From Mariprofundaceae bacterium (GTDB lineage Bacteria > Pseudomonadota > Zetaproteobacteria > Mariprofundales > Mariprofundaceae), in the NCBI GenBank assembly GCA_030950985.1, contig JAUZQM010000121.1:1-46346 (forward strand): a stretch of DNA of 46,346 nucleotides. The letters run 5' to 3'. The translations under genes were made by a program, and so were the position numbers. Under the pieces are notes generated by a model. The model did no database searches. It was not told the DNA's origin and saw nothing but the letters and a program-made list of their open reading frames with translations. Shown here one piece after another: positions 1 through 46,346 of this stretch (position 1 is the stretch's first letter; every line of letters starts with the position of its first letter).

Positions 1-53
1 ACCAGAAAACACGAGGTTTACTGGTCTTTATCGGTCTTTTTAAGACTGCAATA

Positions 54-141
54 TGGTGCCCGGAGCCGGAGTCGAACCGACACGATCGTAATGATCGAGG
101 GATTTTAAGTCCCTTGTGTCTACCAGTTTCACCATCCGGGC
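54..141 (-). tRNA. tRNA-Leu (anticodon UAA)
   Basis: Read on the minus strand this folds as an 88-nt tRNA with a long variable arm, as in class II leucine tRNAs. The acceptor stem GCCCGGA pairs with TCCGGGC, the T-loop is GGTTCGACTCC, and CCA is encoded at 54-56. The anticodon loop CTTAAAA gives anticodon UAA. It is the last gene of a Gly-Cys-Leu tRNA group, the same order as E. coli glyW-cysT-leuZ. Confidence 0.96.
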
Positions 142-165
142 AAGTCTAACACTGGTTTTTTAAAA

Positions 166-241
166 TGGAGGCAGGGGCGAGAATCGAACTCGCGAATAAA
201 GGATTTGCAGTCCTCCGCCGTAGCCACTGAGCCACCCTGCC
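166..241 (-). tRNA. tRNA-Cys (anticodon GCA)
   Basis: This is a 76-nt tRNA on the minus strand. The acceptor stem GGCAGGG pairs with CCCTGCC, the discriminator base is U73 (typical for tRNA-Cys), and CCA is encoded at 166-168. The anticodon loop ACTGCAA gives GCA. It lies 24 bp upstream of tRNA-Leu. Confidence 0.96.
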
Positions 242-268
242 TTTTCAACACGCTTTGAAGCTAAAAAA

Positions 269-297
269 GGGATCTAAATAATTAGATCCCTTTTTAA
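269..297 (-). terminator. Terminator-like hairpin between tRNA-Gly and tRNA-Cys
   Basis: A perfect 9-bp stem (GGGATCTAA with TTAGATCCC, bases 269-290) has a 4-nt loop and is flanked by A tracts and T tracts on both sides. On the minus strand the stem is followed by six T residues, so it has the form of an intrinsic terminator. It sits inside the tRNA operon, so it may give partial termination or act as a processing signal. Confidence 0.6.
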
Positions 298-299
298 TT

Positions 300-375
300 T
301 GGAGCGGGTAACCGGGCTCGAACCGGTGACCTCAACCTTGGCAAGGTTGCGCTCTACCAGCTGAGCTATACCCGC
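300..375 (-). tRNA. tRNA-Gly (anticodon GCC)
   Basis: This is a 76-nt tRNA on the minus strand. The 5' acceptor strand GCGGGTA starts at 375 and CCA is encoded at 300-302. The anticodon loop TTGCCAA gives GCC. It is the first tRNA of the three-gene group and lies directly downstream of a strong promoter. Confidence 0.96.
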
Positions 376-386
376 GAACGGCGCGA

Positions 387-415
387 AATATATCGTTGTG
401 CTAAATACTTGTCAA
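387..415 (-). promoter_or_regulatory. Sigma70-type promoter of the tRNA operon
   Basis: On the minus strand there is a consensus -35 TTGACA (415-410), a 17-bp spacer and a -10 TATATT (392-387). A GC-rich discriminator (CGCGCC) follows, just before the 5' end of tRNA-Gly. A GC-rich discriminator is typical of stable-RNA promoters under stringent control; that regulation is inferred. Confidence 0.85.
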
Positions 416-467
416 ATATTTTTTACTGCTCAATAAAATAAAGGGGAAGCTGTTTGTTTTAGAATAT

Positions 468-500
468 AAAAAAAGCCGCCTTTCCAAAGAAAGACGGCTT
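468..500 (-). terminator. Intrinsic terminator of ilvC
   Basis: A 12-bp stem (473-484 with 489-500, one G-T wobble, 4-nt loop) is followed on the minus strand by a run of T residues. It lies 45 bp after the ilvC stop codon and separates ilvC from the tRNA promoter. Confidence 0.85.
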
Positions 501-544
501 AAAATGTCATCATCAATAACGATCAATACCCAAAGGTAAGTGAT

Positions 545-1588
<1,044 letters not shown>

Positions 1589-1610
1589 TTAAGCTATGAA
1601 AATTGAGCGC

Positions 1611-1639
1611 AGGATAGTGTTGTATTCGATAGAAGTCAT
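1611..1639 (-). promoter_or_regulatory. Possible ilvC promoter
   Basis: On the minus strand ATGACT (1639-1634) and TATCCT (1616-1611) are 17 bp apart, about 50 bp before the ilvC start. Both hexamers are imperfect matches to the sigma70 consensus, so this is a tentative call. Confidence 0.35.
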
Positions 1640-1781
1640 GTAGAGGCTGCGGAAACAAATAATCATCCCATTCTGTTGGTCTAAAAGCTCGGCTTCTACG
1701 TTGCAGTATCAGTCACATATAGACGTTTAAGTATGAAAGTATCGTCATGCCCGAGTTCTTTTATCGAGCATCTCATGTTTA

Positions 1782-1958
1782 ACTGATGTTACGCACTCTG
1801 GTGAAAAAAAACGTCATTCCATGCTTAGGAAGTGTGGCTTTAGCCACGCCTTGATACTTTATTCAGCGCGGCTAAAGCCGCACCCCCCAGAGTCATGAAT
1901 ACACAGCAAGTTCATCCCCGAAATCCGATGAAAAGATCATGGTATGCGTAATATCAGT
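1782..1958. mobile_element. MITE-like element with 14-bp terminal inverted repeats
   Basis: The left end ACTGATGTTACGCA (1782-1795) and right end TGCGTAATATCAGT (1945-1958) are inverted repeats with one mismatch. GTTTA occurs immediately outside both ends (1777-1781 and 1959-1963), which looks like a 5-bp target duplication. Inside are two perfect-palindrome hairpins around GTGGCTTTAGCCAC and GCGGCTAAAGCCGC. These match, in inverted orientation, the repeat array at 45917-46346. There is no transposase gene. Together with the repeat at 1961-2004 this fills the gene-free stretch 1562-2042. Confidence 0.6.
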
Positions 1959-1960
1959 GT

Positions 1961-2004
1961 TTAAAACAAAAGACCCTCGACACAAGCACTCGAGGGTGAC
2001 GATG
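1961..2004. repeat. Dispersed stem-loop repeat (CCCTCGA...TCGAGGG)
   Basis: A 7-bp stem (1974-1980 with 1990-1996) has a short loop and is followed by GTGACGATG. Nearly the same sequence recurs at 14270-14310, and variants occur at 11394-11432, 14345-14372 and 14451-14477. No coding potential is apparent. It lies just after the MITE-like element and could also work as a transcription end for the cluster starting at 5276. Confidence 0.7.
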
Positions 2005-2042
2005 AAGATTGCATACGATGCGCCAAATACTGCGCCTAGGAG

Positions 2043-2411
2043 CTAACTACTAGGGTAAAACCATACAAAAGCAACAACCGCGTGAGAAATAGCCAATGTT
2101 GTCGCTAAGCCTGCAGAAAGAACGTGCCAAATAAAAACATCTTTACCAAAGATTCCCATGGCAATACCAAAACTTACCGCAATCAAGATGAGTAAAAGTA
2201 ATGCGCCACCCATCCAAAATAAAATTTGATGTTTGCGGTGAGTGCTAATGGCACGTTCAGGTGCAAGCTTAACATCTGGCTGAAACTGTTCTAAAATTTC
2301 AGTGGTTTGAGGGCTCATAGTGTGTTCAGAAGGCGTGTTAGCACTTGAACTGCATGGTATGACAACCATCATCAAACATAGAAAAAAGCATTTAAGAACG
2401 GTCATTATCAT
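2043..2411 (-). CDS. Small exported membrane protein, unknown function
   Basis: This 122-residue protein has a signal-peptide-like N-terminus (residues ~1-24, with Cys20 in a possible but poor lipobox), a polar stretch of ~40 residues, and two hydrophobic segments near residues 66-88 and 95-118. It is the last gene of the seven-gene minus-strand cluster and overlaps the previous gene by 20 bp, so translation is probably coupled. An in-frame ATG two codons later (2405) is an alternative start. I do not recognise the family. Its position suggests a subunit of the predicted membrane electron-transfer complex. Confidence 0.75.
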   Translation of the reverse strand: MIMTVLKCFFLCLMMVVIPCSSSANTPSEHTMSPQTTEILEQFQPDVKLAPERAISTHRKHQILFWMGGALLLLILIAVSFGIAMGIFGKDVFIWHVLSAGLATTLAISHAVVAFVWFYPSS

Positions 2412-2619
2412 CTTCTTCGGTATCCTTTTTCATGGCATAATGCCAATAAAGTACGACGGCTAAAATCATGGGGGCAAATACTAAACCAAAGAGAAACACG
2501 AAAATTGCCCAAGGTGTTTCAATATTGACATGCATATATCGATAGCTATCGACCGCCAATGCAGGCATAGCCCAGCATAAACTAATCAAGGAAAATATAA
2601 TTTTAGATAAATTTTTCAT
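2392..2619 (-). CDS. Small exported single-pass membrane protein, unknown function
   Basis: This is a 75-residue protein. It has a cleavable-looking signal peptide (ends ...MPALA, residue ~22), a short periplasmic stretch, one membrane segment (residues ~37-62) and an acidic, charged tail (KKDTEEDDNDRS). It overlaps the upstream SUMF1-domain gene by 4 bp (ATGA) and the downstream gene by 20 bp, which is a strong sign of translational coupling. Size and topology are those of small accessory subunits of respiratory complexes. No specific family is recognised. Confidence 0.75.
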   Translation of the reverse strand: MKNLSKIIFSLISLCWAMPALAVDSYRYMHVNIETPWAIFVFLFGLVFAPMILAVVLYWHYAMKKDTEEDDNDRS

Positions 2620-3653
2620 GGTTGAACCTCATGGGGGGGATGGCTAGATGCACAACGAAAACCATAAAAATCGGATGCCATATTCGGTAATGAATAGTTA
2701 CGATGATAAGCAACGGTTGAAAAAGGATCGCCTTTCCAAGATCCACCACGCATCACACGCCTGATAATGTCTTCGCTATTTTCTTTTCCGACTCCCTTAA
2801 ATTGGTCTTCGGTAACCTTTAAGGTGGTATGAGATTGAGCATCAGGATACTTGGATAATGCACTAAAAGTCCATTCGGAGACATTGCCTGACATATCCAT
2901 TACGCCATAAGGGCTGCCACCATGTTTATAGTGTGTGACAGGTGTTGTATGTCCGACTTGATAATAGGTGTTAAGACGGCTGGAATCCATTTTATCACCC
3001 CAAGGCCAACGGCGTGCATCGGTACCTCGTGCTGCTTTTTCCCATTCGGCTTCGTCAGGCAAACGTTTACCTGCCCAAGCGCAGTAATCTCGCGCATTGT
3101 ACCAAGATACCAAGGTGACGGGATGGTCATTTAATCCTTCGGGAATTTTTCCATGAATCCAGTTTAGAGGAGGACGATAATTGTTTGATAAAACAAATTT
3201 TGCGTATTGGGCTTCTGTCACTGGATATTTATCCATCCAGAATGTGGGCGTGTAAACGGTATGTTGCGGTCGATCTTCATTATTCGCCCGAGAAGCATTG
3301 CTTCCCATGCTGAAATCACCCGCTGGAACGTTGATAACAGTTGCAAATTCAAGCCACTCTTTGGGTGTCAGTAATGCATTTACAGAGGCGGCTGTGTAGG
3401 TCATTTTTTCATCAACACGTGCTTCATTTTTGGCTTGAATAAGAATGTCTTCACCCGCAGCCCGTACATGTTGATGTACATTGGCAGGGTCGTAACTAAT
3501 TTTTGCACGCATTTCATCCATACGCATAGAGCCAAGCTCCATGACATGAATCGATCCACCAATCATGGCAGATACAATGCAAGTCAAAAAGACAGCCATG
3601 GCAATATTTTTGCGGCGTTTGAGTTCTTTTTTAGAGATGGGTTGACGAGCCAT
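2616..3653 (-). CDS. Membrane-anchored SUMF1/FGE-fold protein
   Basis: The 345-residue protein has a positively charged N-terminus and one membrane helix (residues ~16-36), then a linker. From ~105 to the C-terminus it has a formylglycine-generating-enzyme-like (SUMF1) domain. The signatures seen are NVPAGDFSMGS, DKYPVTEAQYAKF, WAGKRLPDEAEWEKAARG, GVMDMSGNVSEW, RVMRGGSW and the end motif YGFRCA. Only one Cys is present in the catalytic region, so the Cys pair of true sulfatase-activating FGE is missing. A structural or ligand-binding role is more likely. No sulfatase gene is near. It sits among cytochrome and small membrane genes, which suggests an extracytoplasmic part of the same complex. 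It overlaps the next gene by 4 bp. Confidence 0.85.
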   Translation of the reverse strand: MARQPISKKELKRRKNIAMAVFLTCIVSAMIGGSIHVMELGSMRMDEMRAKISYDPANVHQHVRAAGEDILIQAKNEARVDEKMTYTAASVNALLTPKEWLEFATVINVPAGDFSMGSNASRANNEDRPQHTVYTPTFWMDKYPVTEAQYAKFVLSNNYRPPLNWIHGKIPEGLNDHPVTLVSWYNARDYCAWAGKRLPDEAEWEKAARGTDARRWPWGDKMDSSRLNTYYQVGHTTPVTHYKHGGSPYGVMDMSGNVSEWTFSALSKYPDAQSHTTLKVTEDQFKGVGKENSEDIIRRVMRGGSWKGDPFSTVAYHRNYSLPNMASDFYGFRCASSHPPHEVQP

Positions 3654-3661
3654 GCTGATAT

Positions 3662-4168
3662 TTATTCCTTTTTTCGGTCGGGGAGGCGTTCCGAATCAGC
3701 AGGGGCGTAATCTGCTGTACCCGGCATATCCAATGTACCATAGTGGTATCTGAGAAGTAATTCACCAATAAAGCCGCCAATAGCACAGAACTCCATATTT
3801 AAGATAAGGAAAAATCCCCACCACATCAGTGGAATAAGGCTTGCACCTTCAGGAGCACCTGTTTGCATGGTGCTATAATAATTGATGCCTAAGATAAACA
3901 TGGGGGGTAAATGGGAAAGCAACTTGCCACCCCAGCCATAAATCAAGCTAAAGACAATACCTGCGAGTACAGGTAAGGCATACATGGCTAAAACCCATGA
4001 GAAATTATAGCCTGAAATTCCCCAAAACAGCTCGATTTGAACATCAAGGAGACGATGTCCTAAATCAAAAACAATCGTGGCAGCAAAAAAAGCAACAAAA
4101 AAACGTTGCCATGTGGGAGCCCAACGTTTTTGAAAGGCAATGTTTTTTGTTTGAGTATCGACATCCAT
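3662..4168 (-). CDS. Four-helix integral membrane protein, unknown function
   Basis: This 168-residue protein has four predicted membrane helices (residues ~22-38, 55-78, 86-104, 114-136). Histidines lie near the helices (for example FDLGHRLLD), which could in principle bind haem or quinone. The C-terminal tail is hydrophilic (ADYAPADSERLPDRKKE). Its start lies 2 bp after the stop of the cytochrome c gene, and 8 bp separate it from the SUMF1-domain gene. I do not recognise the family. By position it is the candidate membrane core subunit of the cluster. Confidence 0.78.
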   Translation of the reverse strand: MDVDTQTKNIAFQKRWAPTWQRFFVAFFAATIVFDLGHRLLDVQIELFWGISGYNFSWVLAMYALPVLAGIVFSLIYGWGGKLLSHLPPMFILGINYYSTMQTGAPEGASLIPLMWWGFFLILNMEFCAIGGFIGELLLRYHYGTLDMPGTADYAPADSERLPDRKKE

Positions 4169-4170
4169 AA

Positions 4171-4671
4171 TTATTTAGCCTGTGTTTGTTGCATGTAAAC
4201 GTTGCCCGTTAGTTTTTTATATTCAGCCGCTTTGGTTTTTTGGAGATACCAATCTTTTACCTTTAAACTAGCAAAATACTTGGCTAAAAAACGACGTTTC
4301 TCTTCAGATAGTGAGGCATAAGAAGGTTGTGTATATTTCTTTTTTAAGCGTGTTGGAAGGATTGTTTGTGGATCTTTAGCGGAAAAATAACGATAAAGCC
4401 AAGCTTCACTCCGTAAAGAACCGATGCCATCCAAACTCGGCGCAGGCACGGTTTCCATAACGTTTTTAACTGCCCAAATGACATGGCAGTTACGGCAACT
4501 TAAATCTCTGTATAAATCAGCACCTTTTCTTTGTTCTGCTTCAGAAAGTGTCGAATAAAAAGGTATGCCTTTATCATCAATAGGGTGATAAGCGTCGTAC
4601 ACTCCTTTGCCAATAGCTGCGACGAATACCAATCCAAGCAAGCCTGCGATAAGTTTATCCCCAGAGCGCAT
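4171..4671 (-). CDS. Membrane-anchored monohaem cytochrome c
   Basis: The 166-residue protein starts with an uncleaved-looking signal anchor (residues ~8-25). It has a single haem c motif, CRNCH (residues ~59-63), in the context GADLYRDLSCRNCHVIW. A downstream Met or Lys-rich region (ILPTRLKKKYTQPSYASLSEEKRRFLAKYF) resembles the distal part of CcoO/CcoP-type or class I cytochromes, including the typical closing helix before the C-terminus. It should transfer electrons at the periplasmic face. It is the only haem c protein in the seven-gene cluster and lies between the CcoS-like and four-helix genes with gaps of 4 and 2 bp. Confidence 0.88.
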   Translation of the reverse strand: MRSGDKLIAGLLGLVFVAAIGKGVYDAYHPIDDKGIPFYSTLSEAEQRKGADLYRDLSCRNCHVIWAVKNVMETVPAPSLDGIGSLRSEAWLYRYFSAKDPQTILPTRLKKKYTQPSYASLSEEKRRFLAKYFASLKVKDWYLQKTKAAEYKKLTGNVYMQQTQAK

Positions 4672-4675
4672 GAAT

Positions 4676-4933
4676 TTACTTGCCTTGCTCTTTTAAGACT
4701 TCAGCGCGACGATCTTCTTGGCGTTTGGTTGCCGCTTGATAATTTTTAAATTCTTCAGGATCCATTTTGTCTTTATCATTATCATCAAAAACTAAATATT
4801 TAATATCTTCATCAAATTGTTCGTTTTTTGCAGCCCAACGTAAGCCGAAAACAACAGCGATAAGAATTGATACGCCACTGACCAACCAAATGTAGATGGT
4901 CCAGCCATCACCCCATTCATTCATATTCATCAT
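4676..4933 (-). CDS. CcoS-like small membrane protein
   Basis: This is an 85-residue protein with one N-terminal membrane helix (residues ~12-32). The segment RWAAKNEQFDEDIKYLVFDD follows. It resembles the W-A-x-[KR]-x-x-Q-F-[DE]-[DE] ... [LF]-F-D-D pattern of CcoS, a cbb3 oxidase maturation protein thought to act with the copper ATPase CcoI. The rest is a charged, probably helical tail. It may be an assembly factor or a small subunit of the neighbouring cytochrome system. No ccoN, ccoO or ccoI is visible in this window, so assignment to cbb3 maturation is unproven. Confidence 0.72.
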   Translation of the reverse strand: MMNMNEWGDGWTIYIWLVSGVSILIAVVFGLRWAAKNEQFDEDIKYLVFDDNDKDKMDPEEFKNYQAATKRQEDRRAEVLKEQGK

Positions 4934-4958
4934 AGACTCCTTTTTGATTGTTTAAAGA

Positions 4959-5276
4959 TTAAAATAAGTAACCATCTAGCAATTGGATGACTGCAAAAAT
5001 AGCTGCAACCACAACACCCATGACAATCATCCCCATCAATACTTTTTCACCTGTTTTTACTTGTGACATATCGGTATGTTTATAAAAAAGACGAATCACG
5101 CCGACAAAAACACCCATCGATATAAATAAAAAAGCTAAAATACCGATGCTGTAATTTTGGCTACGCATGCCTTCGATACCAAAATCATAAGGCTTGTCTT
5201 CAGCTGAAAATGCGATGCAAGGTAGAATAAATATTACAAGGGCGCTTGCCCATACGTGTTTAATGATGGTTAACAT
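4959..5276 (-). CDS. Small exported membrane protein, unknown function
   Basis: This is a 105-residue protein with a signal peptide (residues ~1-25, ending CIAFSA) and two membrane helices (residues ~45-64 and 80-101) joined by a short loop with HTDMSQVKTGEK. It is the first gene of the seven-gene minus-strand cluster. No clear Shine-Dalgarno lies before the ATG at 5276. The 130 bp between this gene and the divergent SEC-C gene should hold both promoters. The family is not recognised. Confidence 0.75.
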   Translation of the reverse strand: MLTIIKHVWASALVIFILPCIAFSAEDKPYDFGIEGMRSQNYSIGILAFLFISMGVFVGVIRLFYKHTDMSQVKTGEKVLMGMIVMGVVVAAIFAVIQLLDGYLF

Positions 5277-5408
5277 GATGGCGGCAGACTATGAAAGAAG
5301 TGATATTACGCAAGGTATTATTACATTATCATTTAATGATATATTGGCAATATGCAAATCTTAGTTATGGTTGGGCGCTTATTTTTAGGGATACATTGGG
5401 GAGTCTCC

Positions 5409-6116
5409 GTGAGTCAAAAAGTTCAACGTAATGCGCTTTGCCCTTGTGGTAGCGGTAAAAAATATAAAAAATGTTGCCTTCTCAAAGCAAAAGATGAAAG
5501 CAATCAGCGTTATGATCATCGTGAGGGTGTGCAAAAGTCATTGATATGGTTGAATCAAACCTACCGCCCTCAAATTGATCAATGGGTAGAGCAGTTCTGG
5601 TTTTCAGGGATGTCTGAGGTCGAACGGCAAGGTGTTGCAACAGCGGATGCTCAACTTCGAGCGATTCATGATGTGAATGTATTGGAGATTTTACTTGCTG
5701 AAGGGCGTTTTTCAGATGAAGAAAGCGAAGCAACACCCCTACAATTGGTATTAAATGAACAGTCACTTGAATTAAATGAATCGCAGCAATCATACCTTGC
5801 TCAATTAACGCAACGTCCTCTAAGGCTTTATGCTGTGGTATCACGCAACCTTGGAAAAAGCTTTACGGTGGAAGATGTGTTGGCAGATGAAACATTTGAT
5901 GTGTTTGATGCGGCAGGAAGTCGTATATTTGAGACGGGTGATTATGTGGGCTTACGCATGATGAAAGTGGGCGAAACATGGGAAACATCAGGGGCAATTT
6001 ATCATATCCCTACGGATTACCAAGAGGCATTAAAACATAACTTATCAGATGTTGAAGGGTCTCATAGCCAAGCGTTGGCAAGTTTTTGGTTGAAATTGGT
6101 GGCTGCTCATGTCTAA
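5409..6116 (+). CDS. SEC-C motif protein
   Basis: The N-terminus has the SEC-C zinc-binding motif CPCGSGKKYKKCC (residues ~11-23), as found at the end of SecA and in YchJ-like proteins. The remaining ~210 residues are not recognised; two halves rich in acidic residues could form a separate domain. I prefer the GTG at 5409, because GGGGAG lies 5 bp before it and the motif then begins close to the N-terminus. An upstream ATG at 5352 has no ribosome site. The gene overlaps the next by 8 bp. The zinc motif may mediate protein or ribosome contacts; the actual role is unknown. Confidence 0.8.
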   Translation: MSQKVQRNALCPCGSGKKYKKCCLLKAKDESNQRYDHREGVQKSLIWLNQTYRPQIDQWVEQFWFSGMSEVERQGVATADAQLRAIHDVNVLEILLAEGRFSDEESEATPLQLVLNEQSLELNESQQSYLAQLTQRPLRLYAVVSRNLGKSFTVEDVLADETFDVFDAAGSRIFETGDYVGLRMMKVGETWETSGAIYHIPTDYQEALKHNLSDVEGSHSQALASFWLKLVAAHV

Positions 6117-7791
6117 TCAATTATCCACCAATGCGAAGCGAAAGGTTGATGCTTTGGTCATGCAAATGCAGCAAGCTTTTCAACGACAAGACTGGGATAC
6201 TTGTGGTCAATTATGTATGCAAATTGAAGCTTGGGAGCCTAGCAACCCAGAAACAGCCAATGTACGAGGAATTGTGGCGATGCAATCGGGTGATGCGCAA
6301 GGCGCAGAACATTATTTTGTCAATGCAGTGAATGTCGCACCTGAAAATATCGGCTTTCAATTAAATTTGGGAAAACTTTATTTGCAACAGGGCTTGTCGG
6401 AAGATGCTTTTCCGCGTTTTCAGCGTGTATTGGAATTGAAACCTGATGATTTAACGGCAATTCTTGGTGCAGGGCAATGTTTATTGCAATTTGGTGAAGT
6501 GAAGCAAGCCTATGATTTGTTTTTACAAGCCACAGAAAAACATCCAAATGATAACATACTTGATATGGCATTGTTTCGTGCTGCATTCCAATTAAATGAT
6601 TTAAATGAAGCCAAAGCATGTCTTCACAAAGTCCTGGCAGCGGAACCTCACTATGCGGAAGCGTATTTGGGTTTAGGACAAATCGCTTTGCAGGAAGGTG
6701 ATTTTAAAGACGCTGAAAAACAAAGTTTGCGAGCTTTAGAATATAATCCACGTTTGAATATCGCCTATGCTTTTTTAGCCAACATTAAAATATTCAATCA
6801 TGATGATGATACTTTGATTGAGCAGATTAAAAAGTATCGACAAGCAATGCCAAAAGATTCTGCCATCTATATGGATTTAAGTTTTACTTTAGGTAAAGTG
6901 ATGGCTGACTTATCTGAATATCAGCGTGCCTTTGAATATATTAAAAAAGCCAATGATATAAAATATGAACACCTGAATTATAATCATGAAGCTGAAATAG
7001 CGCACTTACATGCTATTGTGGCATTAACAAGCGAAGAACAGTTTCAAACAACCAGTAAACTTGAAGATGACACGCCTATTTTTATCGTCGGTATGCCACG
7101 TTGTGGTTCGACAATGATAGAACAAATTCTAGCTTCTCATACCAGTGTTGAAAGTGTCGGTGAGTGCAACTTCTTTGAAGCGGCCGTGGCTGAGTTAAGT
7201 GATTCCAAAGCTCCGTTGACATTGGAAAAAATGCAGGATTTTTCTGCGCAGCAATGGCGTGAACTTGGTTCTGTTTACATGAAGAAAGTGCGTGATGTGC
7301 ATCCAGATGCGCGTTATGTGGTGGATAAAACACTAAGCAATATTCGTTTTGTGGGCGCGATTCATCAGGCTTTACCGCAAGCCAAAGTGATTCATGTGAA
7401 ACGTGATGCTTTAGATACATGCTGGTCTATTTATAAAAATCATTTGCTTGGACCTGTTTATTCCTATGGTTTTCACCTTGGTCAATTGGCTTATTATTAT
7501 CGTGCTTATCATCAATTGATGAAGCACTGGGTAGACATCTTGCCCGAAGATGTGATGTACGCATTGAATTATGAAGAAATGGTGGAGCATCAAGATATTG
7601 AAACCTTAAGTTTACTGAATGCGTGCCAGTTGGAAGCGGATGATGCATGTTTTCATTTTGAGAAATCGAACAATGTCACCATTACAGCAAGCCAAGCTCA
7701 AGTGCGTAAACCAATGTATTCGAGTGCCATAGGATCAGCAAAACCATACCAAGAAAATTTACATATTTTAGTGGATATTTTAGCCCGTTAA
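6109..7791 (+). CDS. TPR-sulfotransferase fusion protein
   Basis: This is a 560-residue protein. Residues ~5-300 consist of repeated helical pairs with TPR signatures (for example LNLGKLYLQQGLSEDAF, AYLGLGQIALQEGDF). Residues ~325-555 are a Sulfotransfer_3-type domain. The PAPS 5'-phosphosulfate loop is FIVGMPRCGSTMIEQILASH. The 3'-phosphate segment is VKRDALDTCWSIYKN. It should transfer sulfate from PAPS to a protein tyrosine, glycan or other acceptor brought in by the TPR part. Translation is coupled to the SEC-C gene (8-bp overlap). No PAPS synthesis genes are nearby. Bacterial proteins with this architecture are mostly uncharacterised. Confidence 0.9.
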   Translation: MSNQLSTNAKRKVDALVMQMQQAFQRQDWDTCGQLCMQIEAWEPSNPETANVRGIVAMQSGDAQGAEHYFVNAVNVAPENIGFQLNLGKLYLQQGLSEDAFPRFQRVLELKPDDLTAILGAGQCLLQFGEVKQAYDLFLQATEKHPNDNILDMALFRAAFQLNDLNEAKACLHKVLAAEPHYAEAYLGLGQIALQEGDFKDAEKQSLRALEYNPRLNIAYAFLANIKIFNHDDDTLIEQIKKYRQAMPKDSAIYMDLSFTLGKVMADLSEYQRAFEYIKKANDIKYEHLNYNHEAEIAHLHAIVALTSEEQFQTTSKLEDDTPIFIVGMPRCGSTMIEQILASHTSVESVGECNFFEAAVAELSDSKAPLTLEKMQDFSAQQWRELGSVYMKKVRDVHPDARYVVDKTLSNIRFVGAIHQALPQAKVIHVKRDALDTCWSIYKNHLLGPVYSYGFHLGQLAYYYRAYHQLMKHWVDILPEDVMYALNYEEMVEHQDIETLSLLNACQLEADDACFHFEKSNNVTITASQAQVRKPMYSSAIGSAKPYQENLHILVDILAR

Positions 7792-7810
7792 CTTGCTCGA
7801 GTAGCATGCT

Positions 7811-7839
7811 GAGGGCATCATGCGCCCTCTTTTATTTTT
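7811..7839 (+). terminator. Intrinsic terminator after the sulfotransferase gene
   Basis: A 6-bp GC-rich stem (GAGGGC 7811-7816 with GCCCTC 7824-7829) has a 7-nt loop and is followed by TTTTATTTTT. It separates the SEC-C/sulfotransferase pair from the pdh genes. Confidence 0.8.
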
Positions 7840-7886
7840 AACTTTCAATATATTATTTGTTGTACATCAACCTTTTGGGGGGATAC

Positions 7887-8942
7887 ATGACGGAAACAGA
7901 ATCACAAGAACAAGCGGCAGGTCTGACGCAAGAAGGTCGCTTTTATAGTGCAGATCGTTTGCATGCTATGCATGATATGATGCTTTTTATTCGCCGCTTT
8001 GAAGAAAAAGCAGGACAAATGTATGGCTTGAAAAAAATTGGCGGTTTTTGCCATTTATGCAACGGTCAAGAAGCGGTGTGTGTTGGTATAGAAGAAGCTT
8101 CGGATTCTAACGATTATATGACAACCAGCTACCGTGATCATGGGCATGTTTTGGCGCGAGGTACGGCAGCAACATCGGTGATGGCTGAATTATTGGGTCG
8201 GGCAGGTGGTGTTGTGGGCGGCAAAGGCGGCTCGATGCATATGTTTAATGTGGAAAAAAACTTTGCTGGTGGCAATGGTATTGTGGGTGAGCAAGTGCCT
8301 ATTGGCATTGGTTTTGGTTTTGCCTCGCAATATCGAGATGATAAACGTGTCTCTATTACGATTATGGGTGATGGTGGTGTCAATCAAGGTGCCGTGTATG
8401 AATCCTTCAATATGGCTGCGCTTTGGAAACTTCCCGTTGTCTTTGTGATTGAAAATAATCAATACGCAATGGGTACATCATTAAGTCGCGCATCTGCTGA
8501 AACGCATCTTTATAAGCGCGGTATTTCGTTCAAAGTTCCAGGTATCCAAGTCGATGGTATGGATGTCTTGGAAGTGGAACGTAAAATGAGCGAAGCCATA
8601 GAACATGCACGTTCAGGTAAAGGCCCGATGATTGTTGAAATGATGACATACCGTTATCGCGGCCATTCAATGTCTGATCCTGCAACGTATCGGACACGTG
8701 ATGAAGTCAATGAATGGCGTTCAGGTCGTGATCCGATTGTACGTTTACAAAAACAAATGATTGAAGCTGGGCTTGCAAGCGAAGCTGAATTTAAACAAAA
8801 AGATAAAGATATTAAGAAAGACGTGGCGGCAGCGGCTAAAGCAGCAGAAGCACAACCTGAACCCGATCTTTCCGCACTTTGGGATGATGTTTTGACGGAT
8901 GAAATTCCCAATGCGTACCCATATCCAAGGCAGGTAGGCTGA
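7887..8942 (+). CDS. pdhA: Pyruvate dehydrogenase E1 component, alpha subunit
   Basis: This is the E1 alpha subunit of an alpha2beta2-type pyruvate dehydrogenase, which decarboxylates pyruvate with thiamine diphosphate and passes the acetyl group to lipoyl-E2. The ThDP motif runs from GDGGVNQG to ENNQYAMGT (residues ~157-192). The phosphorylation-loop-like segment YRYRGHSMSDP is present. I chose the ATG at 7887, preceded by GGGGGG; an ATG at 7857 has no ribosome site. The length of 351 residues is usual. The stop lies 1 bp before pdhB, so the two subunits are probably translationally coupled. Confidence 0.95.
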   Translation: MTETESQEQAAGLTQEGRFYSADRLHAMHDMMLFIRRFEEKAGQMYGLKKIGGFCHLCNGQEAVCVGIEEASDSNDYMTTSYRDHGHVLARGTAATSVMAELLGRAGGVVGGKGGSMHMFNVEKNFAGGNGIVGEQVPIGIGFGFASQYRDDKRVSITIMGDGGVNQGAVYESFNMAALWKLPVVFVIENNQYAMGTSLSRASAETHLYKRGISFKVPGIQVDGMDVLEVERKMSEAIEHARSGKGPMIVEMMTYRYRGHSMSDPATYRTRDEVNEWRSGRDPIVRLQKQMIEAGLASEAEFKQKDKDIKKDVAAAAKAAEAQPEPDLSALWDDVLTDEIPNAYPYPRQVG

Positions 8943-8943
8943 C

Positions 8944-9924
8944 ATGGCAAAGATAACGTATCGTGAAGCACTAAATCAAGCAATGTGCAACGAAATGGAA
9001 CGCGATGACCGTGTGTTCTTGATGGGCGAAGAAGTCGCTGACTACAATGGCGCATACAAAGTATCTCAAGGCATGTTGGATAAATTTGGCCCTAAACGTG
9101 TGATTGATACACCCATTACTGAACTTGGCTTTGCAGGTTTAGGTGTTGGCGCTGCGATGGCAGGTTTACGCCCAATCATTGAATTTATGACATGGAACTT
9201 TGCTATTTTAGCAGCCGATCAAATTGTCAATGCAGCCGCCAAAATGAGATATATGACAGGCGGTCAATACCATTGCCCAATGGTGTTTCGTGGTGCGGGT
9301 GGTGCAGCAGCTCGGGTGAGTTCACAGCATTCTCAATCCTTTGAAAACTGGTATGCCAATATACCGGGGTTAAAGGTGGTTATGCCATCGAATCCTGCCG
9401 ATGCCAAAGGTTTGTTGACAGCTTCGATTCGTGATAATGATACGGTCATTTTTATTGAAAATGAAATCAATTATGGTGATATTTCGGAAGTCCCTGAAGG
9501 TGACTATATAATTCCTTTGGGTAAAGCCGACATCAAACGTGTTGGCACGGATATTACCATTGTTGCCCATTCTCGTATGACAGGTTATGCCCTTGCGGCT
9601 GCAAAAGAATTAGCCAAACAAGGCATTGAAGCCGAAGTGGTCGATCCACGTACGATTCGCCCCTTAGATGAAGCGACTATCTTGGCATCCGTTGCCAAAA
9701 CCAATCGCGCGTTGGTGGTGGAAGAAGGTTGGCGTTTTGCAGGTATTGGTGCAGAAATTTCTGCCCGTATTATGGAAAAAGGCTTTGATGATTTGGATGC
9801 TCCTGTGACGCGCGTGACAGGTAAAGATGTGCCGATGCCATACGCAGCTAACTTAGAAAAGCATGCTTTGCCATCTGTCGCAGAGATTGTGGAAGCAGCG
9901 CGTGTGACGTGTAACCGCGCTTGA
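8944..9924 (+). CDS. pdhB: Pyruvate dehydrogenase E1 component, beta subunit
   Basis: This is the 326-residue beta subunit. It has the transketolase pyrimidine-binding domain at the N-terminus (YREALNQAMCNEMERDDRVFLMGEEV) and the C-terminal transketolase domain (DITIVAHSRMTGYAL, EVVDPRTIRPLD, VVEEGWRFAGIGAEI). With PdhA it forms the E1 tetramer. Close homologues handle pyruvate rather than branched-chain keto acids, and the linked E2 and E3 genes agree. An 87-bp gap without an evident terminator precedes pdhC. Confidence 0.95.
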   Translation: MAKITYREALNQAMCNEMERDDRVFLMGEEVADYNGAYKVSQGMLDKFGPKRVIDTPITELGFAGLGVGAAMAGLRPIIEFMTWNFAILAADQIVNAAAKMRYMTGGQYHCPMVFRGAGGAAARVSSQHSQSFENWYANIPGLKVVMPSNPADAKGLLTASIRDNDTVIFIENEINYGDISEVPEGDYIIPLGKADIKRVGTDITIVAHSRMTGYALAAAKELAKQGIEAEVVDPRTIRPLDEATILASVAKTNRALVVEEGWRFAGIGAEISARIMEKGFDDLDAPVTRVTGKDVPMPYAANLEKHALPSVAEIVEAARVTCNRA

Positions 9925-10011
9925 AGATGAGAACTAAACCTACCGCGAAGGTACGGAGGAGCGGAGCTAATATTGTGTATGCTTCGCAAATCATTCAAAT
10001 TGAGGTAAACC

Positions 10012-11331
10012 ATGCCGATTGATGTATTTATGACCCAATTATCACCAACGATGACCGAAGGGAAAATTGCACGTTGGTTGAAAAAAGAAGGTGACACACT
10101 GGAATCGGGTGAAGTGCTGGTTGAGATTGAAACCGACAAAGCTACGATGGAAGTTGAGGTCATTGAAGAAGGTACACTGCACAAAATTATTGCCCCTGAA
10201 GGGATGGTGATTACTGTGGGTGAAGCGATTGCTGTGATTGCGGAAGAAGATGAAGAAGTCCCTGATGATTATATGCCTGAGAGTTCGGGTGAACCAGCCG
10301 TCTTGGAAACCACTGCGACGGTAGATATTCCAGCAAGTCCCGCACCCGTAGCGAAAGCCATTGAAGCAGTAGCACCATCACCTGTTGAAGCTGTTCAAGA
10401 AGTGGATATGGCGACAGTGGCGCGTGCTGCCAATGATAAACGTATCAAAGCATCACCGTTGGCACGTCGTTTGGCCAAACAAAAAGGTATCAATATTGCC
10501 ACGCTTACAGGCACCGGGCCTCGCGGACGTATTGTTAAGGCGGATATTGAGAAAGCGTCTAAACGTGGTATCAATTTGGGTGGTCAATCCTTTACGCCGA
10601 TTGCGCTACGTCCATTACCAACAGGTTCAATGCCTTACCATGCGGATGAATATGATGCCATTGAAAATAGCATGATGCGTAAAGCTATTTCACGCCGTTT
10701 AACGGAATCAAAACAGCACGTTCCCCACTTCTATTTGAGTATCGATGTGCAGATGGATCGCTTGATGGATTTACGCGCTCAACTTAATGAATCAGCTGAT
10801 GGCTCATTTAAATTGAGTGTGAATGATTTCGTTGTGAAAGCGGTTGCCAAAGCCTTGGTCGATGTACCAACTGCCAATGCTTCTTGGACAGAGACGCATA
10901 TTTTCCAACACAAACATGCCCATATTTCGATTGCTGTGGCGATTGATGGTGGTTTGATTACACCGGTGGTTCGTTTCTCAGAACAGAAATCGATTGTTGA
11001 AATTTCCAATGAAATTAAAGAATTAGCAGGGAAAGCTCGTAAAGGTGCATTAAAACCCAAAGAATATACGGGTGGAACATTCTCCATTTCCAATTTAGGA
11101 ATGTATGGCATCAAACAGTTCCAAGCGATTGTGAATCCACCTGAAGGTGCGATTTTGGCAGTGGGTGGCACAGAAGAGCGTGCTGTGGCTGAAAATGGCC
11201 ACGTAGTGGTGAAGAAGATGATGACCTTGACCTTGTCTTGTGACCACCGTGTGGTTGATGGCGCTGTTGGCGCAGCCTTCTTAAATGCGCTTAAAAAACA
11301 TATTGAATGTCCTGCGAGTGTATTGATTTAA
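10012..11331 (+). CDS. pdhC: Pyruvate dehydrogenase E2, dihydrolipoamide acetyltransferase
   Basis: The 439-residue protein has one lipoyl domain (residues ~1-80, lipoylated Lys in ETDKATME), an Ala/Pro-rich linker and a peripheral-subunit binding domain (IKASPLARRLAKQKGI ... TGPRGRIVKADIE, ~143-180). The catalytic acetyltransferase domain carries the DHRVVDG active site near residue 410. It moves the acetyl group from E1 to CoA and forms the core of the complex. The first ~90 residues are very similar, also at the DNA level, to the N-terminus of the lpd gene downstream. GAGGTAAACC precedes the ATG. Confidence 0.95.
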   Translation: MPIDVFMTQLSPTMTEGKIARWLKKEGDTLESGEVLVEIETDKATMEVEVIEEGTLHKIIAPEGMVITVGEAIAVIAEEDEEVPDDYMPESSGEPAVLETTATVDIPASPAPVAKAIEAVAPSPVEAVQEVDMATVARAANDKRIKASPLARRLAKQKGINIATLTGTGPRGRIVKADIEKASKRGINLGGQSFTPIALRPLPTGSMPYHADEYDAIENSMMRKAISRRLTESKQHVPHFYLSIDVQMDRLMDLRAQLNESADGSFKLSVNDFVVKAVAKALVDVPTANASWTETHIFQHKHAHISIAVAIDGGLITPVVRFSEQKSIVEISNEIKELAGKARKGALKPKEYTGGTFSISNLGMYGIKQFQAIVNPPEGAILAVGGTEERAVAENGHVVVKKMMTLTLSCDHRVVDGAVGAAFLNALKKHIECPASVLI

Positions 11332-11333
11332 TA

Positions 11334-11545
11334 ACTGATGTTACACATGCCGTCATTCCCGTGGTCTTTTCATCGGGAATCTAAACATAGCTCCTCGATA
11401 CAAATTTTTAACACAAACTCTCGAGGGTGACGGATATGGATGATTGATGTTATGAATTTTGGCTTTTTAAAGAGCCTTTTCACTCACTTATAGGAATATT
11501 CATATTCTTTCAAAGATCCCCGATAAAAAATTTCGGGGATGACGT
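11334..11545. repeat. Degraded MITE-like repeat block, direct repeat of 14391-14590
   Basis: The block begins with ACTGATGTTACACA, a variant of the terminal repeat at 1782 and 14391. It then has CGTCATTCCCG...CGGGAATCT, a CTCGA...TCGAGGG stem-loop, an AAAGAGCCTTTTCACTC segment and CCCCGATAAAAAATTTCGGGG, in the same order as 14391-14590. The right terminal repeat is not found. The GGCTTTTTAAAGAGCC hairpin at 11461-11476 followed by TTTT could serve as a pdhC terminator. It fills most of the 257-bp gap before lpd. Confidence 0.65.
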
Positions 11546-11588
11546 TTCTTTTTCTTGCTGATAAATCCCCTTTTACATGAGGTAAACA

Positions 11589-13403
11589 ATGCCCATTGAT
11601 GTATTTATGACCCAATTATCACCAACGATGACTGAAGGTAAGGTTGCCCGTTGGTTGAAAAAAGAAGGCGATGAACTTGTTTCAGGTGAAGTCTTGGTTG
11701 AAATTGAAACCGATAAAGCAACGATGGAAGTTGAAGTCGTTGAAGAAGGTATACTTCATAAAATTATTGCACAGGAAGGTGCTTTGATTCCTGTTGGCAC
11801 TGCCATCGCGGTGATTGCCGAAGATGATGAAGAAGTCCCTGATGATTATATGCCAGAAGGGGTGAGTGAGTCTGTTTCGTCAACGGAAGCAACACCTGTG
11901 GTTGCAGCCGATGAAGTGGTTCAACAGATTGTTGATCGTGCTGCTCCCGTCTCTGATGATGAACATGAACATGAACTTAACTTAAAGCCTGCTGGTGTGT
12001 TTAACGCTGATGGTGATTATGATGTGGTGGTGATTGGTGCTGGGCCGGGTGGTTATGTGGCAGCGATTCGTGCTGCACAGTTGGGTTTGAATGTGGCGTG
12101 TATTGAATCCACGCATTTGGGTGGCATTTGTTTGAATTGGGGCTGCATTCCAACCAAAGCATTGTTGAGAACGGCCGAAATCATCAATGTGATTCATCAT
12201 AGTGGTGATGAGCTTGGATTAGGTATTAGTGAGACCAAACCAGACCTTGAAAAAGCGGTGGCACGTTCGCGTAAAATTTCCGCTAAACTCAATGCTGGCA
12301 TTGGTTTCTTATTCAAGAAAAACAAAATCACACATATTGACGGTTATGCAACATTTGAAGCTGATAACACGCTTATGGTTAAAGATAGCGACGGGAATAC
12401 GCAGCAAGTCACAGCCAAACATGTGATTGTGGCAACAGGCGCTCGGGCAAGGGCATTTCCGGGTATGGATGTCGATAACGAAGTGATTATCACGTATAAA
12501 CAGGCATTAGCACCCACATTATTACCTAAAAAATTAGTGATTATTGGTTCAGGCGCGATTGGTATGGAATTTGCCTATTTTTACAATGCGATGGGTTCTG
12601 AAGTGACTGTGATTGAAGCCGCCAAGAAAATTTTACCGCTTGAAGATGATGAAATTTCTAAAGTGGTTCATCGCTCCTTTAAAAAGAATGGTATTAAAAT
12701 TATCACGGGCGCAATGGTTTCATCGGCGAAAAATATCGATGGTAAAGCTGTTGTTGCGTACACCGTAAAAGATAAAGAACAAAGTATTGAAGGTGATGTT
12801 TGTTTGGTTGCAGTGGGTGTAATTGGTAATACCGATGGCATTGGTGCTGAAAATACATCCATGAAAATCGAGCGTAATCAAATTGAAGTCGATGACTATT
12901 ATCGCACCGATCATCAAGGTGTGTATGCCATTGGTGATGTGGTCGGCGCACCTGCGTTGGCGCATGTGGCAAGTCATGAAGGGATTGTGTGTGTGGAAGC
13001 GATTCACGGTGAAAATCCACATCCTGTCGATTATGGCAACGTCCCAGGTTGTACATATTGCCAACCACAAGTGGGTTCATGTGGTAAAACCGAACAGCAA
13101 TGTAAGGATGAAGGCATTGCCATTAAGGTCGGTCGCATGGCGTATGGCACGAATGGTAAGGCGTTGGGCTTGGCAGAAACCGAAGGCATGGTGAAAACTA
13201 TCTTTGATGCTGCAACAGGTGAATTGCTTGGTGCGCATATTGTGGGTGCTGAAGCGACCGAGTTAATTGTATCGTTGCAATTGGCACGCACACTTGAAAC
13301 AACAGAAGCAGAGCTTGCGCATCATATGTTTCCACATCCAACGTTATCGGAAATGATTCATGAATCGGTGCTTGATTCTGATGGAAAAGCGATTCATATT
13401 TGA
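11589..13403 (+). CDS. lpd: Dihydrolipoamide dehydrogenase with N-terminal lipoyl domain (E3)
   Basis: The 604-residue flavoprotein reoxidises dihydrolipoyl-E2 with NAD+. Residues 1-80 are a lipoyl domain (ETDKATME Lys site). The FAD motif is VVVIGAGPGGYVAA (~145), the redox disulfide is GGICLNWGCIPTKALL, the NAD motif is VIIGSGAIGMEFAYFY (~318), and the C-terminal base is HPTLSE in HMFPHPTLSEMIHES. Lipoyl-fused E3 proteins are known in several bacteria but are longer than the usual ~470 residues. The gene starts after repeat sequence, and mrp begins 1 bp after its stop. It is the E3 of the pdh cluster. Confidence 0.95.
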   Translation: MPIDVFMTQLSPTMTEGKVARWLKKEGDELVSGEVLVEIETDKATMEVEVVEEGILHKIIAQEGALIPVGTAIAVIAEDDEEVPDDYMPEGVSESVSSTEATPVVAADEVVQQIVDRAAPVSDDEHEHELNLKPAGVFNADGDYDVVVIGAGPGGYVAAIRAAQLGLNVACIESTHLGGICLNWGCIPTKALLRTAEIINVIHHSGDELGLGISETKPDLEKAVARSRKISAKLNAGIGFLFKKNKITHIDGYATFEADNTLMVKDSDGNTQQVTAKHVIVATGARARAFPGMDVDNEVIITYKQALAPTLLPKKLVIIGSGAIGMEFAYFYNAMGSEVTVIEAAKKILPLEDDEISKVVHRSFKKNGIKIITGAMVSSAKNIDGKAVVAYTVKDKEQSIEGDVCLVAVGVIGNTDGIGAENTSMKIERNQIEVDDYYRTDHQGVYAIGDVVGAPALAHVASHEGIVCVEAIHGENPHPVDYGNVPGCTYCQPQVGSCGKTEQQCKDEGIAIKVGRMAYGTNGKALGLAETEGMVKTIFDAATGELLGAHIVGAEATELIVSLQLARTLETTEAELAHHMFPHPTLSEMIHESVLDSDGKAIHI

Positions 13404-13404
13404 T

Positions 13405-14256
13405 ATGAGTGAATCTAAAGAGAAACAGACTCAAGGTGATAAGCCTAATAATTTAGCAGGCATCAAAAATATTATTGCTGTTGCATCGGGTAAAGGCGGG
13501 GTGGGGAAATCCACAACCGCCGTCAACCTTGCGGTGGCATTGCGTCAATTAGGCTTAAAAGTCGGCTTGTTGGATGCGGATATTTATGGTCCATCGATCC
13601 CACGGATGATGGGGCTTTCAGGTCGAAAACCTGAAGTAAATGTAGAAGATAAAGAATTTTATCCTTTGCAAAACATGGATGTAAAATTGATGTCCATTGG
13701 TTTTTTGGTGGGCGAAAATGATGCCATGATTTGGCGTGGTCCTATGGTGGCAGGTGCTTTATCGCAACTGTTGAGTGATGTGAAGTGGGGTGAGCTTGAT
13801 TTTCTGATTGTGGATATGCCTCCCGGTACAGGGGATGCTCAACTCACCTTATCACAAAAGGTCAAACTGACGGGTACGGTGATGGTGACCACACCGCAAG
13901 ATATTGCCTTATTGGATTGTCGAAAAGGCATTTTAATGTTTCAAAAAGTGCATGTGCCGACGCTGGGTATTGTCGAAAATATGAGCCACTTTATTTGCCC
14001 ACATTGCGGTGAATCCAGCCCGATTTTCTCAGAAGGTGGCGCAGAACGTTTGAGTCAAGAATTTAAAACAGATGTCATTGCGAGTATTCCTTTGGATATG
14101 CAAATTCGCCAAGATGGGGATGATGGTTTCCCTATTGTTGCGGCGCATCCTGATTCAGACCTTGCCAAGCTTTATGTCGCACTGGCACGTACGGTGAAAG
14201 AAAAAGTCGATACACTCAATCATCGCAAAGTTAGTATTCCAATCATGCAAGCATGA
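13405..14256 (+). CDS. mrp: Mrp/ApbC-type iron-sulfur cluster carrier ATPase
   Basis: This is a P-loop ATPase of the Mrp/Nbp35 family, which carries and transfers Fe-S clusters. It has a deviant Walker A GKGGVGKST (residues ~25-33), the DADIYGPS and DMPPGTGD motifs, and the metal-binding C-x-x-C in CPHCGE (~198). The N-terminal MIP18/DUF59 domain of longer Mrp proteins is absent. I chose the ATG at 13405, since the upstream in-frame ATG at 13360 lies inside lpd. The start is 1 bp after the lpd stop. Its pairing with pdh may reflect the Fe-S need of lipoate synthase; this is inference. Confidence 0.92.
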   Translation: MSESKEKQTQGDKPNNLAGIKNIIAVASGKGGVGKSTTAVNLAVALRQLGLKVGLLDADIYGPSIPRMMGLSGRKPEVNVEDKEFYPLQNMDVKLMSIGFLVGENDAMIWRGPMVAGALSQLLSDVKWGELDFLIVDMPPGTGDAQLTLSQKVKLTGTVMVTTPQDIALLDCRKGILMFQKVHVPTLGIVENMSHFICPHCGESSPIFSEGGAERLSQEFKTDVIASIPLDMQIRQDGDDGFPIVAAHPDSDLAKLYVALARTVKEKVDTLNHRKVSIPIMQA

Positions 14257-14269
14257 TTTTTATGACGAT

Positions 14270-14375
14270 TTAAACAAAAGACCCTCGATACAAGCACTCG
14301 AGGGTGACGATGGCGATTATATGCTAACGTCATACTGAATTAGAAGCCCCTCGACACAAGCACTCGTGGGGCTGA
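14270..14375. repeat. Two stem-loop repeats downstream of mrp
   Basis: The first copy (14270-14310) repeats the sequence at 1961-2004, with CCCTCGA and TCGAGGG arms. The second (14345-14372) is a variant whose arms have changed together to GCCCCTCGA and TCGTGGGGC, keeping most base pairs. Such compensatory change suggests that the folded RNA or DNA matters. Neither encodes a protein. Confidence 0.65.
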
Positions 14376-14390
14376 GATATATTCTAAATC

Positions 14391-14617
14391 ACTGATGTTA
14401 CGCAGCTCGTCATTCCCGTGGTCTTTTAATCGGGAATCTAAAAATAGATCCTCGACACAAGCACTCGAGGGTGACCGATATGGATAACGGATATTATGAA
14501 TTTTACCTTTTAAAAGAGCCTTTTCACTCATTTCAAGAATATTCATGTTTTTTCATGGATCCCCGATAAAAGATTTCGGGGATGACGCGTTTTTTCATCA
14601 AAGTGCGTAACATCAGT
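14391..14617. mobile_element. MITE-like element with perfect 14-bp terminal inverted repeats
   Basis: ACTGATGTTACGCA (14391-14404) and TGCGTAACATCAGT (14604-14617) are perfect inverted repeats bounding 227 bp. The interior has a CGTCATTCCCG...CGGGAATCT stem, a TCGA...TCGAGGG stem-loop and CCCCGATAAAAGATTTCGGGG. It holds no transposase and is related to 11334-11545 (interior) and 1782-1958 (ends). No clear target duplication is seen. Its right end overlaps the last codons of the sensor kinase gene and supplies that gene's stop codon. Together with the repeats at 14270-14375 it fills the gap 14257-14612. Confidence 0.6.
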
Positions 14618-16703
14618 CAATAATTTGAATCATATCAAAACTTTCTTTGAGTCCTTGAAATGAAACAGGTTTGGATAACATCTCAATATTCAAATCATTG
14701 CTTTTCTGAAGTTTATCGTTTTCACCAAATGCCGTAATCATCAATAATGGAATGGATGTATTTTGTTCACGAATATGTTGGCATAAATCTATGCCATCCA
14801 TCTTTGGCATGATAAAATCGGTGACGATGACGTGAAAATAATCAGGGTCTTTTTGAAAACATGCCAGTGCTTCTTCACCATCGTTAGCTAAGCTGACGTG
14901 ATGTCCCATACGCTCCAACATATGTTGATGTACATGGATGACATCTAGATTATCATCGACAAGTAAAACATTTAAGTCTTGGTGACTGCTAGTGACTTTT
15001 AATCCCACGCTGGTTTTTTTGTCTTCTTTAACGGGGCTTGAATGATGTTCCTTATCCATGAGTGGGAAGCTCAGTGTGATACATGTTCCTTCACCAAGGG
15101 TAGAATCAATATGAAAACTACCATTATGTTGACGTGCAATCCGTTGAACCATCGCAAGCCCTAAACCCGTTCCTCCTGAGTCTTTGCGTGATGTCCAAAA
15201 TGATTTGCTCACGTTGTCTAAATCATCTTCGGCGATACCGATACCATGATCCTTGACCTCGATCATCATAGCTGGTTTATTATTTTCACTGGGGCGATTG
15301 TGTATACCGATGGAAACTTTTACCTGAATAGCCCCACCTTCAGGGCTAGCTTCCGAAGCATTTTTAATTAAATTCATTAATATTTGTTCGAGCTGTGTTA
15401 AACGAATTTTCGCTGGAGGCAGTGTATCAGGTATCTCTAATGTTAAGAGAATGGATTTGGGTAGTTGAATCCGAACCAAGTTAACCATGCTTCTAAGGGC
15501 TTCTACCATATCATGATTTTCTTGACTGCTTTCCTGTTGACTCGCTTTTCCTAAGCCAAGTAAATTGCTAACCATGCGAGCACCTTGTTCACTGGCTTGA
15601 ATGATAAGTTCTAAATCTTCGATTGTTTTCGTATCTTTTTGAGTGAATTGCATCACTTCAGCTGTGCCCATAATACTTGTCAGTATATTGCGAAAATCAT
15701 GTACAATACCTGCAACCAAAGTGCTCATGTAACCATCTTGCATGTTTTGTTGCATGGTTAGGGTATCTTTTTGTTGTTGGGTAATATCGGTTAAAAAACA
15801 AATACCAACGTGTTGATGTTTGACCGTAAAAGAACAAATATTACCCAAAAGTTGCAAGGTGCCATGTTTGCCTTGAGTGCGAATGTAAAAGCTTGGTTGT
15901 TTTGTTTCATCGATTAAAATTGCCTCACAGGCATGTTCGACTTCATGAACATCTTCAATAGAAAACAGTGAACGAATAGGATAACCGATGAGTTCCTCGA
16001 TGGGTAAAGGGGAAATATCTTGCAAGGCTTGATTGACATAATTGATACAGATGTCTTTTTTATCATTGTATTGAAAGGTAAATGCTGAAATTGGGCTTTT
16101 ATCAAGCAATTTAAAAACAATGGAGTTTGCCTTCTTTTTTGCATCGATAGCATTCTGTGTATGGGTGTTTGCTCGTTGAGCATAGTGCGGAAGAATGAAC
16201 AAAACGAGCATTTGAACAATCAATACAGGGATATCTATGGGAACGTGATGAACCATCCATAGATAAAAGCAAGTGCTTGGGAAGGCAATGAGTGAAAGCG
16301 TTTGGGTGTAAATGAGAAAATGATTACCAAAGCGCATGCCAACGCCCATAATGGTAATAAGATAAAATAAATAGAGCGGACTAAATTGACCACCATCACA
16401 TAAAAGAGCAAGACTAAGTAAACTCACGTCGAATACAGGAAGAATAATGATGCGTGCAAAAGATAATGGGTTTTTTTTAATGGTTATCAGCGTATAAACT
16501 TGTAAGCCAATATAAATGATACTACAGAGCACCAAGACTGTGTAATGAGCAGACAAGTCATCAGCATGAATGATTATAAAGATAAAAATAATCAAAAATG
16601 AGCATAAGCGAACCCAAGATTGTTGGATTTGACTGGGAATTAGATTATCAATATAAGATGATACTCCATCCAGAACATAACGTTTCAATTGAATGTAATT
16701 CAA
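14613..16703 (-). CDS. Hybrid sensor histidine kinase, RpfC-like membrane domain, PAS, receiver
   Basis: Residues ~20-185 hold about six membrane helices with the motif GVGMRFG, resembling the sensor domain of RpfC-type kinases. A PAS domain follows (~195-315), then the phosphoacceptor H-box HDFRNILTSI (His ~333). The ATPase domain has an N-box (NLIKNASEAS), DHGIGI and GGTGLGLAMV. A receiver domain (~577-694) has LLVDDN and the phosphorylated Asp in VTDFIMPKMDG. No output domain is present, so the signal must pass to a separate regulator. I prefer the TTG at 16703, right after GGGGAGGGG; a TTG at 16760 is the alternative. The stop codon is contributed by the adjacent MITE-like element. No rpfF or rpfG is in the window. 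Confidence 0.88.
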   Translation of the reverse strand: MNYIQLKRYVLDGVSSYIDNLIPSQIQQSWVRLCSFLIIFIFIIIHADDLSAHYTVLVLCSIIYIGLQVYTLITIKKNPLSFARIIILPVFDVSLLSLALLCDGGQFSPLYLFYLITIMGVGMRFGNHFLIYTQTLSLIAFPSTCFYLWMVHHVPIDIPVLIVQMLVLFILPHYAQRANTHTQNAIDAKKKANSIVFKLLDKSPISAFTFQYNDKKDICINYVNQALQDISPLPIEELIGYPIRSLFSIEDVHEVEHACEAILIDETKQPSFYIRTQGKHGTLQLLGNICSFTVKHQHVGICFLTDITQQQKDTLTMQQNMQDGYMSTLVAGIVHDFRNILTSIMGTAEVMQFTQKDTKTIEDLELIIQASEQGARMVSNLLGLGKASQQESSQENHDMVEALRSMVNLVRIQLPKSILLTLEIPDTLPPAKIRLTQLEQILMNLIKNASEASPEGGAIQVKVSIGIHNRPSENNKPAMMIEVKDHGIGIAEDDLDNVSKSFWTSRKDSGGTGLGLAMVQRIARQHNGSFHIDSTLGEGTCITLSFPLMDKEHHSSPVKEDKKTSVGLKVTSSHQDLNVLLVDDNLDVIHVHQHMLERMGHHVSLANDGEEALACFQKDPDYFHVIVTDFIMPKMDGIDLCQHIREQNTSIPLLMITAFGENDKLQKSNDLNIEMLSKPVSFQGLKESFDMIQIID

Positions 16704-16837
16704 AGCCCCTCCCCATCGGATAATGCTTGGATAAGATATATAGTTTCTTATCTTGGGCAAGTTTCTCAGGGATAGATTTGTGAACGGACATTGGCTTTGA
16801 GCATCATATCACCAGCCCAATTCCAATTAGAAAAGTG

Positions 16838-17467
16838 TTATTCAACCACACGATAAATTTTAGCCACATCTTGTAAGCCATGTTTGCTGACATGCAAATC
16901 ATGTAGTAACCCATCTTTCAAGCTGTAAACCCAAGCATGCAATGATAACACTTTACCAGCCACCCATGCATCTTGAATAATATGCGTTTGGCTTAGTTTT
17001 TCGACTTGATGTTTGGTATTGAGTTCACATAAATAATCCAATTGTTGTTGATAGCTACGCTCTTTCATCTGCGATTCATGCGCAATATAAATACCACGAA
17101 TACTACGAATCCAGTTATCGACAATGCCAAAATGTTGAGAATCCATCGCAGCACGCACGCCACCACAATCATAATGACCTGCAACAATAATATGCTCAAC
17201 ACCCAATACATGCACCGCATAATGGACTGCAGCTAAACAGTTCATATCCGTATGATGAACTTGATTGGAAACATTCCGATGCACAAAAACCATGCCCGGA
17301 TCGACACCAATCATTTCATTGGCAGGTACGCGAGAATCCGAGCAACCAATCCACATATATTTGGGATTTTTCAATTGTGCCAAATGTTCAAAATAGACTG
17401 GGTTTTGTTCAACCATCTGCTTTGCCCATGTTTTATTTTGCTGTAAAAGGTGTTCGGGTGTTGGCAT
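16838..17467 (-). CDS. can: Beta-class carbonic anhydrase
   Basis: This enzyme interconverts CO2 and bicarbonate in the cytoplasm and feeds carboxylation reactions. Zinc ligands and the catalytic pair are visible: CSDSRVP (Cys and Asp-Arg, residues ~42-46), then HYDCGG (His and Cys, ~98-101). The 209-residue length fits E. coli Can. The start at 17467 is preceded by AAAGGA; an in-frame upstream start at 17518 would overlap grxC. It is the third gene of a comF-grxC-can run, with only 22 bp after grxC. Confidence 0.95.
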   Translation of the reverse strand: MPTPEHLLQQNKTWAKQMVEQNPVYFEHLAQLKNPKYMWIGCSDSRVPANEMIGVDPGMVFVHRNVSNQVHHTDMNCLAAVHYAVHVLGVEHIIVAGHYDCGGVRAAMDSQHFGIVDNWIRSIRGIYIAHESQMKERSYQQQLDYLCELNTKHQVEKLSQTHIIQDAWVAGKVLSLHAWVYSLKDGLLHDLHVSKHGLQDVAKIYRVVE

Positions 17468-17489
17468 ATTAAATCCTTTAGCGGAGCTT

Positions 17490-17747
17490 TTAAGCGTTAA
17501 GCCAGTTCGTGAGTTCACCTTGACGATCTAGCGCATGCAAATCATCACAGCCACCCACATGACGATCATTGATGAAAATTTGTGGAATGGTGCGAACACC
17601 GGGTGCGCGTGTTGCCATTTCTTGACGACGTTCAGGTTCATTTTGAACATTATACTCTGTAAATTCAATGCCTCGCTGTTTTAATAGTGCTTTAGCACGC
17701 GAGCAATATGGGCAGTAATCCCCTGAATATATTTCAACTTTTGCCAT
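17490..17747 (-). CDS. grxC: Glutaredoxin 3
   Basis: This is an 85-residue dithiol glutaredoxin with active site CPYCSRAKALL (residues ~12-15), the cis-proline segment VRTIPQIFI and the glutathione-binding GGCDDLHAL. It reduces disulfides and glutathionylated proteins using glutathione. AAGGAG lies before the ATG. It is flanked by comF (12 bp upstream) and can. Confidence 0.96.
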   Translation of the reverse strand: MAKVEIYSGDYCPYCSRAKALLKQRGIEFTEYNVQNEPERRQEMATRAPGVRTIPQIFINDRHVGGCDDLHALDRQGELTNWLNA

Positions 17748-17759
17748 GATTAAATCTCC

Positions 17760-18506
17760 TTAAATGGTTTTCGATAATGACAATACATGCACAGGAAGAC
17801 CTGTTGCACGCAATGCCTTAGCAGCAAAATGCATGGTTGAACCCGTGGTAATAATATCATCTACCAACCATAATTTTCCCCGTGTATCATGTTGCTTTGC
17901 CCAATAGTCTTGGTTCAGCATGAATGCCTTACGAAGATTTTTTCGGCGTTGTTTGGCAGGCAATGCCGATTGTCGCATTTGTTCACCTTGCCGCCGTAAG
18001 ATATGCCAGTCCCAATGACATGCTACTTTTTTTGCCATCAAGTGGCATAAGTCTGCGGTATGATGTTGACCATGTTGACGCATTCTCGATAAAGGCATGG
18101 GAATCGGTATCAAGGTGTCATGCTTGTGCAATAAGTCTTTTAAATAGGGTGTGGCACTTTCAATAAGCCAACGCACACCTGCATCTTCCCCTTGTAACTT
18201 CCAAGCTAAAATCGCATCACGCACCGCACCTTGGTAACGATAGATGGCATGGGTCTCAAGTTGTGCAGGTGAGTGGATTAAACATTGGCCACATGGCCCT
18301 GGAGCAAGTGCATGGCTTAGTGGGGTGGCACATTGTCTACACCTATCATGAGGAAAAGGTCGAATGCTTGCCAAGCATGTGTGACAACAACCATCAACGT
18401 TTAACCCATGTTGACAAAATAAACATCTCGGCGGAAAAACTTGCTTACGAAGGTGATTGATACTTTTTTGAAACCAATGGGGTTTTATGTTTTGAATGCT
18501 CATCAT
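17760..18506 (-). CDS. comF: ComF-family phosphoribosyltransferase-like protein
   Basis: This is a 248-residue protein with an N-terminal zinc-ribbon-like region (CLFCQHGLNVDGCCHTC, then CRQC and CGQC) and a type I phosphoribosyltransferase fold. The PRPP loop is LWLVDDIITTGSTM near residue 205. ComF proteins are needed for DNA uptake in transformable bacteria, at or after transport of single strands; the GntX homologue has a related fold. ATG codons at 18506 and 18503 are both possible. It is the first gene of the comF-grxC-can run and is bordered upstream by pseudogene debris. Confidence 0.9.
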   Translation of the reverse strand: MMSIQNIKPHWFQKSINHLRKQVFPPRCLFCQHGLNVDGCCHTCLASIRPFPHDRCRQCATPLSHALAPGPCGQCLIHSPAQLETHAIYRYQGAVRDAILAWKLQGEDAGVRWLIESATPYLKDLLHKHDTLIPIPMPLSRMRQHGQHHTADLCHLMAKKVACHWDWHILRRQGEQMRQSALPAKQRRKNLRKAFMLNQDYWAKQHDTRGKLWLVDDIITTGSTMHFAAKALRATGLPVHVLSLSKTI

Positions 18507-18624
18507 GATGACTCCAAAAAAGTAAACATATAGGGAACTATTCAGCTCGTCCTTTATTTCTCAGATGTAAGCGTTAAAAAACACCCAATAAAAGACTTTA
18601 AGAATGATGTTGGTGTGTATTTAT

Positions 18625-18656
18625 TACCCTGGAAGTGCGGGTTTAGCTGCGCCGAA
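18625..18656. repeat. Single palindromic repeat of the GGAAGTGCGGCTTTAGCCGC family
   Basis: CTGGAAGTGCGGGTTTAGCTGCGCC is a degenerate single copy of the hairpin that occurs in the array at 45917-46346 and in the element at 1782-1958. It interrupts the ClpB remnant, falling just after the last recognisable ClpB residues. Confidence 0.55.
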
Positions 18657-18659
18657 TGA

Positions 18660-18803
18660 AATATACGAATTATCGCATGAGCATTATCAAATAAATGAGC
18701 AGCTAAGGTGCGTACGAGTTCTGGTTTACCCACACCCATCGAGCCTAAAAGATAAATGAACCAATAGGGCGTTCAGGATCAGTGATGCCAGCATAGCTTG
18801 CAC
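18660..18803 (-). pseudogene. ClpB-like ATPase remnant
   Basis: On the minus strand one frame gives AGITDPERPIGSFIF, and after a frameshift near 18745 another gives LGSMGVGKPELVRTLAAHLF, then DNAHAIIRI. Together these match the start of the second AAA+ module of ClpB/Hsp104 (typical GLSDPNRPIGSFIF LGPTGVGKTEL). The Walker A Thr is replaced by Pro, the frame is broken, and about 50 residues of a ~860-residue protein remain. It runs directly on from a GGDEF remnant, so the junction comes from a rearrangement. The extended reading frame down to 18554 after this point has no recognisable content. Confidence 0.75.
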
Positions 18804-19050
18804 CGCGTTATTTTGTCCTGTGCCCGCACCTGGTAGAATGATGCAAAATTCTTCGCCACCCAAGCGGGCAACCATATCGCTACTTCGGGTGCTTTCATTG
18901 AGAATGCTTGCCAATGTTTTTAAAATATCATCACCATAACGATCATTGATAAGTTTGAAGTGATCAATATCAATCATAATAAAACATGTGGGCAGGAAGT
19001 GTGGATAAAAATTCAGCTAGTTTACGGCGGTTAGCAAGTCCTATTTCTTT
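18804..19050 (-). pseudogene. GGDEF (diguanylate cyclase) domain remnant
   Basis: On the minus strand the first part reads GLANRRKLAEFLSTLPA, then a frameshift near 18980. The next frame then gives MIDIDHFKLINDRYGDD and VARLGGEEFCIILPGAG. These are the usual successive GGDEF-domain motifs, but they are split between frames and the C-terminal third is replaced by ClpB-like sequence. The gene is therefore inactive. Upstream, 19051-19212 holds nothing I can identify. Confidence 0.8.
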
Positions 19051-19212
19051 AAACCTGTTGAGCTTCCACAGCCATCATTGTGAACGTGATTTACATGGTT
19101 ACCTTTGGTATTAAAATAGCGAAACCTAAGTATGTTAAGTATGCGCATAATTGTGCGCTGAAATATGCAAGAATAACGCTATAATATTTTATAGAAGCAT
19201 GTTGGGTTTGTT

Positions 19213-19476
19213 TTACGGGGCTTTAGCAGAGATACTTAAAGCATGAATGGTTGAAGAAAAGCGTTCTTTTAAGGTGTCATAAATGAGACGATGACAGGCA
19301 ATGCGTGACTTTCCTCGGAAAATTTCAGCTGTAATCTGTACTGTAAAATGCCCACCTTGGCTATCTTTAACACCTGCATGTCCAGCATGTTTCCATGAAT
19401 CATCTTCGATATGTAGACTGACAGGTGACAAGTTTTCCATCAGTAGTTTATGAATAGCTTGTGCGCGACGACTCAT
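19213..19476 (-). CDS. bolA: BolA-family protein
   Basis: This is an 87-residue protein with the BolA fold signatures HIEDDSWKHAGHAG and GGHFTVQITAEIFRGKSRIACHRLIYDTL (shown here as two separate stretches). The invariant His of the RLIY region and the central HAGH could coordinate an Fe-S cluster together with a monothiol glutaredoxin. The family acts in iron homeostasis and Fe-S trafficking, and in E. coli BolA affects morphology. Its start overlaps the yhbY stop by 4 bp. The grxC at 17490 is a dithiol type, so it is not the expected partner. Confidence 0.9.
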   Translation of the reverse strand: MSRRAQAIHKLLMENLSPVSLHIEDDSWKHAGHAGVKDSQGGHFTVQITAEIFRGKSRIACHRLIYDTLKERFSSTIHALSISAKAP

Positions 19477-19757
19477 GTTTTTTTACAATGTTTGCGTTTG
19501 CGGTAAAGAATAAATATTTTGCCAATATGATGAACCAGTTCAGCAGCTGTTTTTTCACATAGGGTTTGCGCGGCGGCGATGCGATCATCGCGTTCACCGA
19601 GCTGAATGTGTACTTTGATTAGTTCATGGGTATCCAGTGTGATATGGGTTTCAGCAATGACAGCTTCTGAAATGCCACGTTGACCAATGCGTATGACTGG
19701 TTTGAGGTGGTGTGCTTTGGCTTTAAGGTTTTTACGTTGCAAGTTGTTCATTGGCAT
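19473..19757 (-). CDS. yhbY: YhbY/CRM-domain ribosome assembly RNA-binding protein
   Basis: This 94-residue protein has a CRS1/YhbY domain: NLQRKNLKAKAHHLKPVIRIG, the GxxG-type loop in IGQRGISEAV, and LIKVHIQLGERDDR. Family members bind pre-50S ribosomal particles. Two ATGs (19757 and 19751) are possible; a longer frame extending to 19904 lacks domain content and overlaps the divergent gene, so it is rejected. A GGAG occurs 11 bp before 19757. It overlaps bolA by 4 bp. Confidence 0.88.
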   Translation of the reverse strand: MPMNNLQRKNLKAKAHHLKPVIRIGQRGISEAVIAETHITLDTHELIKVHIQLGERDDRIAAAQTLCEKTAAELVHHIGKIFILYRKRKHCKKT

Positions 19758-19768
19758 GGTTGCAATAT

Positions 19769-19807
19769 CTCCAGAATTGAAATGAGTAGGCTCCAGAATT
19801 GAATGAG
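19769..19807. repeat. 22-bp direct repeat in the yhbY / diguanylate cyclase divergent region
   Basis: CTCCAGAATTGAAATGAG (19769-19786) and CTCCAGAATTGAATGAG (19791-19807) are direct repeats whose starts lie 22 bp apart, about two DNA turns. The first copy includes, on the minus strand, the TGGAG upstream of yhbY. They could be operator half-sites or a small tandem duplication. Confidence 0.55.
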
Positions 19808-19826
19808 CGGATGGCGATAGTAGCGG

Positions 19827-19855
19827 TAGACAAAATGTACGCCACGTTTTATGTT
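19827..19855 (+). promoter_or_regulatory. Sigma70-type promoter for the second-messenger genes
   Basis: TAGACA (19827-19832) and TATGTT (19850-19855) are separated by 17 bp, 34 bp before the GTG start at 19889. The -35 matches five of six consensus bases and the -10 four of six. The pair of direct repeats lies just upstream. Confidence 0.5.
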
Positions 19856-19888
19856 GCAAGATTGTGCTTGCTTGTAGGAGTGTGAGGA

Positions 19889-20803
19889 GTGAAAGATAAA
19901 GCAAAACGATTAAAAAATGACTCCAGCAGGGTGGTTATTTTGGGTGGAGGACGCGGTGGCTTAGCGATGTTGGAAATATTGCATGATGAATCCTTGGCGG
20001 AGGTGATTGGTGTCGTGGATGTGGATGAAATTGCAATCGGTATGCTGAAAGCTCGTGAGTTAGGTGTGCAAACTTTTTATAATGTTGAAACGGCATTGCT
20101 GGCATGTGCTCCTTGTGTCGCCTTTAATTTAACGAACAATGAAAAGGTTGAAAAAATAGCTGCTGGAATTTTAGGCTCAGGTGGTGTGATTGGTGGGTTA
20201 GAAGGGCGTTTGATGTGGCAAATGCTGACTTATATGAAAGAATCTAAAAATCATTTGGAATATCTTGCGATGCATGATTCCCTGACGGGCTTATGTAATC
20301 GACGTTATGTCTCTAAGCAATTAGAGAGAGAAGTGAGTCATGCTATGCGTTATGGCGTTGAGTGTTCTTTGGCGATTCTTGATTTGGATCACTTTAAGCA
20401 AGTTAATGATACACATGGGCATTTATCTGGTGATATTGTATTGAAATATGTTGCCGATGTACTACAAAAAAATATTCGTGCTTCAGATGTTCTTGGGCGA
20501 TGGGGTGGAGAAGAATTCTTAGTGGTGTTACCTCATACATCCGAGAAAAATGCAACGCATGCGATTCAAAAATGTTTGGATGCGTTGAAAAAAGATGCTG
20601 TTGAATTATTGGATGGTACGCATTTGAATGTTAGTTTTTCGGCAGGCGTTGCATCCGTTGCATCGTTAGCAATTTGTCCTGAAAAAGAACGTAATCAAGA
20701 TGTTAATGAATGTATGAATGTTTTTTTGGAGTTGGTGGATAGCCGCTTGTATCAAGCTAAAGGTCAAGGGCGTTCGTGTGTGGTAGGTGTGAATAGTTGG
20801 TGA
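19889..20803 (+). CDS. Diguanylate cyclase with N-terminal Rossmann-type domain
   Basis: This is a 304-residue soluble protein. Residues ~10-105 form a nucleotide-binding fold: VVILGGGRGGLAMLEIL is a glycine-rich dinucleotide loop, followed by VIGVVDVDE and a VAFNLTNN segment. Residues ~130-300 are a complete GGDEF domain (LTGLCNRR, DLDHFKQVND, active site GGEEF). An intact inhibitory I-site RASD lies five residues before the active site. It should make c-di-GMP from GTP, perhaps in response to NAD(P)(H) or another nucleotide. The GTG start has TAGGAG 8 bp upstream. It is 24 bp from the adenylate cyclase gene. This domain pairing is unusual among well-studied GGDEF proteins. Confidence 0.9.
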   Translation: MKDKAKRLKNDSSRVVILGGGRGGLAMLEILHDESLAEVIGVVDVDEIAIGMLKARELGVQTFYNVETALLACAPCVAFNLTNNEKVEKIAAGILGSGGVIGGLEGRLMWQMLTYMKESKNHLEYLAMHDSLTGLCNRRYVSKQLEREVSHAMRYGVECSLAILDLDHFKQVNDTHGHLSGDIVLKYVADVLQKNIRASDVLGRWGGEEFLVVLPHTSEKNATHAIQKCLDALKKDAVELLDGTHLNVSFSAGVASVASLAICPEKERNQDVNECMNVFLELVDSRLYQAKGQGRSCVVGVNSW

Positions 20804-20827
20804 ATATAGCTATGGGGAAAGTGGTGT

Positions 20828-22255
20828 ATGAGCAAAGTTGAAGGTAAAACATCAAGGCGATTTCAGATTCGTTGGCGCTGGACATTAATGGTGGAATTTG
20901 CAGTTGTCATGACAGTTGCTATTTTGATGATGATCATTTTGAACGTTGAACGCGACGCTTGGTTGCACAATCAAGAAACACAAGCAAAAGTATCAGTAAA
21001 TCGTTTGTCAGAAGCATTGAAGCTACCATTGTTGAGTGGAAGTGAAGCGGAAGTTGGGGCAATTATTCATAGTTTTATGGAAACAGAAAAGGCTGTACTT
21101 GCGGTTTCAGTTCATTTTTCTCACGGTACACGAGGCAAGGTTTTTGGTGATGTAGGTGGAGATAAAATACTGTTAAATCATCAAACCTATGCCTTCGATG
21201 TGCTACGTCTTGATAGTGACAATCTATGGTTTGCGAAACGTATTCAATATGCCAATACATCAATAGGTGATGTTGCCGTACATTATTCTCAAAGTGCTTG
21301 GGCGTTGTTGTCGCAACGAATTTTGCATCAAATGTTGTTGGCAGCGATTGGAGTGGTTTTGTTATCGAGTTTGCTAATTTATTGGGTTGCAGGGAAAATT
21401 AGCAAGCCAATGGAGCTATTGGCAGCCGCGGCTTCTCGTGTGGCTGCTGGAGACTATCAAGTGCAACTCACCGTGAAAGGCAATGACGAAGTGAGTGATG
21501 CTATGAGTCAGTTTAATCAGATGGTGATGGAGCTGAAACATAAGGAAAAAATGCGAGATACCTTTGGTAAGTATTTAAATCCCAAATTGGTATCGGAAGT
21601 GTTTAAACATGGCTCAGCTAAAATGGATAATCACTGTCAAGTTGTAACTGTTCTTTTTGCAGATATGGTTGGCTTCACCTCCTTTTCGGAAAGTGCAAGG
21701 CCTGAATATGTGGTGGATGTGTTGAATAAACATTTTGAAGTATTTCATCGTATTATTGATTATTTTGGTGGGCATGTAGATAAGTATATTGGTGATGCTG
21801 TGATGGCGGTATTTAATCACCCTAAAGAAAATGAACATCATATTGAGTATGCTGTGATGGCCGCGTTAGCGATGGTAAAGGCTTGTGAAAACTTGGGTAT
21901 TTTGCGGCAAAATGGTGAAAAAATATCATTTCGTATAGGGCTTAATTGTGGCGATGCTATCGTAGGGAGTATTGGGGCGAATGAGCGTTTGGAATATACG
22001 GTAATTGGCAATACAGTGAATGTTGCATCTCGTATGTGTGGTTTGGGTGAGGGTGGTGGAGTTGTTTTATCACATGCTACATTTGAAATGTTAGATGATC
22101 GTTTTGCTTTTGAAACATTGGGAATAAAAAAAGTGAAAGGTGTTACAGATTTATTGGAATGTGGTTGTGTAGTGGTGCAGGATCAAATATTACAAGAGAA
22201 AATTAATACAGCGGTTGGCTTAGCATTTGATTTAACTGTTGAATTACACGCTTAA
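20828..22255 (+). CDS. Membrane-bound class III adenylate cyclase with HAMP domain
   Basis: The 475-residue protein has a membrane helix (~18-40), a periplasmic sensor region of ~120 residues, a second helix (~163-185) and a HAMP domain (~186-238). The class III cyclase domain spans ~265-450. Metal-binding Asp residues are in LFADMVGFTSFS and YIGDAVMAVFN. The Lys in VDKYIGDAV is the adenine-selecting type. NTVNVASRM provides the Asn and Arg that stabilise the transition state. It should make cAMP in response to a periplasmic or membrane signal. It is the middle gene of a three-gene run with a diguanylate cyclase and a lipoprotein. Confidence 0.92.
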   Translation: MSKVEGKTSRRFQIRWRWTLMVEFAVVMTVAILMMIILNVERDAWLHNQETQAKVSVNRLSEALKLPLLSGSEAEVGAIIHSFMETEKAVLAVSVHFSHGTRGKVFGDVGGDKILLNHQTYAFDVLRLDSDNLWFAKRIQYANTSIGDVAVHYSQSAWALLSQRILHQMLLAAIGVVLLSSLLIYWVAGKISKPMELLAAAASRVAAGDYQVQLTVKGNDEVSDAMSQFNQMVMELKHKEKMRDTFGKYLNPKLVSEVFKHGSAKMDNHCQVVTVLFADMVGFTSFSESARPEYVVDVLNKHFEVFHRIIDYFGGHVDKYIGDAVMAVFNHPKENEHHIEYAVMAALAMVKACENLGILRQNGEKISFRIGLNCGDAIVGSIGANERLEYTVIGNTVNVASRMCGLGEGGGVVLSHATFEMLDDRFAFETLGIKKVKGVTDLLECGCVVVQDQILQEKINTAVGLAFDLTVELHA

Positions 22256-22269
22256 ATTGGAGAAGTGAC

Positions 22270-23424
22270 TTGAATCGTTTTTTTTATATTCTGGCAATAC
22301 TGGGATTTATTTTTATATCAGGTTGTGTGCCATCTCATGGTGGTTTGTCGAAGGATAATGAGAAAAAACACGTCTTTGTCGATGCTTCTCAAAGGTTTTA
22401 TCTTGTTAAAAAGAAATTTTCTGTTGGCAAAGTGATGGAAGCTTATCAAGTTGCTCAAGCGATTACTTCCAATGATAAAGATTATGCAGCGGCTCGTTTG
22501 TTTTTGAAGAAAACGCTGAACCCTGCGCGTATTCACTTACTTCGGTATTATAAGAGCATTGCTAAGAAAGCAGAGCGTGAAAGAAATTGGAATAAGGCTT
22601 GGGTTAATTATAAACAAACTGCAGAATTTTCAGCTAAACCTGAGGTTTTTGATTCAAATATAGCATCGGTCTACTTGCATCGTGAGCAGCTGCGCTTGAA
22701 CACCTTGTTAAAACAACGACGTTTAGAAGATCATGCCTTGTTGCAAGGTTTAAAAGGCTATCAAGTTCCGCAAGGTGTGGCGCAATATGATGTTATTTTT
22801 TTAGCTTTTTCAAAACAACACCATGCTGATTTATATCAGAGAGCCGAACAAGCTTATTTGGCAGCCAATGCCTATGTTAGCAAAAAAAAGTGGGTTCCGG
22901 CCTATGTTTTGATTGAATCACATTTGCGATTGATGCCGGATTCGTTAATTGGAAAAGAATTACTTTATACGATTCAGAAAGCATGGTTGAAAGGTCTGGC
23001 GATTCCTAAAGGGTTGAGTGAAAAAAGAGTCGTAAAGAAGAAAATTAGTGTACCGCTTTCTCCAAAAGAGGTGAAAAAGCCAGTTGTTTTGTTGAAAAGT
23101 GTTGTTTTGTCGAAAAGTGATATTCAAGCTTTGGTAAAGGATCAGAGGTGGATAGAAGCACAGGATGCAGCCGTGATTTATCAGGAACATCAAGGAGAAG
23201 GCGCCGATACTTTGCTTCAAGGTATCAATGTTCAAATTAAGAGGCTAGCTGGGCAAGCATTCCAACGGGGTAGCCGGGCTTTTCAACAAGAATATATTGA
23301 TCAAGCTGTGCAGTTTTGGGATGAGGCAGTGCAATTTGAACCCAGTAATGAAACTTATTTAGATGCGTTGAATCGAGCCTTATCGCTGCAAGAACGGTTG
23401 CACTTATTACGCCATAAAAAGTAG
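22270..23424 (+). CDS. Lipoprotein with TPR-like helical repeats, unknown function
   Basis: The 384-residue protein has a lipoprotein signal peptide with lipobox FISGC (Cys ~19). The rest is basic and largely helical, with TPR-like pairs such as WNKAWVNYKQTAEFSAKPEVF and a better C-terminal match, AVQFWDEAVQFEPSNETYLDALNRAL. The start is a TTG with GGAGAAG about 5 bp upstream. It follows the adenylate cyclase by 14 bp and precedes ispG by 6 bp. It may be a periplasmic partner of the cyclase sensor domain or an envelope scaffold; the family is not recognised. Confidence 0.82.
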   Translation: MNRFFYILAILGFIFISGCVPSHGGLSKDNEKKHVFVDASQRFYLVKKKFSVGKVMEAYQVAQAITSNDKDYAAARLFLKKTLNPARIHLLRYYKSIAKKAERERNWNKAWVNYKQTAEFSAKPEVFDSNIASVYLHREQLRLNTLLKQRRLEDHALLQGLKGYQVPQGVAQYDVIFLAFSKQHHADLYQRAEQAYLAANAYVSKKKWVPAYVLIESHLRLMPDSLIGKELLYTIQKAWLKGLAIPKGLSEKRVVKKKISVPLSPKEVKKPVVLLKSVVLSKSDIQALVKDQRWIEAQDAAVIYQEHQGEGADTLLQGINVQIKRLAGQAFQRGSRAFQQEYIDQAVQFWDEAVQFEPSNETYLDALNRALSLQERLHLLRHKK

Positions 23425-23430
23425 GGGATT

Positions 23431-24525
23431 ATGCGAGATATTATTGTTATGCCACGTCGTCAAACACGAAAAATTAGGGTTGGGAATGTTGCTGTAGGTG
23501 GAAATGCACCAATTGCTGTACAATCTATGACCAATACTTTAACTTCCGATATAGATGGAACCGTTGCACAAGTACATTCGCTAGCAGAAGCAGGTGCGGA
23601 TATCGTGAGGATTTCGGTCCCAGATGTTGAATCAGCTGCTGCGATGCCTGAAATTTTGAGGCAAACAAATGTGCCTATTATCGCTGATATACATTTTAGT
23701 TATAAAATGGCCTTATTGGCGCTTGATGCGGGCGTGCATGGCTTGCGTTTAAATCCCGGTAATATTGGTAGTCGAGATCGAGTTGAACGTGTGGTTAAAA
23801 TGGCACAAGAGCGTGGTGTGTCGATTCGTATTGGTGTAAACGCAGGTTCACTTGAAAAGGAATTTAATGAGCAATATGGTGAGCCTTGTGCTGATGCGAT
23901 GGTAGCTTCAGCGCTGCGACATATTCGAATTCTTGAAGATATGAATTTTCATGATATTAAAGTATCACTGAAAGCGAGTAATATTCCGATGACGGTGACT
24001 GCTTATCGTAAACTGGCTGGAAAAGTTGATTATCCTTTTCATTTGGGCATTACTGAATCAGGAAGTTTGTTTGGTGGTACAGTGAAGTCATCGGTGGGTT
24101 TAGGTTTAATTTTGTCAGATGGCATTGGTGATACCATACGGGTGTCTTTGGCTGCAGATCCCAAAGAAGAAATTAAAGTTGGTTTTGAAATTCTCAAAAG
24201 TCTTGGTCTTCGCCATCGTGGTGTGAATTTAATTGCTTGCCCTTCATGTGCGAGACAAAAATTTAATGTTATTGAGATGGTGCAAGAACTTGAAGGACGG
24301 CTAGCGCATATTCAAGAACCTGTTGATGTGGCTGTGATTGGTTGTGTTGTGAATGGACCAGGCGAAGCCAAGGAAGTGCAAGTGGGGATTACAGGCGGTT
24401 ATCCCACCCATACTTTTTATCATGATGGTGAAAAATTTGGTCGCGTAAAATCATCGAATATGATTGATGCATTGGTGGAAGAAGTGGAAAAGCGTGCTAC
24501 TGTGATGCGTGAAAATAAAAAATAG
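23431..24525 (+). CDS. ispG: 4-hydroxy-3-methylbut-2-enyl diphosphate synthase
   Basis: This [4Fe-4S] enzyme of the MEP isoprenoid pathway converts methylerythritol cyclodiphosphate to HMBPP. The N-terminal TIM barrel begins [16 protein letters not shown] and includes [10 protein letters not shown] and [10 protein letters not shown]. The C-terminal cluster ligands are the two Cys in CPSCARQ and the one in [10 protein letters not shown]. The 364-residue length is that of the bacterial short form. Together with dxr and uppS in this window it covers isoprenoid carrier synthesis. Confidence 0.97.
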
Positions 24526-24577
24526 AAGTTTTATTGGATGATGAGTGAATAGTTTGAACTATAAGGAGAAAAGAACG

Positions 24578-25144
24578 ATGAAAAAATATATATTAGGTAT
24601 GTCTAGTTTGGCAGTGTTGTTTACATTTTCACTGAACGTATGGGCTGAAGATTCAGAACATGAGTCAGAAAAAGCGAAGAATTATACACAAGCAACACCT
24701 GTTCATTCGTCCATGCAGGGCAAAAAAAATTATCACAAAGAGTGTTCGTCGTGTCATATGGCTTATCCAGCCAATTTTCTTCCCGCTCGATCGTGGAAAG
24801 CATTGCTCAACGGTTTGGATAAACATTTTGGTGAAAATGCTGAGCTAGATGCAGAAGATAAGCGCAGTATTCTCACCTATTTGGATGCGAATGCATCTGA
24901 TCATAGCCACAGCCGTTTTGCAGCTTGGATCAATCGTTCGATTTCTCCGAATAAAACACCGTTGCGTATTACTAAAACACGTTATTTTGACCGTTTGCAT
25001 GATGAAGTGCCGACCCGTTTTGTATCAGGAAATCCTAAAGTTCGTTCATTTTCAAATTGTATCGCATGTCATCGTGGCGCAGATCAAGGTGATTTTGATG
25101 AAGATCGTGTGATGATTCCTGGAATGAAGCGTTGGCATGATTGA
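24578..25144 (+). CDS. Dihaem cytochrome c (DHC family)
   Basis: The 188-residue protein has a signal peptide (ending NVWAE, ~24) and two haem c motifs, CSSCH (~58) and CIACH (~160). The conserved stretch MAYPANFLPARSW just after the first motif, and LRITKTRYF in the middle, fit the DHC family of dihaem cytochromes. These are found in the periplasm, often with a cytochrome b partner; no partner is seen here. Start chosen at 24578, with AAGGAG 8 bp upstream; a GTG at 24545 is in frame but unneeded. It lies between ispG and hisS, an unusual place. Confidence 0.9.
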   Translation: MKKYILGMSSLAVLFTFSLNVWAEDSEHESEKAKNYTQATPVHSSMQGKKNYHKECSSCHMAYPANFLPARSWKALLNGLDKHFGENAELDAEDKRSILTYLDANASDHSHSRFAAWINRSISPNKTPLRITKTRYFDRLHDEVPTRFVSGNPKVRSFSNCIACHRGADQGDFDEDRVMIPGMKRWHD

Positions 25145-25200
25145 TACCATTGAAAGATAACTATGTTATTCAATAAACATTGTTGTAATTGAGAGAAAAC

Positions 25201-26448
25201 ATGGCTAAAAAATTACAAAGTATTCGTGGTATTCATGATGGTTTACCGACTGAAGTTGCGAAATGGCGAAACATTGAAGATGTAGCTCGTAAGGTGTTTG
25301 CGAGTCATGCCATTTCAGAAGTCCGCCTTCCAATATTAGAGCCAAAAAGCTTATTTGTACGCTCTGTGGGCGAGGAAACAGATATTGTTTCCAAAGAAAT
25401 GTATGCCTTTGAAGATCAAGGTGGCGATCATATTTGTTTGCGTCCTGAAGGAACGGCTGGAGCGGTGCGTGCCTATTTGCAGGCGGGTTTAACACGAGCA
25501 GGTGCGCAGCGTTGGTTTTATATGGGGCCGATGTTTCGTCGGGAACGTCCGCAAAAAGGGCGATTACGTCAATTCCAACAAATTGGTGTGGAATATTTTG
25601 CTGTGAATGGTCCTGTTGCGGATGTTGAGATGTTAAGGATGGCACAACAATTTTTGGATGAACTGGGTATTCAGCAAACACGTCTGGAAATCAATACATT
25701 GGGTTGTTCAGCATGTCGCCCTGCATACCGTGAAACCTTGATGACTTACCTCAAAGAACGCGCTGAATCATTGTGTGCAACATGCAATGACCGCATTGAA
25801 ACAAATCCCATGCGTGTGCTGGATTGTAAAAATAAAACATGCCAAGCTCAACTGCTTGATGCTCCTGAAGTCGTTGCCCATGTTTGTGATGACTGTGATG
25901 CCCATTTTTCAGGTTTGAAATCAGGTTTGGATGCATTGGCTGTGGATTACACTGTGAACCCTCGCATTGTTCGTGGCTTGGATTATTACAATCGTACGGC
26001 GTTTGAATTTGTAACGGATCAACTTGGCGCACAAGGGACAGTCTTGGCAGGTGGTCGTTATGATGGGCTTGTTGAATCACTTGGTGGTCCTGCAACCTCG
26101 GCCGTTGGTTTTGCTGCGGGCATGGAACGTTTGGCAATGTTGTTGCCCGATGTACCTGAACCTCGATTAGATGTGGTGGTCGCAGCTTTGGGTGATGAAA
26201 GTTTACCTTATTCGTTACGTGTTGCGGATGCTTTACGTCAGCAAGGTTTGATTGTCATTCATGCGGGTGGTGGTACTGCAAAACGCCAATTTAAGATTGC
26301 AGACCGTGAAAATTCACGTTTTGTGCTTGTGATTGGCGAAGATGAGGTAGCAAAAGGCGGCGTGATGTTGAAACATCTTAAAACAGGCAAACAAGATTTT
26401 TATCGATTGGATGACGCTGTGCAGATTTTATTGGCAAGAGACGTATAG
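25201..26448 (+). CDS. hisS: Histidyl-tRNA synthetase
   Basis: This is a 415-residue class II synthetase. Motif 2 reads YMGPMFRRERPQKGRLRQF. The histidine-binding signature RGLDYYNRTAFEF is near residue 260. The insert has Cys residues in CSACR, CATC and CKNKTC, as in some bacterial HisRS. The C-terminal anticodon domain is LDVVVAALGDE to the end. The ATG at 25201 is used, since GAGAG precedes it and SIRGIHD is normally close to the N-terminus. Confidence 0.96.
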   Translation: MAKKLQSIRGIHDGLPTEVAKWRNIEDVARKVFASHAISEVRLPILEPKSLFVRSVGEETDIVSKEMYAFEDQGGDHICLRPEGTAGAVRAYLQAGLTRAGAQRWFYMGPMFRRERPQKGRLRQFQQIGVEYFAVNGPVADVEMLRMAQQFLDELGIQQTRLEINTLGCSACRPAYRETLMTYLKERAESLCATCNDRIETNPMRVLDCKNKTCQAQLLDAPEVVAHVCDDCDAHFSGLKSGLDALAVDYTVNPRIVRGLDYYNRTAFEFVTDQLGAQGTVLAGGRYDGLVESLGGPATSAVGFAAGMERLAMLLPDVPEPRLDVVVAALGDESLPYSLRVADALRQQGLIVIHAGGGTAKRQFKIADRENSRFVLVIGEDEVAKGGVMLKHLKTGKQDFYRLDDAVQILLARDV

Positions 26449-26604
26449 AAATGCGTATTTAAAAGGATGCCTAAATCTTGCGCTTAGAATGATTTCTCTG
26501 TAGCAAGCGCGGTACTTTACACGTCATTTCATCCAATGTGCTGATTGTTATTTCAATGAAATCAATGAGTTAGAATTGACGTAAGGTTAACATTTGGAGG
26601 ATTT

Positions 26605-27372
26605 ATGTCTCAATATACTATGAAACAACTGCTCGAAGCAGGCGTTCATTTCGGTCATCAGACCCGCCGTTGGAACCCAAAAATGGCACCTTATATTTTT
26701 GGTAAACGTAACGGTATTCATATCGTCGATTTACAAAAAACATTACGCATGGCAAATGAAGCATATTCATTCATGAGAGAGTTGGCGAACGCTGGCGGTC
26801 GTGTGTTGTTTGTGGGTACAAAGCGTCAAGCGCGCGAAGCCATTAAAGAAGAAGCAATACGTTCCGAACAATATTTTGTCAATCACCGTTGGTTGGGTGG
26901 CATGTTGACCAACTTTCAAACAGTGCAGCAATCTGTGCGTAAAATGAAAGAGTTACAGCGTCAAAAAGAAGAAGGCGTATTTGAACTTTTAACCAAAAAA
27001 GAAGCACTGCACAAACAACGTGCATTGATTAAGTTAGAATGTTCATTGGGCGGCATTAAAGAAATGATGCAACTACCAGACTGTTTGTTTGTGATGGATG
27101 TACGCAAAGAAGAATTGGCCGTAAAAGAAGCTAAGAAATTAGGCATTCCTGTGGTTGCTGTTGTCGATACCAACTGTAACCCAAGTGATATTGATTATAT
27201 TATTCCAGGTAATGATGATGCGATTCGTGCTGTGCGTTTGTTTTGCGCCAAAACTGCGGATGCGATTCTTGAAGGTGCAGAAGCTTGGAGAATTGAAAAT
27301 GCTGAAGATGACGAAGATGTTGTTGAAGCAATGGTACATGCAGCTGAATCGTCAGAAGGCGCAGCAGCGTAA
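26605..27372 (+). CDS. rpsB: 30S ribosomal protein S2
   Basis: S2 is a 255-residue protein of the small subunit that helps S1 dock. Its signatures are [40 protein letters not shown] and [12 protein letters not shown]. The C-terminal tail is acidic. GGAGG lies 7 bp before the start. As usual it heads the rpsB-tsf pair. The preceding 156 bp probably holds its promoter and leader; a GCGCTT/AAGCGC hairpin (26480-26510) is there. Confidence 0.97.
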
Positions 27373-27392
27373 TTAGATTTTAATGAACTCTT

Positions 27393-27420
27393 GGGGGTGG
27401 CGTTGCTGCCCCCTTTTTTT
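27393..27420 (+). terminator. Hairpin with T-run between rpsB and tsf
   Basis: A 9-bp GC-rich stem (27393-27401 with 27405-27413, two G-T wobbles) and a 3-nt loop are followed by seven T residues. Such a hairpin between rpsB and tsf also occurs in E. coli, where it gives partial termination so that S2 and EF-Ts are made in different amounts. The same role is inferred here. Confidence 0.8.
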
Positions 27421-27460
27421 GAATGTAAATGGATATAGAAGAAGGACTGGAGGATGAGTC

Positions 27461-28354
27461 ATGGCCAAGATTACGGCTGCTGATGTAAAAAAGCTGCGCG
27501 AAGCAACGGGCGCAGGTATGATGGATTGTAAAAAAGCTTTGGCTGAAGTGAATGGTATTCATGATGATGCTGTCGATTTCTTGCGTAAAAAAGGTTTGTC
27601 GGCTGCGTCCAAAAAAGCAGGTCGTGTGGCTGCTGAAGGTGTGGTGTCAACCATAACGAAAGGCAAGGCATCCGTCGTGTTGGAAGTGAATGCTGAAACT
27701 GATTTTGTGAGTAAAAATGAACAGTTTATTGCTTTTGTTGATGCCTTAAAGGATTTAATTTTAGACAAACGTCCTGCTGATGTAGATGTGTTGAAAGCAT
27801 TGCCTTTTGATGCTGAACTGAATGTGGAACAAGCACTGTCTCAATTGATTGCGACCATTGGCGAAAACATGAGTATTCGCCGTTTTGAAGTGATTGAAAC
27901 TGAGGGTGTGACAGCATCGTATATTCATGGCGAAGGTCGCATTGGTGTATTGGTTGCAATTAAAGGTGAAATATCAGATGCCTTGCAAGCTATAGCACGC
28001 GGTGTAGCGATGCATGTTGCCGCCGTTAATCCTGCATTTGTTTCGCGTGAAAGCGTTACAAAAGAAGCTGTTCAGCGTGAACGTAAAGTATTGACTGAGC
28101 GTGCTTTGGCAACAGGTAAGCCAGCAGGGATTGTAGATAAAATTGTATTGGGTCAAATGAATAAATTTTATTCTGAAAACTGCTTGTTGGATCAAGCATT
28201 TGTAATGGATACGGATACAACCGTAGGTAAAGCAATCAAGGCTATCGATAGTAATGCTGAACTTCTTGCCATGGTTCGTTTCGGCTTGGGTGAAGGTATT
28301 GAAAAAGAAGAATCTGATTTTGCTGCTGAAGTTGCAGCACAAGTGAACAGTTAA
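27461..28354 (+). CDS. tsf: Elongation factor Ts
   Basis: This is the guanine nucleotide exchange factor for EF-Tu, 297 residues. The N-terminal UBA-like signature is KLREATGAGMMDCKKAL, and EF-Ts signature 2 is EVNAETDFVSKNEQF. The core Asp-Phe that displaces Mg from EF-Tu is in the TDFVSKN region. CTGGAGGATGAG precedes the ATG. Confidence 0.97.
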   Translation: MAKITAADVKKLREATGAGMMDCKKALAEVNGIHDDAVDFLRKKGLSAASKKAGRVAAEGVVSTITKGKASVVLEVNAETDFVSKNEQFIAFVDALKDLILDKRPADVDVLKALPFDAELNVEQALSQLIATIGENMSIRRFEVIETEGVTASYIHGEGRIGVLVAIKGEISDALQAIARGVAMHVAAVNPAFVSRESVTKEAVQRERKVLTERALATGKPAGIVDKIVLGQMNKFYSENCLLDQAFVMDTDTTVGKAIKAIDSNAELLAMVRFGLGEGIEKEESDFAAEVAAQVNS

Positions 28355-28369
28355 ATACGGAGTTTAGAT

Positions 28370-29116
28370 ATGACGCATGACACTGGAAAAGTTTCAATGA
28401 AGCAAGGGAAGTATCAACGTGTTTTGTTGAAGCTTTCTGGTGAAGTGCTGATGGGTCATGATGCATATGGCATTGAACCGAAGACCATCAATCGTTTGGC
28501 GGCTGAACTCATTCAAGTGAGTCAAAGTGGCGTGGAGTTAGCGATTGTGATTGGTGGTGGTAATATTTTTCGAGGCATGATGGGAACAGCTTCAGGAATG
28601 GATCGTGCCAGTGCAGATTATATGGGTATGATGGCAACGGTCATGAATGCCATAGCATTACAAGATGCTTTGGAACGACAAGGTGAGGTGGTGCGCGTCA
28701 TTTCTGCCTTGCATATTAAAGAGGTTGCGGAGCCTTATATTCGTCGTCGTGCGATTCGCCATTTAGAAAAAGGGCGTATTCTTATTTTTGCAGCAGGAAC
28801 TGGAAACCCTTATTTTACAACAGATACTGCGGCAAGTTTGCGAGCCATGGAAATTCAAGCAGAGATTGTGTTGAAAGGTACCAAAGTGAATGGTGTATAT
28901 TCGGCAGATCCAATGAAAGATCCTAATGCAAAGCGTTATGACACCTTAACGTTTACAAAAGCATTGACCAAACAATTGGGTGTGATGGATGCAACGGCCA
29001 TGTCTTTATGTCGTGATAATGATATGCCGATTGTGGTATTTGATGTAACACAACCAGGTGAAATGTTGCGAGCGATTGCAGGTGAATCCGTCGGGACATT
29101 GGTCAAAGAGGCTTAA
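28370..29116 (+). CDS. pyrH: Uridylate kinase
   Basis: This is a 248-residue bacterial UMP kinase of the amino acid kinase fold. Motifs are [20 protein letters not shown], the UMP-binding segment [14 protein letters not shown] and [13 protein letters not shown]. It makes UDP from UMP for RNA, peptidoglycan and lipid A precursors. It follows tsf by 15 bp, in the standard order. GGAG lies before the ATG at 28370. Confidence 0.97.
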
Positions 29117-29117
29117 T

Positions 29118-29663
29118 ATGTTTACAACCATTGAAAAACGTATGGAAAAAACCTTGGTATCGTTAAAATCAGAGCTAGCAACGATTCGTACAGGTCGTGC
29201 CAATGCAGCCTTGTTGGATCATGTTCGTGTATCTTATTATGGCTCACCTGTACCCTTGAGTCAGGTGGGGAATATTTCTGTACCTGAAGCTCGGATGTTG
29301 ATGATTACGCCTTGGGAAAAAAACTTATTGAATGATATTGAGAAAGCCATTCAAACATCAGATTTAGGTTTGAACCCCAGTAATGATGGTGAAGTCATTC
29401 GGCTGATTCTTCCCGAATTGAATGAAGATAGACGCAAAGAATTTGTCAAGCAAGTGAAGCAAGTGGGCGAAAAAGCAAGGGTATCTATTCGCAGTATTCG
29501 CCGAGGCTCAAATGATGATGTGAAAAAAGTTGAAAAAGAAGATTCTTTATCTGAAGATGAAGCCAAGCGTATGCAAGATAAAGTGCAAAAAATTACCGAT
29601 CGTTTTATTGCTGAAGTGGATTTAGTGGTGGAACATAAAGAAAAAGATATTTTAACGGTTTAA
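29118..29663 (+). CDS. frr: Ribosome recycling factor
   Basis: This is a 181-residue RRF that splits post-termination ribosomes with EF-G. It has the conserved RTGRANAALLDHVRV region and the PEARMLMITPWEK and LILPELNEDRRKEFVKQVK segments of the coiled-coil and hinge. The ATG at 29118 is chosen because upstream in-frame starts lie within pyrH. It begins 1 bp after the pyrH stop. Confidence 0.96.
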   Translation: MFTTIEKRMEKTLVSLKSELATIRTGRANAALLDHVRVSYYGSPVPLSQVGNISVPEARMLMITPWEKNLLNDIEKAIQTSDLGLNPSNDGEVIRLILPELNEDRRKEFVKQVKQVGEKARVSIRSIRRGSNDDVKKVEKEDSLSEDEAKRMQDKVQKITDRFIAEVDLVVEHKEKDILTV

Positions 29664-29674
29664 AGGTCTTGTCT

Positions 29675-30427
29675 GTGCAAGAAGTATCAAAGTCTATTCC
29701 TCAACATGTTGCCATTATTATGGATGGTAATGGGCGATGGGCGAAGATGCAGGGTAAAGAACGTCTTCAAGGACATCGGCAAGGTGCTGGGCATGTTCGT
29801 GATGTGGTCGAGTGGGCATCGGATGCAGGTGTGAAACAAGTGTCATTGTATGTGTTTTCTACGGAAAACTGGCGGCGACCAAAATTTGAAGTGAAGGCTT
29901 TGATGGCATTGTTAACAACCCTTTTGCCGCTTGAAATATCAGCGATGAATAAGAAGGGCGTACGTTTACTTACGTTAGGTGACTTGTCTAAACTGCCTTG
30001 GTTGGCGCGTAAGTCCATTCAAAAAACATGCAATGCGACGCAGCATAATCAAAAGATTGATTTAATTTTATGCCTTAATTATGGCGGACAGCAAGAAATA
30101 GTGGGTGCTGTTCAGTCTTTTTGCCAATCGTGGCAAGAGCAGGGATGTTCAGTGGAGCAATTGGCGGAATTGACGGTTGAGAAATTTTCAAGCTATTTAC
30201 CTAGAAAAAACATACTACCCGTGGATTTATTGATTCGTACGGGTGATGAATGCCGCATTTCTAATTTTTATCTTTGGGATGTCGCTTATGCGGAACTTTA
30301 TTTTACAGATTGTTTGTGGCCAGATTATTCACGTGAAGAATTGCAGCGAGCGTTGGATGATTATGCGAGTCGGGAACGGCGTTTTGGTCGTACAAGCGAA
30401 CAGGTTCAAGCTTTGGAGCGTAAATGA
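29675..30427 (+). CDS. uppS: Undecaprenyl diphosphate synthase
   Basis: This cis-prenyltransferase of ~250 residues makes the C55 carrier for peptidoglycan and O-antigen. The catalytic Asp and substrate loop are HVAIIMDGNGRWAK. YVFSTENWRRP and LLIRTGDECRISNF...WDVAYAELYF complete the IPP and FPP sites. The start is ambiguous: TTG at 29669 is only 2 bp from AAAGG, whereas GTG at 29675 has an 8-bp gap and is preferred. It overlaps cdsA by 4 bp. Confidence 0.95.
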   Translation: MQEVSKSIPQHVAIIMDGNGRWAKMQGKERLQGHRQGAGHVRDVVEWASDAGVKQVSLYVFSTENWRRPKFEVKALMALLTTLLPLEISAMNKKGVRLLTLGDLSKLPWLARKSIQKTCNATQHNQKIDLILCLNYGGQQEIVGAVQSFCQSWQEQGCSVEQLAELTVEKFSSYLPRKNILPVDLLIRTGDECRISNFYLWDVAYAELYFTDCLWPDYSREELQRALDDYASRERRFGRTSEQVQALERK

Positions 30428-31224
30428 GTGAACTAACGCTGCGAGTGATGACAGCCCTTGTATTATTTGTGGGTGCTGTGGCTTGGTTATTTTATGTGCC
30501 TGATTTTTGGTTTGATGTGATATTATTGATTGTAGCAATGGCTGCAAGCATCGAACTTCTACGTATGGTTAAGATGCCTAAACAAAACCTCTTTTTCATG
30601 GTGAGTCTGCTGATGTGGGGTGTTTTGATTGGTCATCATGCACAAGGTTTATGGTTGCCAATGGCATGGATGATTTTGTTATTGGGCTGGTTTATCTTAC
30701 TGATACTCCATGTTCACGCGGATGATTTGGTACAATCCTTTCAAAAAATGGTTTATGCTCAATGGATGATGGCTTGGTTGATGATGTTTATCATGGCATT
30801 GATGATTTTACATACCCATGAGCATGGGGTTGCTTTTATTGCAGGTGCTTGCGTCGGTGTTTGGTTGTCGGATATTGCGGCTTATTTTACGGGCAAAGCT
30901 TGGGGTAAACATAAGCTATGCCCTGCGATTAGCCCTGGAAAGACTTGGCAAGGTTTAGCAGGTGGTGTGGTCGCAGGTGTATTGGGTGCATCGTATGTGT
31001 GGATGACATGGGCTGATATGACATGGTTTTGGGCATTTCCACTAGCCATGCTGTTGGTAGTTGTGGGGATTCTTGGTGATTTAGCCGAATCAGCATTGAA
31101 ACGTGTGGTGGGTGTGAAAGACAGTGGTTCGATGTTGCCAGGTCATGGCGGCTTGTTGGATAGGATTGATGCCTTGCTGCCTTCTTTACCATTGGTAGCT
31201 ATGGTGTGGATTATCTTCGCTTAA
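30424..31224 (+). CDS. cdsA: Phosphatidate cytidylyltransferase
   Basis: This is a 266-residue integral membrane enzyme that makes CDP-diacylglycerol, the precursor of all phospholipids. Seven or eight hydrophobic helices are seen. The family signature appears in ESALKRVVGVKDSGSMLPGHGG followed by LLDRIDAL. The start overlaps the uppS stop by 4 bp (ATGA). Confidence 0.96.
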   Translation: MSELTLRVMTALVLFVGAVAWLFYVPDFWFDVILLIVAMAASIELLRMVKMPKQNLFFMVSLLMWGVLIGHHAQGLWLPMAWMILLLGWFILLILHVHADDLVQSFQKMVYAQWMMAWLMMFIMALMILHTHEHGVAFIAGACVGVWLSDIAAYFTGKAWGKHKLCPAISPGKTWQGLAGGVVAGVLGASYVWMTWADMTWFWAFPLAMLLVVVGILGDLAESALKRVVGVKDSGSMLPGHGGLLDRIDALLPSLPLVAMVWIIFA

Positions 31225-31238
31225 CAATGGGAAAAATC

Positions 31239-32381
31239 ATGAAATTAACAATTTTAGGTGCGACGGGATCGATTGGTGCCAGTACTGCGGATGTGATGCT
31301 TCGTCATCCTGATAAATTTTCGGCATATGCTTTAGTCGGACATCAAAATAGCACACGCATGTTGGTTTTGGCAGAGCAACTTAAGCCTGAATATATTATC
31401 ATGACGGATGAACAAGCGGCAAAAGAGCTTGTGGGAAAACTGCCTAAAGGCGTGCGCTTAGAAGTTGGTATGCAAGCTGCGATTGAGGTATCCCAAGCCA
31501 GTGATGTGGATATGGTGATGGCTGCGATGGTGGGATCTGCTGGTTTACCTGCTGCTTTGGCGGCTGTACGTGCGGGTAAACGCGTAGGGCTTGCGAATAA
31601 AGAATGTTTGGTGACGGCAGGTCGTATTTTCATGACGGAAGCCAAGCGATGTGGCGCAACGGTTGTCCCTGTTGATTCAGAACATGCTGCAGTGCATCAA
31701 GCGTTGTTGGGGCATGATCATGCGTCCATTACACGCATTATTTTAACTGCATCGGGTGGTCCTTTTCGAGAACGTGACCCAAAAACACTCAAAAATGTAA
31801 CACCTGAAGAAGCGATTGCTCATCCGAATTGGAGTATGGGCGCAAAAATCAGTGTTGATTCTGCCACCATGATGAATAAAGCCTTGGAATTGATTGAAGC
31901 AAGGTGGTTGTTTGATATGCCTGCCGAGAAATTATCGGCGATTATTCATCCTCAAAGCATTGTGCATGGGATGGTGGAGTACCGAGATGGTTCTGTGTTG
32001 GCACAATTAGCTGAGCCAGATATGCGTTCACCCATTGCTTATGCTTTGCAAGAAGGGACGCGTTTGGATGCGGGTATTCCTTGGTTAGATTTGGCAAAAA
32101 CAGGTCGTTTGGATTTTCAGGCAATCGATGAAACACGTTTTCCTGCCATGCGTTTGGTGCAAGAAGTGATGCGTGGTGGCGATGCTTTGGCGATTGCTTT
32201 GAATGCTGCCAATGAAGAAGCCAATCAAGCATTTCGATTAGGTCAGCTTGGTTTTATGGAAATTGTAAGCACGGTTGAAGATGTATTGCAGCAAACACAA
32301 GATGTGGCGATTGCATCATTGGATGATGTTTGGGCTTGTGATCAATTGGCACGAAATACTGCACACACGGTAATGGGGTAA
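31239..32381 (+). CDS. dxr: 1-deoxy-D-xylulose 5-phosphate reductoisomerase
   Basis: Dxr catalyses the first committed MEP pathway step, DXP to methylerythritol phosphate, with NADPH. The 380-residue protein has the NADPH loop ILGATGSIGAST, the metal-binding PVDSEHAAVHQ, and KISVDSATMMNKALELIEA. I chose the ATG at 31239, which puts the Rossmann strand at the N-terminus as in homologues; ATG at 31227 is also possible. It follows cdsA by about 14 bp. Confidence 0.96.
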   Translation: MKLTILGATGSIGASTADVMLRHPDKFSAYALVGHQNSTRMLVLAEQLKPEYIIMTDEQAAKELVGKLPKGVRLEVGMQAAIEVSQASDVDMVMAAMVGSAGLPAALAAVRAGKRVGLANKECLVTAGRIFMTEAKRCGATVVPVDSEHAAVHQALLGHDHASITRIILTASGGPFRERDPKTLKNVTPEEAIAHPNWSMGAKISVDSATMMNKALELIEARWLFDMPAEKLSAIIHPQSIVHGMVEYRDGSVLAQLAEPDMRSPIAYALQEGTRLDAGIPWLDLAKTGRLDFQAIDETRFPAMRLVQEVMRGGDALAIALNAANEEANQAFRLGQLGFMEIVSTVEDVLQQTQDVAIASLDDVWACDQLARNTAHTVMG

Positions 32382-32383
32382 CC

Positions 32384-33742
32384 ATGGAATCATTGCATAC
32401 ATTATTATCGTTTGTGGTGGCGATTGCTATTTTGGTCACCGTGCATGAATTTGGACATTTCATTGTTGCCATCAAGTTAGGTATTAAAGTGGAAAAGTTC
32501 TCGATTGGTTTTGGTCCTGCGCTTTTTTCTTGGCATGGAAAATATGACAATATTGAATATATCATTGCTGCGATTCCTTTGGGTGGTTACGTTAAAATGT
32601 TGGGCGAAAACCTTGATGAGCAAGGTGAGCAACATACACAAGGATTAAGCAAAGAAGATTTATCGAGAGCCTTTCATCTTCAAGCTGTTTGGAAGCGTGC
32701 TGCGGTTGCTGTGGCAGGGCCCATGTTTAACTTTATTTTTGCGATTGTGGCTTATATGTGTGTGGCTTGGTTGGGTCAACAGGTCATGCCACCGGTGGTG
32801 GGGCATGTAGCTGCAAACTCAGTGGCAGAACGTGCTGGCATTGAGTCCAATGATCGTTTGCTAAGTCTCAATGGTCATGAGTTGCATTCGTGGAGTCAAT
32901 TTGAAGAGGTTTTAAAACAAACCGTTGGGACAAATATTGCTGTGGATGTTGAACGTGATGGTCATGATTTTTCTGTGACCATGCCCGTGCATAAGGGAAA
33001 CCAAGATGCTTTACTCATCAATATATCCGAAGAATCACTGGGTTTAAGCTTAGGGACGCAAGTCTTTGTAGATTCCGTAGTGAAAGCTTCACCTGCGGAA
33101 GCTGCGGGTCTTAAAAAAGGCGATGAATTTATTCAAGTAGCAGATAAGGACTTGGATGGTGTGCGACACTTGATTCGTGAAATTCAAGCACATGCAGGTC
33201 AAACACTTTCATTACTGGTGTTGCGAGATGGTGTTAGGTTGCGTTTGCACATTACACCAAAGGCTGAAAATGAGCAGGGTGTAGGTAAAGTTGGCGTACA
33301 CCTTGTGTCGAAACCTTTAACAGAGCCTGTTATGTATCAACGTGGTGTTTGGGATAGTGTGGTTTATGGGTTTGAACGAACCTATGAGATGACTGTTTTA
33401 ACTATTCAAGTGATGGGAAAAATGGTGACTGCGGCTATTTCGCCTGACAACTTGGGTGGGCCTATTGCGATTGCTCAATTGGCTGGGCGTACAGCTGATT
33501 TGGGGTTAGCTGCTTTTATTACATTCTTAGCTTTGATTTCCGTCAATTTGGGCGTGTTGAATTTGTTGCCCGTGCCTGTTTTAGATGGTGGACATTTGGT
33601 GTATTTAGGGCTGGAAAAATTGCGCGGTAAACCATTATCAGATGTGATTATGGAGCGTACACAAATGGTGGGTGTGCTTTTGATTGGCTTATTGATGGTG
33701 TTTGCATTTTATAATGATTTAATGCGCTTATTTCGAGGTTAA
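32384..33742 (+). CDS. rseP: Site-2 metalloprotease RseP
   Basis: This is a 452-residue inner-membrane zinc protease that cleaves RseA-type anti-sigma factors and signal-peptide remnants. The zinc site is HEFGH (residue ~22), with the third ligand in NLLPVPVLDGGHL. Two PDZ domains lie between them, around residues 130-210 and 215-300. Four membrane segments fit the family. The gene starts 2 bp after dxr. No rpoE or rseA is in the window. Confidence 0.96.
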   Translation: MESLHTLLSFVVAIAILVTVHEFGHFIVAIKLGIKVEKFSIGFGPALFSWHGKYDNIEYIIAAIPLGGYVKMLGENLDEQGEQHTQGLSKEDLSRAFHLQAVWKRAAVAVAGPMFNFIFAIVAYMCVAWLGQQVMPPVVGHVAANSVAERAGIESNDRLLSLNGHELHSWSQFEEVLKQTVGTNIAVDVERDGHDFSVTMPVHKGNQDALLINISEESLGLSLGTQVFVDSVVKASPAEAAGLKKGDEFIQVADKDLDGVRHLIREIQAHAGQTLSLLVLRDGVRLRLHITPKAENEQGVGKVGVHLVSKPLTEPVMYQRGVWDSVVYGFERTYEMTVLTIQVMGKMVTAAISPDNLGGPIAIAQLAGRTADLGLAAFITFLALISVNLGVLNLLPVPVLDGGHLVYLGLEKLRGKPLSDVIMERTQMVGVLLIGLLMVFAFYNDLMRLFRG

Positions 33743-33744
33743 TA

Positions 33745-36051
33745 ATGAGATTGATACAATATGGGCTGGTATTGCTTTGTGCCTTTTTTTCACTGAATGT
33801 TTGGGCGGCTAGTGGTGAAGCCATCAACACAGGCGATCGTATTATCTCACTGAATGTGGAAGGAAATCGTTACATAGAAAGCGCCGCTATTTTAATGGAT
33901 GTGGATACCAAAGTAGGTGATCGCTTAAACCAACGGACGATGAGTCGTGATATTCAACGCCTTTATGTATCAGGTGTTTATCAAGATTTGAAATTTACAG
34001 GTGTGCGCAACAATACGGGTATTAAGTTGACCTTACATGTCAAAGAACAGCCTTTCATTAGTCATTATGAAATCATTGGCAATGATGCTGTAACATCCAA
34101 AGATTTGAAGCATAGGCTTAAGTTGAAAGATGGTATGATTTTTACCCCTAGTTTGATGCGTAAAGATATCAATACATTGCGTCGGGGCTATTTAAAGAAA
34201 GGTTTTTATCAGGTGAATATTCAGCCTGAAAAAACGATGTTATCTGATGGTTCAATGAAATTGATGGTACATATTATTGAAGGCGATAAAACAAGAGTCC
34301 GCCAAATACGTTTTATGGGCAACCATGATTTTACAGATGATGCATTGATTAGTGAAGTGTCGGCTCGCTCAAGCAATCTATTAACATGGCTGATCAATAA
34401 AGATATTATCAATCAAAAAAAGTTTAAGAATGATGCGCAACATTTGTCTCAATTTTATCAAGATCATGGTTATCTGGATATGAAAGTTGAGTCATCACAG
34501 TTGCTTTTAACACCGGATAAAAAATCGTTTTATTTAAACTTTTCAATCCATGAAGGGGCTATTTATACGATCAATAAATTGGATGTAACAGGTGATTTGA
34601 TTCCTTCCAAAGAAAAATTAATGGATAAGATCAAATTGGCAGTGGGTCAACATTATTCGTTGAGTGATTTAAGAACAAGTATTCAAAATATGACCATCTT
34701 AGTGGGTGATGAAGGTTATGCGTTTGCGAATGTAACCCCATTGTTTAAACGTAATCTTACAGATCATACTGTGGCAATTACTTTTGATGTAGAAAAAGGG
34801 CGTAAGGTTTATATCGAACGCATTGAGATTGAAGGTAATGAAAAGACGGATGATATTGTGGCGCGTAGAGAAATGCGTTTGGATGAAAGTGAACGCTTTT
34901 CGGCGACAGGCATGCGTTTAAGTAAAGAAAAATTAGGGCGTTTGCAGTTGTTTAAAGATGTGCGTATTTCCATGCCCAAAGGTAGTGCGCCAGATCGTGT
35001 GAATGTAAAAGTGAATGTGACGGAAAATAAAACGGGATCATTTATTGTGGGTTTTGGTTACTCGCAAATCCAAAAAATGTTATTTCGTGTGAAAACATCA
35101 CAAAAGAACTTGCTGGGTAAAGGTTATGGTTTAAGCGCAACTGCCGATGTGGGTTCAAGAACACAAAACTTTAATGTTAGTTTAAGTGATCCTTATTTCT
35201 TAGATAGGGATATTCAGGCATCGGTGAATGTGAATAAAACCCAAACTAAATTAACGCAAATTCAGAGAACTACCTATACTCAAAATAATGTGGGTGGTGG
35301 GTTTGGCTTAACCTTTGCATTGTCCGAACATGTGAGTAATTCGATCAATTATCAGTATTCCAATACCAATATTAGTAATTTACCTGTAAACTCAACGTTG
35401 ATTCTTCAGTCACAAGCAGGTCATCAGACTACATCCGAGTTGGGTGATACCTTGTATTTCGATAGTCGTGATCGAGCGACTGAAACACATAGTGGGGCAG
35501 TGTATAGTCTTCATGTCAGCGGAGCAACGGTAGGAGGGAATAATCGTTTTGTGGAAGAAAGTATTAGCACAAAGAAATATTTTTCTATGTCCAATGATGT
35601 GGTATTGCGTGCTTCTTCAGCAGTATCCTTGATTCAAGGTTATGCTAGGAAAAATGTGCCGATTTATCGCCGTTATTCTTTAGGTGGTGGAAATATTTTG
35701 CATGGTTTTGATTATTATGGTGTGTCAATGCGTGATCCAATCACAGGTGCAGTGGTGGGAGGGAATAAGAAATTATCAGCCAATTTAGATTTATTTTTCC
35801 CGCTCCCTTATGTGCAAACAAGCGGTATTCGAGGGGTGTTGTTTGTGGATGTAGGAACAGTATGGGGAAGTGCCATAAGTAATGTGCCTGCGGTGACATT
35901 CAATGCTAATAGTTTACGTGCTTCCACGGGGCTTGGTATTGAGTGGGCATCGCCAGTAGGACCCGTTACCTTATCTTTTGCAAAAGTATTAAAAAAACAA
36001 CCTCAAGATATTTTACGGAGTTTTAATTTTGGATTGGGTACAACATTTTAA
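33745..36051 (+). CDS. bamA: Outer membrane protein assembly factor BamA
   Basis: The 768-residue Omp85 protein has a signal peptide (ending VWAA, ~22), five POTRA domains (~30-420) and a C-terminal 16-strand barrel ending in GLGTTF, with the terminal Phe typical of outer-membrane proteins. The barrel includes the conserved loop 6 region (here the GGGNILHGFDYYGVSMRD segment, replacing the usual VRGF by LHGF). It inserts beta-barrel proteins into the outer membrane. It follows rseP by 2 bp. Confidence 0.96.
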   Translation: MRLIQYGLVLLCAFFSLNVWAASGEAINTGDRIISLNVEGNRYIESAAILMDVDTKVGDRLNQRTMSRDIQRLYVSGVYQDLKFTGVRNNTGIKLTLHVKEQPFISHYEIIGNDAVTSKDLKHRLKLKDGMIFTPSLMRKDINTLRRGYLKKGFYQVNIQPEKTMLSDGSMKLMVHIIEGDKTRVRQIRFMGNHDFTDDALISEVSARSSNLLTWLINKDIINQKKFKNDAQHLSQFYQDHGYLDMKVESSQLLLTPDKKSFYLNFSIHEGAIYTINKLDVTGDLIPSKEKLMDKIKLAVGQHYSLSDLRTSIQNMTILVGDEGYAFANVTPLFKRNLTDHTVAITFDVEKGRKVYIERIEIEGNEKTDDIVARREMRLDESERFSATGMRLSKEKLGRLQLFKDVRISMPKGSAPDRVNVKVNVTENKTGSFIVGFGYSQIQKMLFRVKTSQKNLLGKGYGLSATADVGSRTQNFNVSLSDPYFLDRDIQASVNVNKTQTKLTQIQRTTYTQNNVGGGFGLTFALSEHVSNSINYQYSNTNISNLPVNSTLILQSQAGHQTTSELGDTLYFDSRDRATETHSGAVYSLHVSGATVGGNNRFVEESISTKKYFSMSNDVVLRASSAVSLIQGYARKNVPIYRRYSLGGGNILHGFDYYGVSMRDPITGAVVGGNKKLSANLDLFFPLPYVQTSGIRGVLFVDVGTVWGSAISNVPAVTFNANSLRASTGLGIEWASPVGPVTLSFAKVLKKQPQDILRSFNFGLGTTF

Positions 36052-36211
36052 GCTGAAGAATGATGGTGCATAAAGAAAAAAGAAATGCATGGGATGCAAA
36101 AGTATGGATGATTCATCCAAAGGCAGTGATAAAGATTGAAAAAAAAGTGATGAAATTTAGCCTTGCCAATCTTTTTTGAGTGTATAACGTATTAAATATG
36201 AGGAGTATTGA

Positions 36212-36724
36212 ATGATGTTGAAGAAATTTGTATGGATTACGTTGTCGGTTGCTATGTTAAGTTTGGGAGCAATCACAGCAGAAGCAGGGAAAATTGGTTA
36301 TATTGATGTAAAAAGTGCGGTGGAAAACACCAAAGACTATCAAAATGGTTTGCATCATTTGGAAGCACTTAAAACGAAAAAGCTTAAAGAATTACGCGCA
36401 TTAAAAACAAAAATAAATCAATCAGAAAAAGATATTTTAAGCCAATCGATGGCGATGTCGCAAGAAAGATTGAGACAAAAACAATCTGCCTTGAAAGAAT
36501 TGCGTAAGACCGCAGCGCGTCGTCAACAAGATGCACAAGAAGAATTAGTGGCTGCTAAAAATCAATTGGATCAAAAAGTTGTTGGACACTTTTATGAAGT
36601 GGCACGTCAATATGGTAAAGATAACGGCTTTGATTTGGTGTTACCGAAATCCAATATGATTTATGTGAATGAAGCCTTGGATATTACGCCTGCCATTACC
36701 AAGTTATTGGATGGTAAGAAATAA
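36212..36724 (+). CDS. skp: Periplasmic chaperone Skp/OmpH
   Basis: The 170-residue protein has a signal peptide (~1-24, ending AEA) followed by KIGYIDVKSAVEN, the usual start of mature Skp. A long basic coiled coil (~45-130) forms the jellyfish tentacles, and the C-terminus folds back (GFDLVLPKSNMIYVN). It holds unfolded outer-membrane proteins for BamA. The 160-bp gap after bamA suggests its own promoter or leader. ATG at 36212 or 36215. Confidence 0.93.
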   Translation: MMLKKFVWITLSVAMLSLGAITAEAGKIGYIDVKSAVENTKDYQNGLHHLEALKTKKLKELRALKTKINQSEKDILSQSMAMSQERLRQKQSALKELRKTAARRQQDAQEELVAAKNQLDQKVVGHFYEVARQYGKDNGFDLVLPKSNMIYVNEALDITPAITKLLDGKK

Positions 36725-37744
36725 TTGGCAGGGCTAACTTTTTCGCTGGCGGAGCTTGTCGCCGAGATTGATGGTGAACTCCATGGTGATGTTGATGTGG
36801 ATATGCAAATTCAATCCATTGCAACCTTAAAGGATGCAACAGCTCAAGATATATCCTTTTTATCCAATGCTCATTACAAACAAGTGTTGTCGAATACTCA
36901 GGCTGGCGCAGTATTGGTATCGGCATCGTTATTGGGTGAACTCAAAGCGTCTTGCCCATTGATTGCGGTCAAAGACCCCTATTTAGCCTATGCAACATTG
37001 CAACAAAAGTTCCATCCCATGCCTGTAGGGCAAGGCAATGTTCATCCAACAGCCATCATTTCAGAGACTGCTGATATTGCTTCTGATGTGGATATTGCAG
37101 CAGGCTGTGTGATTGATGATGGTTGTGTGATTGGGGCAGGGACAGTCCTTTTAGCAGCTTGCTTGATTGCCAAGGGTGTGAACATAGGCAAACACTGTTT
37201 CTTACATGCGGGTGTAAAAATTGAAGCGAATTGCCAACTGGGAAACCGTGTCATTGTTCAGGCAGGTGTTGTGATTGGCTCGGATGGTTTTGGTTATGCT
37301 TGGTCTGGACAAGCTTATGTAAAAATACCACAAGTGGGTCGTGTTGTTGTGCATGATGATGTGGAGATTGGTGCGAACACCTGTATTGATCGTGGTGCTT
37401 TGGGCGATACGATAATTCATCAAGGTGTGAAGCTTGATAATTTGGTACATATTGCTCATAACGTGGAAATTGGGGCATTATCAGCGATTGCAGGACAAGT
37501 GGGTATTTCTGGATCCTCTAAAATTGGTCAAGGCTGTCAAATGGGTGGGCAAGTGGGTGTTGCAGGTCATTTAACGATAGCAGATGGCTGCCAGTTGGCA
37601 GGCAAAGCTGGTGTGATTAGTGATATTGATAAAGCAGGTGTGTATTCAGGCTTTCCAGCCATGCCACACCGACAATGGTTAAGAATGTCAGCTTTGATGA
37701 GCAAACTTCCTGATGTATGGAAAAAGCTAAAAGGTAAGGAATAA
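36725..37744 (+). CDS. lpxD: UDP-3-O-acylglucosamine N-acyltransferase
   Basis: LpxD adds the second hydroxyacyl chain in lipid A synthesis. The 339-residue protein has an N-terminal uridine-binding domain (ATLKDATAQDISFLSN), a left-handed beta helix of hexapeptide repeats, and the catalytic His in LVHIAHNVEIG. The start is a TTG directly after the skp stop. It is followed 1 bp later by fabZ. Confidence 0.96.
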   Translation: MAGLTFSLAELVAEIDGELHGDVDVDMQIQSIATLKDATAQDISFLSNAHYKQVLSNTQAGAVLVSASLLGELKASCPLIAVKDPYLAYATLQQKFHPMPVGQGNVHPTAIISETADIASDVDIAAGCVIDDGCVIGAGTVLLAACLIAKGVNIGKHCFLHAGVKIEANCQLGNRVIVQAGVVIGSDGFGYAWSGQAYVKIPQVGRVVVHDDVEIGANTCIDRGALGDTIIHQGVKLDNLVHIAHNVEIGALSAIAGQVGISGSSKIGQGCQMGGQVGVAGHLTIADGCQLAGKAGVISDIDKAGVYSGFPAMPHRQWLRMSALMSKLPDVWKKLKGKE

Positions 37745-37745
37745 T

Positions 37746-38192
37746 ATGTCTGAATTGAATATTGATAAGATTATGGAACGTTTGCCACATCGTTATCCCT
37801 TTTTGTTGGTGGATCGTGTTTTGGAAATGCAGGCGGATACATTTATTCGGGCGATTAAAAATGTTACCATCAATGAGCCTCATTTTACGGGGCACTTTCC
37901 AAAATTCCCTGTCATGCCCGGTGTGCTGATTGTGGAAGCGATGGCGCAAGTGGGTGGTATTTTAGCCTTTGAGTCCGCACCCAAAGATCAAGAATTTATT
38001 GTATATTTTACGGGTATTGATGGTGTGCGTTTTCGTAAACCAGCGCGTCCGGGTGATCAGTTGGTATTTGAATTGACGGTGCTTCGTCGTCGTGGCTTTA
38101 TGTGGAAATTCAAGGCTGAAGCCTTTATTGATGGTGATTTGGCGTGTTCAGGAACCTTGATGGCAACCTTGATGCCACAGGATCAAGCATGA
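37746..38192 (+). CDS. fabZ: 3-hydroxyacyl-ACP dehydratase FabZ
   Basis: This is a 148-residue hot-dog-fold dehydratase of fatty acid elongation. Catalytic residues are His in HFTGHFPKFPVMPG and Glu in VLIVEAMAQ; LPHRYPFLLVDRV is the N-terminal signature. It lies between lpxD and lpxA, the common arrangement that links fatty acid and lipid A supply from hydroxyacyl-ACP. Confidence 0.97.
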   Translation: MSELNIDKIMERLPHRYPFLLVDRVLEMQADTFIRAIKNVTINEPHFTGHFPKFPVMPGVLIVEAMAQVGGILAFESAPKDQEFIVYFTGIDGVRFRKPARPGDQLVFELTVLRRRGFMWKFKAEAFIDGDLACSGTLMATLMPQDQA

Positions 38193-38995
38193 GTTCCAAC
38201 ATTCATCCAACGGCGATTATTTCTGAACATGCGCAGTTGGGTGAACATGTTGATATTGGGCCTTTTTGTGTGGTGGATGAACATGTTTCGATTGGTGATG
38301 GGACACAATTAAAATCACATGTGGTCATCAGTGGGCATACACGTATCGGTAAAAACAACCGTATTTTTCCTTTTGCGAGTATTGGGCATGAACCACAAGA
38401 TTTAAAATACCATGGTGAACCATCCGAAGTCGTGATTGGTGATGGGAATACCATTCGTGAGAATGTTACCATCAATCCAGGAACCGAAGGTGGTGGTATG
38501 TTGACCAAGGTCGGTAACCATAATCTACTCATGGCATACACGCATATTGCACATGATTGCTCTGTGGGAAATGCTGTTGTGATGGCCAATTGTGCGACTT
38601 TAGCAGGGCATGTTGATATTGATGATGGCGCAATTATTGGTGGTCTGTCTGCGATTCATCAGTTCTTACGCATTGGTCGTTACGCTATGGTGGGTGGGAT
38701 GAGTGGCATTGTGAAAGATGTACCGCCGTTTTGTTTAACCGCAGGTGGTTATCGTCCGAGTCTTTCTGGTTTGAATGTTTTAGGTCTGAAACGTCAAGGG
38801 GCGACATCATCCCAATTAAAACATCTGAAAGAAGTCTATCGTATTTTATTTCAAAACACTGACAGCTTGAAGCAACGCATTACGCAGGCTAAAGCGATGG
38901 CAAACGATGATGCTTATGCAGAGCATTTGATTGATTTTACAGCTACTGCTAAGAAAGGTTTAACGATTCCTGCACGAGATAAACATACCTCATGA
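38189..38995 (+). CDS. lpxA: UDP-N-acetylglucosamine O-acyltransferase
   Basis: LpxA starts lipid A synthesis by moving a hydroxyacyl chain to UDP-GlcNAc. The 268-residue protein is mostly hexapeptide repeats beginning IHPTAIIS. The segment IGHEPQDLKYHGE and the catalytic His in YTHIAHDCSVGN are present. The C-terminal helical domain follows. The start overlaps the fabZ stop by 4 bp. Confidence 0.97.
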   Translation: MSSNIHPTAIISEHAQLGEHVDIGPFCVVDEHVSIGDGTQLKSHVVISGHTRIGKNNRIFPFASIGHEPQDLKYHGEPSEVVIGDGNTIRENVTINPGTEGGGMLTKVGNHNLLMAYTHIAHDCSVGNAVVMANCATLAGHVDIDDGAIIGGLSAIHQFLRIGRYAMVGGMSGIVKDVPPFCLTAGGYRPSLSGLNVLGLKRQGATSSQLKHLKEVYRILFQNTDSLKQRITQAKAMANDDAYAEHLIDFTATAKKGLTIPARDKHTS

Positions 38996-39807
38996 GCCAA
39001 ACCAAAAGCATTGGTTTGATTGCTGGTTACGGTGCATTTCCTTTGGAAATGGCTCAAGCTTTGGTGGCACAAGGTTTTGACGTGCATGTGGTGGCAGCGA
39101 AAGAAGAAACCTCACCAGACATTGAAGCCATTGCGACATCGGTGTGTTGGCTGCATGTGGGAAAAGTTGGGGGCATGATTAAGGCACTAAAATCGGCGGG
39201 TGTGTCTGAAGTCATTATGGCGGGTAAAGTCCAAAAACTTCATCTATTTCGTAATTTTCGACCTGATTTTGTTGCCGTGAAAGCGTTGTTGAGTGTCTCC
39301 AATCGCAAAGATGACACCTTGATGTTGAAGATTGTAAGTTTGTTGGCGGAAGCCGGTATTCGCGTTGAATCACAAGTGCGTTATGTACCATCGATGGTGG
39401 CGAGTGAAGGTTTACTTTTTGGTAGCGGAGCTAAAAAACAAGCCATCAAAGATATGCAATTTGGTTTGGAACAGGCGAAAGGCATTGCGGCTTTGGATAT
39501 TGGTCAAACCGTGGTGGTGCAAGACGGTGCAGTGTTGGCAGTCGAAGCCATTGAAGGCACGGATGAAGCCATACTGCGTGGTGGCAAGCTGGGTAATGGT
39601 CAAGCATGTGTGGTGAAAGTTGCCAAACCGAATCAGGATCTACGTTTTGATGTGCCTGCCATCGGCCCTGATACTTTAAAAACCATGGCCAATTCAGGCT
39701 GTACATCGCTGGGCATTCAAGCGGAATGTACCTTGTTGATTGAACAAGAAAAACTCGCATCGCTGGCTAAAGATTTGGGTATTTCGGTATATGGTATTCG
39801 TGTCTAA
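38992..39807 (+). CDS. lpxI: UDP-2,3-diacylglucosamine pyrophosphatase LpxI
   Basis: This is a 271-residue protein of the LpxI (DUF1009) family, which hydrolyses UDP-diacylglucosamine to lipid X in bacteria that lack LpxH. The N-terminal motif is IGLIAGYGAFPLEMA, followed by VGKVGGMIKALKSAGV and IMAGKVQK. The C-terminal domain has ALDIGQTVVVQDGAVLAVEAIEGTD-type motifs (given in two parts in the protein). Overlaps of 4 bp with lpxA and ~17 bp with lpxB imply coupled translation. Confidence 0.95.
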   Translation: MSQTKSIGLIAGYGAFPLEMAQALVAQGFDVHVVAAKEETSPDIEAIATSVCWLHVGKVGGMIKALKSAGVSEVIMAGKVQKLHLFRNFRPDFVAVKALLSVSNRKDDTLMLKIVSLLAEAGIRVESQVRYVPSMVASEGLLFGSGAKKQAIKDMQFGLEQAKGIAALDIGQTVVVQDGAVLAVEAIEGTDEAILRGGKLGNGQACVVKVAKPNQDLRFDVPAIGPDTLKTMANSGCTSLGIQAECTLLIEQEKLASLAKDLGISVYGIRV

Positions 39808-40942
39808 ATCTCGCCCCATTCATGTGTTTATCTGTGCAGGTGAGTCATCAGGTGATATGCATGGTGCAGCCGTGATACGTTCGCTTAAAAAACAACATCC
39901 TGATATTCAAATTTCTGCGGTTGCAGGGTCTGCGATGCGTCGCGAAGGCTGTGATGTTGTATGCCCTATGGAATCGCTCAATGTCATGGGTATTGTCGAT
40001 GTACTCAAAGCCTTGCCACGGATTCAGAAAATTGGTAAAGATTTATTAGCTTGGGCAGCAAAAACACGCCCTGATGTGGTGATTTTAGTCGACTTTCCAG
40101 GGTTTAATATGCGTTTAGGCGAGAAACTTCGTCGGCTTGGTATTCCTGTACTTTATTATATTGCACCGAAGCTTTGGGCTTGGGGACATTGGCGTGTGAA
40201 ACGTTTACAGCGTGCGCAACATCAATTGGCAGCCATTTTACCCTTTGAACCCAATTGGTTTTCCAAGCATGCTATTGAAGCACATTATGTGGGCAATCCC
40301 AGTGCAGTGGCATGCCAAGGCGGTTGGAGTAAAGCCGATTTGAAAAAACGCTTGGGGCTAACACAAGAACAACGTTTATTGGCGTTGTTACCGGGTAGTC
40401 GCTCCAGTGAACTCGCACGTCATACGGATGTGTTGATTCAAAGTTATCAGCATTTAAAACAAACCATGCCTGATTTGACTGCGGTAACCACGCAAGCTCC
40501 CAGTGTGACAGATGAACAGATGCAGCCTTTTGTCGATGCGGGTATTCATGTATTGAATCGTTTGGATGAAGGTTATGCGTTGCGTGCGGATGCGGCATTG
40601 GCGGTATCTGGCACAGCAACCTTAGAACTGGCTCTTTGGAACACGCCAACGGTGTTGGTTTATCAAACTACGGCCATGACCATGTGGATTGGCAAACGTT
40701 TGTTAGGGACGCATTGTGTGGGTTTAGCCAATATTATTTTGGACGATACGATGATCATGCCTGAATTATTGCAAGAACATGCCAATGTCGATGAAATTGT
40801 GGCAGCGGCGCGACCACTTTTGGAAAAATCACCTGAATATGATGCGCAACGACAGGCGTTTGATGATTTAAGATGTCGTTTGGGCAAAGAAAATCCCAGT
40901 GATAAGGTGGCGAAGATGGCGTTCGCGATGGTTCAACGATGA
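39791..40942 (+). CDS. lpxB: Lipid A disaccharide synthase
   Basis: LpxB is a GT19 family glycosyltransferase that joins lipid X to UDP-diacylglucosamine. The 383-residue protein has the GT-B N-terminal motif FICAGESSGDMHGA, DFPGFNMRL, YYIAPKLWAWG and the C-terminal LPGSRSSE and SGTATLELAL. I chose the ATG at 39791; GTG at 39800 is a close alternative. The start lies within lpxI. A 4-bp overlap follows with the VanZ-like gene. Confidence 0.95.
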   Translation: MVFVSKSRPIHVFICAGESSGDMHGAAVIRSLKKQHPDIQISAVAGSAMRREGCDVVCPMESLNVMGIVDVLKALPRIQKIGKDLLAWAAKTRPDVVILVDFPGFNMRLGEKLRRLGIPVLYYIAPKLWAWGHWRVKRLQRAQHQLAAILPFEPNWFSKHAIEAHYVGNPSAVACQGGWSKADLKKRLGLTQEQRLLALLPGSRSSELARHTDVLIQSYQHLKQTMPDLTAVTTQAPSVTDEQMQPFVDAGIHVLNRLDEGYALRADAALAVSGTATLELALWNTPTVLVYQTTAMTMWIGKRLLGTHCVGLANIILDDTMIMPELLQEHANVDEIVAAARPLLEKSPEYDAQRQAFDDLRCRLGKENPSDKVAKMAFAMVQR

Positions 40943-41304
40943 ATAAGACTTACCGTGATGGCTTGCTTCTGTTGGCTTATTGTGGATTCATTTTCTTTTT
41001 ATCATCTCAATCGACCTTGATTGATACGCCCCTCGACTTTGCCAATAAAGATAAAGTGATGCATGCCTCCGCTTACGCCATCTTGGCATTATTCGTATGG
41101 CGTTTTTTTCGTCATCATCTGCAAGCTGTGCATGTTTTGGGCATCATCAGTGTTCTGTTTGCATCCATGTATGGTATCAGTGATGAATTTCATCAATCGT
41201 TTGTGGTGGGGCGAGATGCAGATGTTTGGGATTGGGTCGCCGATACAACAGGTGCAAGTGTGATGGTATGGGTGTTGTACCAATGGCGACTTAGGAAGGT
41301 TTAA
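40939..41304 (+). CDS. VanZ-like membrane protein
   Basis: This 121-residue protein has four membrane helices and the VanZ-family signature: FFLSSQS near the N-terminus, NKDKVMHASAYAILA, and the conserved YGISDEFHQSFVVGRDADVWDWVADTTGA (seen here as two adjacent motifs). Proteins of this group are common after envelope genes; only VanZ itself has a described link, to teicoplanin resistance. It is the last gene of the lipid A run by overlap with lpxB, and it precedes the flavin oxidase by 1 bp. Confidence 0.88.
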   Translation: MNKTYRDGLLLLAYCGFIFFLSSQSTLIDTPLDFANKDKVMHASAYAILALFVWRFFRHHLQAVHVLGIISVLFASMYGISDEFHQSFVVGRDADVWDWVADTTGASVMVWVLYQWRLRKV

Positions 41305-41305
41305 T

Positions 41306-42847
41306 ATGCAAGTATCGAGTTTACCCAAAGATGTGGTGGCAGAAGATTCCTTGCCCGATATTCCTCGCCAACAAAGCAACCCAACACGTTGGCAAGGTGA
41401 GCAATGGGGAGATTTTGTTCAAGCTTTGCAAGATGTGGGCATCAAAATTCGTGAGAAAAAGTTTGAAACAGGCGTTTATATCACCGATGCAGGTGGTTTA
41501 GCGCACGGTTTGCCACATGGTGTGGTGATTGCGAAATCGGCTGAACAAATTGCGCATTTAATGCAGCTTGCCCAAAAATTTGAAGTACCTGTAACCACAC
41601 GAGGTGGTGGTTTAACGACTGAAGGTGAATCGGTGGCATTTGGTGGTGTATTGCTGGATATGACAGGCATGAGCCGAGTGCTTGAAGTGGACAAAAACGC
41701 CCTCACCGTGCGCACGCAAGCGGGTATTTTTTGGCACCATTTGGCAGAACATTTGCGGCGTGATGGTTTGGATTATCTTTCTGCCCCCCTTAATTTAAGC
41801 TCATCCGTGGGTGGTACATTAGGTGTGGGTGGCATTGATGTAAATTCGTCTAAACATGGTTGCAGCGCCGATCAGGCTTTATCGCTACAAGTGGTCACAC
41901 CCACGGGTGAGATTGTTGAATGTTCGGATGAAGAACATGGCGAGTTATTTGAACGGGTGATTTTGGGTTACGGACAATTTGGCATTATTACGGAAGCCAC
42001 GCTAAAAATTCGCCCCTACACACCTTTGCGTATGCATTATTTTTATTATTCTTCATTGAAACCGTGCGTTGAAGATTTATTGATGTTGGATCAATCACAA
42101 AGCTGTGATTACACAGGCATGCTAACCATGATGGATTCTGCGATTACCTTATTGGTGGCCTTTGATAGTGAAGAACGAGAAAGTACGTTTATGGCATACT
42201 ATCAAGAACGTTTGTCTGGTTATGGTGAATTGGGCTTTGCTTTACGTTTGGCGGCTCATTTTTCTTGGCGACCTTGGAAGTGGAAAGAAGCGCTTTTTTT
42301 ATTGCAACGAAAACGTGAATTATTTCCTGATTTAGAACCCAATCACCACATGCAACATGGGAAAATGTATGATCGTACAGCGGTATTTTCCAAGGCTGTT
42401 TGGAAGCATTGGGGAGATAGACACATGGTGATTCCTGACCTTGCGACCAATGCGGATAAAATTGTCGATGCGGTTGAACGTGGCAATGCGGTATGTCGTA
42501 AATATTTTCCTTATTATACCCTCTATTGCGTCGGCATTCGCTTGCGTGAAGAACATCAATCTCATTACGAATTATCGAGCATACCTTCTGATGCCAAGGG
42601 TTTTGCGTACGGCTGTGAGTTTGAACCGATGTATCATGGGCAAACCTATAGTCGTGATACCCTGCAATCATTCAAGAATGAGATTTACGATGTGGGTGTG
42701 GAACTCGAAACCAGTTATTACCGCTTTGGCGGCATGATGAAGGCTTATATTCGCCGAGCTTTGGGCGATGATGTGGTTGAAAAACACCTCAAGCTAAAAC
42801 AAGACGCTGATCCTGCGATGATTCTGAATCGGGATGTGATTTTTTAA
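41306..42847 (+). CDS. FAD-linked oxidase (FAD_binding_4 / GlcD-like)
   Basis: This is a 513-residue flavoprotein of the vanillyl-alcohol-oxidase/GlcD superfamily. The FAD-binding part (residues ~65-250) has VPVTTRGGGLTTEGES, LSSSVGGTLGVGGI and YGQFGIITEATLKIRP. The His usually forming an 8alpha-FAD bond is not obvious. The C-terminal substrate domain is distinct from lactate or glycolate oxidases and unrecognised. The Fe-S protein at 44025 resembles the GlcF partner of such oxidases, so the two probably form one dehydrogenase. The substrate is unknown. The stop overlaps a 41-codon frame by 1 bp. Confidence 0.87.
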   Translation: MQVSSLPKDVVAEDSLPDIPRQQSNPTRWQGEQWGDFVQALQDVGIKIREKKFETGVYITDAGGLAHGLPHGVVIAKSAEQIAHLMQLAQKFEVPVTTRGGGLTTEGESVAFGGVLLDMTGMSRVLEVDKNALTVRTQAGIFWHHLAEHLRRDGLDYLSAPLNLSSSVGGTLGVGGIDVNSSKHGCSADQALSLQVVTPTGEIVECSDEEHGELFERVILGYGQFGIITEATLKIRPYTPLRMHYFYYSSLKPCVEDLLMLDQSQSCDYTGMLTMMDSAITLLVAFDSEERESTFMAYYQERLSGYGELGFALRLAAHFSWRPWKWKEALFLLQRKRELFPDLEPNHHMQHGKMYDRTAVFSKAVWKHWGDRHMVIPDLATNADKIVDAVERGNAVCRKYFPYYTLYCVGIRLREEHQSHYELSSIPSDAKGFAYGCEFEPMYHGQTYSRDTLQSFKNEIYDVGVELETSYYRFGGMMKAYIRRALGDDVVEKHLKLKQDADPAMILNRDVIF

Positions 42848-42972
42848 TGCTATGGTATCGAAAAGCCTTACAAGCTTGTGAATGGATCAACGTAAAAAAC
42901 GTGAAAATTCCCAACCCCAACAATCCCGCAAAACGTTTGGATGTTGTGTTGATTGAGATGGAAAAATCATGA
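42847..42972 (+). CDS. Possible 41-residue protein upstream of the methyltransferase
   Basis: An open frame starts at the ATG formed by TAATG at the end of the flavin oxidase gene and ends with TGA overlapping the methyltransferase ATG (ATGA). It encodes a peptide with a short hydrophobic N-terminal part and VKIPNPNNPAKRLDVVLIE. The peptide has no recognised family. Tight coupling on both sides argues for translation, but it may only be a leader that delivers ribosomes, or the remnant of a larger gene. Confidence 0.35.
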   Translation: MLWYRKALQACEWINVKNVKIPNPNNPAKRLDVVLIEMEKS

Positions 42973-44012
42973 AAATTGTTTCTTTATTCTCAGGTGCTGG
43001 CGGTTTGGATTTAGGTTTTGAGAAAGCAGGGTTTCAGACGCTTTGGGCGAATGAATATGATAAAGACATTTGGCAAACCTATGAAAATAACTTTCCTCAT
43101 GTTGAATTGAATCATCACAGTATTTGTGATGTCCCTTCGTCGGATATTCCTGATTGTGATGGCATTATCGGAGGGCCACCATGCCAAAGTTGGAGTGAGG
43201 CAGGGGCTTTAAGAGGCATTAAAGACCAACGAGGGCAGTTGTTTTTTGAATTTATTCGTATTCTTCGGGATAAAAAACCGAAGTTCTTTTTAGCAGAAAA
43301 TGTGTCGGGGATGCTGGCTTCACGTCATGCAAATGCGATTGCATATATTCAAGACCTTTTTAAAGAAAGCGGTTATCGATTATCGTTTAAAATGTTAAAT
43401 GCTTCCGATTATTGGGTTCCCCAAGATCGAAAACGTGTTTTTTTTATTGGCATTCGCAATGATTTGGAAAAAACATTTGAATTTCCTCAACCATTTGAGA
43501 AAAAACGATGTTTGCGTGATGTGATTGATGACATAAAAGATAGCGCATTACCTGCTCAAGAAAAAAATCGTACGAATGGAGCTGCATGTCAGCCGACCAA
43601 TCATGAGTATATGACAGGTGGTTTTTCGAGCATGTTTATGTCGCGTAACCGTGTTCGATCATGGGATGAGCAATCGTCTACCATTCAAGCAGGTGGACGA
43701 CATGCACCAGTGCATCCTCAAGCGCCCAAAATGTTATGTGTTGAGCCAAATAAACGTATATTTGTGCCAGAATATACATCCTTGTATCGACGTTTAAGCA
43801 TTCGGGAATGTGCAAGAATCCAAACGTTTCCTGATGACCATCATTTCTATTATGAGAATTTATTGGCGGGTTATAAAATGGTAGGCAATGCCGTACCTCC
43901 CACACTGGCGTATTTTTTGGCGAAAAAGATTAAATCATTGCTGACTGACTCGTATATCGAGGAAGTGTGTGAACCCACATGGGAAGCTTATGCCGACCTT
44001 GTGCCTGCTTAA
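42969..44012 (+). CDS. DNA (cytosine-5) methyltransferase, M.HaeIII-like
   Basis: This is a 347-residue C5-cytosine methyltransferase. Motif I is LFSGAGGLDLGFEKAG, motif IV (catalytic Cys) is GGPPCQSWSEAG, motif VI is FLAENVSGM, motif VIII is QDRKRVFFIG, and motif X is MVGNAVPPTLAY. The target-recognition region MFMSRNRVRSWDE...TIQAGGR...HPQAPKM closely resembles M.HaeIII/M.NgoPII as I remember them, so GGCC is the predicted site. No restriction endonuclease is seen next to it. It is inserted between two genes that look like redox partners, consistent with horizontal acquisition. Confidence 0.93.
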   Translation: MKIVSLFSGAGGLDLGFEKAGFQTLWANEYDKDIWQTYENNFPHVELNHHSICDVPSSDIPDCDGIIGGPPCQSWSEAGALRGIKDQRGQLFFEFIRILRDKKPKFFLAENVSGMLASRHANAIAYIQDLFKESGYRLSFKMLNASDYWVPQDRKRVFFIGIRNDLEKTFEFPQPFEKKRCLRDVIDDIKDSALPAQEKNRTNGAACQPTNHEYMTGGFSSMFMSRNRVRSWDEQSSTIQAGGRHAPVHPQAPKMLCVEPNKRIFVPEYTSLYRRLSIRECARIQTFPDDHHFYYENLLAGYKMVGNAVPPTLAYFLAKKIKSLLTDSYIEEVCEPTWEAYADLVPA

Positions 44013-44024
44013 AAGGTGGTTGAT

Positions 44025-44711
44025 GTGAATCAAAAAAACGACTCTAAAACGTATGCTGATTGCCAAGGTTGTTCGCTTTGTTTATTGCCATGCCCGATGT
44101 GGCGGCAACATCGTGATGTGATGTTTAGTCCACAAGGTTTCGCCAAGTCGATGCAACATGGAGCAAGGGCAGCGGATTTGAAAGACTATTTATCCAGTTG
44201 TATTTTGTGTGGTGCATGCGATGTGATGTGCCCTGAAAACATTGATTTAACAGGCATGATAAAAAAAGCTTGGGCAGTCACCGATTTACCAAGCTTGAGC
44301 CAGCAAGATGAGGCTGAATTGAGTGGTTTTGTCATCAGTTGTGATGCTTGGGTGCAACAGCAATTAACCCCCGATGATTTATATATCATTGATGTCGCAG
44401 CCTTGCATGCTGATTACGAACGCCGCATTGAACATTACACATGGTTAAGAGAGCAAACGGGATGCAGCATGAATTTGGACTTGAATCGTATGGCCATTCC
44501 GACAGGTATCGGCAGTGAAGCAGCAAAGTTAGGGTCATTTGATGTGGAGAAACACGTTCAATGGTTGATGCAAGGTCGTGACTTTAAACGGGTCATTGTT
44601 GAACATGAAACGGATATCGATGTGCTAAAAACGATGACAGATAAAACGGTGATGGCTGTTTCAGCATTGCTGAACACCTTGGATGTAAAGGATGACTATG
44701 AGACAGGTTGA
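44025..44711 (+). CDS. Two-cluster 4Fe-4S protein, GlcF/HdrC-like
   Basis: The N-terminal half has two Cys motifs, CQGCSLCLLPCP (~12-22) and CILCGACDVMCP (~60-71), forming two [4Fe-4S] clusters as in GlcF, LutA/B or HdrC proteins. Downstream there are no CCG domains, so the remaining ~150 residues differ from GlcF and are not recognised. It may carry electrons from the flavin oxidase at 41306 or from the flavoprotein that follows. The GTG at 44025, with AAGGTGG 5 bp upstream, is preferred over GTG at 44016. It overlaps the next gene by 14 bp. Confidence 0.82.
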   Translation: MNQKNDSKTYADCQGCSLCLLPCPMWRQHRDVMFSPQGFAKSMQHGARAADLKDYLSSCILCGACDVMCPENIDLTGMIKKAWAVTDLPSLSQQDEAELSGFVISCDAWVQQQLTPDDLYIIDVAALHADYERRIEHYTWLREQTGCSMNLDLNRMAIPTGIGSEAAKLGSFDVEKHVQWLMQGRDFKRVIVEHETDIDVLKTMTDKTVMAVSALLNTLDVKDDYETG

Positions 44712-45912
44712 TGTGGTGATTGTCGGTGCCAGTCTTGCAGCGGCGGCAGCTGCCAAACGTCTGGTGGATGCAGGTTTAGAAACCGTTATTTTAGAAAAAC
44801 AAAAACTACCGCGTCATAAAATTTGCAGTGGTATTTTATCACCGCGTGGGCATCGTTTTTTGATTGAAAATTTTGGTGCTTTACCGCGTAAAATCTTGCA
44901 TGAACCCACCTCATGTCGTGGTGTTAGCTTTCATTTTCCAAGCATGTTATCGATGTCGATGGACTTTTTTGGTGGTCCAACACCGCATTTGCATCGTAAA
45001 TATTCAGATCATTGGGCGATTGAACAAAGTCATGGGGAAGTGATGGATGAAACATCCTTTCTATCCCTCCAACAAGCCGATGATGATGTTGTGGTGACGG
45101 CAAGAAAAAAAGGTTGTGAACAATTCCAACTTAAAACTCGATATGTAATTGGTGCTGATGGTCCTGTATCGCCTGTTTTACGTTCGCTTTACCCAAAGTA
45201 CCACAAAGAAATTCCGATGTTTTTTGTAGGTCAGAAATTCCATGAAATTATTGATTGCCCACTGGATGAAGCTTATTTTCATTTTTGGTTTCACCCTGAT
45301 TTGGGGCATTACACTTGGAGTCATGCGCGTGATGGTCGGCAAATTGTCGGTGTAGGTTACAAAGTGGGTGAAAAATTTCATGAGCGTCATGCTTATGTGG
45401 CAAAATATTTTGAAGAAAAACATGGTGTGAAGCTCAAACCTGCTGATGCAGATCATGAGGGTTGTTCAGAAAACTTTGGCCCTTCACTCATCAATCGTTA
45501 TGTCTTTGGTCAGGGGCGTGTCTTGATTACAGGGCAGGCGACTGGTTTTTTGAATATGATTGGTGAAGGGATGAGTTGCGCACTACATTCGGGGGCGATT
45601 GCTGGCGAGTCGATTGTCAATGCCATGCAACAGAATCGACCTGTGCAAGCCATTTATCGTCAAAGTATTGCTTCAGAAGTTCGACGCACGACCGACCAAT
45701 GGAATCCGTTGAAGATTGCCTTTTCAAAACCGCATGAAGCTGATTTTCCCAAGGCATTGATGGCGATGCCAATGAAAGAGCGCATGATTATTTTGGGAGA
45801 TGTTTGGCGTTTTGTGAAACTTTATAAAGAGTTCAAATGGGGTCGGCAGATTGCGGCTGTGATGATGCAACGTGTGTTACGTGGTGATTATTCACAAAAA
45901 GACTGGCTTTGA
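44698..45912 (+). CDS. Geranylgeranyl reductase family FAD-dependent oxidoreductase
   Basis: This is a ~404-residue flavoprotein of the p-hydroxybenzoate hydroxylase fold. The FAD motif is VDVVIVGASLAAAAAAKRL at the N-terminus, with Ala in place of some usual Gly. LEKQKLPRHKICSGILSPRG matches the geranylgeranyl reductase group signature, and YVIGADGP and GRVLITGQATGFLNMIGEG complete the FAD site. Family members reduce isoprenoid double bonds or oxidise related lipids. ATG at 44698 (AAAGG 7 bp upstream) is chosen over 44692. The Fe-S protein overlapping it may be its electron donor. The substrate is unknown. Confidence 0.88.
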   Translation: MRQVDVVIVGASLAAAAAAKRLVDAGLETVILEKQKLPRHKICSGILSPRGHRFLIENFGALPRKILHEPTSCRGVSFHFPSMLSMSMDFFGGPTPHLHRKYSDHWAIEQSHGEVMDETSFLSLQQADDDVVVTARKKGCEQFQLKTRYVIGADGPVSPVLRSLYPKYHKEIPMFFVGQKFHEIIDCPLDEAYFHFWFHPDLGHYTWSHARDGRQIVGVGYKVGEKFHERHAYVAKYFEEKHGVKLKPADADHEGCSENFGPSLINRYVFGQGRVLITGQATGFLNMIGEGMSCALHSGAIAGESIVNAMQQNRPVQAIYRQSIASEVRRTTDQWNPLKIAFSKPHEADFPKALMAMPMKERMIILGDVWRFVKLYKEFKWGRQIAAVMMQRVLRGDYSQKDWL

Positions 45913-45916
45913 TAAT

Positions 45917-46346
45917 CAAGGCACGGCTAAAGCCGTACTCCCAAAGCATGCTGAATTTAGATTAAACTGCATAATATCAGTGAATAAAACTTAGATTTTA
46001 GAGATGATATTGCTCTGTGTTCATGACTCTGGAAGTGCGGCTTTAGCCGCGCCAAATGAACTATCAAGGTACGGCTAAAGCCGTACTCCCAAAGCATGCT
46101 GAATTTAGATTAAACTGCATAATATTAGTGAATAAAACTTAGATTTTAGAGATGATATTGCTCTGTGTTCATGACTCTGGAAGTGCGGCTTTAGTCGCGC
46201 CAAATGAACTATCAAGGCACGGCTAAAGCCGTACTCCCAAAGCATGCTGAATTTAGATTAAACTGCATAATATCAGTGAATAAAACTTAGATTTTAGAGA
46301 TGATATTGCTCTGTGTTCATGACTCTGGAAGTGCGGCTTTAGCCGC
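45917..46346. repeat. 148-bp tandem repeat array with paired palindromes
   Basis: There are nearly three copies of a 148-bp unit, starting at 45917, 46065 and 46213; the third is cut by the window end. The copies differ at only a few positions. Each unit has the 14-bp palindrome ACGGCTAAAGCCGT, then TGCATAATATCAGT (like the right end of the MITE-like elements), and near its end GCGGCTTTAGCCGC. No coding sequence is present. A related paired-palindrome segment lies inverted at 1825-1910. Confidence 0.85.

Follow-up and report, generated by a model that had tools for sequence, protein, structure and literature searches.

A putative dinucleotide-binding Rossmann domain as input module of a zetaproteobacterial diguanylate cyclase encoded next to a class III cyclase–lipoprotein–ispG gene run

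The main interest of the locus described here, which encodes a diguanylate cyclase (DGC), a class III cyclase and a lipoprotein, lies in the Rossmann sensor family represented by the DGC rather than in a three-gene unit. The Rossmann domain belongs to an uncatalogued family common to several kinds of signaling proteins. Taken as a whole, the locus is best explained by two independent sensory cyclases in one gene run, namely an NAD-type DGC and an adenylyl cyclase set by a lipoprotein, an explanation to which we give even chances. A first-pass annotation of the window (the whole stretch of DNA analyzed, 46,346 nucleotides) had interpreted the three genes as a module coupling c-di-GMP and cAMP synthesis. 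That interpretation finds support in part: its description of the parts is correct, whereas the coupling is not supported and the three genes do not move together.

Locus organization and host genome

The source is a MAG of 1.75 Mb that is 88.8% complete and represents an iron-oxidizing marine member of the Mariprofundaceae (Zetaproteobacteria). Its near relatives in public records are Mariprofundaceae, Ghiorsea and Mariprofundus. The following genes make up the locus (coordinates are those of the window):

19473..19757, minus strand: yhbY, divergent neighbor that stays with the DGC gene in relatives
19889..20803, plus strand: Rossmann-GGDEF diguanylate cyclase (DGC), 304 aa, GTG start
20828..22255, plus strand: predicted two-TM class III adenylyl cyclase, 475 aa, ATG start
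22270..23424, plus strand: TPR lipoprotein, 384 aa, TTG start
23431..24525, plus strand: ispG, 6 bp 3' of the lipoprotein gene

The layout originally reported, three plus-strand genes separated by 24 bp (DGC-cyclase) and 14 bp (cyclase-lipoprotein), was confirmed. The module is not closed at the third gene, however: past position 23424 the co-directional run, which we infer to be co-transcribed, is extended by ispG, followed after 19 bp by a gene for a dihaem cytochrome c and after a further 44 bp by hisS. All three genes are under purifying selection, with dN/dS values relative to the nearest relative of ∼0.34 for the DGC, ∼0.14 for the cyclase and ∼0.19-0.31 for the lipoprotein.

Within the locus, GGDEF, HAMP and Guanylate_cyc score above the curated Pfam cut-offs, while neither the Rossmann part nor the lipoprotein of this genome reaches any of them. 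Genome-wide, GGDEF was matched four times, once in a broken gene, alongside two class III cyclases, one PilZ and 14 cNMP-binding domain matches; receptors for both cAMP and c-di-GMP are therefore likely to be present. No EAL match was found in this genome, which may be due to the incompleteness of the MAG.

The diguanylate cyclase

The DGC carries the following features, all on the plus strand:

19928..20200: N-terminal Rossmann domain (alignment, AlphaFold, Foldseek, profile search)
19943-19960: GxGxxG motif, aa 19-24 of the DGC
20018-20020: acid at the end of strand 2 (D44), from the alignment
20201..20266: long last Rossmann helix running into the GGDEF domain (AlphaFold model; spacing IGG to DxLT)
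20267..20776: GGDEF domain (Pfam E 3e-40, aa 127-296)
20477-20488: I-site RASD (aa 197, five residues ahead of GGEEF)
20504-20518: GGEEF active-site motif (aa 206)

In line with the first description of a Rossmann-GGDEF protein with intact I-site and active site, the I-site RxxD and the GG[DE]EF motif are both present in 23/23 aligned DGC sequences, and the product of the window gene probably makes c-di-GMP. The gene is kept in 54 genomes of the family. Its GGDEF domain is related to that of WspR, PleD and SiaD-type DGCs, but in contrast to these the protein has no receiver domain, the Rossmann domain being found in that place. A plasmid search yielded matches mainly to the GGDEF domain.

The first 120 residues of the DGC were aligned with 23 relatives. 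Modeled with AlphaFold, they adopt an alternating beta-alpha Rossmann fold (pLDDT 88.5) whose final helix is long and heads towards the GGDEF domain. Foldseek searches with this model retrieved acetaldehyde dehydrogenase (2.3 A across 97 columns for 1nvm_D) together with NAD-dependent Gfo/Idh/MocA enzymes, at a best E of 2e-4 and a TM of ∼0.6; like the model, these matches speak to a Rossmann fold and not to its ligand. Acylating acetaldehyde dehydrogenase was also the top match in a profile search of solved structures (E 5e-6). Among the Pfam models, nothing scored above cut-off for the window copy; below it, weak matches to GFO_IDH_MocA and DapB_N were obtained for 21 and 20 of 24 Rossmann sequences, respectively, and one distant family member passed the GFO_IDH_MocA cut-off. 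The window domain thus shares its fold and glycine fingerprint with acylating acetaldehyde dehydrogenase (1nvm, 8ih7) and the NAD domains of Gfo/Idh/MocA enzymes, but differs from both in being fused to signaling domains and in lacking the catalytic half: no catalytic C-terminal dehydrogenase domain was found in the DGC protein, where GGDEF takes its place.

The GxGxxG motif is present in 22/23 aligned sequences; one relative has GASNGG. D44 is invariant throughout the alignment, and an acid is retained at this position in 18/18 distant members for which the start of the domain was displayed. By the usual Rossmann rules, an acid closing strand 2 points to NAD(H) and not NADP(H), and the invariance of D44 therefore favors NAD(H) as the putative ligand. 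With acetaldehyde dehydrogenase as the top profile match, CoA may also be the ligand, judging from what that family binds. Between IGG and DxLT, where GGDEF starts, the spacing is fixed at 29 residues, a value shared by 23 sequences and five distant homologues; a few deviating values arose where the pattern had matched a neighboring motif, as was settled by reading the sequences.

Distribution of the Rossmann domain

At E 1e-8, the Rossmann domain was detected in 63/78 genomes of the class and in 98/398 sampled genomes of the phylum, the class members being counted in. A scan of GTDB species genomes located it in Zetaproteobacteria and in Gallionellaceae/Nitrosomonadales. The latter are another iron-oxidizing group. 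In Gallionellaceae the domain likewise heads GGDEF proteins, with the same 29-residue spacing, but these belong to a different GGDEF subfamily, indicating that the Rossmann domain has recombined. Pfam confirmed fusions to PAS-GGDEF and to GAF-HisKA-HATPase-REC-REC-GGDEF. Further fusions confirmed in this way are a GGDEF domain behind a middle part lacking a Pfam assignment and a soluble protein of ∼230 aa with an MCP signaling domain (MCPsignal) at its end; a short Rossmann protein without a recognized output domain also occurs. As the cofactor fingerprint is kept while outputs vary, the domain is best read, from its sequence, as an input module.

The same observations bear on whether the ligand has been lost or changed, the domain now acting mainly as a dimerization scaffold or binding CoA, ADP or a protein partner. 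We regard this as unlikely. A Rossmann protein without its catalytic half, acetaldehyde dehydrogenase as the nearest solved relative in sequence and the GASNGG variant would all fit such a role, but the GxGxxG motif and the strand-2 acid have been kept despite entirely different outputs, which would be needless for a mere scaffold.

The redox table (Table 3) of a 2022 census of c-di-GMP inputs comprises heme, hemerythrin, flavin-PAS and disulfide sensors; keyword searching for Rossmann and for NAD turned up no dinucleotide sensor of this kind there (PMC8846402). These redox-input DGCs resemble the window DGC in combining an N-terminal sensor with an I-site GGDEF output, and a redox-type input is proposed for the window protein as well; the difference lies in the sensor, here a putative Rossmann dinucleotide domain. 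A keyword search of the open-access literature found no description of a Rossmann or NAD-binding diguanylate cyclase. The N-terminal domain is therefore supported in silico, by fold, GxGxxG motif and the census, as a dinucleotide-type Rossmann domain and, as previously noted, an uncommon DGC input. We tentatively propose, at somewhat less than even chances, that it represents an uncatalogued NAD(H)-sensing module, widespread among Zetaproteobacteria and shared by Gallionellaceae, through which NADH/NAD+ would directly drive c-di-GMP synthesis (direct or via PAS/GAF) as well as histidine kinases and proteins of the chemoreceptor type.

The class III cyclase and the TPR lipoprotein

The products of the second and third genes show the following features, all on the plus strand:

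20939..21331: region flanked by TM1 (aa 20-38) and TM2 (aa 169-187) that contains the periplasmic sensor domain
21383..21538: HAMP domain (Pfam E 2e-12)
21635..22141: class III cyclase catalytic domain (Guanylate_cyc E 3e-35)
22324-22326: predicted acylated Cys19 of the lipoprotein (lipobox ISGC, non-Asp at +2)

The cyclase has two hydrophobic stretches. Its metal-binding Asp279/Asp323, purine-binding Lys319/Thr391, Asn398 and Arg402 are all invariant among 22 aligned cyclase sequences. Together with the HAMP match, this bears out the annotated HAMP-coupled class III cyclase with an adenine-type Lys, and the enzyme is probably ATP-selective and cAMP-forming. Catalytic domain, residues and Lys/Thr purine pair are shared with Pseudomonas CyaB (3r5g) and other bacterial class III cyclases; unlike in these, the periplasmic domain is of no known family. 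Searches of this domain against Pfam, NCBIfam and PDB profiles gave nothing credible, CHASE8 included. It was found in 71/398 genomes searched, all within the family or order of the window (78-genome class), and hence appears confined to Zetaproteobacteria among these genomes. Because of the missing CHASE8 match, a YfiN-like or YfiBNR-like reading was dropped; there was also no OmpA-type match for the lipoprotein among the families listed.

The lipoprotein with TPR-like repeats likewise proved correct. Its TPRs are sub-threshold in the window protein alone and become clear at the family level, TPR_2 being listed for 24/27 family members with E up to 0.5 (best 2e-8). Compared with solved structures, the lipoprotein profile matched designed TPR proteins (E 3e-40), and by fold the similarity is to generic TPR only, with low TM-scores. 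A PilF identity is kept only as a rival on the grounds of gene position (see below), as the matches among solved structures were generic TPR matches and none was specific to PilF. The relatives seen also have no Asp at +2, consistent with a putative outer membrane location, although this sorting rule stems from E. coli and may not hold for the host.

A precedent for an outer membrane lipoprotein acting on an inner membrane sensor is QseG, which directly activates QseE (PMC12691602). The window pair resembles QseE-QseG in layout, not by homology: an inner membrane sensor with a periplasmic domain would be combined with a lipoprotein that is encoded next to it and for which an outer membrane location is predicted. 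It differs in that the output is a cyclase and not a histidine kinase, that the lipoprotein is of the TPR type and that the pair is known from its gene neighborhood.

Gene order in relatives

DGC and cyclase genes are adjacent and on the same strand in 35/53 genomes that have both, covering 6/9 genera (g1, g3, g9, g11, g12 and g13; internal labels). The three genes do occur together in relatives: the pair is adjacent in 11/11 genomes of the window's own genus and also in five further genera, and wherever the contig reaches far enough the lipoprotein gene comes next. By contrast, adjacency is found in 0/13 genomes of g8, 0/4 of g4 and none of g5. In g8, the DGC gene lies beside yhbY-bolA, with cyclase-lipoprotein-ispG elsewhere. 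In genus g10, families f2 and f3 and other lineages, the DGC is absent with the remaining genes in place, and in three genomes (G019, G021 and G024) lacking the DGC the cyclase gene adjoins yhbY.

A coupled module, in which redox and envelope signals would be integrated through joint control of c-di-GMP and cAMP, could account for the common strand, the short gaps and the adjacency in 35/53 genomes, including the whole genus. Nevertheless, we consider it improbable: adjacency across six genera can be inherited, the DGC gene is apart in g8, g4 and g5 and tracks yhbY-bolA, and where it is missing the rest stays intact. The proposed coupling of c-di-GMP and cAMP is therefore unsupported. A closed three-gene module was rejected as a unit because the DGC gene moves independently and ispG follows the lipoprotein gene after 6 bp. 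These data fit two inputs lying side by side rather than a coupled pair. The DGC gene has the highest dN/dS of the three (0.34) and is absent or relocated in several genera; it may therefore be accessory.

What stays constant is the cyclase-lipoprotein-ispG core, next to which the DGC gene is often found. Cyclase-lipoprotein adjacency spans families f1 and f2, and ispG is the most constant neighbor of the lipoprotein gene: almost every genome pairs the two, including those of f3 with the cyclase gene at another location. Both links predate the one with the DGC gene and are kept more consistently. Persistence of the lipoprotein-ispG pair in f3 without a nearby cyclase suggests that the lipoprotein may have a primary role other than that of cyclase partner.

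In Acinetobacter baylyi, pilF, which codes for an outer membrane lipoprotein, shares an operon with essential genes; those listed for such operons include ispG and hisS (PMC5542475). The slot ahead of ispG-hisS recalls this position, and we therefore keep as a rival the reading that the lipoprotein is a PilF-like envelope assembly factor whose place behind the cyclase is incidental. The near-universal pairing with ispG, f3 included, agrees with this, but the structural matches are not PilF-specific, and in one genome (G011) cyclase and lipoprotein genes are adjacent though no ispG match lies beside them. On balance, we find an assembly role possible but doubtful, and retain the lipoprotein-set cyclase as the preferred reading.

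Proposed mechanism and significance

For the two independent sensory cyclases favored here, the N-terminal domain of the soluble DGC would be a sensor derived from the NAD(H)-binding portion of a dehydrogenase. The long helix would shift when a cytosolic dinucleotide (NAD+/NADH as the likeliest candidate) binds or changes. Being in fixed register with GGDEF, this helix would alter the way in which two GGDEF halves meet and thereby c-di-GMP output, with control presumably running in this direction and the I-site providing feedback. Separately, the TPR lipoprotein, as an outer membrane partner of the cyclase, would set the periplasmic domain of the latter, presumably by contact, and the signal would pass through HAMP to the cyclase dimer; the resulting cAMP would go to the CRP-like receptors of the genome.

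In neutrophilic Fe(II) oxidizers, NADH has to be made by uphill electron flow, and the NADH level thus reflects the supply of Fe(II) and O2. Rossmann-GGDEF proteins are soluble, ∼300 aa in size and easy to assay. If NAD(H) is read by the domain itself, a single protein would link central metabolism to decisions over biofilms and stalks, and the presence of the same Rossmann module on kinases and chemoreceptor-type proteins would make NAD(H) sensing more general.

Other genes of the window and the class III cyclases

Two further genes were recorded in the window:
24545-25144, DHC-family dihaem cytochrome c, flanked by ispG and hisS
6109-7791, TPR-sulfotransferase fusion protein

In two of the genomes compared, G013 and G025, a relative of the dihaem cytochrome c is instead placed between the genes for the Rossmann-GGDEF diguanylate cyclase and the HAMP class III cyclase.

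Upstream of the diguanylate cyclase gene lies the broken remnant of a second GGDEF gene (18780-19041, minus strand), followed by another fragment that resembles, by eye only, a piece of a Clp ATPase. A full-length counterpart of the GGDEF gene (about 411 aa) is found behind bolA in relatives, for example G008 and G005. The broken region is either a deletion scar or an artefact of MAG assembly.

The genome's second class III cyclase (G000:C78:742-1919) has as its neighbour a divergent gene that encodes a cNMP-binding protein (about 233 aa). In G014, a cyclase homologue is divided between two stretches (L125:1720-3089), possibly owing to a frameshift.

Distribution of the Rossmann domain

The Rossmann domain of the diguanylate cyclase is also joined to an MCP signalling domain, in four soluble proteins of about 215-235 aa (L215, L216, L217 and L233). 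This architecture was confirmed with Pfam for L215 and assigned by eye for the other three. Their hosts belong to other classes of the phylum than the window's; the G045 assembly is one contig of 4.72 Mb. Rossmann-GGDEF proteins of Gallionellaceae/Nitrosomonadales (L169, L172, L173 and L177) carry a GGDEF domain of a different subfamily from that of the window's diguanylate cyclase, which suggests that the sensor domain has been exchanged with or within iron oxidisers.
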